Made by a program: the position numbers and the translations under genes. Positions 1 through 64,000 of a stretch of 64,000 nt of DNA are shown here, one piece after another. The stretch covers positions 62,001 through 126,000 of the forward strand of contig NZ_JAGQDE010000003.1 in the NCBI RefSeq assembly GCF_018069755.1, given 5' to 3'. The notes under the pieces are model-generated. The model searched no databases and was not told where the DNA came from. It saw only the letters and a list, made by a program, of their open reading frames with translations. How positions within the stretch are numbered: the first letter of the stretch is position 1; every line of letters starts with the position of its first letter. This stretch comes from Ideonella aquatica (GTDB taxonomy: Bacteria; Pseudomonadota; Gammaproteobacteria; Burkholderiales; Burkholderiaceae_C).

Positions 1-437
1 CGGTGTGGAAGGGCGAGGAGGGCGATGACCGCCTGGTCAACAGCCATGGCGAGGTCTTCGAGGCCAATCTGGGCGACGTCGACGAGGCCCAGTTGCCCGA
101 CTTCGCCGGCCCGCTGGCCGAGGCACCGCAGATCCTGGCGCTGTACCGTCGCCTGCGCCCGGTGTTCGAGCCGCTGGGCCGCGAGCCGGTGAGCCTGGCG
201 CTGTCGGGCCGTGGCTCCTGGCGCGTCGAGCTGGACGACGGCGTGGCCGTCGAGCTTGGCCGCGGCAGCGAGGACGAGGTGCTCGAACGCAGCGCGCGCT
301 TCGTGCGCACCATCACCCAGGTCGGTGGCGCCAGCCGCCGGCCCATCGATTACGCCGACCTGCGGCACGCCGACGGTTACGCGGTGCGCTTCAAGGGCGG
401 TCCCGGGGCTGCCGCCACACCCACCGGAGCCCACTGA
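1..437 (+). CDS. ftsQ: Cell division protein FtsQ, C-terminal part (gene enters from the left edge)
   Basis: This is the C-terminal end of FtsQ, the bitopic inner-membrane protein that links early and late divisome proteins through FtsB and FtsL. The reading frame is open from the window edge (first whole codon at base 3), so the start, the transmembrane helix and the POTRA domain lie outside. What remains is the beta domain. It contains the stretch FVRTITQ followed by a D-Y-A-D-L-R-H-x-D-G-Y-A-V-R-F segment, the usual last strand of FtsQ. The stop is 8 bases before ftsA, so the two are probably co-transcribed and translationally coupled. The identification rests on both this strand pattern and the position directly before ftsA-ftsZ. 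Confidence 0.93.
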   Translation, partial: VWKGEEGDDRLVNSHGEVFEANLGDVDEAQLPDFAGPLAEAPQILALYRRLRPVFEPLGREPVSLALSGRGSWRVELDDGVAVELGRGSEDEVLERSARFVRTITQVGGASRRPIDYADLRHADGYAVRFKGGPGAAATPTGAH

Positions 438-445
438 GGAAGGCC

Positions 446-1675
446 ATGGCCAAGGAATACAAGGATCTCGTCGTCGGCCTGGACATCGGCACCGCCAAGG
501 TGATGGCGGTGGTGGCCGAGGTCGTGGGTGGCGAATTGCGCGTCGCCGGTCTGGGGGTGGCCAGCTCGCACGGCCTGAAGCGCGGCGTGGTGGTCAACAT
601 CGACGCCACCGTGCAAAGCATCCAGCAGGCGCTGAAAGAGGCCGAGATGATGGCCGCCTGCAAGATCGAGCGCGTCTACACCGGCATCACCGGCAGCCAC
701 ATCCGCGGCCAGAACAGCACCGGCATGGTGATCGTGCGCGACAACCGCGAGGTCACGCCCACCGATGTGGCGCGCGTCATCGAGACCGCCAAGGCGATCA
801 ACATCCCCAACGACCAGCGCCTGTTGCTGGTCGAGTCGCAGGAGTTCGTGATCGACGGCCACGAGGTCAAGGAGCCGATCGGCATGAGCGGCAGCCGGCT
901 CGAGGTCAAGGTCCACATCGCCACCGGCGCGCAGAGCGCCGCCGAGAACATCGTCAAGTGCGTGCGCCGCTGCGGCCTGGAGGTCGAGCAGCTGTGCCTG
1001 TCGCCCACCGCTGCCGCCGCCGCGGTGCTGACCGACGACGAGAAGGACCTGGGCGTGGCGGTGGTGGACATCGGCGCCGGCACCACCGATGTGAGCATCT
1101 TCACCGGCGGCTCGATCCGCCACACCGCGGTCATCCCCATCGCCGGCGACCTGATCACCAGCGACATCGCGATGGCGCTGCGCACGCCCACCAAGGACGC
1201 CGAGGAGATCAAGGTCGAGTACGGCGTGGCCAAGCAGATGCTGGCCGACCCCAACGAGCAGGTCGAGGTGCCCGGTCTGGGCGACCGCGTGCCGCGCATG
1301 CTCAGCCGCCAGGCGCTGGCCGGTGTGATCGAGCCGCGGGTGGAAGAGATCTACTCGCTGGTGCACCAGGTGATCCGCGATTCGGGCTACGAGGAACTGC
1401 TGTCCTCGGGCATCGTGATCACCGGCGGCACGGCGGTGATGCCGGGCATGGTCGAGCTGGGCGAGGACATCTTCCTCAAGCCCGTGCGCAAGGGCCTGCC
1501 CACCTATTCGGGGCCGCTCTTTGACATGGTGGCCAACCCGCGCTCGGCCACCGTGATGGGTCTGCTGGAAGAAGCCCGGCTGGCCCATGCACGCGGCCAC
1601 AAGGCACAACAACAGGCCGGCTCGGTGAAGACCTTGTTCGGCCGGGCGAAGGACTGGTTCTTGGGAAATTTCTGA
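446..1675 (+). CDS. ftsA: Cell division protein FtsA, actin-like membrane tether of the Z ring
   Basis: FtsA is an actin/HSP70-fold ATPase that anchors FtsZ filaments to the inner membrane and recruits later divisome proteins. The 409-residue product has the normal family length. It starts with VVGLDIGTAKV (phosphate-1 loop), has AVVDIGAGTTDVSIF in the middle (phosphate-2 loop) and GIVITGGTAVMPGM near the end (adenosine motif). The last residues, TLFGRAKDWFLGNF, form the conserved amphipathic C-terminal helix that binds the membrane. The ATG is preceded by GAGGAAGG, a good ribosome-binding site. It follows ftsQ by 8 bases and precedes ftsZ by 100 bases, the standard order. Confidence 0.98.
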   Translation: MAKEYKDLVVGLDIGTAKVMAVVAEVVGGELRVAGLGVASSHGLKRGVVVNIDATVQSIQQALKEAEMMAACKIERVYTGITGSHIRGQNSTGMVIVRDNREVTPTDVARVIETAKAINIPNDQRLLLVESQEFVIDGHEVKEPIGMSGSRLEVKVHIATGAQSAAENIVKCVRRCGLEVEQLCLSPTAAAAAVLTDDEKDLGVAVVDIGAGTTDVSIFTGGSIRHTAVIPIAGDLITSDIAMALRTPTKDAEEIKVEYGVAKQMLADPNEQVEVPGLGDRVPRMLSRQALAGVIEPRVEEIYSLVHQVIRDSGYEELLSSGIVITGGTAVMPGMVELGEDIFLKPVRKGLPTYSGPLFDMVANPRSATVMGLLEEARLAHARGHKAQQQAGSVKTLFGRAKDWFLGNF

Positions 1676-1775
1676 CCGGCGGGGCCGGCACACAACGACG
1701 GACGTTGCAACGATCCGCACAGGTAGCAAGCGTTTTCAATTCAGGCAACTGCACACAGCACGACGGAGGTTCCAC

Positions 1776-2993
1776 ATGGCCATCGAGATGATCGAAGACT
1801 TCGACCAGGGCACGCAGATCAAGGTGATCGGCGTGGGCGGCGGCGGCGGCAACGCGGTCGACCACATGATCGCCCAGGGCGTCCAGGGGGTGGAGTTCAT
1901 CGTCGCCAACACCGACGCGCAAGCGCTCAACCGCAGCGGCGCCGGTCAGCTGGTGCAGCTGGGCAGCACCGGTCTGGGCGCCGGCTCCAAGCCCGAGGTG
2001 GGCAGCAGCGCCGCCCAGGAGGCCGAGGGCCGCATCCGCGAAGCCATTGCCGGCGCGCACATGCTGTTCATCACCGCCGGCATGGGTGGCGGCACCGGCA
2101 CCGGCGCGGCGCCGGTGATCGCCCGCATCGCCAAGGACATGGGCATCCTGACCGTGGGCGTGGTCACCAAGCCGTTTGAATTCGAAGGCGGTCGCCGCTC
2201 CAAGCAGGCCGATGCCGGCGTGACCGAGCTGGAAGCCAACGTCGACAGCCTGATCGTGGTGCTCAACGAGAAGCTGCTCGAGGTCATGGGCGACGACGTC
2301 ACCCAGGAGGAGGCCTTCGCGCACGCCAACGACGTGCTGAAGAACGCCGTGGGCGGCATCTCGGACATCATCCACATCCCGGGCCTGGTGAACGTCGACT
2401 TCGAGGACGTCAAGACCGTGATGAGCGAGCCGGGCAAGGCGATGATGGGCACGGCCATGGCCGGCGGTCCGGACCGCGCCACCAAGGCCGCTGAGGCCGC
2501 CGTGGCCTGCCCGCTGCTCGAAGGCATCGACCTGTCCGGCGCGCGTGGCGTGCTGGTGCTGATCGCGGCAGCCCGCAGCACCTTCAAGCTGAGCGAGAGC
2601 AAGAACGCGATGAACACCATCCGCCGCTACGCCGCGGAAGATGCGCACGTGATCTACGGCACTGCCTACGACGACAGCCTGGGCGACCAGCTGCGCGTGA
2701 CCGTCATCGCCACCGGCCTGTCCTCGGCCCGCCGCGCCGCCGCCCCGCTGACCGTGGTCCAGACCCAGCCGCAGACCGTGCTGCGCACCGGCACCGACAA
2801 CCTGCCGGTGCTGAGCAGCCCGATCGGCGCCACTGCCGCCCCGGTGATGGGCGCTACCGACTACGCCGGCATGGCCACGCCCAGCGTCTGGCGCACCGGC
2901 CGCACCCAGGCCGCCGCCAAGGTCGAGGCGCTGAGCAGCAACGGCATGGACGAGATCGAGATCCCGGCCTTCCTGCGCAAGCAGGCCGACTGA
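1776..2993 (+). CDS. ftsZ: Cell division GTPase FtsZ (tubulin homologue)
   Basis: FtsZ polymerises with GTP into the cytokinetic ring. The 405-residue protein has the N-terminal GVGGGGGNAVDHM loop, the tubulin signature GGGTGTGAAPVIA, the NEKLLEVMGDDVTQEEAF synergy region and a variable linker. It ends in MDEIEIPAFLRKQAD, the conserved C-terminal peptide that FtsA and other partners bind. GGAGG lies just upstream of the ATG. The 100-base gap after ftsA could hold an extra promoter, but I cannot pick out clear boxes. A rho-independent terminator follows, so ftsZ is the last gene of this transcript; lpxC, which often follows ftsZ in related genomes, is not here. Confidence 0.98.
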   Translation: MAIEMIEDFDQGTQIKVIGVGGGGGNAVDHMIAQGVQGVEFIVANTDAQALNRSGAGQLVQLGSTGLGAGSKPEVGSSAAQEAEGRIREAIAGAHMLFITAGMGGGTGTGAAPVIARIAKDMGILTVGVVTKPFEFEGGRRSKQADAGVTELEANVDSLIVVLNEKLLEVMGDDVTQEEAFAHANDVLKNAVGGISDIIHIPGLVNVDFEDVKTVMSEPGKAMMGTAMAGGPDRATKAAEAAVACPLLEGIDLSGARGVLVLIAAARSTFKLSESKNAMNTIRRYAAEDAHVIYGTAYDDSLGDQLRVTVIATGLSSARRAAAPLTVVQTQPQTVLRTGTDNLPVLSSPIGATAAPVMGATDYAGMATPSVWRTGRTQAAAKVEALSSNGMDEIEIPAFLRKQAD

Positions 2994-3060
2994 GGCCGCG
3001 CCAGCACCTGTGCGCCCGGGCCTGGCCGGCCCGGCGTGCTGCCGTCGCCTGCATTCCAGG

Positions 3061-3090
3061 GGGGCGCCCGCTCGGGGCAGCCCCTTTTTT
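3061..3090 (+). terminator. Rho-independent terminator of the ftsQAZ transcript
   Basis: The left arm GGGGC-GCCC (3061-3069) pairs with GGGC-A-GCCCC (3075-3084), a nine-pair stem with one bulged A and a short loop, followed by six T residues (3085-3090). It lies 67 bases after the ftsZ stop codon. Confidence 0.88.
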
Positions 3091-3155
3091 CATGCGCTGT
3101 CGTGCGTGATATAAGCCGGGGGCCGGCGATGTGCTGGTGACAGTTTCCCTGGCGC

Positions 3156-4193
3156 ATGATGTCGCAGACCCCCCCGGACGATCAGGTCCCGAGCGTGTTC
3201 CTCCACGTTCCCAAGAGCGCAGGCACCACCTTGCGCGCGGTGTTCCATCGTGCGCTGGGCGACCAACTGCTGTGGTTCCGCAACCCCGACAGTCGCCGGC
3301 CGCCCGAGCCCGATCATCCGCGCCACACCGATGATCTCTCCAAGCTGAACAGCCCCGAGGCCTGGGCCGGGGTGCGCATGGTGGGCGGCCACTTTCCGGC
3401 CTGGAAGCTGCCGCTGGCGCTGCTGGAGCGCAGGCCCTTGCTGATGGCGGTACTGCGCGAGCCGGTGGCTCGGGTCGAGTCCCTGTACGCCTACATCCGG
3501 CGCGAGGAGCACCATGCGCTGCACCACGAGCTGAGCCAACGGACCTTGCTGGAGGCCCTGGACCTGCCGCAGTTTCGCCGCGTGGTCCCCCAGGGGCAGC
3601 TTCGATTCCTGCGCACCGCTCAAAGACCCTGGCATCCCAGCATGCTGGCGCCCTTTCCGGTGCTGATCGGCAAGCATGAGCATCTGCCCGCCTTTGTCGA
3701 GGCGGCCGCCCGTCGCACCGGCCTGCCGCTGGAACTGGCCGACATGTCGGCCAATGTCAGCCCGCCGGGCTACCGCGATTCGCTGAAGCAACAAGCGGGC
3801 TACGCCGAGGCGCGCGCGCTGATCGCCAGCCTGACCGAGGACGAAGCCGAGTTCATGCGCAGCTTCGACCAGATCTACGAGCACGAGGCCGGGGACATGC
3901 CGGTGGTGCCGCAGCGGCCCAGCCGCCCGGCGGGTGCCGTGGCCAAGCCAGCGGCCAAGGCGACGCCAGCGCCGAAGGGCCCCAGGCCCGACTCGCGGCC
4001 CGCCGCACGACCCCTTGCACGGGCCGATGCACCGCCGGCCGCTGACGCCGCAGGCACCCAGGCCGACGCGCCGACCGAAGCGCAGGCCGAGCGTCGCGCT
4101 GCCCGGCGCGAGGCGCGCCGCGGTGCCCGCCAGGCCGAGCGTCGGCGGCTGCGTGAGCAGGGCGACGAGCCGCAGGGCGGTTCGTCGCCGTAG
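3156..4193 (+). CDS. Sulfotransferase-family-like protein with a long Ala/Arg-rich tail
   Basis: The product is 345 residues. The N-terminus has FLHVPKSAGTTLR, the 5'-phosphosulfate-binding loop of membrane-type sulfotransferases that use PAPS, and about 80 residues later VLREPVARVESLYAY, which matches their 3'-phosphate motif (R-x-P-x-x-R-x-x-S-x-Y). A carbohydrate sulfotransferase role is therefore likely, but the acceptor is unknown. From about residue 245 the sequence changes to a low-complexity tail rich in Ala, Pro, Arg and Glu that is probably disordered. The start could be either of two adjacent ATGs (3156 or 3159), and neither has a clear ribosome-binding site. It lies just after the ftsZ terminator and is probably transcribed alone. 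Confidence 0.72.
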   Translation: MMSQTPPDDQVPSVFLHVPKSAGTTLRAVFHRALGDQLLWFRNPDSRRPPEPDHPRHTDDLSKLNSPEAWAGVRMVGGHFPAWKLPLALLERRPLLMAVLREPVARVESLYAYIRREEHHALHHELSQRTLLEALDLPQFRRVVPQGQLRFLRTAQRPWHPSMLAPFPVLIGKHEHLPAFVEAAARRTGLPLELADMSANVSPPGYRDSLKQQAGYAEARALIASLTEDEAEFMRSFDQIYEHEAGDMPVVPQRPSRPAGAVAKPAAKATPAPKGPRPDSRPAARPLARADAPPAADAAGTQADAPTEAQAERRAARREARRGARQAERRRLREQGDEPQGGSSP

Positions 4194-4215
4194 CGCGGCC
4201 TCAGCCGGATCGCCG

Positions 4216-6396
4216 TCAGAACGGCTGCTCGTAACCCAGCCGCCACAGCACCTGGCGGTGCCAGGCCTCGCGGGCGTCGTAGCGGACCGGCAGGCCAGCT
4301 TCCACCACCTGCACGCGCTTGTTGTCGACCATGTCGTTGCCCCACCACTGCTGGGCCGACAGCCGCCAGGTGTGGCGCGGCTGCGGCTGCCAGGACAGGT
4401 CGGCGCTGAAGCTGTGCTGGGCATTGAAGGCCAGGCGGCGCTTGTCGGGCTGATCGGCCAGCGCGCGGCCGCGGGCCTGCAGACCCAGCTGCGCCGTCCA
4501 GGCCGCTGACAGCGGTTGCGTCAGGTCCAGCTTGGCCTGCCAGTCGGGCTGGCCGGCCAGTGCAGGGCGGGCACCGGCCACATCGTCCAGGCGAGAGCGC
4601 AGGGCTGCCAGGCTGGCCTGCCAGCGCAGTGGCCGGCCGTCGATCAGTGCGCCGCGGGCCTCGCCGCGCAGCTCCAGCTCCAGGCTGGCGCTCCAGGCGC
4701 TGCCGGCATTGAAGCGCTGCAGCAGGTAGGGGTAGCTCAGGTCTTGCGCCTGCACGATCAGGCGATCGAGGATGACATCGTCAATGCGGCGCAGCGCGGC
4801 CGACCACACCATCTCGCCGCCCAGCGCTGGCAGCGCGCGCTGCCAGCTGGCGTCCAGGCTCCAGGCGCGTTCGGGCCGCAGGTCCGGATTGCCGGTCTGT
4901 GCCGGCGCGGTGGGCGAGACCTCGATCGGCACGTAGCGGCGCGGCATCACGTCGCGCGGCGCCGGCAGCTTGAAGCCGCGCGACAGGCCTAGCTTGAAGG
5001 TGCCCCAGCCGCCGGCGGGCGTGGTGGCGATGCGCAGCACCGGTCCGACCAGGCGGTGGGACTGTCGCACCGCGGTGAAGACGTTGCCCTCGCTGTCGGT
5101 GGACAGCTGTTCCAGGCGCAGGCCCAGCTGGGCCTCGGTTTTCTCGGCCAGCGTCCAGTCGTCCTGCACATACAGGGCGCGGCGCTGCACGCGTGCGTCG
5201 TAGCGCTCGTCGAGGTTGTCGGGCGGCTTGCCACCGGGCAGTGCCAGCTCGGTCTGCACCCGGTCCTCGCGGCGCACCGCCTGCTCCAGCTCGGCCCCCA
5301 CATCCAGCCGGTGCGCCTCGCCCAGCGGGCGCTGGTGGTTGAGGTTGAGCACCACGCTCTGGTCGTCGGCGCGTCCATCGACGTGCGTGTCCTGCACCAG
5401 GCGCGGCGTGAAGTCGGTGCCCAGGCCGCGGGCCTGCTGGTCGCGCCGCGAGAAGGTGCCGCTCAGCCGCGCCTCGGTGCGTGAGCCATCGGCCGCCTTG
5501 TGCTGCAGCTGGGCTCGGCCGCGCCAGAACACCCGCTGGTAGTGCAGTTGCAGCTGGCTGTCCTGCTGCTCCGGCGGCGCGCCGAGCAGCGGCGTGCGGT
5601 GATCGATCACGCCACCGTCCGAGCGGGCATAGCGCAGGCTGTGGTCGGTGGAGAGTTGCCAGCGGCTGCCATCGGCCTGCTCCTGCTGCCAGGACAGGCG
5701 GGGGTTCAGCGCCAGCGACTCGGTGCGGTCGTATTCGACCTTGTCGGTCAGCGTGCGTTGCACCAGGGTGGCGGCCTCGCCCTCGCGGCGCTCGCTCAGC
5801 CAGGTGGCCGGCCAGCGCTGGCGCTCGCTGGCCAGCACCGTGCCCAGGCCCCAGGTGGCGGCGCCCCAGCGGTCGCCCAGGTTCAGGGTGGCGCTGGCCT
5901 GCGGCAGGCCCCACTGGCTGGCCAGCGCGAGCTTGATATCGCGCGTGGCCAGCGCACTGGCGCGGCGCGTGACCAGGTTGATCGTGCCGGCAATCGCCTG
6001 CGTGCTCTGCACCGATGCGCCGCGCTGGATCTCCACCCGCTCCAGGCTGTCCAGCGCGATGCTGTCCAGCGAGAAACCGCGTGGCACCGGCTCGCCATTG
6101 ATCAGCAACTGGGTGTAGCCGCCGCCCAGGCCGCCGAGCTTGAGCTCGGTCTGCGGGCCGCGGCCATCGACCGTGATGCCGGGCACGCGACCCAGCGCAT
6201 CGGCCAGGCGGGTGTCGCCATGGCGCAGCAGCTCGTCGCGGGCCACCACCTGGCGGCCGGCGGTGTCGGCGCGGCGCTGGGCGCTGCTGTCACCGCGCAC
6301 CTCGACCTGGGTGGCCGGTTCCTGCGCCACGGCGCAGCTGGCCAGCAGCAGCAGCGCGGGTGAGCAGGATCGTCGGCGGTGGTGGTTCGGTGTCAT
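4216..6396 (-). CDS. TonB-dependent outer-membrane receptor
   Basis: This 726-residue protein should import a siderophore, cobalamin or another scarce ligand across the outer membrane using TonB energy. It starts with a signal peptide (MTPNHHRRRSC, then a Leu/Ala core ending near CAVAQ). A plug domain follows, with RQVVARDELLRHGDTRLADAL, LINGEPVPRG and IERVEIQRGAS-like segments (here LERVEIQRGASVQSTQAIAG). The rest is a beta-barrel ending in a terminal Phe, as outer-membrane proteins do. The ATG at 6396 was chosen because AGGGAGG lies just upstream and the signal peptide starts there; the frame stays open further upstream but reads like non-coding sequence. The substrate cannot be told from sequence, and no siderophore genes adjoin it. 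Confidence 0.9.
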   Translation of the reverse strand: MTPNHHRRRSCSPALLLLASCAVAQEPATQVEVRGDSSAQRRADTAGRQVVARDELLRHGDTRLADALGRVPGITVDGRGPQTELKLGGLGGGYTQLLINGEPVPRGFSLDSIALDSLERVEIQRGASVQSTQAIAGTINLVTRRASALATRDIKLALASQWGLPQASATLNLGDRWGAATWGLGTVLASERQRWPATWLSERREGEAATLVQRTLTDKVEYDRTESLALNPRLSWQQEQADGSRWQLSTDHSLRYARSDGGVIDHRTPLLGAPPEQQDSQLQLHYQRVFWRGRAQLQHKAADGSRTEARLSGTFSRRDQQARGLGTDFTPRLVQDTHVDGRADDQSVVLNLNHQRPLGEAHRLDVGAELEQAVRREDRVQTELALPGGKPPDNLDERYDARVQRRALYVQDDWTLAEKTEAQLGLRLEQLSTDSEGNVFTAVRQSHRLVGPVLRIATTPAGGWGTFKLGLSRGFKLPAPRDVMPRRYVPIEVSPTAPAQTGNPDLRPERAWSLDASWQRALPALGGEMVWSAALRRIDDVILDRLIVQAQDLSYPYLLQRFNAGSAWSASLELELRGEARGALIDGRPLRWQASLAALRSRLDDVAGARPALAGQPDWQAKLDLTQPLSAAWTAQLGLQARGRALADQPDKRRLAFNAQHSFSADLSWQPQPRHTWRLSAQQWWGNDMVDNKRVQVVEAGLPVRYDAREAWHRQVLWRLGYEQPF

Positions 6397-6493
6397 GCAA
6401 GCCTCCCTGGCACGGCCTGCGGTGGGCCGAGCGTGATGTGTTGAGCAGGCGATGCTATCCGAGCCCGGCTCATGCACGGCGTAGGCTGAGCCC

Positions 6494-6775
6494 ATGCTGC
6501 TGGACATCAGCCCCATGCGCCACAACCTGGCCTTTCGCCGACTGTTCGCCAGCCAGTTCATCTCGGGCCTGGGCACCATGGTCAGCGATGTGGCCGTGCC
6601 CTGGCAGCTGCATGAGCTGACCCACCCTGGGTGGGTGCGCTGGTGATCGGCGTGTTCAGCGGCCGGACCCACCGCGTCCAGTGCCGTGGCCGCGCGGTGG
6701 TGATCGCGGCTGGCGCTGACTGGCCTGGTCTGGCCGCGCTTCTGGCGCTACCTGCCGCCGTCCGGCCCGGGCTGA
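6494..6775 (+). pseudogene. Remnant of an MFS (EntS-like) transporter gene with a large internal deletion
   Basis: The ATG at 6494 opens a reading frame of about 50 residues containing RHNLAFRRLFASQFISGLG and VAVPWQLHELTHPG, the typical N-terminus of EntS-type major facilitator exporters. It then meets a stop; a one-base shift would continue into GALVIGVFSG. In the original frame, from about 6704 to the stop at 6773-6775, there is a stretch like a last transmembrane helix and C-terminus (ALTGLVWPRFWRYLPP). About 1.1 kb of the middle, compared with a normal family member of about 400 residues, is missing. The C-terminal remnant overlaps the end of the opposite PaiB-like gene by 28 bases. Its place beside a TonB receptor suggests a former exporter/receptor pair. 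Confidence 0.7.
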
Positions 6776-7407
6776 GGCGGTGGACCGATGCTGTCGCGCA
6801 TCGCCTGCGCCAGCGCCGTCTGACCACGCTGGTCCAGCACCTCGGCGGCCGACTGCCGGTCGCGCAGCGCCTTGTTCTGGCTGAGCTTGGACTTGCCCAC
6901 CAGCGAGCTGATGCTCACCTGGATGCCGACGATCTTGCGCAGCATCTCGTCAATGAACTCGGGCGCCGAGTCCGACATCTTCCAGGGCTTGGTCTCGGCC
7001 GCCTCGTGCTGGCGCGTCAGTCGCGCCACCAGGCCGCGCACGAAGCGCTCGTCGTCGTGCACGCTCAGCGTGCCGTGGGCATGCACCACCTCGTAGTTCC
7101 AGGTGGGCACCTGGCGGTGGCTCTCGTGCTTGCTGGGGTACCAGCTGGGCGAGATGAAGGCCTCGGCGCCGCGGAACACCACCATCACCGGCGTGCCGGT
7201 GGGGCAGCGTTGCCACAGCGGATTGGCGCGCGCCACATGGGCGCTGAGCGTGCCCAGCGGCCCCGCGGCCGGATCGAACTCGAAGGGGATGTGGTCGGCA
7301 TCCATGCCCAGCTCGCCCGGCGTCACCAGCATGCCCAGCGGGTGCGCGCGGATGATGCGGTGCAGGGCCGCGGGATCGGTGAGGGCGAAGTGGGCGGGGG
7401 TGTACAT
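6748..7407 (-). CDS. FMN-binding negative transcriptional regulator, PaiB family
   Basis: The 219-residue product begins MYTPAHFALTDPAALHRIIRAHPLGMLVT, the classic PaiB N-terminus, and has the segments HIPFEFDP, LSAHVARANPLW, FRGAEAFISPSWYPSKHES and VPTWNYEVVHAHG, diagnostic of this split-barrel flavin-binding family. Bacillus PaiB is described as a negative regulator of sporulation and degradative enzymes; elsewhere the function is unclear and a flavin-reductase-like activity is possible. The ATG at 7407 matches the family start; the upstream extension does not. The stop codon lies inside the remnant of the opposite MFS gene, so the 3' end sits in decaying DNA, but the conserved part looks intact. 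Confidence 0.9.
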   Translation of the reverse strand: MYTPAHFALTDPAALHRIIRAHPLGMLVTPGELGMDADHIPFEFDPAAGPLGTLSAHVARANPLWQRCPTGTPVMVVFRGAEAFISPSWYPSKHESHRQVPTWNYEVVHAHGTLSVHDDERFVRGLVARLTRQHEAAETKPWKMSDSAPEFIDEMLRKIVGIQVSISSLVGKSKLSQNKALRDRQSAAEVLDQRGQTALAQAMRDSIGPPPQPGPDGGR

Positions 7408-7486
7408 CGGAGGGCCTCGCGTGGGGGCGCGCCGCCAGCCCGGCGCGAACCCAGGCATCTTGGCACGACACCGGGCGCGACGCCGA

Positions 7487-9835
7487 TCAGCCAGTGTGCT
7501 GCGCCACGCGCTGCAGCCAGCGGTGCAGGGCCAGCGCCTCCACTGGCTTGCTCAGCCACGCCAGCCCCAGGGCCTGCAGCCGGGCCTGGGTGGCCGCCCG
7601 CGTGTCGCCACTGACCACCAGCGCCGGCAGCGGCCGGCCGGCGTGTTGGCGCAGGTGGTCGATCTGCTGGCTGCCATCGCCGCCAGCGGCAGGGCCGAGC
7701 TGCAGATCAACGATCAGCGCGTCCAGCGGCGGCTGGCCAGCCAGCTGGCGCTCGATGTCTGCGGCGTCGTCACCATCGGTGACGACACAGCCCAGCGTGC
7801 GCAGCCAGCCGCCCAGCGCGTGGCGGTTGGCGGCGTCATCGTCGATCACGGCCAGGTGCAGTGGGCCGGGCAAGGCGGGCAGCGGTCCGCCAGCGGCGCC
7901 AGGCAGTGCGAGGGACTCGGCATGACCGGGCACCCGCAGCTCGAAGCAGCTGCCCCGGCCCGGCGCCGAGCGCAGGCTCAGCGGATGATCCAGTGCGCGT
8001 GCCAGCCGCTGCACGATGGCCAGGCCCAGGCCCTGGCCGCGGTGGCGCTGGCGCGACGGGTTGTCCAGTTGCACAAAGGGCTCGAAGATGGCCTGCTGGT
8101 GCCCGGGCGCGATGCCGATGCCGCTGTCGCGCACCTGCAGCCGCCAGACGGGCTGGCCGGTGCCGTCGCGGCCGGCGCGGGCGCACAGCAGCACGGTGCC
8201 CTCGGTGGTGTACTTCAGCGCGTTGCCCAGCAGGTTGCGCAGCAGGGTTTCCAGCAGCAGCGCGTCGCTCAGTGCAGCGGGCGGCAAGGCGCTGCTGACG
8301 CGCAGACTCAACAGCAGGCCGCGCGCCTCGGCCTGGGGCTGGTGCTCGCTGGCCAGGCGCAGCAGCAGGGCGCGCAGGTCCAGCGGGGCAGGGCGGGCGT
8401 GGACCTCGCCGGTCTCGGCGCGCGACAGGTCCAGCAGGCTGTCGAGCATGCTGCGCAGGGCCTGCACGCAGCTGTTCATCTCGCCCAGCAGGGCGTGCTG
8501 CGCGGGCTCGGTCAGCAGCCGCTCGAACATGGCCGATTGCAGCGACAGCGCATGCAGCGGTTGGCGCAGGTCGTGGCTGGCGGCGGCCAGGAAGCGGGTT
8601 TTGGCGGCATCGGCCTGCGCCAGTGCGGTGTTCAGCTCGGTCAGGCGGTGCCCCTCCTGCAGCGCACGGTCGCGCTGGTCGGCCAGTCGGGCCAGCTCCA
8701 GCTGGATCGACAGCGCCAGCCGCTGGGCCTGGGCCGCGCGCCGGTGGGCCTGATCGCCCAGACGGGCGGCGCGGCGCTGGTGATGCAGCGCGCCGGCCAG
8801 ATCGCCCAGCGCCTCGCAGGCACGGGCGGCCTCGTCGTGCAGGCGGCAGGCATCGGCCGGGAAGGTGGCCCCTTCGAAACCCTCTGGGTCGTGCTGGCGC
8901 AGTTGCTCCAGCAAGCCCCAGGCCTCGCGCGCCCGGCCCTGGTCGGTCCAGACCGCCGCCTGCGCCCAGACCCATTCGACCGGCGGGTGCGCCGGGTCAG
9001 CGCTCAGCGGCAGCGACACATCCAGCCAATGCTGCGCCTCGGCCAGCCGGCCAGCGCGCTGGTAGATCGAGCCATAGAAGGCGCTGCGGATCCAACGCTG
9101 GTAGGCGTTGAAATGCGGCTCCCAGGCCGACAGCCGGTCGGCCAGCGCCGCGGCTTGCTCGTGTTGGTTGGTGCCGCTGAGCGCCATCATCAGGTTGATG
9201 CCCGCCACATGGATGGCCGGCCACTGGCCGGTGTCGGCGCACAGTGACCAGGCCTCCTGGCAGTGCTCGATCGCCCCCTGGTGGTCGAGCAGGCTGCCCT
9301 GGTAGCCGCCCAGGCTGCCCAGGGCGATGGCCAGCAGCACCGGGGCGTTGGCCGCACGGGCGGTCTGGATCGATTCGAAGTGCAGGCGCAGCGCCATCTC
9401 GGGCTGCTTGAGCTGCTCGTGCGCCGTCGCCAGACGCAGCCGCAGCGTATAGCTCTGCAGCGGGTGTGTGGGCGCCTCCAGGTGAGCCAGCCAGGGGGTG
9501 AGCAGCGCCACCACCTCGTCGGCGCGGTTGTGCCGGTGCAGCCATTGCGAGGCCAGGTCGTCACAGGCCATGGCCAGCGTCTGCCGGCCGGCGTGGGCCG
9601 GGGGCAGCGTGGCCAGGTGCTGGCGGGCCTCGGCCAGCGCCGCCTCGTACGCTGCGGTGTCCCCGGACCAGAGCTGGCGCCGGCCCTCGAAGGTGGCCGC
9701 CAGGCCCTGGGCCAGCGCGTCATCGGCCGCCTGGGCCCGCAAGGCCTGAGCGCCCGGGTTGGGCCCCAGGCGGTCTTGCGCATGGGCCCGCCAGGCCTGG
9801 TCGATCAGCGCGGACAGCGGGGCGTCGTCGGTCAT
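7487..9835 (-). CDS. Soluble hybrid histidine kinase with TPR-like sensor region and C-terminal receiver
   Basis: The product is 782 residues with no signal peptide or membrane helix. Residues 1 to about 370 are Ala/Leu-rich helical repeats resembling tetratricopeptide repeats. Next come a short coiled coil and the dimerisation box FLAAASHDLRQPLHAL with phospho-acceptor His421. The ATPase domain has GNALKYTTEGTVLL (N box), RDSGIGIAPGHQQAIFEPF (G1/F boxes) and GQGLGLAIVQRLA (G2 box). The last 120 residues form a receiver with VIDDDAAN, LIVDLQL (phospho-acceptor near Asp710) and LSKP. It probably senses an intracellular cue or protein partner. The NarL-type regulator at 10858 is a plausible output partner because no other regulator is near, but the two genes are not in one operon. 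Confidence 0.88.
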   Translation of the reverse strand: MTDDAPLSALIDQAWRAHAQDRLGPNPGAQALRAQAADDALAQGLAATFEGRRQLWSGDTAAYEAALAEARQHLATLPPAHAGRQTLAMACDDLASQWLHRHNRADEVVALLTPWLAHLEAPTHPLQSYTLRLRLATAHEQLKQPEMALRLHFESIQTARAANAPVLLAIALGSLGGYQGSLLDHQGAIEHCQEAWSLCADTGQWPAIHVAGINLMMALSGTNQHEQAAALADRLSAWEPHFNAYQRWIRSAFYGSIYQRAGRLAEAQHWLDVSLPLSADPAHPPVEWVWAQAAVWTDQGRAREAWGLLEQLRQHDPEGFEGATFPADACRLHDEAARACEALGDLAGALHHQRRAARLGDQAHRRAAQAQRLALSIQLELARLADQRDRALQEGHRLTELNTALAQADAAKTRFLAAASHDLRQPLHALSLQSAMFERLLTEPAQHALLGEMNSCVQALRSMLDSLLDLSRAETGEVHARPAPLDLRALLLRLASEHQPQAEARGLLLSLRVSSALPPAALSDALLLETLLRNLLGNALKYTTEGTVLLCARAGRDGTGQPVWRLQVRDSGIGIAPGHQQAIFEPFVQLDNPSRQRHRGQGLGLAIVQRLARALDHPLSLRSAPGRGSCFELRVPGHAESLALPGAAGGPLPALPGPLHLAVIDDDAANRHALGGWLRTLGCVVTDGDDAADIERQLAGQPPLDALIVDLQLGPAAGGDGSQQIDHLRQHAGRPLPALVVSGDTRAATQARLQALGLAWLSKPVEALALHRWLQRVAQHTG

Positions 9836-9906
9836 GCGGGGGGCGGGCCAGAGCGTGCGCCGGATGATAGGCCGCGTGCTGCGGCCATGCGATCAACGAT
9901 CGGCGA

Positions 9907-10704
9907 TCAATAGCAGATTCGCGCCTCGTAGGTGGCGCCCAGCCCGGGGTAGCTGGCCGGCCCCTGGTAGCAGCGGCTGTCATAGGCGCTGAGGGCCCAG
10001 GTGGACACCAGCGCGCCGCCCGAGTACAGCTCCACGCGCAGCGCGCCCGGGCCTTGGGGCAGCGCCACCAGCGTGCCATCGGGGAACACCATCTGGCCAT
10101 TGGCATCCAGCGGCAGCGGCTCAGGCTGCACGGGTTGGCCATAGGTCAGACCGCATTCCAGCAGGTCATCGCGGCCCATGCACAGGTACAGGCTGGCGGC
10201 GGCCGGGAAGCTGATGGTGGGCGCATAAGTGTCCACTTGGGTCACGGCCGGGTCGTGGTTGTTCTGCGTGCTGGACTCGGCCACGCCTTGCAGCACCTGG
10301 GCGCGGCCGGTCAGCGTCAGCGTTTGGCTGGTGCTGGACACGCGCAGCGGCAGGTGCACGGTCTTGGTCTCGCCCACCGCAATACCGGGCCAGACGCAGG
10401 CCAGCACGCGGGTGTTGCTGTTCCAGCTGCAGCCCGGCGGCAGGTTCAGCACCCAGGTGCCGTTGGTACCGCGCTGCAGGTCGGGCGACACGCTGCTGGG
10501 CAGGTTGACGTAGCCGCGCGTCTGGCCAGCGGCCGCCACGCCATCGTTGCGCAGGCTCAGCCTCCAGAACGCGCCCTTGCCGCGCTGCAACTGGGCCGGG
10601 CCGCTGAAATCGGTGACGATGTCGGGCCGGGGCGTGTTGTTCTGGGCCGCCGCCAGGCTGGAGCCCAAAGCCAGAGCGAGCAGAACCAGGGTCTTGTGCA
10701 TCAT
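9907..10704 (-). CDS. Secreted protein of unknown function, DUF11/CARDB-like beta domain
   Basis: The 265-residue product begins with a clear signal peptide (MMHKTLVLLALALGSSLAAAQ). It continues with a beta-rich region resembling DUF11/CARDB domains: a segment with LSLRNDGVAAAGQT, then LPPGCSWN and LACVWPGIAVGETKTVHLPL, where a Cys pair and the G-E-T step are typical. The C-terminal third (from about LYLCMGRDDLLECGLTYGQP) has four cysteines and no family I recognise. It is probably periplasmic or surface-exposed. The start is the first of two ATGs (10704 or 10701) with AGAGGA upstream. It is transcribed away from the NarL-type regulator gene, and the shared 153-base region carries a perfect palindrome. 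Confidence 0.7.
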   Translation of the reverse strand: MMHKTLVLLALALGSSLAAAQNNTPRPDIVTDFSGPAQLQRGKGAFWRLSLRNDGVAAAGQTRGYVNLPSSVSPDLQRGTNGTWVLNLPPGCSWNSNTRVLACVWPGIAVGETKTVHLPLRVSSTSQTLTLTGRAQVLQGVAESSTQNNHDPAVTQVDTYAPTISFPAAASLYLCMGRDDLLECGLTYGQPVQPEPLPLDANGQMVFPDGTLVALPQGPGALRVELYSGGALVSTWALSAYDSRCYQGPASYPGLGATYEARICY

Positions 10705-10740
10705 GATGTGGATCCTCTTCAGGGTGGGGGACAGGTGGTG

Positions 10741-10780
10741 GCCGTGTGAACCGGCGCCAGGCCAGTGTCTGGCCCACGGC
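10741..10780. promoter_or_regulatory. Nested inverted repeats between divergent genes
   Basis: GCCGTG (10741-10746) is inverted as CACGGC (10775-10780). Inside lies GGCCAG-tgt-CTGGCC (10760-10774). Either an operator or a hairpin in the leader of the secreted-protein gene. Confidence 0.35.
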
Positions 10781-10789
10781 GCGCCGCCC

Positions 10790-10809
10790 ACCCGTCCAGT
10801 TGGACGGGT
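10790..10809. promoter_or_regulatory. Perfect 9-2-9 palindrome, candidate LuxR/NarL-type operator
   Basis: ACCCGTCCA (10790-10798) and TGGACGGGT (10801-10809) are perfect inverted arms around GT. The 20-base length and the ACC...GGT ends resemble lux-type boxes. It lies 48 bases before the NarL-type regulator start and 85 bases before the divergent secreted-protein gene, so it could control either or both. Confidence 0.5.
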
Positions 10810-10857
10810 CGGCGCCCCCCAGTTCGTGGATGATCGACACCGCACCCACCCACCGCG

Positions 10858-11466
10858 ATGACCCTGCCCGTCCTGATCGTTGAAGACCACCCGCTGTTTC
10901 GCAGCGCGCTGGCCTCCACCGTGCAAGCCGCCGGCCTGGCCGCCGAGTGCGTGGCCGTGGGCAGCGCCGCGCAGGCGCGCGCGCTGTGGCGGCCCGGCGT
11001 GCGCTATGCGCTGGCCCTGATCGACCAGCGCCTGCCCGACGGCCTGGGCCTGCGCCTGGCCCAGGAGGCCCGCGCCTGGGCCGAGCGCTGCGTGCTGCTG
11101 ACCGGCGCCGAAGAGCCCGGCCTGGCCCAGCAGGCCCGCCAGCTGGGCCTGGACGGCTTCATCCCCAAATCACTGCCGCCCGAGGCGCTGGTGGCCGCAC
11201 TGCGCCGCGTGCTGCGCGGCGAGCCCTGGTACCCCGACCAACCCACCGCCGCCGCCACCCCGCTGACCGAACGCCAGCGCCAGGTGCTGCGCGAAGTGGG
11301 CCGCGGCCGCTCCAACCGCGAGATCGCCGAGCGCCTGGGTATCAGCGAACGCACCGTGAAGGAACACCTCAGCGTGGTCTTCATCCGCCTGGGCACCAAC
11401 CGGCGGGCGGAGGCGATTGCGCAGGCGACGTCGCTGGGGTTGATTGATTTTGAGGGGGAGGGGTGA
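10858..11466 (+). CDS. NarL/FixJ-family response regulator
   Basis: The 202-residue protein has an N-terminal receiver (LIVEDHPLFRSAL, phospho-acceptor Asp56 in ALALIDQRLPDG, GFIPKS with the conserved Lys) and a C-terminal LuxR-type helix-turn-helix (LTERQRQVLREVGRGRSNREIAERLGISERTVKEHL in outline, about residues 137-172). It should be a phosphorylation-dependent DNA-binding regulator. The ATG lies immediately after a CCACCG sequence with no strong ribosome-binding site. The hybrid kinase at 7487-9835 is the nearest possible partner. The lower-G+C defence island begins directly after its stop codon. Confidence 0.92.
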   Translation: MTLPVLIVEDHPLFRSALASTVQAAGLAAECVAVGSAAQARALWRPGVRYALALIDQRLPDGLGLRLAQEARAWAERCVLLTGAEEPGLAQQARQLGLDGFIPKSLPPEALVAALRRVLRGEPWYPDQPTAAATPLTERQRQVLREVGRGRSNREIAERLGISERTVKEHLSVVFIRLGTNRRAEAIAQATSLGLIDFEGEG

Positions 11467-11583
11467 GGGGCGGGGCTGCTGGCGCGTTGAGGAGGCGTGA
11501 TTGGTGGGCCTGGCGGACTGCAGTGCAGCGTAAGCAGCCATTGGCCGCGGACAAGCTAACTGGCGCTGCCTGGCACAAAGCGG

Positions 11584-14500
11584 TCAGCAGCATTGCATGA
11601 AAGCTGCGAGTTGCCCTGCACTTGGCTTCAGATGCCATCGATGCTTCTCGACCTCCCAGTTGTCTCCGCCGGCATGTCGATAGACACCAAGGTGGTGAAG
11701 CCTGCCTCCAAACGCATTGCCGCGCGAGTCCGGACCATACAGTTCCTTCTCTCCATAGAGCACCCAAACTGCCCGCAACCCCTCCCGCTGCACGAACGCA
11801 AGGAATGCGTCCCGGTCGACCAGGGCTGCCGAAGGACCATCTTGAGTCACAGCGGGATCAAAGAACGTCGTTCGCTTGCCGTCAGTCCAAGTGAGGTCGG
11901 CACCGTTTGACAGCCTCAGCCCCAGGCCTGCGCACAGCCACGCTCCTGGCATCCGGAAGTTACAGGTCCCATCGGCGGAGTAGTCGTATCCCTTCGAATG
12001 GGAGTACTGGACGGTTGGCACAAGGAGCCGCGGGAGCCTTTCCCTCCAGTCGCTGGCCGCGTGCCACTCGTCAAGACCCTTGGCGGAGGGATGCCAACCA
12101 TATTCCCCGAGGAATGCTTCCGAGAACCCGTCGCGATTCGGAAGGTCCGGATGACTTTCCGCCTTGCTCCTGGTGAGTGCGGCCACGAGGTTGTCCTCAT
12201 CGGCCGGACTGACTATCAAACAATGCAGATGGACCCAAGACTTGCGCGTCACCTCCTGCGGGTGCTGGCGATTTCCCATGCGGGTCCAGGATCCTGCACC
12301 GTGGAGGGAGAGCCAACGTCGCCCATCAATGTCGAGAAGGTCAATAACCTTCTCGTCGTTGACGACGTCGACCTCCGAAGTGAGCCACTGCACGGCCTCC
12401 TGAGGCGTACGACAGGACAGCTTCGCCTGCTTAGGCATCCACCATGTCGCGCTCCACGCTTTCCAACCATCATCCTTGGTAGACCTGCGCAGCATCGACG
12501 GGTCGATGTCTCTGCCACTCACCTGCCATGGCCCTTGGTACGGCTCGGGGTCGTCCTTAGACCAGCCGGCGAGAAGCTGAACACTGTCCGACAGGCGCCC
12601 CACGAGCTCGTGCAATGCGAGCCACTGGTACTTTTTCCCCAGCCGCTCGATTCGATGGTCCATTCGATCGAGTGTGGGCCGAAAAGCTTGCTCGGCACGT
12701 TCAAAGTCTTTTGCGGACCAGCCGAGGTCGTGGGCTCGTTTGGCCACCCACCTGGCTGCCCACAAACTGTCGAAGCTAGCGCGTCCATCGACGTACTCTG
12801 CTTCGGGCACAAGTAGGTCTCCTGAGGCAGTGCAAATGCGGAAGTTCTCTGCGACCAGCATGCCAACCTTTGACTTGAAGCGATCGAAGACCAACTTGGC
12901 TGCTTCTTCCAGCTTCTCGCGCCGCTCCCAGTTGCTCCGTCTAGCAACGACTATCTCGCGCCTAGCACTTAGAAGATCCTTGAGCGCATCACGCGCATCC
13001 TCTCCAGCCCAAGAGTCAAAGTGCTTGAGCCAAAGGGCCGCCAGTTGGTAGGTGGAGATCGCACTCGGGGCCGCCCTCGGTGAGCAGCCAAACGATTGCG
13101 TGCTATGCGGAATCGTGTAGTGCTCGAAGTCATCGTGCAGGCATGAGCGGACAACGTCATCGTCGATATCGCTGCCTGCAGGCCATACGAAGCCGGCGAG
13201 AGCCTCCTCTGGGACCAGGTCAACGGTCCAGCTGCATTGGTACGGTGGTCGGGCGGCGGCCGCCTGGCTGTCGGCTATAGCACCCATGTGCACTGCGATC
13301 TCGACAATGCCTCTCGCAAAGTCCCGCGTGAGCACATGAGTCGTCGTGCCTGGCTCGAAGAACTCCTTCAGTACAAACTTGGCGACTGGGCTGTACTCAG
13401 CTGCGGACCAACTACCCTGCATGGCCGCACCGTATGCAGCCGCAAAGAGCCGCTCTTGAAGATAGCCATCATCGACAGTCTTGAACTTTTCAAGCAACGC
13501 CAGCGACGCTGCCCCACTACCGGCAAGTACGCAAGCGAGGGCTTTCGTTGCCTTGTCTCGCACCTCCCGATGGCTCGTCGTGAGCAGCCAAGTCAGTGTC
13601 GTTCCAAGCAGTTCAACGCGCACGGGGTCGGTGATCCGCCTACCGCTCGCCAGTGCCCAGTCAACGATCCTCTGGATAGATCCCCCTTTCTCGAACCCAA
13701 GGCGGTTCACGGTCACCGACCAGTCAACGTCGCGCGCTGGCATCGTCATGCCCGCAAGCCGTTGATGCAACCAGTCGGCGTTAAATGCATTGCCAACCTG
13801 TGGCCCGAACTCGATGTAGAAGCCCGCCAACCCGTCGGCGTCGACAGCGTCTTCTATCCAGTGAAGCGTCCTCTGGGTCACGCTCTGCGCGGAGCGCCAG
13901 TGCACCGTGTCAAGGAAGTTCTCGCGCCCTCCCCATACGCCTGGAGCGTACTTCGCTGGCACGATGTCGCCAAGCTCAGCGCTATGCCCTTCGGCAATCT
14001 GGATTGCCAGTGCCTGGATGACACTCTCCAGTCCCCAGTCGGTGCTTCGCAGGGTGTCCCCCAGCGGCGTTCCTGCGGTGAACGCGTCGGCGAGGGCGTG
14101 ATGCTCGAAGTGCTTACGAAGGATTGCTCGGGCGATCTCATGATCGCTCATACGCTCGAACGTGAAGCGAACATAGTCACGGCTGGGGTCGGCGCCGACG
14201 CCTGGCTCGACGGCAAGGAGCCCCTCGGCCTCGAGCGCCGCTAGGAGGTTCTTCTCCGCGACGCCTCCACTCGCGAAAGTCTGTTCGGCGAGCCGGTACG
14301 CATCCTCATAGAGAACATACCTATCAGCAGACGCCGTCACAAGCTCTGCGAAGCTGGCGAGGAACCGATCGACAACTCGCAATTGAGGGACGACCCCGAG
14401 TCTTCGCTCTACTGAGCTTGCCACCTCCCGTTTGTAGAAGGAGAACATCGCGGTGATGCCTTCAAGGCCTCGCGGCAGCTCGTGCCCGCCGGCGGCAAGG

Positions 14501-16110
14501 ACGGCATCACAGCATGTGCGCAGGAACAGGGGATTGGTCGACTCTGGGCCTGGTCGCACTCCCAGCCAGCCGGTGACTCCTCGCATGTTCAGGTATCGCC
14601 GCGCCAGTTCACCCGTGGAGTCTTCGAAGCCTTTGACGACTCCGCGAGCCCAGTGCGACACCAGAGTGCTCGCCGTGCTTGGCGTGACCATTCGATCAAC
14701 GAAGGTGTCCCTGCAAGTGAGCACGACCGACACATAGGGGTAGCGCTGTGCCTCGACGAGGAACTCCGACAGCTGCTCTGGCCACCAGCGACGCGCCGGT
14801 CCCTCGTTAATTGCGTCAATCGCTAGTAGCGCTCGTGTTTCCGCAGCCTGCCCTGCTGCATCCAACGCGCCCAAAAGTTCGTCGACGCTCAGCGGCGCAC
14901 CGCGACCGAGCCTTTCAGCAACGCTCAACCAGCCGGTCGGGTTTGCGCCGAGTACGCTGCTGGGAACAAGCACTGCAGGCCGCTTGCCCTCCAAGATGGA
15001 CTGAACCGCGTCTCCGAGGAGATGCGACTTGCCTGAGCCTCCCGGACCGGTCAGGAAGAGCGCCTTCTTGTTTGCTGCGTCCCACTTGTCACTTGCAAGC
15101 TCGTGGGCGATGTCATCCAACAGGTCAATGAGCCTGTATGTATAGTGAGCCAGCGAACGCCAGTGGTCGCCGTTCGGCTTGCTTGCGACATCCCATAACC
15201 AACTGAGGAGGTCGCCCAATGACTTTCGCGCCACCGTCGCCGCATCTCGCCACGCGTCCACGTCGTAGACGCCTTCGATGCTCACATCGCGAGGTCTCAA
15301 CGCACCACAGAGAGCAACTACCGGAGCCAGGAGGTCATTCGCAGGAGGCGGTGCGGCGGGGGATGCCTTGACTGCTCCCGCAAGGGAACTGCGCACGCTC
15401 ACAACAGCTTCGAGCACCTTGCCCGCCAGCGCTTCTAGGCGGACAAAGAAGTCTGGCCCCCGCACGAGTGCGTCGATGAGCTGACGGGCTGGAGTCTCGA
15501 CATTGAACTTCGGAAGATACCGTTCGCCGAGGACTGACTTGGCTTCCTGCCAGCGCTTAGCGAACCATCTTTCGCCGAAGACCTCCTGGTCGAGCCAATA
15601 CTTCATCCTCCCAGCGTAGCGCCCATCACTCGACGTAAGCTTTGTGTGGATGGCGCTCGCATCCCAAAGCTCGAGCTCGAGCACCCGCGATCGCTTTCGC
15701 GCATCTGCCTGTGCCTTGTCCTTCCAGGCTTTCCATCTATTCATCTCCGTCGTCGACTTGGTCGAGCTCTTCCCGGGGTCACGCAGGTTAAACGGCAGAC
15801 AGACGATGTACTTGACGAGCTTTGGGTGATTGTCGAATGCTTGGTTGAGTGACGCAGTCAGCTTGCTGGCAAGGTCGGTGGTGAACTGGCTGTAGAACTT
15901 CGCCTGGAGACAATGCTGGTCGCCGCCGTCGAACTCGACGTAGGCCTCGACACCGGCGTCAGCACTGCCGCCCTTTCGATAGAAGCACGCGCTCGCTGGC
16001 CTGGGCTCCAGCGAAAGGAGCTGTGCGCACAGTTCCTCAAAGCCATGATGTTGCGAACCCCTGTGGAGACGAACCTTCTGAAGATCAAAGGCAGACAGTG
16101 GTTGGGACAC
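11584..16110 (-). CDS. Avs-like STAND NTPase with N-terminal PD-(D/E)xK (Mrr-like) nuclease
   Basis: The 1508-residue protein has the build of the Avs (AVAST) phage sensors: an effector at the N-terminus, a STAND ATPase in the middle and a long helical sensor region. Residues 21-72 carry a nuclease-like core (GFEELC, then GGSADAGVEAY with Asp51 and Glu55, then QAK at 69-71). The ATPase has Walker A GPGGSGKS (355-362), Walker B ALLAIDAINEG (427-437) and LTCRDT (464-469). The C-terminal 900 residues show no family I recognise and should bind the phage ligand. Avs proteins form tetramers on binding terminase or portal protein and then cut DNA. The Mrr-like N-terminus points to the Avs4 group, but the class is uncertain. 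The start is GTG with GGGAAG upstream. Confidence 0.8.
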   Translation of the reverse strand: MSQPLSAFDLQKVRLHRGSQHHGFEELCAQLLSLEPRPASACFYRKGGSADAGVEAYVEFDGGDQHCLQAKFYSQFTTDLASKLTASLNQAFDNHPKLVKYIVCLPFNLRDPGKSSTKSTTEMNRWKAWKDKAQADARKRSRVLELELWDASAIHTKLTSSDGRYAGRMKYWLDQEVFGERWFAKRWQEAKSVLGERYLPKFNVETPARQLIDALVRGPDFFVRLEALAGKVLEAVVSVRSSLAGAVKASPAAPPPANDLLAPVVALCGALRPRDVSIEGVYDVDAWRDAATVARKSLGDLLSWLWDVASKPNGDHWRSLAHYTYRLIDLLDDIAHELASDKWDAANKKALFLTGPGGSGKSHLLGDAVQSILEGKRPAVLVPSSVLGANPTGWLSVAERLGRGAPLSVDELLGALDAAGQAAETRALLAIDAINEGPARRWWPEQLSEFLVEAQRYPYVSVVLTCRDTFVDRMVTPSTASTLVSHWARGVVKGFEDSTGELARRYLNMRGVTGWLGVRPGPESTNPLFLRTCCDAVLAAGGHELPRGLEGITAMFSFYKREVASSVERRLGVVPQLRVVDRFLASFAELVTASADRYVLYEDAYRLAEQTFASGGVAEKNLLAALEAEGLLAVEPGVGADPSRDYVRFTFERMSDHEIARAILRKHFEHHALADAFTAGTPLGDTLRSTDWGLESVIQALAIQIAEGHSAELGDIVPAKYAPGVWGGRENFLDTVHWRSAQSVTQRTLHWIEDAVDADGLAGFYIEFGPQVGNAFNADWLHQRLAGMTMPARDVDWSVTVNRLGFEKGGSIQRIVDWALASGRRITDPVRVELLGTTLTWLLTTSHREVRDKATKALACVLAGSGAASLALLEKFKTVDDGYLQERLFAAAYGAAMQGSWSAAEYSPVAKFVLKEFFEPGTTTHVLTRDFARGIVEIAVHMGAIADSQAAAARPPYQCSWTVDLVPEEALAGFVWPAGSDIDDDVVRSCLHDDFEHYTIPHSTQSFGCSPRAAPSAISTYQLAALWLKHFDSWAGEDARDALKDLLSARREIVVARRSNWERREKLEEAAKLVFDRFKSKVGMLVAENFRICTASGDLLVPEAEYVDGRASFDSLWAARWVAKRAHDLGWSAKDFERAEQAFRPTLDRMDHRIERLGKKYQWLALHELVGRLSDSVQLLAGWSKDDPEPYQGPWQVSGRDIDPSMLRRSTKDDGWKAWSATWWMPKQAKLSCRTPQEAVQWLTSEVDVVNDEKVIDLLDIDGRRWLSLHGAGSWTRMGNRQHPQEVTRKSWVHLHCLIVSPADEDNLVAALTRSKAESHPDLPNRDGFSEAFLGEYGWHPSAKGLDEWHAASDWRERLPRLLVPTVQYSHSKGYDYSADGTCNFRMPGAWLCAGLGLRLSNGADLTWTDGKRTTFFDPAVTQDGPSAALVDRDAFLAFVQREGLRAVWVLYGEKELYGPDSRGNAFGGRLHHLGVYRHAGGDNWEVEKHRWHLKPSAGQLAAFMQCC

Positions 16111-16434
16111 GTTGGCTTCCCGTTCTTGGCGTGCTCACATTCTCGGGTTGACTCATGTGTCGCGCGCCGATAACTTGGCACCTCAGCTCTGGAGTTGGTC
16201 GGACGCCGAACGAAGACCCCGCCGGCGATGCCCAATTGCTCCCTACGGCTGCTTGCTGTGGTTGCCGACATCCGTTCCTCAACGGTGAATGTCGGTTGAC
16301 CGTCTCGAACGGCAATCTTGAATGCATGCGAGCAAAGCAGCGATGACCGCCACTCGACCAAAGCAAGCGAATTCGCGGTAACAGGCACAAAGCCGACATC
16401 CGCCCTCGCGACCGATGCTTGTACTGGGGACGGC
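16111..16434. other. 324-base intergenic region without a convincing gene
   Basis: Short open frames exist on both strands but none has a family resemblance or a ribosome-binding site. The region must contain the promoter of the Avs-like gene or read-through from the SIR2-HerA-KTSC operon. The scattered GTCGGTTGACCG and GACATCCG pieces look like degenerate repeat DNA. Confidence 0.5.
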
Positions 16435-16647
16435 TTATCCGACGCGCGAGTACGGGTAAGCATTCTTGATTTGATAGGCCAAGAACTGCCCTTTGGATCC
16501 TGCCTGCATTAGCTGCTCAAAGAGTGCCTGCGTCACGTTGTAGTACTGGTAGATGCCGCCACTCGAAAACTCCACTTCCAATGTCTGCGACGGTTCGTCG
16601 TAGCCGATTGAGGCGATATTGGACGAAGCGACTGGTTCTCGGTTCAT
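16435..16647 (-). CDS. Small KTSC-domain protein, third gene of the SIR2-HerA operon
   Basis: The 70-residue product is a single KTSC domain (named after the C-terminal domain of some lysyl-tRNA synthetases). It has LEVEFSSGGIYQYYNVTQALFEQLMQAGSKG-like order, the central Y-x-Y motif (Tyr33, Tyr35) and the ending FLAYQIKNAYPYSRVG. Its biochemical role is not known. Its ATG overlaps the HerA stop as ATGA, so it is translated together with HerA. That coupling suggests a function in the same defence complex, such as an accessory, stabilising or control subunit; this is inference. Confidence 0.85.
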   Translation of the reverse strand: MNREPVASSNIASIGYDEPSQTLEVEFSSGGIYQYYNVTQALFEQLMQAGSKGQFLAYQIKNAYPYSRVG

Positions 16648-18476
16648 TGTTCACCTACCTGTGGTTCTGGGGTGTCTTCGACTGGAACTCGCACGATGCC
16701 AGGGTCTCTCGTGACGGCGAACGTCCTCTGGGCACGCCAAGAGGCGACTACTCGGTCGTACCCCTCTGCGATCCTCTTGGTGGCCCAAGCTTCGGACACC
16801 TTGGGGTCAGAGCTCTTGGGGCGGTGCTCAGGCGCGGGCAGCGTGACGCGGCATCGCACGGGCAGTCGGGCAGCCTCTCCGGCTACGATTGCCTCCCCCG
16901 TTCTCAGCACCGGCAGCAGGTCCACCAACCCGCCAAGGTTGTCGGGAAGTGCGCCCTTCACTCGGGCACGATCTTCAGGGTTTGAAAGGCGCAAGGCCAT
17001 GATCGTGCCGCACTGAGACAGGATGGTCTCATCGACCTCTGCGGGACGTTGTGAAACCACCATCGCGCCAATACCGTACTTACGTCCTTCCTTGGCGATC
17101 CGCTTCACCACGTCGGCCGCTGGACTGTCTTCCTTGGCGCCTGACAGGTATCTGTGTGCCTCTTCCATCACGACAAGCAGTGGGCGGTGTATGCCTCCTT
17201 CGGTTTTCTCGCGGCTCCAGAAGAGCGCCTCGTAGACGATCCGCAAGATTGAACCGATAAGAGTCGTCAATACGGAGCTCGGCACACCAGAAAGGTCCAG
17301 GATGGTGACTGGCTTTTCGTAACCCAACCAGTCATCCAAGAGATGGTCCAGATCGCGTTCAACGGTTCCGTCCAGCGCAGGCTCCCACGGGCCAGGGTGC
17401 AGGATGAAGTCGAACCGGTGGTCTAGCAGACGTGACCGCATTAAATTCAACTGTCGGCGAATCCCTTTTGCCTGAGTGTTCAAGAACGGTCCCGCAGCGC
17501 CCAACGCCGCCGGGGTGTATTTGGGGGGTGCGAGAGTTATAGGGTTGCCGGCAGCTTCCAATGCCGGCTGGTCCCGCTGTGGCCCGTTGAGCGTCCGCAT
17601 CTCGAAGTCTACGAGGTCATACCAGCATTGCTTGAGGCTGAACGGCACCGGGCTATCGACGGTGAGCGATTGAGGGTCCAATCCGGCGAAGTTGGCCGCC
17701 GTTAGCACCGCAGCCTTCATTTCCTGAATCTTGTCGGAGAACGCAATCTCTTGATTCTCAGTCAGGCCTCCCGCAACAAAGTCCAGCAGGTCTTTCGATT
17801 GCAGAGCCCAGTAGGGCACGAACAGCGGGCGTTCTCCGGGTTGTGGCGTGGCGCTGTACACGCGAGCGAGATCTGCCAAGGCATGGGTGTATTCACCATG
17901 TAGGTCAAGAAGAAGGATCCGAGACGCCGGCGCGCCATCTTCCTGATTGGGCCGAACGATCGAGCGCAACAAGCTTGCGACGGTTGTAGATTTGCCTGAG
18001 CCAGTTGATCCCAAGATGGCGGAGTGCCGAGATACCAAGGCATCCAGCGAGAGTTTGACAGTGATGCTCTCTGAACTGGAAAGAGTGCCTATGGCTATCT
18101 GGTCAACGCCATCGCTCCCATAGATTCGTCTCAGGTCACCCTCGCTAACGATGTGCACCGCATCGTTTATAGACGGCAACTGGCTAAGTCCGCGCTCAAA
18201 GCTCCGCCCTAGGGCTTCTCCAGCGAGTTCCACTTTCATCCAACGTCCACCGCTGGCTGCTTTGGAATCTGACGATGCGCCCACCTCGCTCACGATGCCG
18301 AATAGGTCCTGGTATCCCTGAGGTATCCGCACAAAGCCACCGACCTGAGCAACCCGGTACATGTGCCCTTCAATCATGGCGATGCCTGATGCGAGGGACT
18401 CGGCGAGCGACACTGTCACGGTCGGCCCCGAAACTGATGTCACCAACCCTAAGAAGGTAGGGTCCTTGGCGCTCAC
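16644..18476 (-). CDS. herA: HerA-family hexameric ATPase/translocase of a SIR2-HerA defence system
   Basis: The 610-residue protein has an N-terminal HAS-barrel-like beta region (FLGLVTSVSGPTVTVSL), Walker A GSTGSGKST (156-164), Walker B LLVVMEEAH (433-441) and KEGRKYGIGAMVVSQRP (462-478), the HerA/FtsK-type arginine-finger and sensor segment. The start is a GTG that overlaps the SIR2 stop (GTGA), which gives 610 residues; an upstream extension inside the SIR2 frame is not coding. SIR2-HerA pairs (described as Nezha) form large NADase/nuclease complexes that stop phage growth by NAD+ depletion. The tight overlap on both sides implies stoichiometric synthesis of SIR2, HerA and the KTSC protein. 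Confidence 0.93.
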   Translation of the reverse strand: MSAKDPTFLGLVTSVSGPTVTVSLAESLASGIAMIEGHMYRVAQVGGFVRIPQGYQDLFGIVSEVGASSDSKAASGGRWMKVELAGEALGRSFERGLSQLPSINDAVHIVSEGDLRRIYGSDGVDQIAIGTLSSSESITVKLSLDALVSRHSAILGSTGSGKSTTVASLLRSIVRPNQEDGAPASRILLLDLHGEYTHALADLARVYSATPQPGERPLFVPYWALQSKDLLDFVAGGLTENQEIAFSDKIQEMKAAVLTAANFAGLDPQSLTVDSPVPFSLKQCWYDLVDFEMRTLNGPQRDQPALEAAGNPITLAPPKYTPAALGAAGPFLNTQAKGIRRQLNLMRSRLLDHRFDFILHPGPWEPALDGTVERDLDHLLDDWLGYEKPVTILDLSGVPSSVLTTLIGSILRIVYEALFWSREKTEGGIHRPLLVVMEEAHRYLSGAKEDSPAADVVKRIAKEGRKYGIGAMVVSQRPAEVDETILSQCGTIMALRLSNPEDRARVKGALPDNLGGLVDLLPVLRTGEAIVAGEAARLPVRCRVTLPAPEHRPKSSDPKVSEAWATKRIAEGYDRVVASWRAQRTFAVTRDPGIVRVPVEDTPEPQVGEQ

Positions 18477-19723
18477 GCTTTGGGCTCCCCGGCATTCGCT
18501 TCGGCAATGGCAATCGCAGCTGGGGCACCTGCGACGGCGGCGTCGGGTGTCTCCTGTGCACTCATTTCGGTTGCTTGAGCAAGGGCGCAAAAGCGGGTGA
18601 GCAGCGCAAAGTCGCCAAGCAGAAATTTGCTCTGTTCCCCAGGCCACCGTGGCCCCCAGAAGGTCGCACGGATGTCCTCCCAGTTCTTTGGTGGATCCCC
18701 GGGACGCCATGTTCCCTTGACGCCTCCAATCACAGCCCCATCGGACGCATACACCGAAAGGTTGGGGCGTTCGTACGCCAGTTTGCAGGCGGGCTCCTCA
18801 GACGCCAATGGCATGTACTGGAATGCCATCACCGAGGCGTTCGCATTCATGGCAAGCGCTTCGTCCAACACTGCGCAGATGTGTGCGTCTCGGAATGAGA
18901 AGCCAGAGGTGAGCAAGATGCTGTCTGGGGTCAGTAGAAACTGGCGTAGTCGCTCGAACAAGGCCGAGTAGGGTTGCTTCTGGGTCAGCTCGTACTTTAG
19001 GTGGTCGGGATACACGAGCTGCGAGGCTGTTCGTCCGCGTCCGCGAACAACCGAGTCGCCTTCTAGCGCCCAACCCAAGGAGCCATGCAACTTCCAGAGC
19101 CGGGACCACCTTGGTGGTAAATCGTCGCTGGCGACGCTGACGGGATCAAAGAAGGGCAGATGCCCTCCGGTGAATCCGTCGAAATAGGAAGCGCGGGATC
19201 GTTCGAACGCCTCTTCGAACAGCAAGTCGTAGTTAGTAGTGAAGATTTCGACGGCGTGCGCCCGAAGCGTTCCGCTGACCCAAGAGACCAACTCCGTGTA
19301 GGCGTTTCGCTCCTTAGGGAGGGCTGCGCCCACTACTTCGCCGATCTTCCTACACACTTCCATGCCGAGCGCCATATATCCGTTGGAGTCCAGTCCATGA
19401 ACCTGGGCTGGCCCAAGTGCCTGCTGCAAGAGTCGGATACGGGTGAGGATTGATTCGATATTTGCGGCAGCACCAAGTTCCGCGCGAATCGCCTCAGCAG
19501 CGGCCTTCTGCTGTCCAGTCAATGCCCCAATCGCCTGTGCGGTCAACTCCTCGACACCAGGCATCAATGCGCGTCCACCTTCGGATACCAACGTCCCAAT
19601 ATCGTTCACCCGGAGAGACATCGGAGCTCCTGCACCTACCAGCAGACCAATGCGCTTCCGCCCTTGTGACAGGATCTGCCGGAGGTCCGACATGAAGCGG
19701 TCGGGGTTGTGGAATGTGTTCAT
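18473..19723 (-). CDS. SIR2-domain defence protein (probable NADase) paired with HerA
   Basis: The 416-residue product carries the SIR2 signatures: IGLLVGAGAPMS (26-36, nucleotide-binding loop), FTTNYD (161-166, with the catalytic Asn) and LWKLHGS (209-215, with the catalytic His). The segment ILLTSGFSFRDAHI later on is typical of SIR2_2-type defence proteins. In SIR2-HerA systems this subunit hydrolyses NAD+ once phage infection is sensed. The ATG at 19723 has AGGGAG upstream; in-frame starts further upstream lack this. The C-terminal 30 residues are an Ala-rich tail. The stop overlaps the HerA start. It follows the DUF2130 gene after 145 bases, so that gene may or may not share its promoter. 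Confidence 0.92.
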   Translation of the reverse strand: MNTFHNPDRFMSDLRQILSQGRKRIGLLVGAGAPMSLRVNDIGTLVSEGGRALMPGVEELTAQAIGALTGQQKAAAEAIRAELGAAANIESILTRIRLLQQALGPAQVHGLDSNGYMALGMEVCRKIGEVVGAALPKERNAYTELVSWVSGTLRAHAVEIFTTNYDLLFEEAFERSRASYFDGFTGGHLPFFDPVSVASDDLPPRWSRLWKLHGSLGWALEGDSVVRGRGRTASQLVYPDHLKYELTQKQPYSALFERLRQFLLTPDSILLTSGFSFRDAHICAVLDEALAMNANASVMAFQYMPLASEEPACKLAYERPNLSVYASDGAVIGGVKGTWRPGDPPKNWEDIRATFWGPRWPGEQSKFLLGDFALLTRFCALAQATEMSAQETPDAAVAGAPAAIAIAEANAGEPKA

Positions 19724-19868
19724 GCGGGCTCCCTTGCCGTATCTTTTCGTAGCCACATTCTGCATGGTTCCTAAGTTGACGCCCTCTGGGGACCGGCCGG
19801 CCCTTTCCCGGGGTTGCTGCATCGGCAAGCTTGCCCGAAGAGCTTTCTGGCCAAGAGATCTGTGGCGC

Positions 19869-21278
19869 TCAATCCGTAGCCGAGGAACCCGGATCCTTGA
19901 GTTCCGCAAACTTGGCGGCCATGGTCGGATTGCCCTTGGTGAGCTTCTTGATTGTCACGTCCTGGGCTTTGTCATTTGCCAACCGCAAATTTCTGTCAGC
20001 ACCTAAGAGTGCGTCCTTGGTCTTTTGCAGGTGGTCGATGGACTTGTCGATCTCGTCAATTGCAGTCTGAAACCTGCGCGAAGCCAAGTCGTAGTTCTTG
20101 GCAAACGCTGTCTTGAAGCCCTCAAGTTCACTCTCGAAACTGGTGATGTCGATGTTCTGGGCCTTCACAAGAGCCAGCTCGGTCTTGTACTTGACCGCAT
20201 TCATCGCCGCATTGCGCAGCAGTGTGATCATCGGGATGAAGAACTGCGGTCGCACCACATACATCTTCGGATAGCGATGAAAGACGTCGACGATGCCGGT
20301 GTTGTAGAGCTCACTTTCGGGTTCCAGGAGAGAGACCAGCACTGCATACTCACAGCCCTTTTCCGTGCGATCCTTGTCTAGCTCTTTAAGGAAGTCCTCG
20401 TTGCGCTTCTTGGTGGCAGTCGCATCGTTCTCGTTCTTCATCTCGAACATGATGGACACGATTTCAGTGCCGGACTCGTCGGTGTCCCGAAAGATGTAGT
20501 CACCCTTGCTTCCGGTGCTGGCGTCGTTGTCCTTCTCAAAGTAGGCCAGCGGGAAGGCGGTGGCACGGATGCGATTGAACTCGGTCTCGCAGTGTTGTTC
20601 TAGCGTCTCGCCCACCATCTTCGTGGACAGGCGCGCCTTCATGTCGCGTAGGCGCTCGATGGCCTCGTCGCGGTCTTTGATCTGGACCTCATAGCGGTCT
20701 TTGAGGGACTGCTCCGCGAGTTGCTTTTCCAGCCGCACCTGCGCCAGGCTGGCCTGCAGCTCGTCACGCTGCTTCTCGACGCCGCTCAGCGCCTCGGTGA
20801 TGGCGAGCTTTCGGGAGAGTTCAAGCGCCGCCAGCCGAGCCTTCAAGCCCTGGATTTCGCTGTCCTTGCTAGCAGCAGTGAGTTGCAACTCGGCAGTACG
20901 CTGGGCCTCGGCCAATTGCCGGACGGTTTGGGTTTCCTGCCTAGCTTTGTCCAGTTCGCTGGCGAGGGCGTCCCTCTGCTTTTCGACATCGCTCAAGGCC
21001 TGTGCAACTGCTAACTGGCGGGACACCTCGCCAGCCTCAAGCTGAGCCTTGAGCTTCTGGATTTCAGCCTCTCGTTCGGCGCTCTGCTTCTGCAACTCAG
21101 CAGACAGCTGGGCGCGGGCGAGTTCCACAGCGCTCCGTTTGTCGCGCTCCGCGAGTTCCAGGCGCTCATGAAGTTGGTGCTCGAAGTCGCTGTCTCGCAC
21201 CTGCTTGAGGATGTCGGCGTAGCCGGCCTCGTCAATCTTGAATGCCCTGCTGCAATGCGGGCAGATGATCTCGTTCAT
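19869..21278 (-). CDS. DUF2130 coiled-coil protein with a PD-(D/E)xK-like core
   Basis: The 469-residue protein starts MNEIICPHC, a single C-x-x-C knuckle. A long coiled coil of repeated Glu/Lys/Ala heptads follows (about residues 25-220), containing two similar copies of a block with [19 protein letters not shown] and [19 protein letters not shown]. The conserved DUF2130 domain then has [23 protein letters not shown] and IMFEMKNEN. The D...E-M-K arrangement resembles a restriction-endonuclease-like active site, as proposed for this family, whose function is unproven. The ATG at 21278 has GGGAG upstream. It is the first gene of the island next to the tRNA, and could be a fourth part of the SIR2-HerA locus or an independent defence gene. 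Confidence 0.85.
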
Positions 21279-21634
21279 GTCTGTCGCTCCCAAGACCTAC
21301 AGGTTAGCAAACCTGCGGATTCCAAGGAGTAGGTTGGCTCCGCAGGACAGCGCGCAGAAGGTGGTCTAGGACTGCAGGTTCTCGATACAAGGCCGACGGG
21401 CAGTACGGCTGCTACGAGATGGCCGGTCCTGATCCCAGCAGACATTGACGTTCCGAGTTCGTGCGACAGCACACAGTCTGAAGCCGAACCTCGCTGTTGT
21501 TGACGTCGTTGACGGCCTGCGGGCATGAAGTGCCGCGCGCGACGAAGATTCCGTGCTCACCGCAGCCAACATGATGCCCGGGCGACCTCGGCGGACCATG
21601 AGGTCTTCCAAGACCTGACCCTCCCGGCCATCCC
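21279..21634. other. 356-base region between the island and tRNA-Arg without a recognisable gene
   Basis: Short open frames of about 80 codons occur on the minus strand but resemble nothing known and lack ribosome-binding sites. No integrase fragment, transposase or terminal repeat could be recognised. The region must include the DUF2130 promoter, and an island end if the element inserted at the tRNA. Confidence 0.5.
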
Positions 21635-21709
21635 TGGTCCCCCCGACAGGAATCGAACCTGTATCTGGCGCTTAGGAGGCGCCCGTTCTATCCATTGAAC
21701 TACGGGGAG
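21635..21709 (-). tRNA. tRNA-Arg (anticodon CCT)
   Basis: The 75-base gene folds fully. The acceptor CTCCCCG pairs with CGGGGGG (one G-U pair), followed by discriminator A and an encoded CCA. The anticodon arm is GGCGC-CTCCTAA-GCGCC and reads CCT. The T arm is ACAGG-TTCGATT-CCTGT. The defence island lies immediately beyond its 3' end. Confidence 0.96.
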
Positions 21710-21809
21710 ACTCACGCGGGGTGCTGGGCACACTGCGCGAAAGCGCGAATTCTCGCATGAGGCTCCGGCGCGTTACGCTGTGGCCTGGGGTGACGACGAA
21801 GGAGTCGAC

Positions 21810-21977
21810 ATGACGATGGTGGGCAAGGTGGGCGTGCTGCTGGCGGTGATCGGCATGGCGGCGCAGCTGGGTGAGGCGGGGCCGTGGGCGGGATGGGTGT
21901 TGCTGGCGGGGCTGGTGGCCCTGGGCGTGGACGTGGTCCGCGGGGTCAAGGCCTTCCTGTCGACGGACGGGCGCTGA
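21810..21977 (+). CDS. Small two-helix membrane protein of unknown function
   Basis: The 55-residue product begins MTMVGKVGVLLAVIGMAA and has a second hydrophobic stretch (WVLLAGLVALGVDVV), so two membrane helices are likely. AAGGAG lies just before the ATG, which supports real translation and this start over one 30 bases upstream. The next gene starts 4 bases after its stop, so they form a small operon. No family is recognised. Confidence 0.6.
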   Translation: MTMVGKVGVLLAVIGMAAQLGEAGPWAGWVLLAGLVALGVDVVRGVKAFLSTDGR

Positions 21978-21980
21978 GCC

Positions 21981-22505
21981 ATGGGGGCCGCTCGCAGGAT
22001 GGGTAGCAGGGCGCTGGGCGCGCTGATGATGGCGCTGGGGATGGTCTGCGCGATGCAGGGCGCGGTGGCGCAGACATCTCCGACTGCGCCGCCAGCGCCT
22101 GCGGCCTCGTCCCCACCCGCCGCCTTTGACGAGGCCCTGGCCGCCCGCACCGGCGCCGATGAGTACGGCATGAAGCGCTATGTTTTCGTGCTGCTGCGCA
22201 CCGGGCCCAACCGCATGCCTGATGGGCCGGCGCGCGACGAGATGTTCCGCGGCCACTTTGCCAACATGAAGCGCCTGGCCGATGCGGGCCATCTGGTGCT
22301 GGCCGGGCCGTTCGATGGGGTGGACGGCTGGCGCGGCCTGTTCATCCTGGCGGTCAAGGACATTGACGAGGCCAAGAAGCTGGCCTCGACCGACCCGGTG
22401 CTGGCCTCGGGCGAGATGTTGGCCGAGTACCACCGCTATTTCGGCTCGGCGGCGCTGGTGATGGTCAACGAGCTGCACGCCAGGCTGGCGAAGAAGTCCT
22501 TCTGA
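21981..22505 (+). CDS. Exported YciI-like protein
   Basis: The 174-residue product has an N-terminal signal-like region (a hydrophobic stretch LGALMMALGMVCAMQGAVAQ) and a Pro/Ala linker. A YCII domain follows, with YVFVLLRTGPNR, FRGHFANMKRLADAGHLVLAGPF and GLFILAVKDIDEAKKLASTDPVLASG. This ferredoxin-like fold is usually cytoplasmic and of unclear enzymatic role, so a version with an export signal is somewhat unusual though known in proteobacteria. Its stop lies 10 bases from the convergent tamB stop. Confidence 0.85.
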   Translation: MGAARRMGSRALGALMMALGMVCAMQGAVAQTSPTAPPAPAASSPPAAFDEALAARTGADEYGMKRYVFVLLRTGPNRMPDGPARDEMFRGHFANMKRLADAGHLVLAGPFDGVDGWRGLFILAVKDIDEAKKLASTDPVLASGEMLAEYHRYFGSAALVMVNELHARLAKKSF

Positions 22506-22514
22506 CCGGGCCAC

Positions 22515-25500
22515 TCAGGGCCAGCGCCAGCTCCAGATCAGGTCCACCGCGTTGTCCTCGCCCGACTGCGCGCGCAGCGTGAAGCGCTGGGCGATGCGGT
22601 AGACCAGCTGCCAGGTGCCGGTGGTGGCGTTCACACCGCGCTCATAGCCGACGTACCAGCGCCGGCTGAGCTGCTTGCCCACGCTCACCACCATCTGCCG
22701 CACGTCGTTGGCGTCGGTGGCCTGGCGCAGCGAGAAGTCGGTCAGGCCCAGGGCCTTCATCACCGCGTCGGTGGGGGCTTCGCCCTCGCCGGCCAGCAGG
22801 GCCACGGCGGCGCGCTGCAGCAGCGCGGTGTCGGCCTCGCCCAGGCCGTCGGGTTCGCGGCCCAGCATCAGCCAGCTGAGCTTGTAGGCGTCGCTCATCT
22901 CGGGCTCGCTGGCCAGGCGCACGCGCGGGTTCAGCGCGGTGCCGGTGACCTGCACGCCCACCGTCACGTCCAGGTTGGGCCGTACCGCGAAGATGTCCAG
23001 CCGCGGGTCTTCCACCGGGCCGGTGAAGCTGAGCACGCCGCGCTCGATGTCGAGGTTCTGGCCGTAGGCCACATAGTGGCCATCCTGCAGGCGCACGCTG
23101 CCGTTGACCGACAGCTTCTGGTTGGTCACGCTGGCCAGCAGCTCGCCGCGCAGCGTGCCGTCGATGCCGCGGCCCTTGATGCGCAGGCGCTCGCCCAGGT
23201 CCAGCTTCGCCTTCAGTTGCATGGGGCGTTGGGCGCGGGCGGTGCCGGCGGTCTCGGCGCTGGCGGGACGGGCGCTGGCGAAGACGACGTCGTTGTCCAG
23301 GCCGGGGGCGTCGCCCTGGCTCACGTCCACCAGGCCTTCGTCCACCTTCAGTGCGCCGTCCAGCAGCCAGCGCTCGGGGCTCAGGCTCAGCGTGGCCTGG
23401 CCGCTGGTGACCAGTCGGCGGTCGAGGCGGCCCAGCACCTGAAAGCGTTCGGCCTGGGCCTGCAGCTGCAGCTCGGGGCGGGCGCCCAGGCGCGCCTCGC
23501 CCTGCAGCGTGACGCGGCCGTCGCCACCGCGGAAGCTGAACTGCTCGATGTGGGCGCGCTCGCCGTCCAGGCGCATGTCGACCTGGCCGTCGCTGAGCTG
23601 CACGCCCATCAGCGCGTGGCGCGCTTCCAGGCGCTCGCCGCTGAGGCGGCCGGTCACCTCGGGCGCGCCGAAGCGACCGCCAAAGCCGGCCGTCACCGCC
23701 AGCGCGCCGCCCAGGCGCCAGCCCGGCGGCACCCAGGCACCCCAGGCACCCAGGTTGGCCACGCGCAGCTGCAGCACGCCGTTGAGCGGCGCATCGGCGG
23801 TGGGCCAGGCCAGCTCGGGGCGGGTTTGCAGCGTGGCCACGCCGGCCATCTCGCCCAGCGCGCGACCGGCCAGGGCCTGCGTGAAATGCCAGGTGCCGTC
23901 GTGCGCCGACAGCGCCAGACGCAGGTCGCTCAGCGCCAGCGGCTGCACGCGGCTGCGCGGATCGCGGGCGTCATCGACCATGGCCAGGTCGCCGCCCAGG
24001 CGCTCGAAGACCAGTTCGGCGTCAAAGCGCTCCTCGCGCCGGATCTGCACCGAGCCGCCCAGCCGCAGGTCGCCGCGCCAGCCCAGCTCGGGCTGGGCAC
24101 GGGCCAGCAGCGGGGCCAGCGCGAAGGGCTCGATCTGGGCGTCCAGCGCCAGCGTGGGGGCGGCCCTGCCCGGGCGCCAGCGCGCTTCGGCCTGGCGCCA
24201 GCGCAGGCGGGTTTCGGGCAGCGCCAGCGCGCCGGGCTGCAGCGTGGCGCGCAGCGGGTGGGCCTGGGCGTCGAGCTGCAGTTCGGCCTGCAGGTCGGTG
24301 GTGGACAACCAGTCGCTGCCGGCAGCGCTGCCGGTGCCGCGCGCACGCAGGCGCAGCTCTGACAGCGCGGCCTGCCAGCGGCCGGCCCAGCCCTCACCGT
24401 CGGTCAGCCAGCGGCCCTGGCCGGCCAGGCGCAGCTCTGTGCCGTTGCCGCCCGGCGTGCCCAGCGCCTGCGCCAGCAGCTCGCCCGGCCGCGCCGGGCC
24501 GCTGGCGGTCAGGCTCAGGCGGTGTTCGGCCAGGCGGCCGTCCACGCGCGCCTGGGCCTGGTCCAGTTGCAACACGCCGGCCGCCAGGCCGCGCAGCTGG
24601 GCGTCCAGCTGCAGCGGGCCGTCGGGCTCGCCCGGCCAGGCCAGCCTGGCCTGGCCTTGGCTGAGCTGAACGCCAGGCAGCTGCAGCGCGTCGGCCTGCA
24701 CATCGGCCCGCCAGGCACGCTGGCCAGGGGTGCGGCTCAGCGTGGCCTGCAGGCGGCCGGCCGAGGGCGCCCAGGCGGGATCGAGCAGGCGCAGCAGCGG
24801 CGCGGCGGCGGCCAGCGCGGGCGCGTCCAGGCCCAGCTCGCCACCGACGGCCTCGGTGTCACCGTCCCAGCGGGCCTGCAGGCGGTTGCCGGCCAGGTCC
24901 AACACGGCCGTGCCCTGGCTGCGCACCTGGCGCTCCCAGGTCAGTTGGCCTTGCAGCGGCACGCCGGCCAGCAGACTGGGCTGCAGCTCGGCGCCGAGCC
25001 GGCCCTGCCAGGCCAGCGGCCACTGGCTGGGGCTGGCCTGGGCGAGGCGGTCCGTGTCCAGCCGGCCCTGGGCCTGCCACTGACCCTGCAGCCGGTGCGG
25101 GCCGCGGCGCCAGGGGCTGTCGGCGGCCAGCGGCCACCACAGCGTGGGGTCGAGTTGTTGCAGGCCGCCTTGCAGCTGCAGCTGCCATCGGCCGCTGCCT
25201 TCGGGCACCACCTGGCCGCTCAGCTTGGCGCGGGCCTCGCCGGCCTTCAGCTCGGCGCGCTGCAGTTGCAGCTGGCGGGCATCGGCGCGCAGGTCCAGGG
25301 CCAATCCCAGCTCGGGTGTGGCGGGGGCGCCCACCAGGCGGCCCTGCCAGTCCACCGTCAGTTGGCCGCGCAGCGCCTGCGCCTGCAGCGCGGCGCGGCC
25401 GGCCAGCCAGTCGTCCAGGGCCGGCAGGCCGGCCAGCTGGCCGGTGAGCGGGCCGCTCCAGGTGCTGGCGCGCAGGCGGCGGTCCAGCGCTTCGGGGTGC

Positions 25501-26627
25501 AGGGCGCGCAGGCGGGCGTCCAGCGTGAGGGTGTCGGCCTGCCAGTTCAGCGTCGCGTCGGCCTGGCCACCGTCGGGCAGCGTGGCCTGCAGGCGCTCCA
25601 GCGTCAGGCCTCGGGGCAGCAGCGCAGTGGCATCGGCCCACTGCCAGTGGGCCTGCCATTGCAGACGGGACAGCGGCAGGCGGGCGCTGTCCCAGGGACC
25701 GGCGGCGGCGTTGTCGATGCGGCCCTCCCAGGCCGTGGGCTGGCCGGCCTGGCGCGCGGCCAGCGACACGCTGGCATCCAGCGCGGTGCGCGGCCAGCCG
25801 GCCTGCAGCGCCGACAAGTCCAGCGCCTGGCTGCGCAGCTGCAGTGCGCCCAGGGGCCAGGGGCTGAAGGGCTGCACCTGGGCGTCGGCGTCCAGCGACG
25901 GCGCGGTCTGGCCGGACGGCGCCTGACCGCGCAGCGTGGCGCGGGCGCGCAGCTTGGTCAGTGGGCCGTCGGCCTGCAGCGTGGCCTGCCAGGGGGTGGC
26001 GGCGCCGTCCAGGCTGTGCGCCTGCACCTGGGCCTGCAGCGGCAGCGGCGCGTGGGTGCCCAGCTGCAGCGTGCCGCTGAAGCCGGCCTGGCGGGTCTGG
26101 GCCTGGGTGAGCGTCAGCCGGTGTTCGGTGGGGCCGGCGTGCCCGCTGCCGGCCAGGGCCTGCAGGGCTTCGGCCTGGTCGATCTGCAGGCGGCCAATCT
26201 GCCAGCGCGCCAGGTCCAGCACCAGCGGCAGCGCCAGGCTGTCCGGCACGGGCGTGGGGCCGGACGAGGGCGCGCTGCGCCACTGCACGCTGTCGGCCTG
26301 CAGCGCCTCGGCCTGCAGGCCCAGCCAGGCGCCCTCCGCGGGGCGCCACTGCCAACGCAGGCCCCGCAGCTGCCAGGCGCCCAGGTCGAGCTGACCGGCG
26401 CTGCCTTGCCAGTGCAGCGCGCGGGCGCTCAGGTCCGGTCCGCTCAGCGTGCCTTGCAGGCCGTCCACGCGCAGCCCGGGCACCTGGCCCAGCGCCCAGG
26501 CGGCGCCGGCCTCGGTGCGCAGCAGCCAGCCCCCCGCACCGATGCCCGCTGCGGCCAGCAGGCTGGCTGCCAGCAGCGCGGCGGGCCAGCGCCGTCGGCG
26601 CGCCGTGGGGGCCGCGGTCGTGTCCAT
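22515..26627 (-). CDS. tamB: Translocation and assembly module protein TamB
   Basis: TamB is a very long inner-membrane-anchored beta-helical protein that spans the periplasm. With TamA it assists outer-membrane protein insertion and is also implicated in phospholipid transport. The 1370-residue product has an N-terminal anchor (RRWPAALLAASLLAAAGIGAGGWLL), a long body of amphipathic beta repeats rich in Leu, Gln and Trp, and the conserved C-terminal DUF490 domain. That domain shows VTSGQATLSLSPERW, YVAYGQNLDIERGVLSFTGPVEDPRLDIFAVRP and KLSWLMLGREPDGLGEAD, and ends in SGEDNAVDLIWSWRWP. Its ATG shares one base with the TamA stop (TGATG), so the two are translated together. Confidence 0.96.
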   Translation of the reverse strand: MDTTAAPTARRRRWPAALLAASLLAAAGIGAGGWLLRTEAGAAWALGQVPGLRVDGLQGTLSGPDLSARALHWQGSAGQLDLGAWQLRGLRWQWRPAEGAWLGLQAEALQADSVQWRSAPSSGPTPVPDSLALPLVLDLARWQIGRLQIDQAEALQALAGSGHAGPTEHRLTLTQAQTRQAGFSGTLQLGTHAPLPLQAQVQAHSLDGAATPWQATLQADGPLTKLRARATLRGQAPSGQTAPSLDADAQVQPFSPWPLGALQLRSQALDLSALQAGWPRTALDASVSLAARQAGQPTAWEGRIDNAAAGPWDSARLPLSRLQWQAHWQWADATALLPRGLTLERLQATLPDGGQADATLNWQADTLTLDARLRALHPEALDRRLRASTWSGPLTGQLAGLPALDDWLAGRAALQAQALRGQLTVDWQGRLVGAPATPELGLALDLRADARQLQLQRAELKAGEARAKLSGQVVPEGSGRWQLQLQGGLQQLDPTLWWPLAADSPWRRGPHRLQGQWQAQGRLDTDRLAQASPSQWPLAWQGRLGAELQPSLLAGVPLQGQLTWERQVRSQGTAVLDLAGNRLQARWDGDTEAVGGELGLDAPALAAAAPLLRLLDPAWAPSAGRLQATLSRTPGQRAWRADVQADALQLPGVQLSQGQARLAWPGEPDGPLQLDAQLRGLAAGVLQLDQAQARVDGRLAEHRLSLTASGPARPGELLAQALGTPGGNGTELRLAGQGRWLTDGEGWAGRWQAALSELRLRARGTGSAAGSDWLSTTDLQAELQLDAQAHPLRATLQPGALALPETRLRWRQAEARWRPGRAAPTLALDAQIEPFALAPLLARAQPELGWRGDLRLGGSVQIRREERFDAELVFERLGGDLAMVDDARDPRSRVQPLALSDLRLALSAHDGTWHFTQALAGRALGEMAGVATLQTRPELAWPTADAPLNGVLQLRVANLGAWGAWVPPGWRLGGALAVTAGFGGRFGAPEVTGRLSGERLEARHALMGVQLSDGQVDMRLDGERAHIEQFSFRGGDGRVTLQGEARLGARPELQLQAQAERFQVLGRLDRRLVTSGQATLSLSPERWLLDGALKVDEGLVDVSQGDAPGLDNDVVFASARPASAETAGTARAQRPMQLKAKLDLGERLRIKGRGIDGTLRGELLASVTNQKLSVNGSVRLQDGHYVAYGQNLDIERGVLSFTGPVEDPRLDIFAVRPNLDVTVGVQVTGTALNPRVRLASEPEMSDAYKLSWLMLGREPDGLGEADTALLQRAAVALLAGEGEAPTDAVMKALGLTDFSLRQATDANDVRQMVVSVGKQLSRRWYVGYERGVNATTGTWQLVYRIAQRFTLRAQSGEDNAVDLIWSWRWP

Positions 26628-28489
26628 CAGAAGGCGATGCCCACGCTCAGGTGCAGGCGCACGCTGCGCAGTTCCTGGCCATAGGCCAGGTCCAGCTTCA
26701 GCGGACCCACCGGGCTGCGCCAGCGCACGCCCAGGCCGTAGCCCAGCGCGGGCGAGAAGCCGCGCCAGCTGTCACTGGCCCGGCCGGCATCGACAAACGC
26801 GGCCCACCACACCGAGGGCAGCGTGGCCGACACCGGCCGCGCGATTTCGGCGCTGACCGTGGCCAGCACGCGGCCGCCGGTCAGGCTGCCGTCGGAGCGC
26901 GTGGGCGCCAGGCTGCGCCAGGCGTAGCCGCGCACGGATTCATCACCGCCGGCCCGAAAACGCAGCGCATCGGGCACCTGCACGTCGTCGCGCATCAGCA
27001 CCTGGCCGGCCTCCAGCCGCAGCTGGCTGTACCAGCTCTGGCCGATCGGCCAGTAGCCGGTGGCGCGCGCCTGCACGCGGCCGAAGCTGCCGCGGGCGCT
27101 GTCGCTGCCGTCAGCGGCGCCCAAGCCCAGGCCCAGCTGCACGGTGTAGCCCCGCGTGGGCAGCAGCGCGTTGTCGACGCGGCGCAGCGACCAGTCGGCC
27201 TGCAGCGACAGCGCGGCCAGGGTCTCGCAGGTGCCGGTGGCCAGTCCGCTGGCGCATTCGCGGCTGCGGTCGGCATCGATGTGGAGAAAGCGTTCGATGC
27301 CGCCGCGGTCGGTGGAGCGGCCCACGCGCAGGCGCTGCAGCAGCACGGTGTCGTTGTCGCCCACGGTGCGGTCCAGCGTGCCGCCCAGCACCCAGCGGCG
27401 GTAGTCGCGGTCGGGGTGGGTGGAGAGCTCGCCGTCCCAGCTCTGCTCCGACGCGCCCCACAGCAGCTTGTTGCGCAGCGACAGGTCGCGCCCGAACAGC
27501 CGGCGCTGCACATGCTCCAGCGAGACGCGCGGCCCGGTGTTGGCGCTGTAGCCCAGGCCGGCGGTGGCGGCCTGGCGTGGTGCCTCGTGCAGCTGCACGT
27601 TGACGGTGGCGGCGCCGGCCTGGGTGGGGTCGGGATCGAAGCCCACGTTGACGCTTTCGTACAGGCCCGTCTTCAGCAGCGTGGTTTGGTAGTCCAGCAG
27701 GCGCTGCTCGGTCAGCGCGGCGCCGGTCTCGAAGGGCGCCAGCGCGCGGGCGCGCTCCGGGGGCTGGTGCGTCAGGCCGTTGACGGCGATCAGGCCGGCG
27801 CGGAACAGCGGGCCGCTGTCGGCCACCAGGAAGAGGCGCACGCCGGTCAGCTCGGCGTCCACCTCGGCGGCGGTGCCGGCCCAGTTGGCGGCCGCGTAGC
27901 CCTGGGCCCGCAGGCTGGCGATGACGGCGTTCTTGGCCTCGCTCCAGGCGGCATTGCTGAAGCTGCTGCCCGGCGCCAGCGGCCAGCGCTGGCCCAGGCG
28001 CTGCTGCAGCGCGCGGGCATCGGCATCGCCCTGCTCGGCGCGCTCGGGCAGTTCGCCGGTCCATTCGAAGGTCAGCCGGCTCACGCGCGCGGGCTCGCCC
28101 GGCGTGACGCGCAGGGTCAGCGTGCCGTCATCGGCGCGCAGCACCTCGGCTTGCGCGCGGAACAGGCCCAGCGGCTGCACCAACTGGCGGGCCTGGGCCG
28201 GGGCGCTGCCGATCAGGCGCGACCATTCCAGGTCGCTGAAGCTGGCAGCGTCGGGTTGGGCGATCGCGCGGGCCAGATCCAGGTGCTTGTCGAGCAGGTC
28301 GCGCACCGCGCCCGGGGCGTCCAAGCGCAGCCGCGGCACCTTGCCGACGGGCGCAACAGGCTCGGCAGCCGGCGCGGTGGCGTCGGGAACCGAGGCGGCG
28401 CTGTCCGGCGCCGCCGGCTGCGCCAGCGCCAGGCCGGGTGCAGCCGCCAGCGCCCACAGCGCCGCGGCCAGCCGCTGTCGCCAGCTCAT
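26627..28489 (-). CDS. tamA: Outer-membrane Omp85-family protein TamA
   Basis: The 620-residue product begins MSWRQRLAAALWALAAAPGLALAQ, a signal peptide, followed by a Pro/Ala linker. Three POTRA-like modules come next (for instance LLDYQTTLLKTGLYESVNVGF in the third), then a 16-strand Omp85 barrel with FRAGGDESVRGYAWRSL (the conserved lid-lock region), GYGLGVRWRSPVGPLKLDLAYG and a terminal Phe. It works with TamB in outer-membrane biogenesis. Its ATG overlaps the stop of the upstream VWA gene (ATGA), so VWA, tamA and tamB read as one transcript. That link between a VWA protein and the Tam pair could be incidental. Confidence 0.95.
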   Translation of the reverse strand: MSWRQRLAAALWALAAAPGLALAQPAAPDSAASVPDATAPAAEPVAPVGKVPRLRLDAPGAVRDLLDKHLDLARAIAQPDAASFSDLEWSRLIGSAPAQARQLVQPLGLFRAQAEVLRADDGTLTLRVTPGEPARVSRLTFEWTGELPERAEQGDADARALQQRLGQRWPLAPGSSFSNAAWSEAKNAVIASLRAQGYAAANWAGTAAEVDAELTGVRLFLVADSGPLFRAGLIAVNGLTHQPPERARALAPFETGAALTEQRLLDYQTTLLKTGLYESVNVGFDPDPTQAGAATVNVQLHEAPRQAATAGLGYSANTGPRVSLEHVQRRLFGRDLSLRNKLLWGASEQSWDGELSTHPDRDYRRWVLGGTLDRTVGDNDTVLLQRLRVGRSTDRGGIERFLHIDADRSRECASGLATGTCETLAALSLQADWSLRRVDNALLPTRGYTVQLGLGLGAADGSDSARGSFGRVQARATGYWPIGQSWYSQLRLEAGQVLMRDDVQVPDALRFRAGGDESVRGYAWRSLAPTRSDGSLTGGRVLATVSAEIARPVSATLPSVWWAAFVDAGRASDSWRGFSPALGYGLGVRWRSPVGPLKLDLAYGQELRSVRLHLSVGIAF

Positions 28490-29655
28490 TTGCTGAGCAG
28501 TCGCATCGCCCCTTCCAGGCCCTGCAGGGTCAGCGGGAACATGCGCTGGCTCACCAGCTGCTGCACGATCGCAATGCTCTGCCGGTACTGCCAGACGCCC
28601 TGCGGCTCGGGGTTGATCCAGGCGAACTTGGGGAAGGCGTGGGTGAGCCGCTGCAGCCATTCGGCGCCGGGCTCCTCGTTGTTGTACTCGACGCTGCCAC
28701 CGGGTTGCAGGATCTCGTAGGGGCTCATCGTGGCATCGCCGACAAAGATCAGGCGCCAGTCCTTGTTGTACTTGCGGATGATGTCCCAGGTGGCGCTCTT
28801 CTCGGTGTAGCGCCGGCGGTTGTTCTTCCACATGAAGTCATAGACGCAGTTGTGGAAGTAGTAGAACTCGAGGTGCTTGAACTCGCTGCGCGCGGCCGAG
28901 AACAGCTCCTCCACACGGTGGATGTGCTCGTCCATCGTGCCGCCCACGTCCATCAGCAGCAGCACCTTCACCTTGTTGTGGCGCTCGGGCACCATCTTGA
29001 TGTCGAGCAGGCCGGCATTGGCGGCGGTGGAGTGGATGGTGTCGTCCAGGTCCAGCTCCAGCTCCGAGCCCTCGCGGGCGAAGCGGCGCAGGCGGCGCAG
29101 CGCCACCTTGATGTTGCGCGTGCCCAGCTCCTTGGTGTCGTCGTAGTCGGCATAGGCACGCTGGTCCCACACCTTGACGGCGCTGCGGTTCTTGCCCGGG
29201 CCGCCGATGCGCACGCCCTGCGGGTTGTAGCCGCCGTGGCCGAAGGGGCTGGTGCCGCCGGTGCCGATCCACTTGCTGCCGCCTTCGTGGCGCTCCTTCT
29301 GCTCCTCGAGGCGCTTCTTCAAAGTCTGCATCAGCTCGTCCCAGCCCATCTTCTCGATGGCGGCCTTCTGCTCGGGCGTGAGCTCTTTCTCGAGGACCTT
29401 GCGCAGCCACTCCAGCGGGATCTCCTGGCCGAAGTCGGTGAGCATCTCCACGCCCTTGAAGTAGGCGCCGAAGGCGCGGTCGAACTTGTCGAAGTGGGCC
29501 TCGTCCTTGACCAGGGTGGTGCGCGACAGGTAGTAGAAATCGTTCACCGACGGGCCGATCACGCCGGCCTTGAGTGCCTCGAGCAAGGTCAGGTACTCCT
29601 TGACCGACACCGGCAGCTTGGCGGAACGCAGCGTGTAGAAGAAGTCGATCAGCAT
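28486..29655 (-). CDS. CoxE-like VWA-domain protein, probable partner of the MoxR ATPase
   Basis: The 389-residue protein begins MLIDFFYTLRSAKLPVSVKEYL and has a charged middle region (ELTPEQKAAIEKMGWDELMQTLKKRLEEQ), a Gly-rich stretch (GTGGTSPFGHGGYNPQG) and a VWA domain. The metal-binding MIDAS motif reads LLLMDVGGTMDEH, so the usual D-x-S-x-S is D-x-G-x-T; the metal-binding Asp and Thr are kept. Proteins of this kind work with MoxR AAA+ ATPases as chaperone pairs for metal-centre insertion or complex assembly. The matching MoxR gene is 4.2 kb upstream on the same strand (33814-34668) and not adjacent. The start at 29655 is the first ATG before the conserved N-terminus. Confidence 0.88.
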   Translation of the reverse strand: MLIDFFYTLRSAKLPVSVKEYLTLLEALKAGVIGPSVNDFYYLSRTTLVKDEAHFDKFDRAFGAYFKGVEMLTDFGQEIPLEWLRKVLEKELTPEQKAAIEKMGWDELMQTLKKRLEEQKERHEGGSKWIGTGGTSPFGHGGYNPQGVRIGGPGKNRSAVKVWDQRAYADYDDTKELGTRNIKVALRRLRRFAREGSELELDLDDTIHSTAANAGLLDIKMVPERHNKVKVLLLMDVGGTMDEHIHRVEELFSAARSEFKHLEFYYFHNCVYDFMWKNNRRRYTEKSATWDIIRKYNKDWRLIFVGDATMSPYEILQPGGSVEYNNEEPGAEWLQRLTHAFPKFAWINPEPQGVWQYRQSIAIVQQLVSQRMFPLTLQGLEGAMRLLSK

Positions 29656-29791
29656 GGTGTCGGTCCGCCACGACGGCGGTAGAGGCCGATTGTGCCGAAT
29701 CCGTGCCGCCCAGGGGCACCGAAGGGGACACCGCAGCGGCTTGTGCCCATAATGCGCAGGTCGAACCCGGGGAGGTCCGGGCGCTGAGGCC

Positions 29792-31000
29792 GTGAACAAC
29801 GTCAACAATACCTTGCTGGCTGTCCTGGCTGTTCAGGCGGCGCTGTGCGGCGCCGGCTGGTGGGTGGGCGCGGCCACGCTGGGCCTGTCGCGGTCGGCCG
29901 CGCTGCACTGGATGGGCCTGTGCCTGAGCATCGGCCTGGGCTCGGTGCTGTTCATGCCCGGTCTGGATGTGCCGCTGGAGCTGAGCCTGCCAACGCGCAA
30001 CCTGCTGGTCCTGCTGGGCTGCATGCTGCTGCGGCGTGGCAATGCGCTGTTCCTGCGCGGCGACACCGCCGATCTGGAGCAGGCGCTGCTGCTGGCCGTG
30101 GCGGTGCTGGCGATGCTGCTGATCGGCATGGAGCCGGGCGAGCAGTGGGTGCGTGCGCTGACGCTCTCGTCGGCGATCGGCTGGGTGCTGCTGCGCGGCG
30201 GCATCGAGCTGGTGCGCGGCCTGATGCGCGAGCACAGCTGGGCCGGCGCCCTGACGATCAGCCTGCCGATGCTGCTGCTGGGCGCGGCGCTGATGGGCCG
30301 GGCTGCCTCGGCGCTGGTGGTGCCGCCGCAGTCGCCGATGCTCGACCTGTCACAGCCCAGCTCGGCCGGCACCGGCCTGCTGCTGACTGCGCTGCTGGTC
30401 TTCAGCACCACCCAGCTGATGCTGCTGTACCTGGTGATCATGCGCCTGGTGCGGCGCCTGCGCGAGGTGGCCAGCCAGGACCCGCTGACCCGCCTGCTCA
30501 ACCGCCGCGCCTGGATGCTGGCCCTGCAGGCCGAGCGGGTGCGCATGCAGCGCCACCCTTGCGCCACCGCGATGGCGGTGATCGACATCGACGGCTTTCG
30601 CCACCTGAACCAGCGCTACGGCAACGCCCAGGGCGACGATCTGCTGCAGCAGCTGGCGCGCTGCCTGGAAGAGACCGCCCGTGCCACCGACGTGGTGGCT
30701 CGCCTGGGCGCCGACCAGTTCGGCGTGTTGCTGTCCGACACCGACGCCGACGGTGCCACCGAGGCCGCCGAGCGCCTGCGCCAGGCCGTGGCGGGCCTGA
30801 ACCTGCGCGTGGGCGAGGAACGTGTGCCGCTGACGATCAGCGTCGGCGTGGCGGTGCAGCCGGCCGACCTGGCGCTGCAGCTGTCATTCTCGGCGCTGCA
30901 ACTGCGTGCCGACGAGGCGCTCAGCTCGGCCAAGGCGGGTGGCGGCAACCGGGTGCAGATCGATCGCCGCCCGGCCAGCCTGGCCTTGGCCGGCGCCTGA
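29792..31000 (+). CDS. Membrane GGDEF-domain protein with a degenerate active site (GADQF)
   Basis: The 402-residue product has about six hydrophobic segments in residues 8-220, then a GGDEF domain. The first metal-binding element is intact (AMAVIDIDGFRHLNQRYGNAQGDDLL, Asp264 and Asp266). The signature, however, reads RLGADQF (304-310) where R-x-G-G-D/E-E-F is expected: the second Gly is Ala and the metal-ligand Glu is Gln. Cyclic-di-GMP synthesis is therefore probably lost or weak, leaving a GTP-binding or dimerisation role. The start is a GTG close after GAGG; the region before it is shared with the divergent VWA gene. The stop abuts the stop of the opposite S9 peptidase gene without a spacer. 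Confidence 0.85.
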   Translation: MNNVNNTLLAVLAVQAALCGAGWWVGAATLGLSRSAALHWMGLCLSIGLGSVLFMPGLDVPLELSLPTRNLLVLLGCMLLRRGNALFLRGDTADLEQALLLAVAVLAMLLIGMEPGEQWVRALTLSSAIGWVLLRGGIELVRGLMREHSWAGALTISLPMLLLGAALMGRAASALVVPPQSPMLDLSQPSSAGTGLLLTALLVFSTTQLMLLYLVIMRLVRRLREVASQDPLTRLLNRRAWMLALQAERVRMQRHPCATAMAVIDIDGFRHLNQRYGNAQGDDLLQQLARCLEETARATDVVARLGADQFGVLLSDTDADGATEAAERLRQAVAGLNLRVGEERVPLTISVGVAVQPADLALQLSFSALQLRADEALSSAKAGGGNRVQIDRRPASLALAGA

Positions 31001-32998
31001 TCAGGTCTTGACCCGGTCGTAGCGCGTCAGCCAGTCAAAGAAGGCCTGGTGCCACTGCCGGCTGTTGCGCGGCTTGAGCACCCAGTGGTTCTCGTCCGGG
31101 AACCACAGCATCCGGGCCGGCACGCCGCGCGCCTTGAGCGTGTTGTAGTAGGCAAAGCCCTGGGCGTCGGGCACGCGGTAGTCCAGCGCGCCATGCACCA
31201 CCAGCGTCGGCGTGCTGAAGGCGCTGGCAAAGGCATGCGGGCTCTGCGAGGCGATCTTGGCCGGGTCCTCCCAGTACCAGGCGCCCATCTCGTCACCGGT
31301 CCAGGGCCAGCAGTCGTCGGCGAACATGGCCGTCCAGTCGTAGCAGCCGGCATGGCAGATGTAGGCGGCGTAGCGGCCAGGGGCGCAGTGGCCGTTCATC
31401 CAGGCCACCATGTAGCCGCCGTAGCTGCCGCCGCTGGCAAAGACACGGCGCTTGTCGACCCAGCGCTTGCTCAGCAGCCAGTCGGTGGCGGCTTCAATGT
31501 CCTGCAGCTCCAGCTCGCCCCAGCGGTGCGAGATCGAGTCCTTGAAGGCGTGGCCGAAGCTGCTGGAGCCGTGGTAGTTGACGCTGGCCACCACATAGCC
31601 CTGGGCCGCGAAGACCTTGTTGTTCCAGCGCCAGTGCCAGTTGTCGCCGGGCGCGGTGTGCGGGCCGCCATGGATGGTGTGCAGCACCGGGTGCTTCTTC
31701 TTGGGGTCGAAGCCGGGTGGGTAGTGCAGCCAGACCTGGACCGCATCACCCAGCGCGCCGGTGATCCAGACCTCTTCAGTGCGGCCCAGCTCGAACGCGG
31801 CCAGCGCGCGGTCATTGAGGTGCTCCATGCGGCGCACATCCTCACCGGGCAGATGGGCCTGCAGACGGGCCGGGTGATCGGCGGTGTCGGCCAGCGTCAC
31901 CACGGTGCCGGCGGCTTTGTCGAAAGCCAGCACCCAGCCCCCTTCCACCACCACTTCGGCGCGGCGATCCGGCAGATCGAAGCGCCACAGGTGCTGGCGG
32001 CCGCGCTGCTCGGCGGTGAAGAGCAGGGCCTGACCGTCGTCCTCCCAGTGCAGCGGGGCCTGCACCTCGTGGTCCCAGTTGGCGCTGGGCACCTCCCAGA
32101 CGCCGTCCTCGCGCCGCCACAGACCCAGTTGCTGGGGCATGGTGTGTTTCTGGCCGCGGTGGCAGGCGCGGAAGGCCACGGCCTCGCCGTCCGGCGCGTA
32201 GGCCGGCGTGGTGAAGCCCCACTCGGCGTCCTGCGCCAGGGTCTGGAAGCGCTTGCCGCGCAGGCGCAGCTCGACGATCGCCGGCCGGCTGTCGGTGCGT
32301 TTGGCCGGGTCCGGGTCCCAGGCAAAGACCAGGCTCTGGCCGTCGGGCGCGATGTCAAAGCAGCTCTCGTCGGGCTCGAAGCGGGTGAGCTCGTAGGGCG
32401 TGCCTTCGAACAGATCGGTGCTGCGGCCGGTGTCCAGGTCCAGCACCAGCACATGGGGCACGCGGTCCATCGGGATCATGTGGTCCCAGAAGCGCACGAT
32501 CTCGGCGTCGCTGGCGATGCCGGTCTCCTTGCGCTCGGTGAAGGCCTGGTGCGCCTTGGCCTGGGCCGCCGCGCCCTTCAGGCCCGGTCGCACCCACGAC
32601 ACAAAGGCGATGCGCCGGCCATCCGGAAACCACTTGAAGCCGCCGACGCCGGTGGCCACGTTGCCCACCCGGCGTGCCTCGCCGCCATCGGGCGGGATGA
32701 CGTAGAACTGCGGCTCGCTGTCCTTGGCGCCCTCCTGTTCGCGGCGGGCAACGAAGCCGACCAGATCGCCCAGGGGCGAAAAGCGCGGCGCGCCGTCCTT
32801 GTCGCCGCAGCGGGTCAGCTCGCGCGGGCGGCCGCCCAGCGTGGAGAACAGCCACAGCGAGGCAGGGCTGCGGTTGGCGGCCATATCGGGCCGGGTCACC
32901 GCGGCCACCGCCTGCGCGCCGTCGGGCGACAGGCTGGGCGCGCCGATCCTCGCCAGGCGCCAGAGATCGTCGATCGTGAAGGGCTTGTGGCGGGCCAT
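31001..32998 (-). CDS. S9-family serine peptidase (prolyl-oligopeptidase/acylaminoacyl type)
   Basis: The 665-residue product has an N-terminal beta-propeller (WD40-like PD40 segments such as APSLSPDGAQAVAAVTRPD and FDIAPDGQSLVFAWDP) and a C-terminal alpha/beta-hydrolase domain. The nucleophile lies in ASGGSYGGYMVAW; the acid is probably in HGALDYRVPDAQG and the His in PDENHWVL. There is no signal peptide, so it should act on short peptides in the cytoplasm. The ATG at 32998 has GAGGAGA upstream. The next gene upstream ends 15 bases away, so the GNAT gene, this peptidase and perhaps the MoxR genes form a minus-strand transcript. Confidence 0.95.
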   Translation of the reverse strand: MARHKPFTIDDLWRLARIGAPSLSPDGAQAVAAVTRPDMAANRSPASLWLFSTLGGRPRELTRCGDKDGAPRFSPLGDLVGFVARREQEGAKDSEPQFYVIPPDGGEARRVGNVATGVGGFKWFPDGRRIAFVSWVRPGLKGAAAQAKAHQAFTERKETGIASDAEIVRFWDHMIPMDRVPHVLVLDLDTGRSTDLFEGTPYELTRFEPDESCFDIAPDGQSLVFAWDPDPAKRTDSRPAIVELRLRGKRFQTLAQDAEWGFTTPAYAPDGEAVAFRACHRGQKHTMPQQLGLWRREDGVWEVPSANWDHEVQAPLHWEDDGQALLFTAEQRGRQHLWRFDLPDRRAEVVVEGGWVLAFDKAAGTVVTLADTADHPARLQAHLPGEDVRRMEHLNDRALAAFELGRTEEVWITGALGDAVQVWLHYPPGFDPKKKHPVLHTIHGGPHTAPGDNWHWRWNNKVFAAQGYVVASVNYHGSSSFGHAFKDSISHRWGELELQDIEAATDWLLSKRWVDKRRVFASGGSYGGYMVAWMNGHCAPGRYAAYICHAGCYDWTAMFADDCWPWTGDEMGAWYWEDPAKIASQSPHAFASAFSTPTLVVHGALDYRVPDAQGFAYYNTLKARGVPARMLWFPDENHWVLKPRNSRQWHQAFFDWLTRYDRVKT

Positions 32999-33012
32999 GA
33001 CGGGGTGTCTCC

Positions 33013-33606
33013 TCAGCGTTGGCGGCTCAGCTGGTGGTCCAGGTGCTGCCGGATGGTCGGCCATTCGGCCGCGGTGATGCTGTACACGGCCGTGTCGCGC
33101 AGGCTGCCGTCAGCGGTGCGCTGGTGGGCGCGCAGAATGCCGTCGAGCTGGGCGCCCAGGCGCTCGATCGCGCGGCGGCTCTGGGTGTTCAGGCGGTGGG
33201 TGCGGAACTCCACCGCGATGCAGTCCAGGGTCTCGAAGGCATGGGTCAACAGCATTCGTTTGCACTCGGTGTTCAGTGCGCTGCGCTGCACGCGCCGGGC
33301 GTACCAGGTGCTGCCGATCTCGACCCGGCGGTGCACGCGGTCGATGTTCATGTAGGTGGTCATGCCCACCGGCACGCCTTGGGCATCCAGCACCGCAAAG
33401 GGCAGCATGCTGCCCGCGGCGTGCAGGCCCAGGCGGCGCTCGATCTCGGCGGCCATGCCCTCGGGGCGCGGCACCACGGTGTACCAGAGCCGCCACAGCT
33501 CGCCATCGCGCGCGGCGTCGGCCAGCGCGGCAGCGTGATCCGGGTGCAGCGGCACCAGGCTGGCGTGCTGCCCGCGCAGCGTCACCGCCTGCAGCAGTTC
33601 ACTCAT
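33013..33606 (-). CDS. GNAT-family N-acetyltransferase, RimJ/RimL-like
   Basis: The 197-residue product begins MSELLQAVTLRGQHASLVPLHPDHAAALADAARDGELW, typical of RimJ/RimL-type acetyltransferases. It has VPVGMTTYMNIDRVHRRVEIGSTWYARRVQRSALNTECKRMLL, covering the acetyl-CoA-binding region, and then NTQSRRAIERLGAQLDGILR. The acceptor may be a protein N-terminus or a small amine. The ATG at 33606 overlaps the preceding small membrane-protein gene by 8 bases, which supports this start and translational coupling. Confidence 0.88.
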   Translation of the reverse strand: MSELLQAVTLRGQHASLVPLHPDHAAALADAARDGELWRLWYTVVPRPEGMAAEIERRLGLHAAGSMLPFAVLDAQGVPVGMTTYMNIDRVHRRVEIGSTWYARRVQRSALNTECKRMLLTHAFETLDCIAVEFRTHRLNTQSRRAIERLGAQLDGILRAHQRTADGSLRDTAVYSITAAEWPTIRQHLDHQLSRQR

Positions 33607-33817
33607 CGCGTGATCCTTTTTGGGCGCGTTGCCAGGCGCGCGCACCGTGCAGGCCCAGGCCACCACCCAGGCCCACCAGCACGATGGCGCCGATGCTGGC
33701 GCCGCCATAGCCCTCGGCAAACAGATCCAGCCCCAGTGCCTGCCCCAGCCAGAAACCCGCCAGCGCGCCGCCGATGAAGCCCACCGCGTCAGAGACGCCT
33801 TCGACCCAGGGGCTCAA
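33599..33817 (-). CDS. Small Gly-rich membrane protein between MoxR and GNAT genes
   Basis: The 72-residue product has two hydrophobic Gly/Ala-rich helices (AVGFIGGALAGFWLGQALGL and SIGAIVLVGLGGGLGLHGA) and a charged C-terminus (RAWQRAQKGSRDE). The only suitable start is a TTG that overlaps the MoxR stop codon (TTGA), a coupling seen in compact operons. It overlaps the GNAT gene by 8 bases at its end. Family unknown. Confidence 0.6.
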   Translation of the reverse strand: MSPWVEGVSDAVGFIGGALAGFWLGQALGLDLFAEGYGGASIGAIVLVGLGGGLGLHGARAWQRAQKGSRDE

Positions 33818-34668
33818 CGGTTCCTCGACTGCATGAAGACCAGCTTCTCGAACAGGGTCACGTCCTGCTCGTTCTTCAGCAGCGCGCCCACCAGCGGCGG
33901 CAGCACCACCTTCTCGTCGCCGCTGCGCAGCACCTCGGCCGGGATGTCCTCGGCCACCAGCAGCTTGAGCCAGTCGATCAGCTCACTGGTGCTGGGCTTC
34001 TTCTTCAGGCCCGGCAGGTTGCGCACGTCGTAGAAGCTCTTCATCGCCGCGGCCAACAGATCCTGCTTCAGGCCGGGGAAATGCACGTCGACGATCTTCT
34101 TCATCGTGTCGGCGTCGGGGAACTTGATGTAGTGGAAGAAGCAGCGGCGCAGGAAGGCGTCGGGCAGCTCCTTTTCGTTGTTCGAGGTGATGAAGACCAG
34201 CGGCCGGTGCCTGGCGCGGATGGTCTGGCGCGTCTCGTAGCAGTGGAACTCCATGCGGTCGATCTCGCGCAGCAGATCGTTCGGGAACTCGATGTCGGCC
34301 TTGTCGATCTCGTCGATCAGCAGCGCCACCGGCGTGTCCGACTCGAAGGCCTGCCACAGCGTGCCCTTGACGATGTAGTTGCGGATGTCGCGCACCTTCT
34401 CGGCGCTCTCGGCATCAGAGAGCTGGCTGTCGCGCAGGCGGCTGACCGCGTCGTACTCGTACAGGCCCTGGTGGGCCTTGGTGGTGCTCTTGATGTGCCA
34501 CTCCAGCAGCGGCAGGCCCAGCGCGCGCGCGGCCTCCTCGGCCAGCATGGTCTTGCCGGTGCCGGGCTCGCCCTTGACCAGCAGCGGGCGCTTGAGCGTG
34601 ATCGCGGCGTTGACCGCCAGCATCAGGTCGTCGGTGGCGACGTAGTTCTCGGTGCCTTGGAATTTCAT
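33814..34668 (-). CDS. MoxR-family AAA+ ATPase
   Basis: The 284-residue protein begins MKFQGTENYVATDDLMLAVNAAITLKRPLLVKGEPGTGKTML with Walker A GEPGTGKT. It has Walker B VALLIDEIDKAD, the sensor-1 segment LVFITSNNEKELPDAFLRRC with the arginine finger, and a C-terminal lid (GLKKKPSTSELIDWLKLL). MoxR ATPases act as chaperones together with VWA proteins; the CoxE-like VWA gene at 28486-29655 is the likely partner. No good ribosome-binding site precedes the ATG. Confidence 0.94.
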   Translation of the reverse strand: MKFQGTENYVATDDLMLAVNAAITLKRPLLVKGEPGTGKTMLAEEAARALGLPLLEWHIKSTTKAHQGLYEYDAVSRLRDSQLSDAESAEKVRDIRNYIVKGTLWQAFESDTPVALLIDEIDKADIEFPNDLLREIDRMEFHCYETRQTIRARHRPLVFITSNNEKELPDAFLRRCFFHYIKFPDADTMKKIVDVHFPGLKQDLLAAAMKSFYDVRNLPGLKKKPSTSELIDWLKLLVAEDIPAEVLRSGDEKVVLPPLVGALLKNEQDVTLFEKLVFMQSRNR

Positions 34669-34694
34669 GGGGGGCTGTCGAGGGGTGACGATTC

Positions 34695-34721
34695 AGTATA
34701 TGCGTGGCGTTCGCGCCACGC
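34695..34721 (-). promoter_or_regulatory. Candidate -10 box and 8-bp hairpin before the MoxR gene
   Basis: On the minus strand TATACT (34700-34695) is a good -10 sequence, 26 bases from the ATG. Directly upstream, where a -35 box should be, GCGTGGCG and CGCCACGC (34702-34709 and 34714-34721) form a perfect inverted repeat around TTCG. It could be an operator overlapping the promoter. Confidence 0.4.
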
Positions 34722-34865
34722 GCGGCCAGGGTTGCCCGGGCCAAATGCGCAGGGAATCGGGGCTGTTTTCCGGGGTTTCGAAGCGGGGCGGGGTGGCACA
34801 GTCGTCCCTGATCCGGGCTGTTGTGCGTGCCGATGCGCAGGGCCGGTGATCGCCTTCGCTACGCC

Positions 34866-36146
34866 ATGCTCAAGAAGATCCCCGTTACACAAGTCCGCCT
34901 GGGCATGCACCTGCATGCGCTGGAGGGCGCGTGGATCGACCACCCGTTCTGGAAGACCAAGTTCGTCATCCGCGACCGGGAGGATCTGGCCAAGCTGCAG
35001 AACAGCGCGATCACCGAGGTCTGGATCGATCCCGACAAAGGCCTGGACGTGGCCGAGCCGGGCGACGACCGACCGGCCCCACGGCGCGTGGCCTCGGTGG
35101 CCCCGGTGTCGGCGGTGGCACCGGTGACAGCGCGCAGCGCGCCCGCCGCGGCCGCGCACCCTGGCGCCGCGGAAACGCCCCTGCCGCCCGCTTCGCGCAG
35201 CCTGCGCGAGGAGCTCACCCAGGCTGCCGCGCTGTACCGCCAGAGCCGGGCCCAGGTCACCTCGATGTTTGCCGAAGCCCGCCTGGGCAAGGCCATCGAC
35301 GCTGAGCAGTGCCTGCCGCTGGTCGAAGAGATTTCCAGTTCGGTCTTTCGCAACCCGGGCGCCCTGGTCAGCCTGGCGCGACTGAAGACGCAGGACGACT
35401 ACACCTACATGCACTCGGTGGCGGTGTGCGCGCTGATGGTGGCGCTGGGCCGCGAGCTGGGCCTGAACGAGGCCGAATGCCGCGAAGCGGGTTTCGCCGG
35501 CCTGCTGCACGACCTGGGCAAGGCAGCGATGCCGCTGGAGGTGCTGAACAAGCCCGGCAAGCTGACCGATGAAGAGTTCGGCATCATGAAGTCGCATCCC
35601 GAGCGAGGCTGGGAGATGCTGTCCGAATCGGGCACCGTGGGCGAGGGCGCGCTGGACGTGTGCCTGCACCACCACGAGCGCATGGACGGCACAGGCTACC
35701 CGCACCGCCTGCCGGCCGAGAAGATCAGCCGCCTGGCCCGCATGGGCGCGGTGTGTGACGTGTACGACGCGATCACCTCCAACCGGCCCTACAAGGCCGG
35801 CTGGGACCCGGCGGAGTCGATCGCCAAGATGGCCTCGTGGAAGGGCCACTTCGACCCGGCGATCTTCGCCGCCTTCGTCAAGAGCCTGGGCATCTACCCG
35901 GTGGGCTCGCTGGTGCGGCTGAAATCGGGCCGGCTGGCGGTGGTGGTCGAGCAGAACCCGAGCGCGCTGACGGCGCCGAACGTCAAGGTCTTCTTTTCGA
36001 CCAAGTCGCAGATGCCGATGGCGCCGCAGCTGCTGGATCTGTCGACATCCACCGACCGCATCGAGGCGCGCGAAAACCCCGCCACCTGGGGTTTCAAGCA
36101 CCTGGACGAGCTGTGGGCGGGCGACGCCCTGCCCACCCGCCGCTGA
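34866..36146 (+). CDS. HD-GYP domain protein, probable cyclic-di-GMP phosphodiesterase
   Basis: The 426-residue product has an N-terminal DUF3391-like region ([29 protein letters not shown], then [15 protein letters not shown]) and an Ala/Pro linker. The HD-GYP domain contains [17 protein letters not shown], the catalytic AGLLHDLGK-like element (here [14 protein letters not shown]), [23 protein letters not shown] and [14 protein letters not shown]. All metal ligands and the GYP motif are present, so it should hydrolyse c-di-GMP to pGpG or GMP. The ATG at 34866 matches the family N-terminus. Its stop abuts the opposite signal-peptidase stop. Confidence 0.94.
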
Positions 36147-36815
36147 TCACTGCATCGGCGCGGCGAAGCGCTCGAAGCGCGGCCGCCAGTCCCCCAGAAT
36201 GTCAGCCGACACCAGGGTGTGGGTGGCGCGGCCGATCAGCATCTCGCGCGGCACGCTGCCGATGAAGCGCGAGTCCTCGCTGTTGTCGCGGTTGTCACCC
36301 ATCATGAAGTAGTGTTCGGCCGGCACCGTCACCGGACCGAAGTCGCGGCCGTGCCCGCCGCCACCCAGGTACTGCACCGCATGGGGCCGACCTGCCAGGT
36401 GCTCCTGAGCCCGCAACGCCGGCCAGGTGACGCCGGGCTGCACCGCCTCCATCACCTCGTGGGCATCGCTGTAGCCTTGTTCCTGGCCGTTGATCAGCAG
36501 GTGCCCGGCGCGCAGTTCGACCTGGTCGCCCGGCAGTGCCACCAGGCGCTTGATCAGGCGGGTGCCGTCACGCGGCGAATCGAAGGTGACGACATCGCCG
36601 CGCTGCGGCTCGCCCAGGCGCGCCAGCACCACATGCGTCAGCGGCAGCTTCAGGTCATAGGCCAGGCGGTCGACCAGCACCACGTCGCCCTCCAGGATGG
36701 TGGGCCGCATCGAGCCGGTGGGCACCGGGTTCCAGTCGGCCACGGCAGTGCGCAGCAGGCCCATGCCCAGCAGCAGGGCCAGGAAGCCGCGGTTGTTCTT
36801 GAGCCAGGTGCGCAT
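36147..36815 (-). CDS. lepB: Signal peptidase I
   Basis: The 222-residue protein is a type I signal peptidase. It has a single N-terminal membrane helix (FLALLLGMGLLRTAVA), the catalytic Ser in VPTGSMRPTI, the catalytic Lys in RLIKRLVALPGD, and the conserved box MMGDNRDNSEDSRFIGSVPREML. It is shorter than the E. coli enzyme (about 320 residues), has only one helix, and is not next to lepA or rnc, so it may be a second copy dedicated to certain substrates. A GTG six bases upstream of the chosen ATG is an alternative start. Confidence 0.92.
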   Translation of the reverse strand: MRTWLKNNRGFLALLLGMGLLRTAVADWNPVPTGSMRPTILEGDVVLVDRLAYDLKLPLTHVVLARLGEPQRGDVVTFDSPRDGTRLIKRLVALPGDQVELRAGHLLINGQEQGYSDAHEVMEAVQPGVTWPALRAQEHLAGRPHAVQYLGGGGHGRDFGPVTVPAEHYFMMGDNRDNSEDSRFIGSVPREMLIGRATHTLVSADILGDWRPRFERFAAPMQ

Positions 36816-36871
36816 GCTCACTCGCCTGTGATTCGATCACGCTACGACCAGGCGCTCCGGCGGAAGTTCCG

Positions 36872-38320
36872 TCAGCGCAGTGCCACGCTGCCGCTGCGCC
36901 AGGCCGGGTCGGCCCAGCGCTTGAAGGCCAGCAGCACGTCGGGGGTCGAGGCCTGGCGCTCCAGCGTCAGATCAGCGGCGCTCAGCACCTCGAAGCGGCG
37001 CTGCCAGCGGCCGTCGGCGCGGGCCTCGCGGGCCAGCAGCAGCCGGGGCGAGGGCTCGGCCGTCCAGCCGGCGGACTCGACATAGCCCAGGTCCTCGCCC
37101 AGCGGGTTGCCGGCCACGGGCGGCAGCACCTCGAGTGTCCAGCCGCCCTGCGCGCTGCGGCGGGCCAGCCACAGTTCACGCCAGGTGGCCAGCGGCTGCA
37201 CCGCGATGGTGGCGGCTTGCCCTGTCGGGTGACCAGCGGCCGATGCGGCCCAGACCACTCCCCAGGTGCAGCGGCGCAGCAGCGGGTCGGCCTCGCCATG
37301 CGCGGCGTCGAGCAGCAGCACGCAGGTCTCGCCTGGTCGGCCGGGGCGGGTGACGAAGGCCGGTCGGGTGCCGGCCGGCGCGCTGCGCGGCGCCTGGGCG
37401 GCCCAGCGGCTGGCGCCGACGCGCACCGCGGCCTCGGTGTAGTCGGCCTGGTCCTCGTCGGACAGTTGCGTCTTGTCGACCGCGGCCAGGGCTGCCAGCG
37501 CCTGCTCGCCGGTCGGTCGGGCGTCCTCGCCGCGGCGCGCCTGCTGGAAGGCCAGCGTCGACCACACCGCGGCGCGGCGCATCTGCAGGCGCTGGCGCAG
37601 CTCGGTGGGCAGCGTGGCGACGGCGCTGTCAGGCAGGCTGGCCAGCAGCGTGGCGTGCTGGCGCAGTTGCGCGTCCTGCTCGACCACCGGCAGCCCTGGG
37701 TCGATGCACTCCAGACGCGTCAGGCCCAGCAGGGCACGGCTGCGCGCCGCGGCGCCGGCCTGCGGCAAGGCCAGCACCTGGCGCCAGGCGGCGCCGTCGT
37801 AGCACAGGCGCATGCGGCCGTCGCGCTCCACGCTCAGCAGGCGCACGCCATAGGCGGCCACGGCGTCGAGCTGCGCAGCCAGGCGGCTGTCGCTGCCGCC
37901 CGGGCTGCTGGCGCGCCGGCCCAGGCGCTCGGCCAGCGTGCCGATCAGCTCGAGGGGCTCGCTGCCCAGCTCCCGCGCCGGCACCGCCTTCAGGTAGGCG
38001 GCGGCATACCCTATGGCCAAGGACTCGGCGCCCGGCTGGTCGCGCAGAAAGCGCAGCACGGCCAGCAGGCTGGCGGCGTCGTCCGGGCCGCTGCCGATGA
38101 CGCGCAGCTGGCTGCGCTTGACGAAGCCGCCGCGCTCGCGCCGGTGGTCCCAGACCTGCCAGTGGTCCAGGCGCTCGCCGCGCAGCTCCAGGGTGTCGCC
38201 GGGCGTCAGCTGGGCCTGCAGGCCGGCGCTGTCGTGCGGACCGGCACGCAGCGCGGCGCCGTCGGGGCCGACCAGGGCCAGCGTGGCCAGCGTGGCGGCG
38301 GCCAGGGTGGTGGCGGGCAT
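36872..38320 (-). CDS. Exported protein of unknown function with an SH3-like N-terminal region
   Basis: The 482-residue product begins with a signal-like segment (MPATTLAAATLATLALVG). An SH3b-like module follows (LTPGDTLELRGERLDHWQVWDHRRERGGFVKRSQLRVIG), and then about 370 residues of Ala/Leu/Arg-rich helices with no family I recognise. SH3b modules often bind cell-wall or protein ligands. Its ATG follows the SPFH gene stop by a single base, so both should be made together and may act on the same membrane process. Confidence 0.6.
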   Translation of the reverse strand: MPATTLAAATLATLALVGPDGAALRAGPHDSAGLQAQLTPGDTLELRGERLDHWQVWDHRRERGGFVKRSQLRVIGSGPDDAASLLAVLRFLRDQPGAESLAIGYAAAYLKAVPARELGSEPLELIGTLAERLGRRASSPGGSDSRLAAQLDAVAAYGVRLLSVERDGRMRLCYDGAAWRQVLALPQAGAAARSRALLGLTRLECIDPGLPVVEQDAQLRQHATLLASLPDSAVATLPTELRQRLQMRRAAVWSTLAFQQARRGEDARPTGEQALAALAAVDKTQLSDEDQADYTEAAVRVGASRWAAQAPRSAPAGTRPAFVTRPGRPGETCVLLLDAAHGEADPLLRRCTWGVVWAASAAGHPTGQAATIAVQPLATWRELWLARRSAQGGWTLEVLPPVAGNPLGEDLGYVESAGWTAEPSPRLLLAREARADGRWQRRFEVLSAADLTLERQASTPDVLLAFKRWADPAWRSGSVALR

Positions 38321-38321
38321 G

Positions 38322-39617
38322 TCAGTGGACCTCGTCAGCGGTGTCGACTGCGGTGTCGGCGGCGGTGTCGGCGGCGGCTGTGGCGGTGGCCTTGGCCCCG
38401 CCCAGCAGCGCGGCGCCGATGAAGTCGCCGTTGGCCGGTGGCGGCGCGATGATGACCTGCACCTTGTCACTGAGCTTGTCGGCCATGGTCTTCTGGATCA
38501 GCAGCGGATGGCGGCTGAGCAGCGCGCCCTCGCGGGCCATCTGTTCGGCGTTGATCTGACCCACCTTCTGCAGGCGGTAGGCCTCGGCGTCGGCCAGCTT
38601 CTGGCGCGAGTCGGCCTCGCCCTGGCTCTCGATGCGGCGCGCCTGGGCGCTGGCCTCGGCGCCCTTGATGCGGGCGGTCTTCTCGGCCTCGGCCTCCAGC
38701 GCGCGCTGCTCGATCTGCTTCTGCTTGAAGGGCAGCACATGCCGCATGGCCTCCTCCTGCGCCTGGGCAGCGATGACCTGCTCGCGCGCCGCCGCTTCGG
38801 CGTCCTTTTCGCGGCGCACCTTGGCGGCCTGGGCTTCCAGTGCGGTCTGCTCGACCTGCTTTTCCTTCAGCGCCAGCGTGTAGCGCATCTGCTCGGTGGC
38901 CAGCTCGGCCGACAGCAGCGCGTCCATGCCGCGCTTGTAGTCGGCCGGCAGGTCCACCTGGCCGAGCTGCACGCTGCGCAGCACGATGCCCTCGGCGGCC
39001 AGACGGGGCTTGAGCTCGGCCTCGATCTCGGCCTGGATCTGCGCGCGCCTGGTCGAGAAGATCTCGCGCACGGTGTAGCGCGAGAAGCTCTTGTAGACCA
39101 CGCCCTGCACCGCTGGCTGCACCAGTCCGGCGCCGATGTCATCGGGCCAGCGGGTCGAGGCGCTGGCCAGCTGCGCCGGGTCCAGCGCATAGCGCACCGC
39201 CAGGTCCACGCCCAGCGACAGGCCCTCGATGCTCTGGAACGGCGCCGGACCGTCGGCACGGGCGCTGCCGCTGGGGTGGTAGATCGCGTCGCGCAGCGGA
39301 TAGAGGCGCCATTGGTGCAGGCCGGGCAGCACCAGGGCGCTGCCCTCGCGCAGCTCGGTGACGCCGCCGGTCAGCGCATTGGTGCGCAGGCCCACCTCGC
39401 CGCGCGGCACGGGCTGCAGCGGTGGGTGCTGCACCAGCAGCCAGGCGGCCCCGGCCAGCACCGCGCCGCCCAGCCACCAGGCGCGGCCGTCCTGCAGCCG
39501 GCGGGTGCTGCGCTGGGCCAGCGCACGGCTGTGCTGCCAGCCGTGGACCAGGCCCTGGCCGATGGCGCCGGCCAGGCGGTTCAAGCGGGGGAATCGGGCG
39601 GGGCGGGGGGTGTCCAT
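38322..39617 (-). CDS. SPFH/Band-7 (prohibitin-like) membrane protein
   Basis: The 431-residue product has one membrane helix (WWLGGAVLAGAAWLLVQ) and an SPFH domain. The domain shows VPRGEVGLRTNALTGGVTELREGSALVLPGLHQ, SIEGLSLGVDLAVRYALDP, VYKSFSRYTVREIFSTRRAQIQ and GIVLRSVQLGQVDLP. A long Ala/Glu/Lys/Gln coiled coil follows, and the tail is Ala/Asp/Thr-rich. Such proteins form ring scaffolds on membranes and regulate proteases or lipid domains. The ATG at 39617 has AAGGAAG upstream. The partner gene downstream encodes an exported SH3-like protein. Confidence 0.9.
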   Translation of the reverse strand: MDTPRPARFPRLNRLAGAIGQGLVHGWQHSRALAQRSTRRLQDGRAWWLGGAVLAGAAWLLVQHPPLQPVPRGEVGLRTNALTGGVTELREGSALVLPGLHQWRLYPLRDAIYHPSGSARADGPAPFQSIEGLSLGVDLAVRYALDPAQLASASTRWPDDIGAGLVQPAVQGVVYKSFSRYTVREIFSTRRAQIQAEIEAELKPRLAAEGIVLRSVQLGQVDLPADYKRGMDALLSAELATEQMRYTLALKEKQVEQTALEAQAAKVRREKDAEAAAREQVIAAQAQEEAMRHVLPFKQKQIEQRALEAEAEKTARIKGAEASAQARRIESQGEADSRQKLADAEAYRLQKVGQINAEQMAREGALLSRHPLLIQKTMADKLSDKVQVIIAPPPANGDFIGAALLGGAKATATAAADTAADTAVDTADEVH

Positions 39618-39776
39618 GTGCAGGCTTCCTTGGGTGGGTGACCGTGTCCTCACGGCCTGGAAGCCATTCTTCGCAGCGGCCCCGGAAGGCAACAGGCCCC
39701 GGCGGGGCGTCTTTGCTCCGCTGCCCGGAAGAAAGCTTCACACCACGGGCCACGGGCCGCCGGGATAATCGGCCGC

Positions 39777-40469
39777 ATGGTCCGCATCGCCGTCATCGAG
39801 GACGATCCCCCCACCAGCCGCCAGCTCTGCGGCTGGATCGCCGCCGCCCGCCCGGATGCGCAGATCGATTGCTGGTTCGACCGCGACAGCGCCGACGCCG
39901 CGCTGGCCCGCGAGCGCTACGACCTGGTGCTGCTTGACATTGAGCTGGGCCGCGAGCGCAATGCCGGCGTGGCGCTGATCAATGCCATCAACAAGCGCCA
40001 CGCGGGCACGCCGGTGCTGGTGGTCTCGGCCATGCCGGCGGCGATCTACCGCAGCATCATGAAGGCGCTGGACGCCTGGGACTACCTGCAGAAGTCCACC
40101 TTCGAGGAGGCCGACTTCGTCGAGACCTTCCTCGACATCCTGCGCGCCACACGCGACCGTGCGCCTGCCGCCGCGGTGCCGACGGTCGATCCCGACGCCG
40201 TGCTGATCGACCCGTTGCGCCAGGGCGCCGCGATCTGGCGCGGCCAGAAGGTCAACCTGCCGCTGACCGCGCAGCGCATCCTGGCCGCGCTGCTGGCGCG
40301 CAAGGGCGAGGTGGTCAGCTACGAGGAGCTCTACCAGGTGGTCAAGAGCGGGCGAAACCGCGACAACATCCGCAAGCACGTCAGCACCATCCGCGACGCG
40401 CTGCGCGAGATCGACCCCGCGTTCGACGGCATCGCCAACATCCCGATGCGCGGGTTCCGCTGGGGATGA
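39777..40469 (+). CDS. OmpR-type response regulator
   Basis: The 230-residue protein has a receiver domain (VIEDDPPTSRQLCGW, phospho-acceptor Asp54 in LVLLDIELG, then LVVSAMPAA and LQKST). The C-terminal winged helix has LPLTAQRILAALLARKGEVVSYEELYQVV, KHVSTIRDALREIDPAF and IPMRGFRWG. It is translated together with the following histidine kinase through an ATGA overlap (40466-40469), so the two form a cognate pair. The insertion RERNAGVALIN after the phospho-acceptor is slightly unusual. Confidence 0.93.
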   Translation: MVRIAVIEDDPPTSRQLCGWIAAARPDAQIDCWFDRDSADAALARERYDLVLLDIELGRERNAGVALINAINKRHAGTPVLVVSAMPAAIYRSIMKALDAWDYLQKSTFEEADFVETFLDILRATRDRAPAAAVPTVDPDAVLIDPLRQGAAIWRGQKVNLPLTAQRILAALLARKGEVVSYEELYQVVKSGRNRDNIRKHVSTIRDALREIDPAFDGIANIPMRGFRWG

Positions 40470-42508
40470 TCCGCCTGCGTCCGCGCATCCCGCTGCGGCT
40501 GCGCTTCTTCTTCCGCGCGGCCTTCGCGCTGCTGGCGCTGGCGGTGCTGGGCTTGGCGCTGACGCTGCTGGCCGAGGAAAAGGAGCGCGCCTGGCGCAGC
40601 CGGCGCGAGGGGGTGGACCAGACGCTGGCGCAAATCGGTGGACGGCTGCGCCATCCCACCGGCCAGCTGGCCCTGATGAACCCCGAGGCGCGGCCCGGGC
40701 CGCCGCTGCGGCCGCTGGTGCTGCCCTTTGGCGCGATCGACTTCGACGACCGCGCCAAGGCCCAGCAGGCGGTGGAGATGGCCGGCTGCGCGCTGCAGTA
40801 CGCCGACGCGGTGCAGCTGTGCGCCGCGGTGGGCGCCAACCCGGCGGCCGGCGGCTTCCTGTACCTGGTGGGCCAGCTGCCGCTGGGACCGCTGGCGGCG
40901 CGCGCGCCGGGCGACACCGATTTCCGCCATGCCCATCGCGCGCAGGTGCGGGTGCTGATGCGCGGCCGCGAGTGGCACTGGCTGGCGCCCTACGAGCTGC
41001 CGGCCGACGCGGGGGCCAGCGCCGGGCGCGGCAAGCTGACCGGCTTTGCGGTGGACGGCGCCAGCGTGGCCGAGCGGCCGCAGCGCGACTTCCGCGGCTG
41101 GTTGTGGCAGGACGCCCGCTGCCTGGATGGTGGCGAGGCCGACGACTGCCTGCGCCGCAGCTACTACTCGCTGCGCCTGCCGGTCGAGCTGTTCCGCGAG
41201 GACCTGCAGGCCGCGCGCGGCCGGCCGGTCTGGCCGCCGGCCGACCTGGACCGCATCGAGGTGCACCTGCGCCTGATGGGCCCGGGCGATGACACGGCTG
41301 CGCCGCTGTTCGATTCCGACCAGCCGGGCGCCACGCCACCCTTCACGCTGGCCGAGCTGGCGCGTCTGCTGCAGCCGGGCGAGTCGCTGCGCGTGCGCCG
41401 CCTGGGCCCGCAGCGGGCCACCGAGGTGGCGCTGCTCAGCGGGCCCGAGGACACGGCGCAGCCGCTGTCGCCGCTGCTGGAACGCCTGATCCGCGCGCTG
41501 CCGGTGCAGGACAACCCGGCGCCGCTGCAGGCCAGCGACACCGTGACCACCCCCACCGGACGCTACGAGCTGCGCCTGGAGGGCGACAGCCGCGGCGTGG
41601 ACCGCGCGCTGGGCCGCGTGGCCACGCGCATGGCCTGGTTCGTCGGTGCGCTGCTGCTGGCGATCGGCCTGACCTGGGCCGCGATCGAGCTGCGGGTGAT
41701 CCGCCGCATCACGCTGCTGACCCGCCGCGCGGCGGCGGTGCGGCGCGACGTCAAGGAAGGCGGCGAGATCCGCCTGGAGGTCAGCGAGCTGCGCGGCAGC
41801 GACGAGCTGGGCCTGCTGGCCGGCACGCTGGCCGAGCTGATGCAGCGGGTCAACGACGACGTGCGCCGCGAGCACATCCGCGCCCGCCAGGAGAAGGACC
41901 AGTGGCACGCGGTGGGGCACGAGATCCTGTCGCCGCTGCAGTCGCTGATGGCGCTGCACGGCGACCCGGCCGATCCCAGCCACCGCTACATCCAGCGCAT
42001 GCAGCAGGCGGTGCGCGTGCTGTATGGCCAGGCCTCGCCCACCGAGGCCTTCGAGTCCACCGCGCTGGGCCTGGCCCCGCTGGACCTGGACCAGTTCCTG
42101 CGCCACGTGGCCGAGAACGCGCCGCATGCGGGCATCAGCGCCGTGACCTACGACGGCCCGGGCGGGCCGCTGGCCGTGCAGGGCGACGAGTACGCGCTGG
42201 AGGACGTGGTGACCCATGTGCTGCGCAATGCCGCGCGCTGCCGGCACCCGGACACACCGATCACGCTGACGCTGCGGCGCGTGGGGGAGCGCGCCGAACT
42301 GGGCATCCGCAACCAGGGCCGGACCATTGCCGAGGAGCGGCTTGAGCGCATCTTCGAGTACGGGGTGTCGGACGCGCCGGCCGAGTCGGGCAGCCGCGGC
42401 CAGGGCCTGTTCGTGGCGCGCACCTGGATGGCCAAGATGGGCGGCACCATCGTCGCCCGCAACGAGACCGACGGCGTCAGCCTGGTGCTGACGCTGCCAC
42501 TGGCCTGA
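40466..42508 (+). CDS. Sensor histidine kinase with a large periplasmic domain
   Basis: The 680-residue protein has two membrane helices (about residues 16-36 and 390-412) flanking a periplasmic sensor domain of about 350 residues that has no family I recognise. A HAMP-like linker, the box WHAVGHEILSPLQSLMALHG with the phospho-acceptor His, HVLRNAARC (N box) and GSRGQGLFVARTWMAKMGG (G2 box) follow. The G1 box reads GIRNQGRTI, with Asn where Asp is usual, a variant also found in active kinases. The stimulus is unknown. Its stop abuts the opposite gene's stop. Confidence 0.92.
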   Translation: MIRLRPRIPLRLRFFFRAAFALLALAVLGLALTLLAEEKERAWRSRREGVDQTLAQIGGRLRHPTGQLALMNPEARPGPPLRPLVLPFGAIDFDDRAKAQQAVEMAGCALQYADAVQLCAAVGANPAAGGFLYLVGQLPLGPLAARAPGDTDFRHAHRAQVRVLMRGREWHWLAPYELPADAGASAGRGKLTGFAVDGASVAERPQRDFRGWLWQDARCLDGGEADDCLRRSYYSLRLPVELFREDLQAARGRPVWPPADLDRIEVHLRLMGPGDDTAAPLFDSDQPGATPPFTLAELARLLQPGESLRVRRLGPQRATEVALLSGPEDTAQPLSPLLERLIRALPVQDNPAPLQASDTVTTPTGRYELRLEGDSRGVDRALGRVATRMAWFVGALLLAIGLTWAAIELRVIRRITLLTRRAAAVRRDVKEGGEIRLEVSELRGSDELGLLAGTLAELMQRVNDDVRREHIRARQEKDQWHAVGHEILSPLQSLMALHGDPADPSHRYIQRMQQAVRVLYGQASPTEAFESTALGLAPLDLDQFLRHVAENAPHAGISAVTYDGPGGPLAVQGDEYALEDVVTHVLRNAARCRHPDTPITLTLRRVGERAELGIRNQGRTIAEERLERIFEYGVSDAPAESGSRGQGLFVARTWMAKMGGTIVARNETDGVSLVLTLPLA

Positions 42509-42967
42509 TCAGCGCCAGCCGAAGTGCTGGCGCAGCAGCGCCGCGCTGGCATTCACCGGCTGGTGCAGCACATTGGGAAAGCGTGCCACCGCGCCGCGCG
42601 CGGGCACCTGCGGCTTGACCGGGTCAGCGCCCAGCACCGCCACGCGCTCGATGCGCCAGCCGGCGCGGCCAAAGGCATCCAGGTAGGCCTGGGCATCCGG
42701 CAGGCCCTGCGGGTCCAGCGGGCTGCCCTGGGGCGACAGGATGAAGGCGGCGTGGGTGCAGCGCTGGCGCTGCACCTCGGCAATGAAGTCCTGCGGCGTG
42801 GTGCGGGTGTCCTGCAGCGCCGAGACGCGGGCATACAGGCGCACGGTCTGGCCGCTGGCCAGCTCGATGTCGCGCAGGTTGCGGCTGTAACAGCCGGTCA
42901 GGCAGCGCAGCAGCGTGGATTTGCGGGTGCGCGGGCTGCCGATCAGCACATAGGCGGTGAGGGTCAT
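42509..42967 (-). CDS. Small P-loop-like protein of unknown function
   Basis: The 152-residue product begins MTLTAYVLIGSPRTRKSTLLRCLTG. The GSPRTRKST segment has the layout of a Walker A loop (G-x-x-x-x-G-K-S/T) but with Arg in place of the second Gly. It also has IELASGQTVRLYARVSALQD and HAAFILSP, reminiscent of small GTPase or cofactor-kinase folds. No clear Walker B is seen. It may be a degenerate NTPase. It is transcribed toward the histidine kinase gene and probably alone. Confidence 0.6.
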   Translation of the reverse strand: MTLTAYVLIGSPRTRKSTLLRCLTGCYSRNLRDIELASGQTVRLYARVSALQDTRTTPQDFIAEVQRQRCTHAAFILSPQGSPLDPQGLPDAQAYLDAFGRAGWRIERVAVLGADPVKPQVPARGAVARFPNVLHQPVNASAALLRQHFGWR

Positions 42968-43003
42968 GGGCGGAGCTTAGCGAATCCTGTGCCACGCCCC
43001 ACC

Positions 43004-43585
43004 TCAGTGCGTCAAGTGGCGCTCGATGCGGCGGTCGGGCACCAGCCACATCAGGGCCACCAGCACGTACAGCGCCATGGTCAGTACCGGCATGCTCTGC
43101 ACCAGCGCCAGCGCCAGCGCCACCGCATAGCAGACCAGGGAGAGCTTGCCCTTCCAGTCGCCACCCAGCGCTTCGCGCAACACCGACTGCTCGCCCTGGC
43201 TGCGGATGATCAGCTGCTGCAGCACGCAGTAGCTGAGCGCGCACATCAGCAGCACCACGCCGTACAGGGCCACGGGCATCACCTCGAAGTGGTTCTCGCC
43301 CATCCAGCCGGTGGCAAACGGCACCAGCGACAGCCAGAACAGCAGCGCCATGTTGGCCCACAGGATGCCGCCATTGACGCGCTGCACCGTGTGCAGCATG
43401 TGGTGGTGGTTGTTCCAGTAGATGCCCACGTAGATGAAGCTCAGCACGTAGCTGAGGAACACTGGCAGCAGCCCCTGCAGGTCGGCCAGGGCGGCGCCGT
43501 GCGGCACCTTCATCTCCAGCACCATGATGGTGATCAGGATGGCGATCACGCCGTCACTGAAGGCCTCGAGCCGGGTCTTGTGCAT
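43004..43585 (-). CDS. TMEM175/DUF1211-family potassium channel-like protein
   Basis: The 193-residue product begins MHKTRLEAFSDGVIAILITIMVLEMKVP, containing the F-S-D-G-V-x-A-I signature that lines the pore in TMEM175 channels. It has six hydrophobic segments and the segment FIYVGIYWNNHHHMLH typical of the family. Bacterial members are K+-selective leak channels of one six-helix repeat that form tetramers. The ATG at 43585 matches the family start. It is divergent from the large TonB receptor gene. Confidence 0.93.
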   Translation of the reverse strand: MHKTRLEAFSDGVIAILITIMVLEMKVPHGAALADLQGLLPVFLSYVLSFIYVGIYWNNHHHMLHTVQRVNGGILWANMALLFWLSLVPFATGWMGENHFEVMPVALYGVVLLMCALSYCVLQQLIIRSQGEQSVLREALGGDWKGKLSLVCYAVALALALVQSMPVLTMALYVLVALMWLVPDRRIERHLTH

Positions 43586-43642
43586 CGTCGGATGTTCCTC
43601 GCATGGCGTCGTCGGCGCCGCACCGCGCGGGCCCGCTCGCCA

Positions 43643-43685
43643 CTCTTGCCGAGTCGCAGGGCACCCGCCCTTGCGCTGGCAAGAG
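43643..43685 (+). promoter_or_regulatory. Two-tier hairpin in the region upstream of the TonB receptor gene
   Basis: CTCTTGCC (43643-43650) pairs with GGCAAGAG (43678-43685), and inside GCAGGGC (43656-43662) pairs with GCCCTTGC (43667-43674) with one bulged T. It lies 120 bases before the receptor ATG and 58 bases from the channel ATG on the other strand. It could be a leader structure or an operator. No cobalamin or other known riboswitch consensus is evident. Confidence 0.4.
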
Positions 43686-43805
43686 GCCGCTGAATCCAGC
43701 CCGCCCCACGGACAGCGCCGCCAGCCTGGCTGCCGTCTGCTGCGGGGAAACCATGCACGGTATCGGGAAGTTCTCCCTCCGGATGCCCCTGGACACTGCA
43801 GGGCG

Positions 43806-46800
43806 ATGTACCTGCTTCCGTCGACGTCCCGGCTCGCCAGCCTGACTCCTCTCGCTGCGGCGCTCGTCGCCCTGCTGTGGTCAGGCAGCGTGGCGGCCCA
43901 GCCCACGCCTGATACGCCGGCCGAGTCCCCCGAGCCCGCGCGGGTGACGGTGCGCGGCCAGCGCCCCTATGAGCAGGGTCCGCTGCCCGGCCTGCTGCTG
44001 GGCCGCGACCAGCTGCCGGCCAATGTGCAGTCGGCGGACAAGGCCGAACTGAAGGCCAGCCGGGCCTTGAACATCGGCGAGTTCATGAACCTGCAGATGC
44101 CCTCGGTCAGTGTCAACGACTATGCCGGCAACCCCTTCCAGCTCGACGTGTCCTACCGCGGATTCACCGCCAGCCCGCAGATTGGCACGCCGCAGGGCCT
44201 GTCAGTGTTCCTGGATGGCGTGCGCGTCAACGAGCCCTTCGGCGACGTCGTCAACTGGGATCTGCTGCCGATGAACGCAATCGAGCGTTTCGACGTGTTT
44301 CCGGGCTCGAACCCGCTGTATGGCCTGAACACGCTGGGCGGCGCGCTGAGCTTGCGCACGCGCAGCGGCTTCACCTCGCCTGGCCTGGACGCCAGCCTGC
44401 AATACGGCAGCGCCGGCCGCGCCCAGGCGCAACTGGCCTACGGCTGGCACGAAGAGTCGCGCGCGCTGTTCGGTGCACTGACCCACTTCGAGGAACGCGG
44501 CTGGCGCGACAACTCCCCCTCGCGCGTTGACCAGGGCTTCGTGCGTGGCGACTGGCGTTTCGAGCGCGGCAGCGTCGGTGTCAGTCTGCTGGGCGCTTCC
44601 AATGACCTGATCGGCAACGGACTGATCCCCTACGAGAGCTGGCTTCAGAACCCGCGCAGCGTGTTCACCTCGCCCGACCAGTCGCGCAACCGGCTGGCGC
44701 AGGCGCAGCTGTTCGGGACCTTCGAGCTCGACGAGCAGATCAACCTGAGCGCGCAGGCCTACACGAGGCACTCGCGCCGACGCGGCCTGAACGGCGACAT
44801 CTACGAGGGCTTCGACGAGTTCGATGCCGACATCGACGTGGTGCGCGGTCCGCTGCGCCCGCGCACCAGCCCGCTGCCGGCCTGCCAGTGGCTGGATGCC
44901 AACCGCGATGGCCGGCGCGATACCGAGATCATCGTGCTGCCTGACGGCACCGCGGTCGATGACGTGCTGCTGGCCCCGCTGAACGATCCGAACAACGAGG
45001 GCTTGTGCGACACCTCGGCACGCCGCCCCCAACTGGGTGGCGCGCGCAACGGACAGGAAACCGGCGCTCCCGGCGTGGTCGAGGGCACGCCGATCGGCCT
45101 GCTCACCCGCACCGACGTGGCCCAGCGCACCGATGGCCTGGCGCTGCAGATGAATTTCAACCTGGAGCGGCATCGCCTGATGGTGGGTGCGTCGGTCGAT
45201 GCCAGCAGCGCCAGCTACCGCATGGCGCAGCGCCTTGGGCTGATCGATGCCTCGCACCAGGTCTATGCGGCACCGGACCAGATCGACGTGCAGTACCGCG
45301 CAGCCCAGGTTGATGTGCGGGCCAACGACTTTGACGGCCGCTCGCGCACCCGCAGCCTGTATGTCAGCGAGACCTGGACGCCGCAGCCCGGCCTGCACCT
45401 GAACCTGGCTGGCCGCTACAACCACACCCGGGTGCGGACCCGGCTGCTGGCGCGCAGCGGCTTTGGCGAGGAGGCCGGCGCGCTGCACAACCTGCGCACC
45501 GGCAACCTGCGTGCGGCCTACCTGCTGTGCCCCACGGCGGACCCGGCCTCGTGCCCGAGCGAGCCGCAGCCGGTGGCGCGGCCGCTGGAGCAGTTGCCCG
45601 ACGCGCTGACGCGCGAAAGCTTACGCTACGAATCGCTCAACCCCTCGCTGGGCTTCAGCTGGCGCCTGGATCCGGCGCTGAACCTGTTCGGCAACCTCAG
45701 CGCCGGCACGCGCACGCCGTCGGTGATCGAGCTGGGCTGCGCCTTCGATGCGCGGCCGGTGAACCTCAATGCCGGCCTGATCGACGACGCCACCGGCGAG
45801 GCGGTGCCGCCGCTGATGCGTCCGCGCAGCCTGGTCGGGCCGACCTGCAGCCTGCCCAGCACGCTGTCGGGCGACCCGTTCCTGCCGCAGATCCGGGCCC
45901 GCTCGGCCGAGCTGGGTGCGCGCGGCCTGCTGCCCGCCAACTGGGGTCCACTGTCACGCTGGGAGTGGAACGCCAGCGCCTACCGCACCGACCTGCGCGA
46001 CGACATCTTCTTCGTCGGTGTCTCGGCCGAGCGCAGCTACTTTGACACCATCGGCCACACCCGGCGACAGGGGGTCGAGATGGGCGTGAAGGGCCGGCAC
46101 GGCCCCTTTGAGCTGCGCTTCAACTATGCCTGGACCGATGCCACCTTCCAGTCGCGCTTCTATGTGCTGAGCCCGCACAACAGCAGCGCCGACTTCGATC
46201 AGAACAGCCAGCCCTCGTCGGCCCTGCCCACACCCACCGCGAATGACAACGGCACCGCCGGCACCTACCGGATGATCCGGGTCGACCCCGGCGCCCGGAT
46301 GCCGGGCATCTCGCCGCACAACCTGAATGCCAGCCTGTCCTGGTCGGTCAGCAGTGCCTGGACACTGCGCCTGAGCGCCGTGGCGCATTCGCGCGCCTAT
46401 GTGCGTGGCAACGAGAACAACGCGCACCGGCCTGCCGGCACCGACAGCGAGACGCTGCTCTACCTGGGCGGCAGTGGCACCTGGTGCGATGCCAATGGCT
46501 ACTGCGGCGGGACCTCGGGTGGCGGGCGCACGGTCGGGCGGCCGTTCATGCTGCCGGGCTCGACGCCCGGCTACGCGGTGTTCCATCTGATGAGCCACTG
46601 GCGACTGCCCTCGGGGCTGACCTTGACCGCGGGTGTCTACAACCTGTTCGATCGGCGCTACTTCACGGCGGGACGCCTGGGGGTCAACCCATTCTCGCCC
46701 TCGGTGCTGGGGGCCATTGGCCCGAGCGGCTGGAACTACAACTCGTCGGAGTGGCAGAACACCAGCTTTGTCGGGCCGGCGGCGCCACGGGCGTTCGTGC

Positions 46801-46826
46801 TGGGAGTGAGCCTTGAACTGGACTGA
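43806..46826 (+). CDS. Large TonB-dependent receptor heading a lipoprotein operon
   Basis: The 1006-residue protein begins MYLLPSTSRLASLTPLAAAL, a signal peptide ending near SVAAQ. The plug has MPSVSVNDYAGNPFQLDVSYRGFTASPQIGTPQGLSVFLDGVRVNEPFGD-like order and IERFDVFPGSNPLYGLNTLGGALSL. A barrel of large extracellular loops and a C-terminal strand (AFVLGVSLELD) follow. One loop contains DANRDGRRDTE (about residues 364-374), an EF-hand-like calcium loop, and nearby Cys residues. It overlaps the next gene by 14 bases, so it is an operon with two paralogous lipoproteins. Arrays like this often move a specific nutrient, but the ligand is unknown. Confidence 0.9.
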   Translation: MYLLPSTSRLASLTPLAAALVALLWSGSVAAQPTPDTPAESPEPARVTVRGQRPYEQGPLPGLLLGRDQLPANVQSADKAELKASRALNIGEFMNLQMPSVSVNDYAGNPFQLDVSYRGFTASPQIGTPQGLSVFLDGVRVNEPFGDVVNWDLLPMNAIERFDVFPGSNPLYGLNTLGGALSLRTRSGFTSPGLDASLQYGSAGRAQAQLAYGWHEESRALFGALTHFEERGWRDNSPSRVDQGFVRGDWRFERGSVGVSLLGASNDLIGNGLIPYESWLQNPRSVFTSPDQSRNRLAQAQLFGTFELDEQINLSAQAYTRHSRRRGLNGDIYEGFDEFDADIDVVRGPLRPRTSPLPACQWLDANRDGRRDTEIIVLPDGTAVDDVLLAPLNDPNNEGLCDTSARRPQLGGARNGQETGAPGVVEGTPIGLLTRTDVAQRTDGLALQMNFNLERHRLMVGASVDASSASYRMAQRLGLIDASHQVYAAPDQIDVQYRAAQVDVRANDFDGRSRTRSLYVSETWTPQPGLHLNLAGRYNHTRVRTRLLARSGFGEEAGALHNLRTGNLRAAYLLCPTADPASCPSEPQPVARPLEQLPDALTRESLRYESLNPSLGFSWRLDPALNLFGNLSAGTRTPSVIELGCAFDARPVNLNAGLIDDATGEAVPPLMRPRSLVGPTCSLPSTLSGDPFLPQIRARSAELGARGLLPANWGPLSRWEWNASAYRTDLRDDIFFVGVSAERSYFDTIGHTRRQGVEMGVKGRHGPFELRFNYAWTDATFQSRFYVLSPHNSSADFDQNSQPSSALPTPTANDNGTAGTYRMIRVDPGARMPGISPHNLNASLSWSVSSAWTLRLSAVAHSRAYVRGNENNAHRPAGTDSETLLYLGGSGTWCDANGYCGGTSGGGRTVGRPFMLPGSTPGYAVFHLMSHWRLPSGLTLTAGVYNLFDRRYFTAGRLGVNPFSPSVLGAIGPSGWNYNSSEWQNTSFVGPAAPRAFVLGVSLELD

Positions 46827-48636
46827 GGGGCGCACCTGGGTCGGCCTGGCGCTGTGCTTGTTGAGCGCCTGTGGTGGCGGCTCGGGCGTGCGCGAGACCC
46901 CCGCGCCGGCGACGCGCATCATGCTGCAAGGGGCGGTGGTCGACAGCGCCCCGGTCGCCCAGGGCGCCATCGAGGTCAAGCCGCTGGCCGGCGTGCCCAC
47001 CTCGACACGGCGCGATGACTCCGGCCGCTACGAGCTGATCGTCGAAGGGCTGACGGCACCGTACGTGCTGTGGGACGAGACGGCGCAGTTGGCCGGTGTG
47101 GCACTGGCTCCGGGCCGGGCGCCGGTGACGCCGTTGAGCCATCTGCTGCTGGCCGAGCTGCAAGGCGACGACCCGGCGCACTTCTACCAGGTGCTGGGGC
47201 CGGTGGGGGCGGCCGACTTTTCGCGCATCGATGCCGCGCAACTGGCGGACGCCGAGCAGCGCCTACTTGAGCGGCTGCAGCGCCAACTGGGCCTGACGCT
47301 TCCGGCCGACCTGGGCCGCTTCCACGACAGCGCCTTCGAGCCGGTGGCAGGCGATCCGATGATGGATTTGATCAGCGGCCTGCACGCTGCGCTGGCGCAG
47401 CACGGCAGCGACCTGGCCACGCTGGTGCAGGAGGTCGCACTGCATGGCCGGCTGTGCGACCGGGCGCGCGTCACGCTGGACCTGGGCGGTGCGCACTCGG
47501 TGTTCTGCCCGATGGAGCTGACCTCCGCCGTCGACGACACCGCCGGCACCGAGGCACTGCACTTTGCCAGCCCGCTGGGCGATGAGCTGCAAGTGCTGCT
47601 GCGCAGCGGCGCGGTGGCGTCGGTGCGCTGGCTGCGCGACGGCCGCGAGCGCGCGGCCTGTACTGGCGCCGGCTGCGCCGGCCTGGGCGTCGGTGTACCG
47701 GATGCCGACGGCCACCGTCTGCTGACATGGAAGCAGGTGCGCCTGAGCGGCGCGACACCCGCCAGCGTCCAGGGCCGTCTGAGCAGCGGCGAGGGCCCCG
47801 TGCAGGCCCCCTGCGCCGGCCGGCGCTTCAGTGCCCGGCACACCGATGGCTTGCGCGAGGAAGAGTGCGTGGGGCAGCGCCTGGTCACCCGTCAGTTCCA
47901 ACGGCTGGCTCATGGATTCACCGGGGCCGTGGACGGCTCGCGCCTGCTCGACATCCGGCTCGATGGCGACCGGGTCGCCTGGATCTCGCTGGGCCGTACC
48001 TGGGGCGAGATCGAGTACCGCTGCATCGGGCGGGCCTGCAGTGGCGTGAGCGTCGGCCCGGCAGCGGCCGACGGCGTGCGGCGGATCGTGCTCGCCGGCA
48101 CCCGCATGGTCCGAGCGCTGGGCGACGGCCAGGTCGACCCGGCCGACACGGTGCAGGTGGAGGCCGATGTGCTCACTGCCCGCACGCCCCCCGCACCCAC
48201 CGACAGCTGCCCGATGCCGATCCTGCTGACGCTGGAAAGCAGCGACGGCACTGTGATGCCCCTGTGCGACACCCGCCCCGGGGCATCGATCGGCATCGAC
48301 GACGTCGATGGCGATGGTCGCTTCGAGACGGTGATGACCGACAGCACCAACCCGGAGTCCGATGTCGTCAGCGTGGTCTACAACCTGGACCTGGCACAGC
48401 CGACGCAGGTCACGATGAGCCGCGTTCGGGTCGAGGCCTTCGAGCTGGCTTACCGCTGCCGCGGCGGCGACTGCCAAGGGGGCAGCGTCACCTTCACAAC
48501 CGACCTGCGCTATCGCTTCCAGTTCGATGGCACGGTGCTGGACGAGGTGCTGCCTGACGGGTCGCCTGGTACACGCCATCTGGTGCTGCGCGGCACGATC
48601 TTGTCGGCCGCACTGGTCGTTGCACCCGGAGACTGA
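46813..48636 (+). CDS. Lipoprotein A with paired-cysteine repeats, partner of the TonB receptor
   Basis: The 607-residue product has a lipobox (LSAC, Cys20) and so is probably a lipid-anchored outer-membrane or periplasmic protein. After an N-terminal carboxypeptidase-regulatory-like beta module (about 35-85) and a helical region (about 105-215), three modules share the motif C-x-G-x-x-C-x-G: Cys283/288, Cys404/409 and Cys549/554. In two of them Y-R-C precedes. A calcium-loop-like D-V-D-G-D-G-x-x-E lies at 497-505. The TTG start at 46813 has GGGAG eight bases upstream and lies inside the end of the receptor gene; no better start precedes the lipobox. No known family is recognised. Confidence 0.72.
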   Translation: MNWTEGRTWVGLALCLLSACGGGSGVRETPAPATRIMLQGAVVDSAPVAQGAIEVKPLAGVPTSTRRDDSGRYELIVEGLTAPYVLWDETAQLAGVALAPGRAPVTPLSHLLLAELQGDDPAHFYQVLGPVGAADFSRIDAAQLADAEQRLLERLQRQLGLTLPADLGRFHDSAFEPVAGDPMMDLISGLHAALAQHGSDLATLVQEVALHGRLCDRARVTLDLGGAHSVFCPMELTSAVDDTAGTEALHFASPLGDELQVLLRSGAVASVRWLRDGRERAACTGAGCAGLGVGVPDADGHRLLTWKQVRLSGATPASVQGRLSSGEGPVQAPCAGRRFSARHTDGLREEECVGQRLVTRQFQRLAHGFTGAVDGSRLLDIRLDGDRVAWISLGRTWGEIEYRCIGRACSGVSVGPAAADGVRRIVLAGTRMVRALGDGQVDPADTVQVEADVLTARTPPAPTDSCPMPILLTLESSDGTVMPLCDTRPGASIGIDDVDGDGRFETVMTDSTNPESDVVSVVYNLDLAQPTQVTMSRVRVEAFELAYRCRGGDCQGGSVTFTTDLRYRFQFDGTVLDEVLPDGSPGTRHLVLRGTILSAALVVAPGD

Positions 48637-48638
48637 GG

Positions 48639-50492
48639 ATGGACCGGCACCTCGATCTGCGCTCCCGCGGCCGGCTGGCGTGGCTGCTGGCGATGGGCAC
48701 GGCGGCCCTGGCTGTGCTGGTGGCCTGCGGTGGCGGTACGCCCAGCGATGCGCCTGCTGGGCCCCCCGTGCTGCAGGGGCGTGCCAGCACCGGTTACCGC
48801 ATCCTCAGCGAGTTCAGCGTGCGCGCCTTGGCCGGCACGCCGCGCAGCCTGTCGCAGTCCACCCAGGGCGACGGCAGCTACAGGCTGCCCTTGGACGATC
48901 TGCAGGCGCCCTATGTGCTGCGCGCCAGCTCGCCTGTCAGTGGCGAGGCCTTTCATGCGCTGGCCACGCGGCCCGGCGCGCTCAACGTGACGCCGCTGAC
49001 CGAGTTGGTGGCGGCGGCCCTGCTGGGAGAGCCGGCCGGGGGGTTCTACGACGGCCTGCGCTGGGGCGTGTCCGATGTCGCGCCCATCACCGCCCAGGCT
49101 TTGACCCAGGCCGAGGCGCGGGTGCGTACGCTGCTGGTGCAGCGGCTGGGCATTGACGTGCCCGAGTCGCTGCTACCCTTCGGCGAGGTCGATTTCAGCG
49201 TGGCCGCTGACGACCCGATGACCCAGGTGCTGCGTGTGTTGCGGCAGCGCGTGGCCGACCAGGGTCGGCTGTTTGCCGACCTGGTGGACGACGTGGCCGA
49301 GGACAGCGCGCGCTGCCGCGGTGAGTCGCTCGCCCTGTTGCTGGGCGATGCGCCGGACCGCTTCTGCCCGCTCAGCCGCAGCCGAGTCAGCGTGCCTGGT
49401 TCGGTACAGACACTGGGTTTTGCCAATGTCTTCGGCGACCGTCTGCAGCTGCGTCTGCAGGGCGAACAGGTGCTGGATGTCCGGCTCGACCGCAGCGGAG
49501 CGGGCAGCGGTGCTTGCAGTGGCGCCGCCTGCGCCGGTCTGCGCGTGGGGCCGGCCGACAGCCAGGGACGCCGCAGCCTGGATTTTGTCGCCGTGATGCT
49601 GGGCAGCACCCGGCTGGACGGGCAGCTTCACAGCGGCCAGGGCGAGGATCCCCGGCCCTGCACCGGTATTCCGATGCGGCTGCTGGGACCGGATGGCACG
49701 ACCGAGTTGCGTTGTGTCGCGCGGCGCATCGCCACCTCGAAGTTCGGCCGCGTCTCGCACGCGTTCCAGGCCAAGACCGATGCAGGCTGGCTGCTCAACG
49801 TGATCACCGAGGGCGACCGTGTCGTCTGGGTCTCGGTGGGTGACCCGCTGCGCGCCGGCCTGAGCGGCGGCGGTCAGCGCTGGCGCTGCCAGGGGGCCGG
49901 ATGTGCCGGCGCCACGGCCAGCGCCTTGGCGGCCGATGGAACGCGCCACCTGTCCTTGAAGGATGTGCGGCTCGCGCTGGTGGGCGCGGACGGTCAGGCT
50001 GACGAGGCCGTGCAGGCTCGTCTGAGTACCGAGCTCGACACCATCGCCCTGAACGAGCCGCCACTGCCCGTGTGCACGCCCTTCAAGGGCCTGGTGCTGG
50101 CCAACAGCGATGGCACCCGGCTGGAGCTGTGCGCTGACCGGCTGGCGCTGAACCCATCCTGGGAAGACCTGGATGGCGACGGCCAGCCCGATCAGTTCTG
50201 GGGCAGTCTGGGCGACGTCGGACGCTACACGATGACGATCAATGTGCTTGCCTGGTCGCCCACCAGCGGCCTGGCCGACGGCGTGGAGCTGCTGACGCGT
50301 TACATCAACAGCGATGGTGCCGAGTCCCTGCAGACCGTGCACTACCGCTGCGGCGGCGGGTGTGCCGGCGTGACGGCCCGCCAGGACGGCGATCTGACGC
50401 GCCTGCACTTTCAGGACGTGTTGCTGCTTGAGATGAACCCGGACGGCCAGCCCGGCGACCGCACGCTGAGCATCAACGGCGACATGCCCTGA
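48639..50492 (+). CDS. Lipoprotein B, paralogue of lipoprotein A
   Basis: The 617-residue protein starts MDRHLDLRSRGRLAWLLAM with a lipobox at LVAC (Cys30) and the same architecture as the preceding gene product. It has an N-terminal beta module, a helical region and three paired-cysteine modules (Cys293/298, Cys417/422, Cys571/575). A calcium-loop-like D-L-D-G-D-G-x-x-D lies at 510-518. Its ATG lies 2 bases after the stop of the first lipoprotein, so the pair arose by tandem duplication and stayed coupled. The sequences differ widely outside the motifs, which suggests separate roles, such as binding different parts of one ligand or complex. Confidence 0.75.
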   Translation: MDRHLDLRSRGRLAWLLAMGTAALAVLVACGGGTPSDAPAGPPVLQGRASTGYRILSEFSVRALAGTPRSLSQSTQGDGSYRLPLDDLQAPYVLRASSPVSGEAFHALATRPGALNVTPLTELVAAALLGEPAGGFYDGLRWGVSDVAPITAQALTQAEARVRTLLVQRLGIDVPESLLPFGEVDFSVAADDPMTQVLRVLRQRVADQGRLFADLVDDVAEDSARCRGESLALLLGDAPDRFCPLSRSRVSVPGSVQTLGFANVFGDRLQLRLQGEQVLDVRLDRSGAGSGACSGAACAGLRVGPADSQGRRSLDFVAVMLGSTRLDGQLHSGQGEDPRPCTGIPMRLLGPDGTTELRCVARRIATSKFGRVSHAFQAKTDAGWLLNVITEGDRVVWVSVGDPLRAGLSGGGQRWRCQGAGCAGATASALAADGTRHLSLKDVRLALVGADGQADEAVQARLSTELDTIALNEPPLPVCTPFKGLVLANSDGTRLELCADRLALNPSWEDLDGDGQPDQFWGSLGDVGRYTMTINVLAWSPTSGLADGVELLTRYINSDGAESLQTVHYRCGGGCAGVTARQDGDLTRLHFQDVLLLEMNPDGQPGDRTLSINGDMP

Positions 50493-50528
50493 TCGGCAGG
50501 CTCGCCGCGGCCCGGCACAATCGCAGCC

Positions 50529-51191
50529 GTGAGCGACCGTTTCGACCTTGAATTCCAGCGGCTGTTTGGCCTGGACCGTGCCGGGTCACTGATCGACTTC
50601 CGCGGCCATACCCGTGCGCTGGTGCTGGAGTGGCCCGCACCCGCCGATTGGGAGCGGCTGGGCGCCGTCTGGCGAGGCGTGCAGGACGCGCTGGGCTGGC
50701 CGGCGCCGGCGATTGCGGTGTCGGGCGAGGCGCTGCAGCTGTGGTTCTCGCTGGCCGAGCCGGTGGATGCCGCCACCGCGCAGACCCTGCTGGCCGCGCT
50801 GCGCGAACGCTTCCTGCCGGCGTCCCAGGCCGCCCAGGTGGGCGGCTGGCCGCGCGACGGTCAGGCCGCGCCGCGACCCGGGGCCGCGCTGCCCGGCGAG
50901 GACCGCTGGTCGGCCTTCGTGGCGCCCGATCTGGCGCCGCTGTTCGCCCAGACGCCCTGGCTGGACGTGCCGCCAGGCGACGACGGCCAGGCCACGCTGC
51001 TGGCCGGCCTGGGCAGCGTGTCGGCCGATCGGCTGACGCCGCTGCAGCCGACCGCCCAGCCCGCGGCCACACCGGTCACGGCGGTCGCCGCCGCGACCGA
51101 CCCGCGGGCCTTCCTGCTGCAGGTGATGAACGATCCGGCGGTGCCGCTGGCGCTGCGCATCGAAGCAGCCAAGGCCCTGCTGCCGCGCTGA
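50529..51191 (+). CDS. Protein of unknown function with a terminase-small-subunit-like C-terminal motif
   Basis: The 220-residue product starts at a GTG. The N-terminal part has ALVLEWPAPADWERL and GEALQLWFSLAEPVDA; the phrase L-W-F-S-L-A-E-P-V resembles a strand in archaeo-eukaryotic-type primases, but the catalytic residues are not recognisable. The C-terminus, DPRAFLLQVMNDPAVPLALRIEAAKALLP, resembles the short helical motif seen in some phage terminase small subunits. Neither hint proves a function. It lies 36 bases after the lipoprotein operon and may be transcribed with it. Confidence 0.5.
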   Translation: MSDRFDLEFQRLFGLDRAGSLIDFRGHTRALVLEWPAPADWERLGAVWRGVQDALGWPAPAIAVSGEALQLWFSLAEPVDAATAQTLLAALRERFLPASQAAQVGGWPRDGQAAPRPGAALPGEDRWSAFVAPDLAPLFAQTPWLDVPPGDDGQATLLAGLGSVSADRLTPLQPTAQPAATPVTAVAAATDPRAFLLQVMNDPAVPLALRIEAAKALLPR

Positions 51192-51267
51192 GGATGCTCG
51201 CGCAAGTGCCGGCGCAGGCGCAGAATCGGCGCTGGGCGCTTCGACCCGGACACCGACAGGAGACACC

Positions 51268-51633
51268 ATGTTCCAGCGCGATACCTGCTGCACCCTGGTC
51301 CCGTATTTCACCGTCCAGGAGGGGCGGCTCAACGACTTCCAGGCCCTGGGGCCGCGCTTCGTCGAGAAGACGCGCACCGAGCTGGGCTGCCTGCACTACG
51401 CCTTCTCCTACAGCGGCAACACCGCGCATTGCCGTGAAGGCTATGTGGACGCCGCGGCGGTGCTGGCCCACCTGGACAACGTGGGTGAGCTGCTGGGCGA
51501 GGCGCTGAAGATCGCCAGCATCCAGCGGCTGGAAGTGCATGGTCCGGCGGCTGAACTGGACAAGCTGCGCGGGCCGATGGCGGCGCTGAACCCGCAGTTC
51601 TTCGTGCTGGACGAGGGCATCCGGCGCGCCTGA
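51268..51633 (+). CDS. Antibiotic-biosynthesis-monooxygenase (ABM)-fold protein
   Basis: The 121-residue product has the dimeric alpha+beta ABM fold: TLVPYFTVQEGRLNDFQALGPRFVEKTRTELGCLHYAFS, then YVDAAAVLAHLDNVGELLGEAL. Such proteins are cofactor-free monooxygenases or small signalling-molecule degraders; the substrate is unknown. AGGAGA lies just upstream of the ATG. It is a single gene, convergent with kefC. Confidence 0.82.
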   Translation: MFQRDTCCTLVPYFTVQEGRLNDFQALGPRFVEKTRTELGCLHYAFSYSGNTAHCREGYVDAAAVLAHLDNVGELLGEALKIASIQRLEVHGPAAELDKLRGPMAALNPQFFVLDEGIRRA

Positions 51634-51645
51634 AGCGCGGGGGTG

Positions 51646-53466
51646 TCAGCGCGGCGCGTCCGGGTCCCATCCCGGCGCGCGCTGGCGCTGCGCCAGCGCC
51701 TCGCGCTCCTGGGCGAACAGCTCTTCGAGCTGCTGCCGGCCCTGCTTGGCCATCGACACCAGGGCCTGCTCGTCGCGGTGGTGCGGGTACATGCGCTCGA
51801 CCTGCTCGACCAGGTGCTGGCGGTAGCGCATGGCCAGCTGGCGGGCCTGGTGCGGCAGCCAGCCCAGTTGCTCCAGCACGCGGCGCGCGCTGAACAGGGC
51901 GGAGTCCATGGTCTCGCGGTCGATCAGTGCCACGCCGCGGTCGCGCAGCGCGTAATAGTGCTGCACGTTGCGGGCGCGGGCGACCAGCGTGAGCTGCGGA
52001 AAGTGCTGGCGCGCGGCCTCGGCCAGGGCCAGGCTTTGCTCGACATCGTCGATCGCGATCACCAGCACCCGCGCCTGCTCGGCGCCGGCCAGGCGCAACA
52101 GGTCCAGCCGGGTAGCGTCGCCGTAGTGCACCCGAAAGCCAAACTTGCGCAGGAACTCCACTTGCTCGGCGTCGTGGTCCAGCACCGTGGGCCGGATACC
52201 GTTGGCGTACAACAGCCGGCCAACCACCTGGCCGTAGCGGCCGAAGCCGGCAATGATCACCGGGCCCTCCTGCGGCTCGGCCAGTGCGTGTGGCGAGCCT
52301 GTGGCGGCACGCGCGAAGCGCGGCAGCAGCAGGCGGTCGATCAGCACCAGCAGCAGCGGCGTCACCAGCATCGACAGCGCCACCGTGCCCACCAGCAGCG
52401 CACCGTGGCGCGCGCCGATCACGCCGGCCCCTTCAGCCTGCTGGAAGACCACGAAGGCGAACTCGCCGCCCTGGGCCAGCAGCAGGGTCAGCACCGGGCG
52501 TTCGGCCAGCGGCACCTTCACCGTGGTGGCCAGGGCCCAGATCACGGCGGCCTTCAGCGCCAGGAAGCCCAGCAGCAGCCCCAGCACCAGCCAGCGGTCG
52601 GCCCACAGCGCGGCAAAGTCCATCGACATGCCCACGGCCATGAAGAACAGGCCCAGCAGCAGGCCCTTGAAGGGCTCGACGTCGGTTTCCAGTTCGCGCT
52701 TGTACTCGCTCTCGGCCAGCAGCACGCCGCCCAGAAAGGCCCCCAGCGCCATCGACAGGCCGGCGGCCTCCATCAGGCTGGCGATGCCCACCACCAGACC
52801 CAGCGCGGCGGCGGTGAAGATCTCGGGCGATCGGCTGCGCGCCACCCAGCGCAGCGCATGGCGCAGCAGCAGGCGGCCGCCCAGGATGATCGCGGCGATC
52901 ACGCCCACCGCCTTCAGCGCCTCCCAGGCCGGATGGCCGGCGCCGGGGCCGCCCTGGCCCAGCAGCGGGATCAGGGCCAGGATCGGGATGGCGGCCACGT
53001 CCTGCAGCAGCAGGATCGCGAAGCCGGCCTGGCCACCGGCGGTGGGCAGCAGGTGGCGCTCCTGCATGATCTGCAGCGACACCGCGGTGGACGACAGCGC
53101 CAGCGCCAGGCCGGCGATCACCGCCATCGTCCACGGCGCACCCAGCGCCCAGCCGGCGCCGCCCAGCACCACGGCGCAGCCCAGCAGCTGCGCCGTGCCC
53201 CAGCCGAAGATCGGCCGGCGCAGTGCCCACAGCCGCGGCGGCTCCAGCTCCAGGCCGATCAGGAACATCATCAGCACCACGCCGAACTCGGCGGCGTGCA
53301 GGATCGATTCGGGGTCCTTCACCACGCCCAGCCCGAACGGCCCGATCGCCACGCCGGCGCCCAGGTAGCCAATGATCGAGCCCAGGCCGAAGCGCTTGGC
53401 CAGCGGCACGAAGAGCACCGCGGCAGCCAGGTAGATCAGCGCGGCATGCAGCCACTGCGAGTTCAT
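51646..53466 (-). CDS. kefC: Glutathione-regulated potassium-efflux antiporter KefC/KefB type
   Basis: The 606-residue protein has an N-terminal CPA2 Na+/K+:H+ exchanger domain of about twelve helices (LGSIIGYLGAGVAIGPFGLGVV, FLIGLELEPPRLW, SSTAVSLQIMQE, LLQDVAAIPILALIPLL) and a C-terminal RCK/TrkA-N domain (VIIAGFGRYGQVVGRLLYANG, with the Asp of VLDHDAEQVE). The channel opens on glutathione-S-conjugates and acidifies the cytoplasm against electrophile damage. Its ATG overlaps the KefF-like gene stop (ATGA), the standard kefFC arrangement. Confidence 0.94.
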   Translation of the reverse strand: MNSQWLHAALIYLAAAVLFVPLAKRFGLGSIIGYLGAGVAIGPFGLGVVKDPESILHAAEFGVVLMMFLIGLELEPPRLWALRRPIFGWGTAQLLGCAVVLGGAGWALGAPWTMAVIAGLALALSSTAVSLQIMQERHLLPTAGGQAGFAILLLQDVAAIPILALIPLLGQGGPGAGHPAWEALKAVGVIAAIILGGRLLLRHALRWVARSRSPEIFTAAALGLVVGIASLMEAAGLSMALGAFLGGVLLAESEYKRELETDVEPFKGLLLGLFFMAVGMSMDFAALWADRWLVLGLLLGFLALKAAVIWALATTVKVPLAERPVLTLLLAQGGEFAFVVFQQAEGAGVIGARHGALLVGTVALSMLVTPLLLVLIDRLLLPRFARAATGSPHALAEPQEGPVIIAGFGRYGQVVGRLLYANGIRPTVLDHDAEQVEFLRKFGFRVHYGDATRLDLLRLAGAEQARVLVIAIDDVEQSLALAEAARQHFPQLTLVARARNVQHYYALRDRGVALIDRETMDSALFSARRVLEQLGWLPHQARQLAMRYRQHLVEQVERMYPHHRDEQALVSMAKQGRQQLEELFAQEREALAQRQRAPGWDPDAPR

Positions 53467-54092
53467 CGGCGATCTTCCACGGCAGGCCGGTCGCGCAGCG
53501 GCACCTGGCAGGTCGGGCACTCGGCCATGTCGGCGATCTCCGGCCAGTCGGGGTAGTCGCGCAGGCGGCTGGCGTAGGTCTGTGCGTGCTCGCGCAGTGC
53601 GTCGGCCGACAGCTGGTGCGCGCCATGCTGCACCATCGGCGGCAGGAAGCGCAGGCCGCACAGCGCGGCGGTCTGCTCATAGGGCGGCAGAAAGGCGTCC
53701 AGGAAGTAGCGGTTGTAGCCCTGCGGGTGGTAGGCGTCCTCGGTGCCGCCGGTGCTCAGCACCAGCCACAGGTCCTTGCCCTGCAGCGCGCGCGTGCTGC
53801 GGCCCTCGGCGTGGCCGTAGGCCCAGCCGTAGGCCAGCACCTCGTCCAGCCACAGCTTCATCAGCGGCGGCATTGAATACCACTGCAGCGGGTGCTGCCA
53901 GACGATCAGGTCGGCCGCTGCGGCGGCGGCCTGCTCGGCGGCCACGTCGATCGCGTAGTCGGGGTAGAGCGCGTACAGGTCGCGCACCTGCACGCCGGGC
54001 ACACCGCGGGCAGCCTCCATCAGCGGGCGGTTGACGTGTGAATGCTGCAGCGCCGGGTGGGCGACCAGCACCAGGATGCTTGGCGCCACCAT
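53463..54092 (-). CDS. kefF: KefF/KefG-type NAD(P)H quinone oxidoreductase, ancillary protein of KefC
   Basis: The 209-residue flavodoxin-fold protein has SILVLVAHPALQHSHVNRPLMEA, the flavin-binding segment WQHPLQWYSMPPLMKLWLDEVLAYGWAYG and LSTGGTEDAYHPQGYNRY. KefF is needed for full KefC activity and reduces quinones. The C-terminal extension AECPTCQVPLRDRP contains a C-x-x-C pair not usual in KefF, possibly a redox or metal site. It overlaps the upstream membrane-protein gene by one base (TGATG). Confidence 0.9.
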   Translation of the reverse strand: MVAPSILVLVAHPALQHSHVNRPLMEAARGVPGVQVRDLYALYPDYAIDVAAEQAAAAAADLIVWQHPLQWYSMPPLMKLWLDEVLAYGWAYGHAEGRSTRALQGKDLWLVLSTGGTEDAYHPQGYNRYFLDAFLPPYEQTAALCGLRFLPPMVQHGAHQLSADALREHAQTYASRLRDYPDWPEIADMAECPTCQVPLRDRPAVEDRR

Positions 54093-55114
54093 CAGCGCGT
54101 CTCGAGGCGTTCGCGCAGTGCCGCGATCAACCGCTCGGGTTCATCGACGCCGATGCAGATCTCGCTCACCGTGCGTTCCCCCAGCACCGTCGGCAGGCGG
54201 CAGTCGGGCCGCAGGTGCAGACAGAGGTTGGTGCGGCCCATGCCGGCGATCCTCCAGCGGCCCTTGGCGCGCGGCGCCGGCCGATCCAACCGAGTCACCG
54301 CCGAGATGGCACCCAGCGGCAGCGCCAGGTCCACCAGCACGCCACTGCGCAGGTGTAGGGCGTCGGCCCGCAGGCTGATGGGTCGCCAACGTGTGGTCCG
54401 GTACTCGGCCCATAGGAACAGGCCGCCATAGAGCGACAAGGCGCTCACGGTCCAGGCCAGGGCCGGGCTCCACAAATGCATCAGCCCATGGGCCAGCGGC
54501 AGCTCGACGGCCAGAAGGATGCCGAAGGCCTGCTGGTTCGACAGGTTCTGCCCTTGGCGCCAGGTCTCGAAGTGCAGGCCGTTGTCGATCAGTTGCTGCA
54601 CCTGCCGGCCCGGCCAGGCATAGAGCCACAGCCGCGCATCGGCCTGCAGCAGCGGCCGTATTGGATGGTCGCGGAAGCGGCGGGCCAGCGCGCTCATCAG
54701 CACCGGCTCGGGATGCTGGCCGGGCGGTATTAGCCAGAGCTCGCGCAGCGCCTGGGCCACCAGCATCAGTTGCGCCAGCAGCAGAGCCGCCAGACCCAGC
54801 CAGCGCAATGCCTCCAGCCAGGTCCACCACTGCTTGTCGGTGTCGGGAAGGATCCATGCGCCGGCCGTGATGCCCAGCGAGACCATGCCCAGCATGCCCC
54901 ACAGCGCGGTGCGGGCGCGCGGGCGCATCAGCATCCACCAAGCCAGCGGCAGAACGGCCAGCAGGTCGACAAGCAGTGGCCACTCCGGAACTGGCTGGCC
55001 TTGGTGCTGCAACCAGCGCGCCACGCCAGCATCGGTGGCCAGCACCGACAGAACCACCACCGCCAGGGTCCAGCGGCGGCGTGACTCGGACCAGGATGTG
55101 TAGGGCGACATCAT
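54092..55114 (-). CDS. Polytopic membrane protein of unknown function with a C-terminal PH-like domain
   Basis: The 340-residue product (start at the first of two adjacent ATGs, 55114, overlapping the upstream stop as ATGA) has about four to six hydrophobic helices. Examples are WTLAVVVLSVLATDAGVA, WPLLVDLLAVLPLAWWML and ALAWTVSALSLYGGLFLW. A C-terminal soluble part follows (RWRPISLRADALHLRSGVLVDLALPLGAISAVTRL), reminiscent of a bacterial PH domain. It lies between the deaminase and KefF genes with overlaps on both sides. Confidence 0.6.
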   Translation of the reverse strand: MMSPYTSWSESRRRWTLAVVVLSVLATDAGVARWLQHQGQPVPEWPLLVDLLAVLPLAWWMLMRPRARTALWGMLGMVSLGITAGAWILPDTDKQWWTWLEALRWLGLAALLLAQLMLVAQALRELWLIPPGQHPEPVLMSALARRFRDHPIRPLLQADARLWLYAWPGRQVQQLIDNGLHFETWRQGQNLSNQQAFGILLAVELPLAHGLMHLWSPALAWTVSALSLYGGLFLWAEYRTTRWRPISLRADALHLRSGVLVDLALPLGAISAVTRLDRPAPRAKGRWRIAGMGRTNLCLHLRPDCRLPTVLGERTVSEICIGVDEPERLIAALRERLETR

Positions 55115-56505
55115 GCGCTCCGGTTCGCTAGCTGCCGCGCCAGCGCGTTGTGCCGCTCCAGCAGCGGCTCGAGTTCCAGCGTGGCCAGCCGGCCCTCGCG
55201 CACCACCACGCGGCCATTGACCACGGTGTACGCGGTGGTCGCCGAGGCGCACAGCAGCAGCGCGCCCACCGGGTCGTGCACCGCGCCACCGGCAAAGCCC
55301 AGCGTGCGGGTGTCGAACAGCGCCAGGTCGGCCGACATGCCGGGCGCCAGGTGGCCGATGTCGTCGCGGCCCAGCACGCGCGCGCCACCGCGGGTGGCGA
55401 TGTCCAGCGCGTCGCGGGCGGTGAACTCTGCCGGGCCGTGGTCGCAGCCGAAGGCGTCGAGCGAGCGGCCCACGCGGCCCAGCAGCATCGCCTGGCGCGC
55501 CTCGTTCAGCAGGTGTGCGGCATCGTTGCTGGCGCTGCCGTCCACGCCCAGGCCCACCGGCACCCCGGAAGCGCGCATGCGCTGCACCGGCGCGATGCCC
55601 GAGGCCAGGCGCATGTTGCTGCAGGGACAGTGGGCGACGCCGGTGCCGGTGGCGGCGAAGCGGGCGATGCCGTGGGCATCGAGCTTGACGCAGTGGGCAT
55701 GCCAGACGTCCTCGCCCAGCCAGCCCAGGCTCTCGGCGTACTCGGTGGGCGTCTGGCCAAACTTGTCGCGGCTGTAGGCCAGGTCGTGGTCGTTCTCGGC
55801 CAGGTGGGTGTGCAGCCGGGTGCCGGTGGCGCGCGCCAGCGCGGCGGCGTCGCGCATCAGACCGGGGCTGACGCTGAAGGGTGAGCAGGGCGCCACGCCC
55901 ACCCGCACCATGGCGTGGCGTGACGGGTCATGGAAGGTCTCGATGACGCGGCGGGTGTCGTGCAGGATCGCGTCCTCGCGTTCGACCAGGTGGTCAGGGG
56001 GCAGGCCGCCGGCGCTCTCGCCCACGCTCATGCTGCCGCGCGTGGGATGAAAGCGCAGGCCGATGCTGGCGGCGGCCTCGATGGTGTCATCCAGCCGCAC
56101 GCCGTTGGGGTACAGGTAGAGGTGGTCGCTGCTGGTGGTGCAGCCCGAGAGCAGCAGCTCGGCCATCGCCACCTGGGCGCTGACGCGGGCCATCTCGGGC
56201 GTCAGGCCGGCCCAGATTGGGTAGAGCGTGCGCAGCCAGCCGAACAGCTCGGCGTTCTGCGCCGCCGGGATCGCCCGCGTGAGCGACTGGTACATGTGGT
56301 GGTGGGTGTTGACCAGGCCCGGGATCACCACGTGGCCGCGGGCATCGATCACCTCGTCGGCCTCGCGCGGCAGATCGCTGGCAGGGCCAATGGCCTCGAT
56401 CGCGCGGCCGCGGATCAGCACGCTGGCGCGCGGCAGTTCGCGGCGCTCGTCGTCCATTGTCGCGACGACGTCGGCGTCGCGGATCAGCAGGGTGGGTTCG
56501 GTCAT
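55111..56505 (-). CDS. 8-oxoguanine deaminase, amidohydrolase family
   Basis: The 464-residue protein converts 8-oxoguanine to urate; 8-oxoguanine is a mutagenic oxidised base. It has PGLVNTHHHMYQSLTRAIPAAQNAELFGWL (metal-binding HxH and the signature of this subgroup), CTTSSDHLYLYPNG, VGVAPCSPFSVSPGLM, HTHLAEN, HAHCVKLD and VGLGVDGSASND with the catalytic Asp. The ATG at 56505 fits the family N-terminus (LLIRDADVVATMDD); no clear ribosome-binding site. Its stop overlaps the following membrane-protein start. Placing oxidised-purine salvage ahead of KefFC suggests a shared oxidative or electrophile stress response. Confidence 0.88.
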   Translation of the reverse strand: MTEPTLLIRDADVVATMDDERRELPRASVLIRGRAIEAIGPASDLPREADEVIDARGHVVIPGLVNTHHHMYQSLTRAIPAAQNAELFGWLRTLYPIWAGLTPEMARVSAQVAMAELLLSGCTTSSDHLYLYPNGVRLDDTIEAAASIGLRFHPTRGSMSVGESAGGLPPDHLVEREDAILHDTRRVIETFHDPSRHAMVRVGVAPCSPFSVSPGLMRDAAALARATGTRLHTHLAENDHDLAYSRDKFGQTPTEYAESLGWLGEDVWHAHCVKLDAHGIARFAATGTGVAHCPCSNMRLASGIAPVQRMRASGVPVGLGVDGSASNDAAHLLNEARQAMLLGRVGRSLDAFGCDHGPAEFTARDALDIATRGGARVLGRDDIGHLAPGMSADLALFDTRTLGFAGGAVHDPVGALLLCASATTAYTVVNGRVVVREGRLATLELEPLLERHNALARQLANRSA

Positions 56506-56603
56506 CGGCAAAGGGGCTGCTATCGTCGGCGGGTCCCCAAGTGTTGCATGTGCCATGCCCAGTGTGCCCTTGCCATTTCAATGCCTGTCAGCTCCACGTT
56601 GCG

Positions 56604-57905
56604 ATGAGCGCTGACCCCCGTACCGCGCTGCGCGCGCTGTTCGACGCCGCGGTGGCCCGCGCTCAGCCGGCCGTGGTGCTGCCTGGCCGCCTGCCACCGC
56701 CGCCGCGCGGCCGCACGGTGGTGCTGGGCGCCGGCAAGGCGGCCGGCGCGATGGCGCTGGCGGTGGAGTCGCTGTGGCCGGCCGACGCGCCGATGAGCGG
56801 CCTGGTCGTCACCCGCTACGGCCACACGCCGCCAGCCTATCGGCCTGGTGCCGGGCGCATCGAGATCGTCGAGGCCTCGCACCCGGTGCCCGATGAGGCT
56901 GGCGTGGCCGCCAGCGCGCGCATCGCCGCGCTGGCCCAGGGGCTGACGGCCGATGACCTGGTGCTGTGCCTGATCTCCGGTGGCGGCTCGGCGCTGCTGA
57001 CGATGCCGCAGGCCGGTCTGACGCTGGCCGACAAGCAGGCGCTGAACCGTGCGCTGCTGGAGAGCGGCGCACCGATCGACGCGATGAACACCGTGCGCAA
57101 GCACTGCTCGGCCATCAAGGGCGGCCAGCTGGCCGCGCGCTGCGCGCCCGCGCAGGTGGTGACGCTGCTGATCTCCGACGTGCCGGGCGACGACCCGGCC
57201 ATCATCGCCAGCGGCCCCACCGTGCCCGACCCCAGTACCTGCGCCGAGGCGCTGGCGCTGTGCGAGCGCTGGGGCATTGCGCTGCCCGCCGCGGCGCGCG
57301 CCGGTCTGGGCAGCGGCAGGTTCGAAACTCCCAAGCCCGGCGACGCCTGCTTCGCGCAGCAGCAGGTCGAGGTCATCGCCACGCCGCAGGCCAGCCTGGA
57401 GGCCGCTGCGGCCGCAGCACGCGCGATGGGCGTTCCCGCGCACATCCTGTCCGATGCGATCGAGGGCGAGTCGCACGTGGTGGGCGGCGTGCATGCCGCG
57501 CTGGCGCGCGCGGTGGCGCGCCACGGCCAGCCCTTCTCCCGGCCCTGCGTGATCCTGTCCGGTGGTGAAACCACGGTGACGGTGCGCCCGCGCGCGCCGG
57601 GCCAGCCCCGGGGCCGCGGCGGCCGCGCCACCGAGTTCCTGCTGGGCTGCGCCTTGGGATTGCAGGGCCAGGCCGGTGTGTGGGCGCTGGCCGCCGACAC
57701 CGATGGCATCGACGGCGTCGAGTCCAATGCCGGTGCGATGGTCACGCCCGACACGCTGGCGCGCGCGGCGGCGGCCGGTCTGTCAGTGGCTGATCACCTG
57801 GCCCGCAACGATGCCTGCGGCTTCTTCGAGGCGCTGGGCGACCTGGTGGTGACCGGGCCCACGCACACCAACGTCAACGACTTCCGGGCCCTCTGGGTGG
57901 CCTGA
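56604..57905 (+). CDS. Glycerate 2-kinase (MOFRL family)
   Basis: The 433-residue product has the DUF4147 N-terminal half (VVLGAGKAAGAMALAVESLW, LVVTRYGHTPPAY, EASHPVPDEAG, LCLISGGGSALLTMP, MNTVRKHCSAIKGGQLA, LLISDVPGDDPAIIASGPTVPD) and the MOFRL C-terminal half (ILSGGETTVTVR, GGRATEFLLG, ALAADTDGIDG, VTGPTHTNVNDFRALW). It phosphorylates D-glycerate to 2-phosphoglycerate in glyoxylate or tartrate use. It is transcribed divergently from the deaminase, with about 98 bases between them. A cluster with glycerate-semialdehyde genes is not present here. Confidence 0.95.
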   Translation: MSADPRTALRALFDAAVARAQPAVVLPGRLPPPPRGRTVVLGAGKAAGAMALAVESLWPADAPMSGLVVTRYGHTPPAYRPGAGRIEIVEASHPVPDEAGVAASARIAALAQGLTADDLVLCLISGGGSALLTMPQAGLTLADKQALNRALLESGAPIDAMNTVRKHCSAIKGGQLAARCAPAQVVTLLISDVPGDDPAIIASGPTVPDPSTCAEALALCERWGIALPAAARAGLGSGRFETPKPGDACFAQQQVEVIATPQASLEAAAAAARAMGVPAHILSDAIEGESHVVGGVHAALARAVARHGQPFSRPCVILSGGETTVTVRPRAPGQPRGRGGRATEFLLGCALGLQGQAGVWALAADTDGIDGVESNAGAMVTPDTLARAAAAGLSVADHLARNDACGFFEALGDLVVTGPTHTNVNDFRALWVA

Positions 57906-57916
57906 ATCCCGCCGTC

Positions 57917-58819
57917 TCAGCAGGCCAGTGACTCGCGCCACACCGCGCGGGGGGGTGCGCCCAGGCGCACGCTGCTGGCACGGATCTCCAACGCGTCACC
58001 GCGCGCGCCGCGCAGTTCCAGCCGGCACGCGCCGGTGGTCCAGGGCAGCGGGCAGTCGCTGAATGAGCGACCCTGGGCATCGACCAGGCGCCCCTCGGCC
58101 AGCCGACCCAGCAGATCGGGTGCGGGCGCATCGGTCTGCACGGCCAGGATCACCGGGGTGAGGTAGCCCTCCACCCAGCGACCCTCGCGCTGCTCATCGA
58201 CCGGCGCAGCGGCCAATCGCAGGCGCCAGCCGCCGCTCATCGGCTCCACGGCACCGACCTCGGCGTCGGCAAAGCGCAAGCGCCGCAAGCGCTCGGGCAG
58301 CATCCACTGCAGGTGCCACTTGCCCACCTCGCGGCCATCGTCCAGCGCCAGCGCGCGCGGCTCGCAGCCCCAGGCGACGAAGCCGCAGTCCTCGTAGACC
58401 CGCCGGGCGCTGGCATTACCATCGCTGACGGTGAGCTCCAGCAGGCGCAGGCCGGGCCAATGCAGCGCATCGGCCTGCACGCAGCGGACCAGGCGCCGCG
58501 CAATGCCCTGGCGGCGCAGGTCGGGCTCGACCGCCACGCCGAAGACGAAGCCACGGTGCGCGGTGCGCTCGCGCGGCTTGCGCGACAGACCGGCGGCGCC
58601 CACCAGGCGCGGGCCGGCGAAGGCGCCCCAGACCTGCTCGTCGCTGCCCTCAGCGCCCAGGCGGCGCGCCCACCAGTCCAGCGGCAGGTCGATGCGCTCG
58701 GCCACGCTGGAGGTGAAGGCCTCGGGCTCGCGGGCGTAGGCGCCCAGCATCAGCGCCCGGTGGGCAGTGGCGTCGGCCGGACCCAGGCGGCGGATCGTGA
58801 CGGAATGCGCGTTGTCCAT
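57917..58819 (-). CDS. GNAT acetyltransferase with an unrecognised C-terminal extension
   Basis: The 300-residue product has a normal GNAT domain in its first 170 residues (VTIRRLGPADATAHRALML, FVFGVAVEPDLRRQGIARRLVRCV with the acetyl-CoA-binding Q/R-x-x-G-x-A, LLELTVSDGNASARRVYEDCGFVAWG). A further 130 residues follow (GGWRLRLAAAPVDEQREGRWVEG..., APDLLGRLAEGRLVDAQGR, CRLELRGARGDALEI) that look beta-rich and are not part of the acetyltransferase fold. The ATG at 58819 fits the GNAT start. It may be a fusion to a binding module. Confidence 0.75.
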   Translation of the reverse strand: MDNAHSVTIRRLGPADATAHRALMLGAYAREPEAFTSSVAERIDLPLDWWARRLGAEGSDEQVWGAFAGPRLVGAAGLSRKPRERTAHRGFVFGVAVEPDLRRQGIARRLVRCVQADALHWPGLRLLELTVSDGNASARRVYEDCGFVAWGCEPRALALDDGREVGKWHLQWMLPERLRRLRFADAEVGAVEPMSGGWRLRLAAAPVDEQREGRWVEGYLTPVILAVQTDAPAPDLLGRLAEGRLVDAQGRSFSDCPLPWTTGACRLELRGARGDALEIRASSVRLGAPPRAVWRESLAC

Positions 58820-58882
58820 CACCGCATTGTGCGGCGCTCCCCAGAGTTGGGGGGCCATGGGGCGCCTTATCGTCACACCGCC

Positions 58883-58895
58883 GTCACGAAGTGAC
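58883..58895. promoter_or_regulatory. Short perfect palindrome upstream of a structured RNA
   Basis: GTCAC-gaa-GTGAC is a 5-3-5 inverted repeat in the 285-base region between divergent genes, just before the predicted RNA. It could be an operator. Confidence 0.3.
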
Positions 58896-58930
58896 TGCAC
58901 AATCATCCCCATTGCGACGAACCCAACCGA

Positions 58931-59029
58931 CCGCGCCAATGGGCGGAACGCCGGAACCCGTCACCGGTGTCGCAACACCCAGCCAGGGCTGAAGCCCGGG
59001 CGCAACAGGCCACCGCAAGGTGGCCTTTT
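58931..59029 (+). ncRNA. Probable structured RNA with four successive hairpins and its own terminator
   Basis: Within about 100 bases, four hairpins follow one another on the plus strand. They are CCGC-(g)-CC-aat-GG-GCGG (58931-58946), GGTGT-cgca-ACACC (58966-58979), GGGC-tgaa-GCCC (58986-58997) and AGGCCACC-gcaa-GGTGGCCT with a T-run (59007-59029). There is no protein gene on the plus strand before it for about 1 kb, so the terminator ends a short transcript or a leader of the Bug gene 76 bases further on. I recognise no known RNA family. It could be a small RNA or an attenuator. Confidence 0.5.
59007..59029 (+). terminator. Rho-independent terminator with a GCAA tetraloop
   Basis: A perfect 8-bp stem (59007-59014 with 59019-59026) around GCAA, followed by a short T-run that begins in the stem. 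Oriented for plus-strand transcripts. It lies before the Bug-receptor gene. Confidence 0.85.
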
Positions 59030-59104
59030 GTCGTTCTGGATCGGGGCAAATCCCTACGTGGTTCCCGTCGTTTTGGCGCCCCTGGCATGGCGATGATCCG
59101 GGGC

Positions 59105-60088
59105 ATGACACACACCACGCACCTGACCCGTCGCCAGGCCTTGGCGCTGGCAGCCCTCGGACTGCCTCCCGTCCTGTCCCGCGCCCAGGCCACCTGGCCC
59201 ACGAAATCGGTGCGCTTCGTCGTGCCGTTCGCGCCCGGCGGCAGCTCCGAGATCGTCGCCCGCGCCAGTGCGCAGGAGCTGAGCAAGCTGCTGGGCCAGA
59301 GCGTGTATGTGGACAACAAGCCCGGTGGCGCCGGCAATGTGGCGATGGCCGAGGTGGCGCGCGCCGACGACCAGCACACCGTGATCCTGGGTCACATCGG
59401 CACGCTGGCGGTCAACCCCTTCATCTTCGACAAGCTGCCCTACGATCCGCTGAAGGACTTCAAGCCGGTCAGCCTGCTGGCCAAGGTGCCCAGCCTGTAC
59501 CTGGTGCACCCCGACCTGCCGGTGAAGAACCTGAAGGAGTTCATCGCACTGGCCAGGAAGCAGCCGGGCCGGCTGAACTATGGCTCGGCCGGCAACGGCA
59601 GCGCCGGCCACCTGGCGATGGAATACCTGAAGATGGCCACCGAGACCTTCATCCTGCATGTGCCCTACCGCGGCACCGGCCCGCAGCTGACCGACCTGCT
59701 GGCCGGCCGGCTCGATGCCGCCTCGGTGGGCGCGCCGGCGGTGATGCAGTTCATCAAGACCGGCAAGCTGCGCTGCATCGCCACCGGCACCACGCAGCGC
59801 CTGCCGCAACTGCCCGATGTGCCCACGGTGGCCGAACAGGGCTGGCCCGGCTTCGAGATGACGCAGTGGTATGGCATGCTGGCCCCGGCCTCGATGCCGC
59901 AGCCCGCGGTTGACAAGCTGGCGGCGGCCTGCGCCAGCGCGATGCGCGCACCGGCCGCGCTGGATCACCTGGCCAAGGATGCCGCGATCGCGGTGGGCAG
60001 CACGCCGGCCGAGTTCGCCAGCTTCATCGCTGCCGAGCGCAAGCGCTGGCAGCCGGTGATCGCGCGGGCCAAGATCAAGCCCGACTGA
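59105..60088 (+). CDS. Bug-family extracytoplasmic solute receptor (tripartite tricarboxylate type)
   Basis: The 327-residue product has an N-terminal export signal with a twin-arginine-like TRRQALALAALG and AQATWP near the cleavage site. The mature part has VRFVVPFAPGGSSEIVAR, NKPGGAGNVAMAEVARAD, LNYGSAGNGSAGHLAMEYLK, HVPYRGTGPQLTDLLAGRLDA and PTVAEQGWPGFEMTQWYG, all signature Bug segments. These proteins bind organic acids or similar small ligands, often without neighbouring transport genes, as here. Starts at 59087 and 59093 are also possible. It is followed by a convergent FAH-family gene, perhaps related by substrate. Confidence 0.93.
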   Translation: MTHTTHLTRRQALALAALGLPPVLSRAQATWPTKSVRFVVPFAPGGSSEIVARASAQELSKLLGQSVYVDNKPGGAGNVAMAEVARADDQHTVILGHIGTLAVNPFIFDKLPYDPLKDFKPVSLLAKVPSLYLVHPDLPVKNLKEFIALARKQPGRLNYGSAGNGSAGHLAMEYLKMATETFILHVPYRGTGPQLTDLLAGRLDAASVGAPAVMQFIKTGKLRCIATGTTQRLPQLPDVPTVAEQGWPGFEMTQWYGMLAPASMPQPAVDKLAAACASAMRAPAALDHLAKDAAIAVGSTPAEFASFIAAERKRWQPVIARAKIKPD

Positions 60089-60097
60089 GCGCGGCCG

Positions 60098-60967
60098 TCA
60101 CCGGTCGTCGAACAGCGCCCGGTCCCAGGCCTTGACCGGCAGACGCTGCTCGCCCAGACCGCTGATGCCCAGGCGCATCTCGTCGCCGGGCTGCAGAAAA
60201 CGCGGCACCGGCTTCATGCCCATGCCCACGCCCGGCGGCGTGCCGGTGGCGATCAGGTCGCCGGGATGCAGCGTGCAGTAGCGGCTGATCGTGCTGATCA
60301 GCGCCGCCACACCGAACACCATGGTGCGGGTGTTGCCGGTCTGCATGCGCTGGCCATTGACGTCCAGCCACAGGTCCAGCGCCTGCGGGTCGGGCACCTC
60401 GTCGGCGGTCACCAGCCAGGGGCCGACCGGGCCGAAGGTGTCGCAGCCCTTGCCCTTGTCCCAGGTGCCGCCGCGCTCCAGTTGGAAGCTGCGCTCCGAG
60501 ACATCGTTGACCACGCAGTAGCCGGCCACATGGGCCAGCGCCTCGTCGGGCTCAATGCAGCGCGCGGTGCGGCCGATCACCACGCCCAGTTCCACCTCCC
60601 AATCGCCCTTGGTGGCGCCCTGGGGCAGCACCACGCTGTCCTGGGCGCCCACCAGGCTGCTGAGCTGCTTGGTGAACAGGATGGGCTCGGTGGGCAGGGC
60701 CATGCCGGCCTCGGCGGCGTGGTCGGCGTAGTTCAAGCCCACGCACAGAAACTTGCGGCAACCGCGCCAGGGCAGGCCGGGGCGCAGGCCCTCGGGCAGC
60801 AGCGGCAGGGCGGCCGGATCCACCGCCCGCAGCGCGGCCAGGCCCTCGGGCGACAGGGTGCGCGGCGTGATGTCGCGCAGCAGGCCGCTCAGATCGCGGG
60901 GGCGGCCGTCGGCATCCAGCAGGGCGGGGCGTTCCTGGCCGCGGGGGCCAAGGCGAAGCAGTTTCAT
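60098..60967 (-). CDS. Fumarylacetoacetate hydrolase-family enzyme
   Basis: The 289-residue protein has KFLCVGLNYADHAAEAGMALPTEPILFTK, GDWEVELGVVIG, HVAGYCVVNDVSERSFQLERGGTWDKGKGCDTFGPVGPWLVT and LHPGDLIATGTPPGVGMG, covering the metal-binding Glu/Asp residues. Family members cleave or isomerise acylpyruvates and 2-hydroxyhepta-dienedioates in aromatic breakdown, or act as 2,4-diketo-3-deoxy sugar acid hydrolases. The precise substrate is open. It is transcribed divergently from the Crp/Fnr regulator gene and is a likely target of that regulator. Confidence 0.93.
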   Translation of the reverse strand: MKLLRLGPRGQERPALLDADGRPRDLSGLLRDITPRTLSPEGLAALRAVDPAALPLLPEGLRPGLPWRGCRKFLCVGLNYADHAAEAGMALPTEPILFTKQLSSLVGAQDSVVLPQGATKGDWEVELGVVIGRTARCIEPDEALAHVAGYCVVNDVSERSFQLERGGTWDKGKGCDTFGPVGPWLVTADEVPDPQALDLWLDVNGQRMQTGNTRTMVFGVAALISTISRYCTLHPGDLIATGTPPGVGMGMKPVPRFLQPGDEMRLGISGLGEQRLPVKAWDRALFDDR

Positions 60968-61019
60968 GGGCGGGGATCGGTCAGGGGCGGGGACGGGTGA
61001 TGGTACGCGGCATCGCGAT

Positions 61020-61084
61020 TTGAGCCAGATCGCATACCTCGTGCGGTAGGACCGTTTGCGGGGATTCGGCTTGATCTGGCGCAA
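61020..61084. promoter_or_regulatory. Pair of opposed Crp/Fnr-type half-palindromic sites
   Basis: Site A (61020-61033) read on the minus strand is GCGATCTGGCTCAA, and site B (61071-61084) read on the plus strand is TTGATCTGGCGCAA; they match at 11 of 14 positions. Both resemble the FNR-type TTGAT-N4-ATCAA on the left half. They lie between the divergent FAH-family and Crp/Fnr genes, one nearer to each. Confidence 0.5.
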
Positions 61085-61150
61085 CACACGGGGGTGAATG
61101 CTCGCTGACATTCGACCGCAACCCAGTGACTGCAATGCCGCGAGAGCCGC

Positions 61151-61954
61151 ATGGACCAGCCTACCCTCAGCCCCCCCAGCCCCCCGACCGAACGCGCGCC
61201 CCTGACCCGGCTGCGGGCGTCCAGCCGCGTGGCTGCCGCCCCCGCGCCGCTTGGTCCGGGGATGTCCATGCTGCCGGACCCGCGCCAGTGGGGCCAGCTC
61301 TTCGGCGGTGCCGCCCTCGGCCATGCCGAGGCTGCTGCCTTGAACGAGGCCACCCGGCCGCGCCGCGTGCCGGCCGGCCTGTTGGTCTTCGCCCAGGGCG
61401 AGCGGGCCCGCGGCCTGCTGCTGGTGGTCGACGGCGACGTCGCCCTGGGCCTGCGCGGCAGTGACCTGGCGTTCCGCACCGAGCGCCACCTGCACGGTCC
61501 GGCCTGGCTGGACCTGAGCGCCGGTTGGCTGGGGGAAGCCCATGCGATCGACGGCCGGGCGATGACCAGCGCCACGATCGCCGAGATCTCGCGCGAAGCC
61601 ATGGGCGCCGTGCTTGAGCGCTTCCCGGTGCTGGCACGCCGTCTGGTGACCACGCTGGCGCGCGAGGTGCGGGCCCTGGCGGTCAATACCCACGACCTGA
61701 TGCACAAGGACGCGCCGGCCCGCCTGGCGGCCTGGCTCCATGAGCGCTGCCAGCCTGATCCGGTCCACCCGGAGCGGGCACTGATCCAGCTGCCGATGCG
61801 CAAGCGCGACATCGCCTCGCAACTGGCGATCACGCCGGAAACGCTCTCACGCCTGATGCGCAGCTTCACCAGCCAAGGTGTGCTGCAGGTGGCCGGCTAC
61901 ACCGTGCATGTGCTGGATCCGGCCGCGCTGGCGGCCATCGCCCGCTCGCACTGA
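61151..61954 (+). CDS. Crp/Fnr-family transcriptional regulator
   Basis: The 267-residue protein has a Pro/Ala-rich N-terminal extension of about 45 residues. A cyclic-nucleotide-binding-like beta-roll follows (PRRVPAGLLVFAQGERARGLLLVVDGDVALGLRG), then a dimer helix and a winged helix (LPMRKRDIASQLAITPETLSRLMRSFTSQGVLQVAGYTVHVLD). No Cys cluster for an iron-sulfur centre is present at the N-terminus, so it is not a classical oxygen-sensing FNR; it may respond to another ligand or redox cue. The two opposed sites upstream suggest autoregulation and control of the FAH-family gene. Confidence 0.92.
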   Translation: MDQPTLSPPSPPTERAPLTRLRASSRVAAAPAPLGPGMSMLPDPRQWGQLFGGAALGHAEAAALNEATRPRRVPAGLLVFAQGERARGLLLVVDGDVALGLRGSDLAFRTERHLHGPAWLDLSAGWLGEAHAIDGRAMTSATIAEISREAMGAVLERFPVLARRLVTTLAREVRALAVNTHDLMHKDAPARLAAWLHERCQPDPVHPERALIQLPMRKRDIASQLAITPETLSRLMRSFTSQGVLQVAGYTVHVLDPAALAAIARSH

Positions 61955-61976
61955 ACGACGGACGGGCCCGGGCGGC

Positions 61977-62765
61977 TCAGGTCAGCATCAGCTTCACCGC
62001 CACCGCACCCAGCACCACCGCGATCGCGTAGCGGATGAAGGCCAGCGGAGCGCGGGTGCTGATCAGCGAGCCGATCAGCACGCCCGGCACCGAACCGATC
62101 AGCAGGTTCAGCAGCAGCGTCCAGTTCACGTTGCCCAGCGCCAGGTGGCCCAGGCCGGCGATCAGCGCCAGCGGGATCGCATGGGCCAGATCGGTGCCCA
62201 CCAGCTTGGCGGCATTCAGGCGCAGCGGGTACAGGTAGACCAGCATCACCGTGCCCAGGGCGCCGGCGCCGATCGAGGTCAGCGTGACCATCACGCCCAG
62301 CACGATGCCGCCCAGCACGGTCAGCACCGGCTGCAGGTGCTTGAACTGGTCGGCGTTGCCCACGCGCAGCTTGCGGCCCAGGCCATGCAGCCAGTCCTTA
62401 GTCAGCATGCCCAGCGCGGTGATGATCAGCATGGTGGCGACCATGCTGATGATGAAGCCGTCCTTGACCCGCGAGGCCTCGGAGAAGTGCATCCAGGCCA
62501 GGGTCAGGGCGGCGGCGGGCAGACTGCCCAGCGCCAGCCGGCGCACCACCTGCCAATCGACCGTGCCGTGGCCGTGGTGCACGCCCACGCCGAACATCTT
62601 GGTGATCGACGCATAGAGCAGGTCGGTGCCGACCGCCGTGGTGGGTGCCACGCCGAACAGCATCACCAGGATCGGCGTCATCAGCGAGCCGCCCCCCACG
62701 CCAGTGACACCCACCATCGCACCGACCAACAGGCCGGCGAGTGCGGGCATGGATTCCAACTGCAT
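61977..62765 (-). CDS. TauE/SafE-family membrane exporter
   Basis: The 262-residue protein has about seven to eight membrane helices. It begins MPALAGLLVGAMVGVTGVGGGSLMTPILVMLFGVAPTTAVGTDLLYASITK (the two-fold repeat signature), with a second copy at LTSIGAGALGTVMLVYLYPLRLNAAKLVGTDLAHAIPLALIAG. The family exports sulfite, sulfoacetate or similar anions. A LysR-type palindrome lies 91 bases upstream. Confidence 0.92.
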   Translation of the reverse strand: MQLESMPALAGLLVGAMVGVTGVGGGSLMTPILVMLFGVAPTTAVGTDLLYASITKMFGVGVHHGHGTVDWQVVRRLALGSLPAAALTLAWMHFSEASRVKDGFIISMVATMLIITALGMLTKDWLHGLGRKLRVGNADQFKHLQPVLTVLGGIVLGVMVTLTSIGAGALGTVMLVYLYPLRLNAAKLVGTDLAHAIPLALIAGLGHLALGNVNWTLLLNLLIGSVPGVLIGSLISTRAPLAFIRYAIAVVLGAVAVKLMLT

Positions 62766-62855
62766 GGGCGCTCCGATATGAGAAAAACGATGAACAGCAT
62801 CGATTCTTCCAGCCGCCGCACAGCGATGGACCCCCTAAAACAATTTCTGACTAAA

Positions 62856-62876
62856 CTTATTCGCGGAACAAATAAG
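62856..62876. promoter_or_regulatory. A+T-rich palindrome, candidate LysR-type (CysB-like) operator
   Basis: CTTATT (62856-62861) and AATAAG (62871-62876) are perfect inverted arms with a 9-base spacer in an A+T-rich patch unusual for this genome. It precedes the TauE-type exporter gene. A CysB-like sulfur regulator would fit, but the identity is inference. Confidence 0.45.
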
Positions 62877-62880
62877 CAGT

Positions 62881-63720
62881 TCAGTCGGCGGCGTGCGGCC
62901 AGGCCGCCAGCAGCTGTGCCACCACCGCCACCGCGATCACGCCCGGCTCCTTGCCGGTGATGCCGGGCCAGCCGATCGGGCAGTGCATGGCGGCGATGCG
63001 CTCGGCCGGGATGCCGCGTTCGGCCAGCCGGTGCTCGAAGCGGGCGCGCTTGGTGGCCGAGCCGATCAGGCCGAACCAGCCGACATCGTCGCGCCGCAGG
63101 ATGGCCTGGGTCAGCGCCAGGTCCAGGTCGTGGCTGTGGGTCAGCACCAGGTAGGCGCTGCCGGGCGGCGCCTGCGCCACCTCGGCCTCGACCGGCTCGA
63201 CGCAGACCCGCTCGATGTGCGGTGGCAGCGGGCCCGGCGGGAATTCGGCCTCGCGCTCGTCGATCCACTGCACCCGGCAGGGGATCTGCGCCAGCAGCGC
63301 GATGATCGCCCGACCGACATGTCCGGCCCCGTAGAGCTGCAGGTGAAAGCGGGGCGCGTCCAGCGGCCAGTCGGCCAGCGCGGCGGCGTCCAGCGGCCGG
63401 AAGTGCAGCGTCAGCGCACCACCGCAGCACTGGCCCAGCGACGGACCCAGGGCCACCGGCCAGTCCCAGGCCGACGGGGCGCCGGCGGCCAGCCGCTCGC
63501 GCGCCTGGGCGATGGCCTGCCACTCCAGGTGACCGCCGCCGATCGTGCCGGCCACCTCGTCCAGGGCCACCAGCATGCGGGTGCCGCGCTCGCGCGGCAC
63601 AGAGCCGCGCGTCTCCCCCACCACCACCACCACCGCGGGCCTGCCGCGGCCCAGCCAATCGGCAGCCAGTGCGGCATCGGCCACCGGCAGGGCGGCGGGG
63701 GCAGGGTGGGGCGCGGTCAT
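62881..63720 (-). CDS. xdhC: Xanthine dehydrogenase accessory protein XdhC
   Basis: The 279-residue protein inserts the sulfurated molybdenum cofactor into xanthine dehydrogenase. It has the XdhC/CoxI N-terminal part (VVVVVGETRGSVPRERGTRMLV, GTIGGGHLEWQAI, GQCCGGALTLHF) and the Rossmann-like C-terminal part (QLYGAGHVGRAIIALLAQ, YLVLTHSHDLDLALTQAIL, FGLIGSATKRARF, CPIGWPGITGKEPGVIAVAVVAQLL). The next gene upstream is xdhB, 13 bases away, so they are one operon. Confidence 0.95.
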   Translation of the reverse strand: MTAPHPAPAALPVADAALAADWLGRGRPAVVVVVGETRGSVPRERGTRMLVALDEVAGTIGGGHLEWQAIAQARERLAAGAPSAWDWPVALGPSLGQCCGGALTLHFRPLDAAALADWPLDAPRFHLQLYGAGHVGRAIIALLAQIPCRVQWIDEREAEFPPGPLPPHIERVCVEPVEAEVAQAPPGSAYLVLTHSHDLDLALTQAILRRDDVGWFGLIGSATKRARFEHRLAERGIPAERIAAMHCPIGWPGITGKEPGVIAVAVVAQLLAAWPHAAD

Positions 63721-63733
63721 CGCCGCGATTGTC

Positions 63734-64000
63734 TCAGTCGCGCACCGCGTCGATGGCCCGCAACAGGGCCTCCGGCGTGGCCGGCGCCGTCAGCGGCGGC
63801 TGGCAGCCGGGTGCGCCGGTGGCGGCCACCGCATCCCGCAGCGCCAGCCAGACCGAGAAGGCCAGCAGCAGCGGCGGCTCGCCCACCGCCTTGCTGCGGT
63901 GGATGCTGTCGGCGACGTTGGCGTTCTCGAACAGCCGGGTGTGCAGCGCATCGGGCACGTCGTTGGCGGTGGGGACCTTGTAGGTCGACGGCGCGTGGGT
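63734..64000 (-). CDS. xdhB: Xanthine dehydrogenase molybdenum subunit XdhB, C-terminal end (runs off the window)
   Basis: This is the last 88 residues of the XdhB molybdopterin-binding subunit; the frame stays open to the right window edge, so the start and most of the protein lie outside. The visible part has STYKVPTANDVPDALHTRLFEN, HRSKAVGEPPLLLAFSVWLALRDAV and a final helix. The H-R-S-K-A-V-G-E-P-P segment is the conserved C-terminal motif near the active-site Glu. Xanthine dehydrogenase oxidises hypoxanthine and xanthine to urate, the same end product as the 8-oxoguanine deaminase encoded 8 kb away. Confidence 0.94.
   Translation of the reverse strand, partial: THAPSTYKVPTANDVPDALHTRLFENANVADSIHRSKAVGEPPLLLAFSVWLALRDAVAATGAPGCQPPLTAPATPEALLRAIDAVRD

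Follow-up and report, generated by a model that had tools for sequence, protein, structure and literature searches.

The window analysed here is a 64,000-nucleotide stretch of DNA from Ideonella aquatica. Three genes on its forward strand, encoding in order a TonB-dependent receptor, lipoprotein 1 and lipoprotein 2, form one tight unit whose coordinates were confirmed (Table 1). The first-pass annotation had described these genes as overlapping or nearly touching, and this was borne out: the receptor and lipoprotein 1 genes overlap by 14 bp, and the lipoprotein 2 gene starts 2 bp past the end of the lipoprotein 1 gene. The TTG start of lipoprotein 1 follows the listing of the ORF tool and is presumed. 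GC3 of the three genes was 0.85-0.89 compared to a mean of 0.91 (sd 0.035) for the 43 genes called in the window, a shift too mild to decide whether the triad was gained recently. The possibility that a kinase/regulator pair located upstream (39777-42508) serves as the triad's switch was set aside, since this pair and the regulators of the receptor's relatives did not share a cluster and two opposite-strand genes intervene.

Table 1. Features of the receptor-lipoprotein triad (window coordinates)
Feature	Position	Strand	Basis
TonB-dependent receptor, 1006 aa, kin of methylotroph receptors	43806..46826	+	Pfam, identity to Methylovulum receptor, tree
Receptor EF-hand-like loop DANRDGRRD	44895..44921	+	pattern C-[QRK]-[YFW]-x-D-x-[DN]-x-[DN]-G-x-x-[DE]
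Lipoprotein 1, 607 aa, presumed TTG start, lipobox Cys20	46813..48636	+	
Lipoprotein 1 N-terminal domain, strands then helices, also present in other proteins of the order	46873..47436	+	
Lipoprotein 1 repeat domain 1 (C215, C232, C283, C288)	47437..47799	+	
Lipoprotein 1 repeat domain 2 (C334, C352, C404, C409)	47800..48201	+	
Lipoprotein 1 repeat domain 3 (C466, C485, C549, C554)	48202..48633	+	
DVDGDG loop in lipoprotein 1 repeat 3	48301..48318	+	
Lipoprotein 2, 617 aa	48639..50492	+	
Lipoprotein 2 repeat domain 1	49296..49646	+	
Lipoprotein 2 repeat domain 2	49647..50066	+	
Lipoprotein 2 repeat domain 3	50067..50489	+	
DLDGDG loop in lipoprotein 2 repeat 3	50166..50183	+	
Shortened third motif CGGGCAG (C-x3-C-x-G) in lipoprotein 2	50349..50369	+	

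The first protein scored above the cut-offs for Plug (PF07715) and TonB_dep_Rec_b-barrel (PF00593), which identifies it as a TonB-dependent receptor. The previously noticed D-A-N-R-D-G-R-R-D loop is present; the pattern D-x-[DN]-x-D-G-x-x-D occurs once in the receptor, against 0.002 copies expected from 20000 shuffles. Among related receptors the tabulated loop pattern was found in 7/10 lipoprotein-linked and 11/11 Methylococcaceae receptors, and in 0/6 ped-type and 0/10 short MID-linked receptors, the groups having been picked after the tree was built and 59 of 96 rows lying outside any group. The three lipoprotein-linked receptors without the loop include the second one of the window's own genome. 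The MID protein of the sister loci is secreted and has no recognised fold match.

The two lipoproteins are paralogues, as had been proposed, sharing 34% identity over 607 aligned columns (E 1e-72). By reading the sequence, one lipobox was identified in each, LSAC-G and LVAC-G, without Asp at position +2; under the +2 rule, outer-membrane lipoproteins lack Asp at this position. Each protein contains three copies of a beta domain of about 125 residues with four conserved cysteines per copy, giving 12 in addition to the lipid-bearing cysteine. These conserved cysteines look like structural disulfides. The first-pass annotation had overlooked this larger domain and reported three C-x-G-x-x-C-x-G motifs per lipoprotein; five of the six are exact (three in lipoprotein 1 and two in lipoprotein 2), and the sixth lacks one residue. 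When the same sequences were shuffled, the mean number of exact copies was 0.003 (20000 shuffles). The single D-x-D-G-D-G motif claimed for each lipoprotein was confirmed, with 0.004-0.005 expected (20000 shuffles), and the motif counts in the lipoproteins and the receptor exceed chance. With only 4 of the 15 lipoproteins compared carrying it, however, this loop cannot be central to the mechanism.

Neither lipoprotein gave a Pfam or NCBIfam match above cut-off, so that the first-pass view of a possibly undescribed system was not refuted on this count. The single sub-threshold NCBIfam match was to the signal region of lipoprotein 2 (14.3 bits versus a cut-off of 37), and no EF-hand or dockerin family of Pfam matched either protein, leaving the short motif only. 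Foldseek returned no credible match between the repeat domains and a solved fold; a match to the PgcA non-heme domain probably lies over the N-terminal domain of lipoprotein 1. The lipoprotein profile matched 35 of the 399 genomes of the order, and in 32 of them the match was confined to the first ~217 profile positions.

A single-protein scan of the genome contigs with lipoprotein 1 gave no match, and the receptor alignment was used for scanning because the lipoprotein alignment was too variable. Whole-genome searches recovered three repeat copies in each of two genomes (G000 and G051), two in G093 and one in G010. Every copy in these four genomes adjoins a TonB receptor of one clade, so the linkage of the lipoproteins to the receptor holds elsewhere. 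A weak match in G001 (53 residues, E 5.6e-4) was dropped as chance, since it overlaps a 764-aa frame that presumably encodes a penicillin-binding-protein-like product. Lipoprotein repeats were present at 9 of 77 receptor loci. The 12 distinct lipoprotein loci were mostly found via the receptor and are therefore evidence of spread, not of linkage. At the same loci, identity to the window's proteins was 25-38% for the lipoproteins and 55-62% for the receptors.

Methylo- names were found at 55 of the 77 nearest receptor loci, several from one genome, among the best 80 of at least 529 relatives. The receptor of Methylovulum (L064) is 44% identical to the window's receptor over the full length. It is flanked by a kinase/regulator pair and, on the other side, by a regulator divergent from what we take to be an mxaF-like gene. 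This gene position is as described for mxaB in M. buryatense (PMC5018670). Kinase/regulator pairs flank several relatives of the receptor. In Azoarcus (L083) and Azonexus (L092), related receptors have a Ca-type (WDFSG) and a lanthanide-type (WDFDG) dehydrogenase in their vicinity. In the window's own genome, contig C54 carries a Ca-type/lanthanide-type dehydrogenase pair 2.7 kb beyond the end of the matched segment of a third receptor paralogue. The window triad itself does not adjoin any dehydrogenase. In G051 the same triad sits beside two PQQ enzymes, one of which has a WDFD site yet falls below the TIGR03075 cut-off.

The association with PQQ alcohol dehydrogenases was also apparent at the genome level. 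With thresholds of E<=1e-100 for the receptor and E<=1e-60 for TIGR03075 dehydrogenases, the receptor was found in 10 of the 399 genomes of the order, and the dehydrogenases in all 10 of these versus 100 of 399 overall (hypergeometric 7e-7, a value that ignores kinship, six of the ten genomes being from one family). All 13 further distinct genomes queried contained a TIGR03075 enzyme above cut-off, and 12 of the 13 had, among the copies read, a WD[FY]D site, which we take to be the lanthanide site (DYD motif). The window's own genome encodes dehydrogenases with the lanthanide-type active-site motif. It also contains pqqC, and can therefore presumably make PQQ.

The gene unit, the repeats, the linkage of lipoproteins to receptor, the receptor's kinship, the co-occurrence with PQQ dehydrogenases and the lanthanide-type motifs are properties of the sequences. 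The explanation that best suits them, to which we give about even credence, is that the triad may be a LanA-like uptake receptor for lanthanide or a lanthanide chelate with tethered capture lipoproteins. Both LanA and LutH are recognised receptors for lanthanides (PMC12482762), and the same source reports a lanmodulin homologue in Derxia lacustris, a host of the lipoproteins (L052). LanA of Methylotuvimicrobium buryatense, which belongs to the lanthanide switch, is the same kind of TonB-dependent receptor. The likeness lies in the mxa-like genes of methanotrophs that adjoin relatives of the window's receptor and in the lanthanide-type motifs of the genome's dehydrogenases. Lanthanide-switch genes accompany relatives such as L064, L083 and L092 and the C54 paralogue, but not the window locus, and no lipoprotein partner is mentioned for LanA in the available part of the literature. 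LutH of Methylorubrum extorquens is described as an outer-membrane lanthanide uptake receptor (PMC7391723); its gene belongs to the lut cluster, which also encodes an ABC transporter.

We infer that lanthanide, either as free ions or as a chelate, would be bound at the cell surface by the lipoproteins, each with three beta domains braced by disulfides, of which one carries an EF-hand-like loop in this subtype. They would then hand the lanthanide to the receptor, which may itself bind metal through its EF-hand-like loop, and TonB would pull it into the periplasm, where it could supply PQQ alcohol dehydrogenases that depend on lanthanide, together with the switch by which they are selected. The metal-dependent capture complex of the first-pass annotation stays a good inference, with the comparison pointing to lanthanides; its detail of the D-x-D-G-D-G loop is not supported. 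The co-occurrence is also compatible with a different cargo linked to the PQQ enzymes.

It is unlikely that the receptor imports a siderophore of iron or another metal, with the lipoproteins as accessories and host lifestyle as the only tie to PQQ enzymes. The receptor matched the TonB-siderophor model below cut-off (70 bits versus 223.5), and genes that we take to be FecI/FecR-like, usual neighbours of iron-siderophore receptors, lie near the receptor in roughly 35 of the 82 sources, chiefly Methylophilaceae, where they adjoin many relatives. However, at the lipoprotein loci (L052 aside) such genes were found only in L056, before another receptor. Furthermore, the seven window proteins scanned contained no siderophore synthesis family, and PQQ enzymes in every receptor genome of the order also argue against a siderophore.

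That the cargo is an organic compound later oxidised by PQQ alcohol dehydrogenases is quite unlikely. The 14 dehydrogenase matches in MAG RBC049 point to alcohol specialists, and in other systems TonB receptors with lipoproteins import glycans. Nevertheless, methanol, the presumed main substrate of receptor-bearing methylotrophs, requires no receptor, and the kinase/regulator pairs beside several relatives also speak against this explanation. Nor was any hydrolase or glycan-binding family above cut-off in the seven window proteins scanned (two genes at 42509-43585 lay outside the scan). It is very unlikely that the receptor takes up PQQ or a PQQ-metal complex. In its favour are the link with PQQ dehydrogenases and a weak match to the model (NF041535) of PqqU, likewise a TonB receptor tied to PQQ enzymes, but that match reached 58.2 bits against a cut-off of 1200, and the genome can presumably make PQQ. 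Least probable of all is a periplasm-facing or receptor-assembly role in which the lipoproteins bind no cargo: surface display is itself presumed and the cysteines look structural, but the faster divergence of the lipoproteins suits exposed parts, and two paralogues per receptor would fit ligand capture better than assembly. A search for SLAM found none in the genome, but the control was equally silent, which makes this negative uninformative.

In Neisseria, TbpB and HpuA are ligand-capturing surface lipoproteins that act with the receptors TbpA and HpuB. The resemblance to the lanthanide-capturing triad proposed here would be one of working only. The window's lipoproteins have no Pfam match at E<=1, and a TbpB-like fold was rejected (3hol, TM 0.09, using a structure model of modest confidence). 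In SusC/SusD a receptor and a lipoprotein are also encoded together, but the window's lipoproteins match neither SusD nor any other Pfam family. A literature search found no paper joining a TonB-dependent receptor, a surface lipoprotein and lanthanide, and no title on such lipoprotein partners among the papers listed. For lanthanide pick-up at the cell surface, receptors are known and the available portions of the literature name no surface binding partner. We suggest, tentatively and with less assurance than the lanthanide reading itself, that this could be the first two-part outer-surface lanthanide capture system, comprising a LanA-like receptor, new triplicated disulfide beta-domain lipoproteins and, in sister loci, the MID protein, in alcohol oxidisers beyond the classic methylotrophs. 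If so, the lipoproteins would be candidate surface lanthanide binders, ready for expression and testing, and new protein scaffolds of interest in rare-earth recovery, and lanthanide uptake machinery would reach the alcohol oxidisers Ideonella, Derxia, Nevskia and Peristeroidobacter.

The first-pass annotation had described a TonB receptor gene adjoined by two paralogous lipoprotein genes, and all three were placed as listed in the table, with both TonB-receptor domains found in the receptor and 34% identity between the lipoproteins. Its claim of three C-x-G-x-x-C-x-G modules per lipoprotein stood in that the motif exceeded chance in shuffles, but lipoprotein 2 has C-x3-C in its third motif. 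The D-x-D-G-D-G motif of the lipoproteins and the receptor loop motif were also above chance in shuffles. As for known families, Pfam gave the lipoproteins no match at E ≤ 1 and NCBIfam none over its cut-off. Two opposite genes separate an upstream kinase/regulator pair from the receptor.

Coordinates of features in the window and at related loci (L-numbers)
Feature	Locus	Positions	Strand
OmpR-type regulator and histidine kinase	window	39777-42508	
Receptor	window	43806-46826	+
Lipoprotein 1	window	46813-48636	+
Lipoprotein 2	window	48639-50492	+
Presumed KefB/C-type potassium antiporter and its quinone-oxidoreductase partner	window	51646-54092	
MID protein (example)	L011	9184-9987	
MID protein (example)	L053	12975-14499	
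MID protein (example)	L064	7443-8297	
Three family receptor matches and two full lipoproteins, single contig	L054	1065-18210	lipoproteins opposite
RTX-type loci	L085, L087, L101, L102, L103, L107, L110, L116, others		

Fifteen related lipoproteins were compared, one of them (L055) truncated by a contig end. The lipid cysteine was present in 13 of the 14 with a residue at that place, and twelve further cysteines were shared (ten in 15/15, one in 14/14 and one in 14/15). These form three units, each with a C-x(16-18)-C pair, spaced as in the window, and after it a C-x(3-5)-C pair. When the profiles of the units were compared with one another, the E-values were 1.3e-14, 8.4e-18 and 4.4e-14, and we therefore conclude that the lipoprotein contains a triplicated domain of ~125 residues per copy. 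As we read the structure predicted by AlphaFold (8 rows, mean pLDDT 73.7, pTM 0.48), the repeats would share a similar strand order after a mixed N-terminal domain. Foldseek returned 28 matches at E ≤ 0.001; the top one, the PgcA non-heme domain, was alone in reaching probability 1.00 (E 1.6e-5, TM by target 0.48, rmsd 10.9) and most likely covers the N-terminal part, and the other 27 had a TM by query of ~0.1 or less.

Searches of 399 genomes of the order and 369 of the class scored no more than the best few candidates in each genome. The whole-length lipoprotein profile matched 35 genomes of the order, three over the full length (the window's own genome, G051 and G093) and 32 only in the first ~217 profile positions. 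The N-terminal part is common in the order and the repeat part is rare, occurring in one genome of the class, the window's own; among 15 same-genus genomes a credible copy was found in G010 only. Every repeat copy from these searches (three in the window's genome, three in G051, one full and one short in G093, one in G010) adjoins a receptor of the same TonB family, which bears out the proposed linkage. Conversely, the repeat-part profile was run against open frames of 82 sources (77 receptor loci, the window, L011, L017, L018 and L019) and matched 14, representing 12 distinct loci (L018 and L051 are one locus, as are L019 and L058). The repeat was found at 9 of the 77 receptor loci; several of the other 68 are short contigs, so that absence there is weak evidence. 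In a quick receptor tree (95 rows, without the receptors of L052 from Derxia lacustris and L054, though both loci have lipoproteins), the ten lipoprotein-linked receptors formed one group (SH-aLRT 93), within which the window receptor paired with that of G051 (SH-aLRT 97). Gene order is receptor-lipoprotein-lipoprotein in the window and lipoprotein-lipoprotein-receptor in G051.

At several other loci the order is receptor, MID, a short two-unit protein and lipoprotein, and a second locus in the window's genome has receptor, MID and lipoprotein. MID proteins (~270 aa, exported-looking) are encoded near receptors in 44 of the 82 sources, two of which are duplicates, and some presumably end in PEP-CTERM-like tails. 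The family is almost invariant in its acidic residues near D202-D209 (L053 numbering). Four members checked had no Pfam match, and although the MID model was confident (pLDDT 88), a PDB search at E ≤ 0.001 gave no match. In Methylophilaceae and Methylophaga, receptor and MID genes are often followed by genes for an RTX calcium-repeat protein and an ABC-exporter-like system (RTX cluster in 13 loci); the RTX protein might be a protein metallophore that the cell secretes.

An EF-hand-like loop that follows a cysteine was present in 7/10 lipoprotein-linked and 11/11 Methylococcaceae receptors, and in 0/6 ped-type and 0/10 short MID-linked receptors, these groups having been picked after the tree with 59 of 96 aligned rows outside any group. 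Eight of the 11 Methylococcaceae receptors carry a tandem pair of loops (L060, L062, L063, L064, L066, L067, L069, L071). Because the loop sits within a long barrel insertion, it is probably extracellular.

Methylo- names occur in the record titles of 55 of the 77 nearest receptor loci (best 80 of at least 529 relatives, several loci per genome), among them Methylomonas, Methylobacter, Methylovulum, Methylobacillus, Methylophilus, Methylotenera and Methyloversatilis, as well as Methylophaga and others. The Methylovulum miyakonense receptor is flanked by a kinase/regulator pair and by a regulator in divergent orientation to an mxaF-like gene (WDYAG), after which come genes that we take to be mxaJ, G and I. 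According to PMC5018670, mxaB of M. buryatense has the place corresponding to that regulator. In Azoarcus and Azonexus (L083, L092) a related receptor lies near kinase/regulator pairs and both Ca-type and lanthanide-type PQQ alcohol dehydrogenases. The window's genome encodes three such dehydrogenases (two WDFDG, one WDFSG), and a pair on its contig C54 starts 2.7 kb beyond the matched region of a third paralogous receptor. Pentapeptide-repeat-like proteins (11 loci; Pfam run on one member) were seen near methanotroph receptors and ped-type dehydrogenases (L061-L064, L066, L068, L069, L072, L083, L092, L105).

Among the 399 genomes the receptor was found in 10, the enzyme in 100 and both in 10, a co-occurrence with the independent weight of five families, as six of the ten share one. 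The enzyme was also checked under 14 handles (13 of 22 non-Methylo- loci, plus G093, which is G435) representing 13 distinct genomes. All 13 had it over cut-off (107 matches), and 30 dehydrogenase copies read revealed a WD[FY]D site in 12; G441 had none in two copies, one without the motif and one with WDYGG. PQQ itself might be the cargo, but the presence of pqqC in the window's genome counts against a need for PQQ import.

Lanthanide uptake across the outer membrane, with the lipoproteins serving as capture partners for the receptor, best fits the evidence; we consider it about evenly balanced, its weakest steps being cargo identity and surface orientation. The D-x-D-G-D-G loop does occur once in each window lipoprotein, as annotated, in repeat 3, and in both lipoproteins of the G051 triad, but 11 of the 15 relatives lack it and it is not a general feature. 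Thus, if metal is bound by the lipoproteins themselves, the site common to them would have to lie elsewhere, or the ligand may be a chelate or the MID protein. A literature search, with subscription journals mostly outside its reach, returned no paper on lipoprotein partners of lanthanide receptors. Lanthanide receptors themselves are described in PMC12482762, PMC7391723 and PMC11845868, and pairing of a receptor with a lipoprotein is a design known from other systems. The system would therefore be a variant of a known design, with a domain family that appears to be new.
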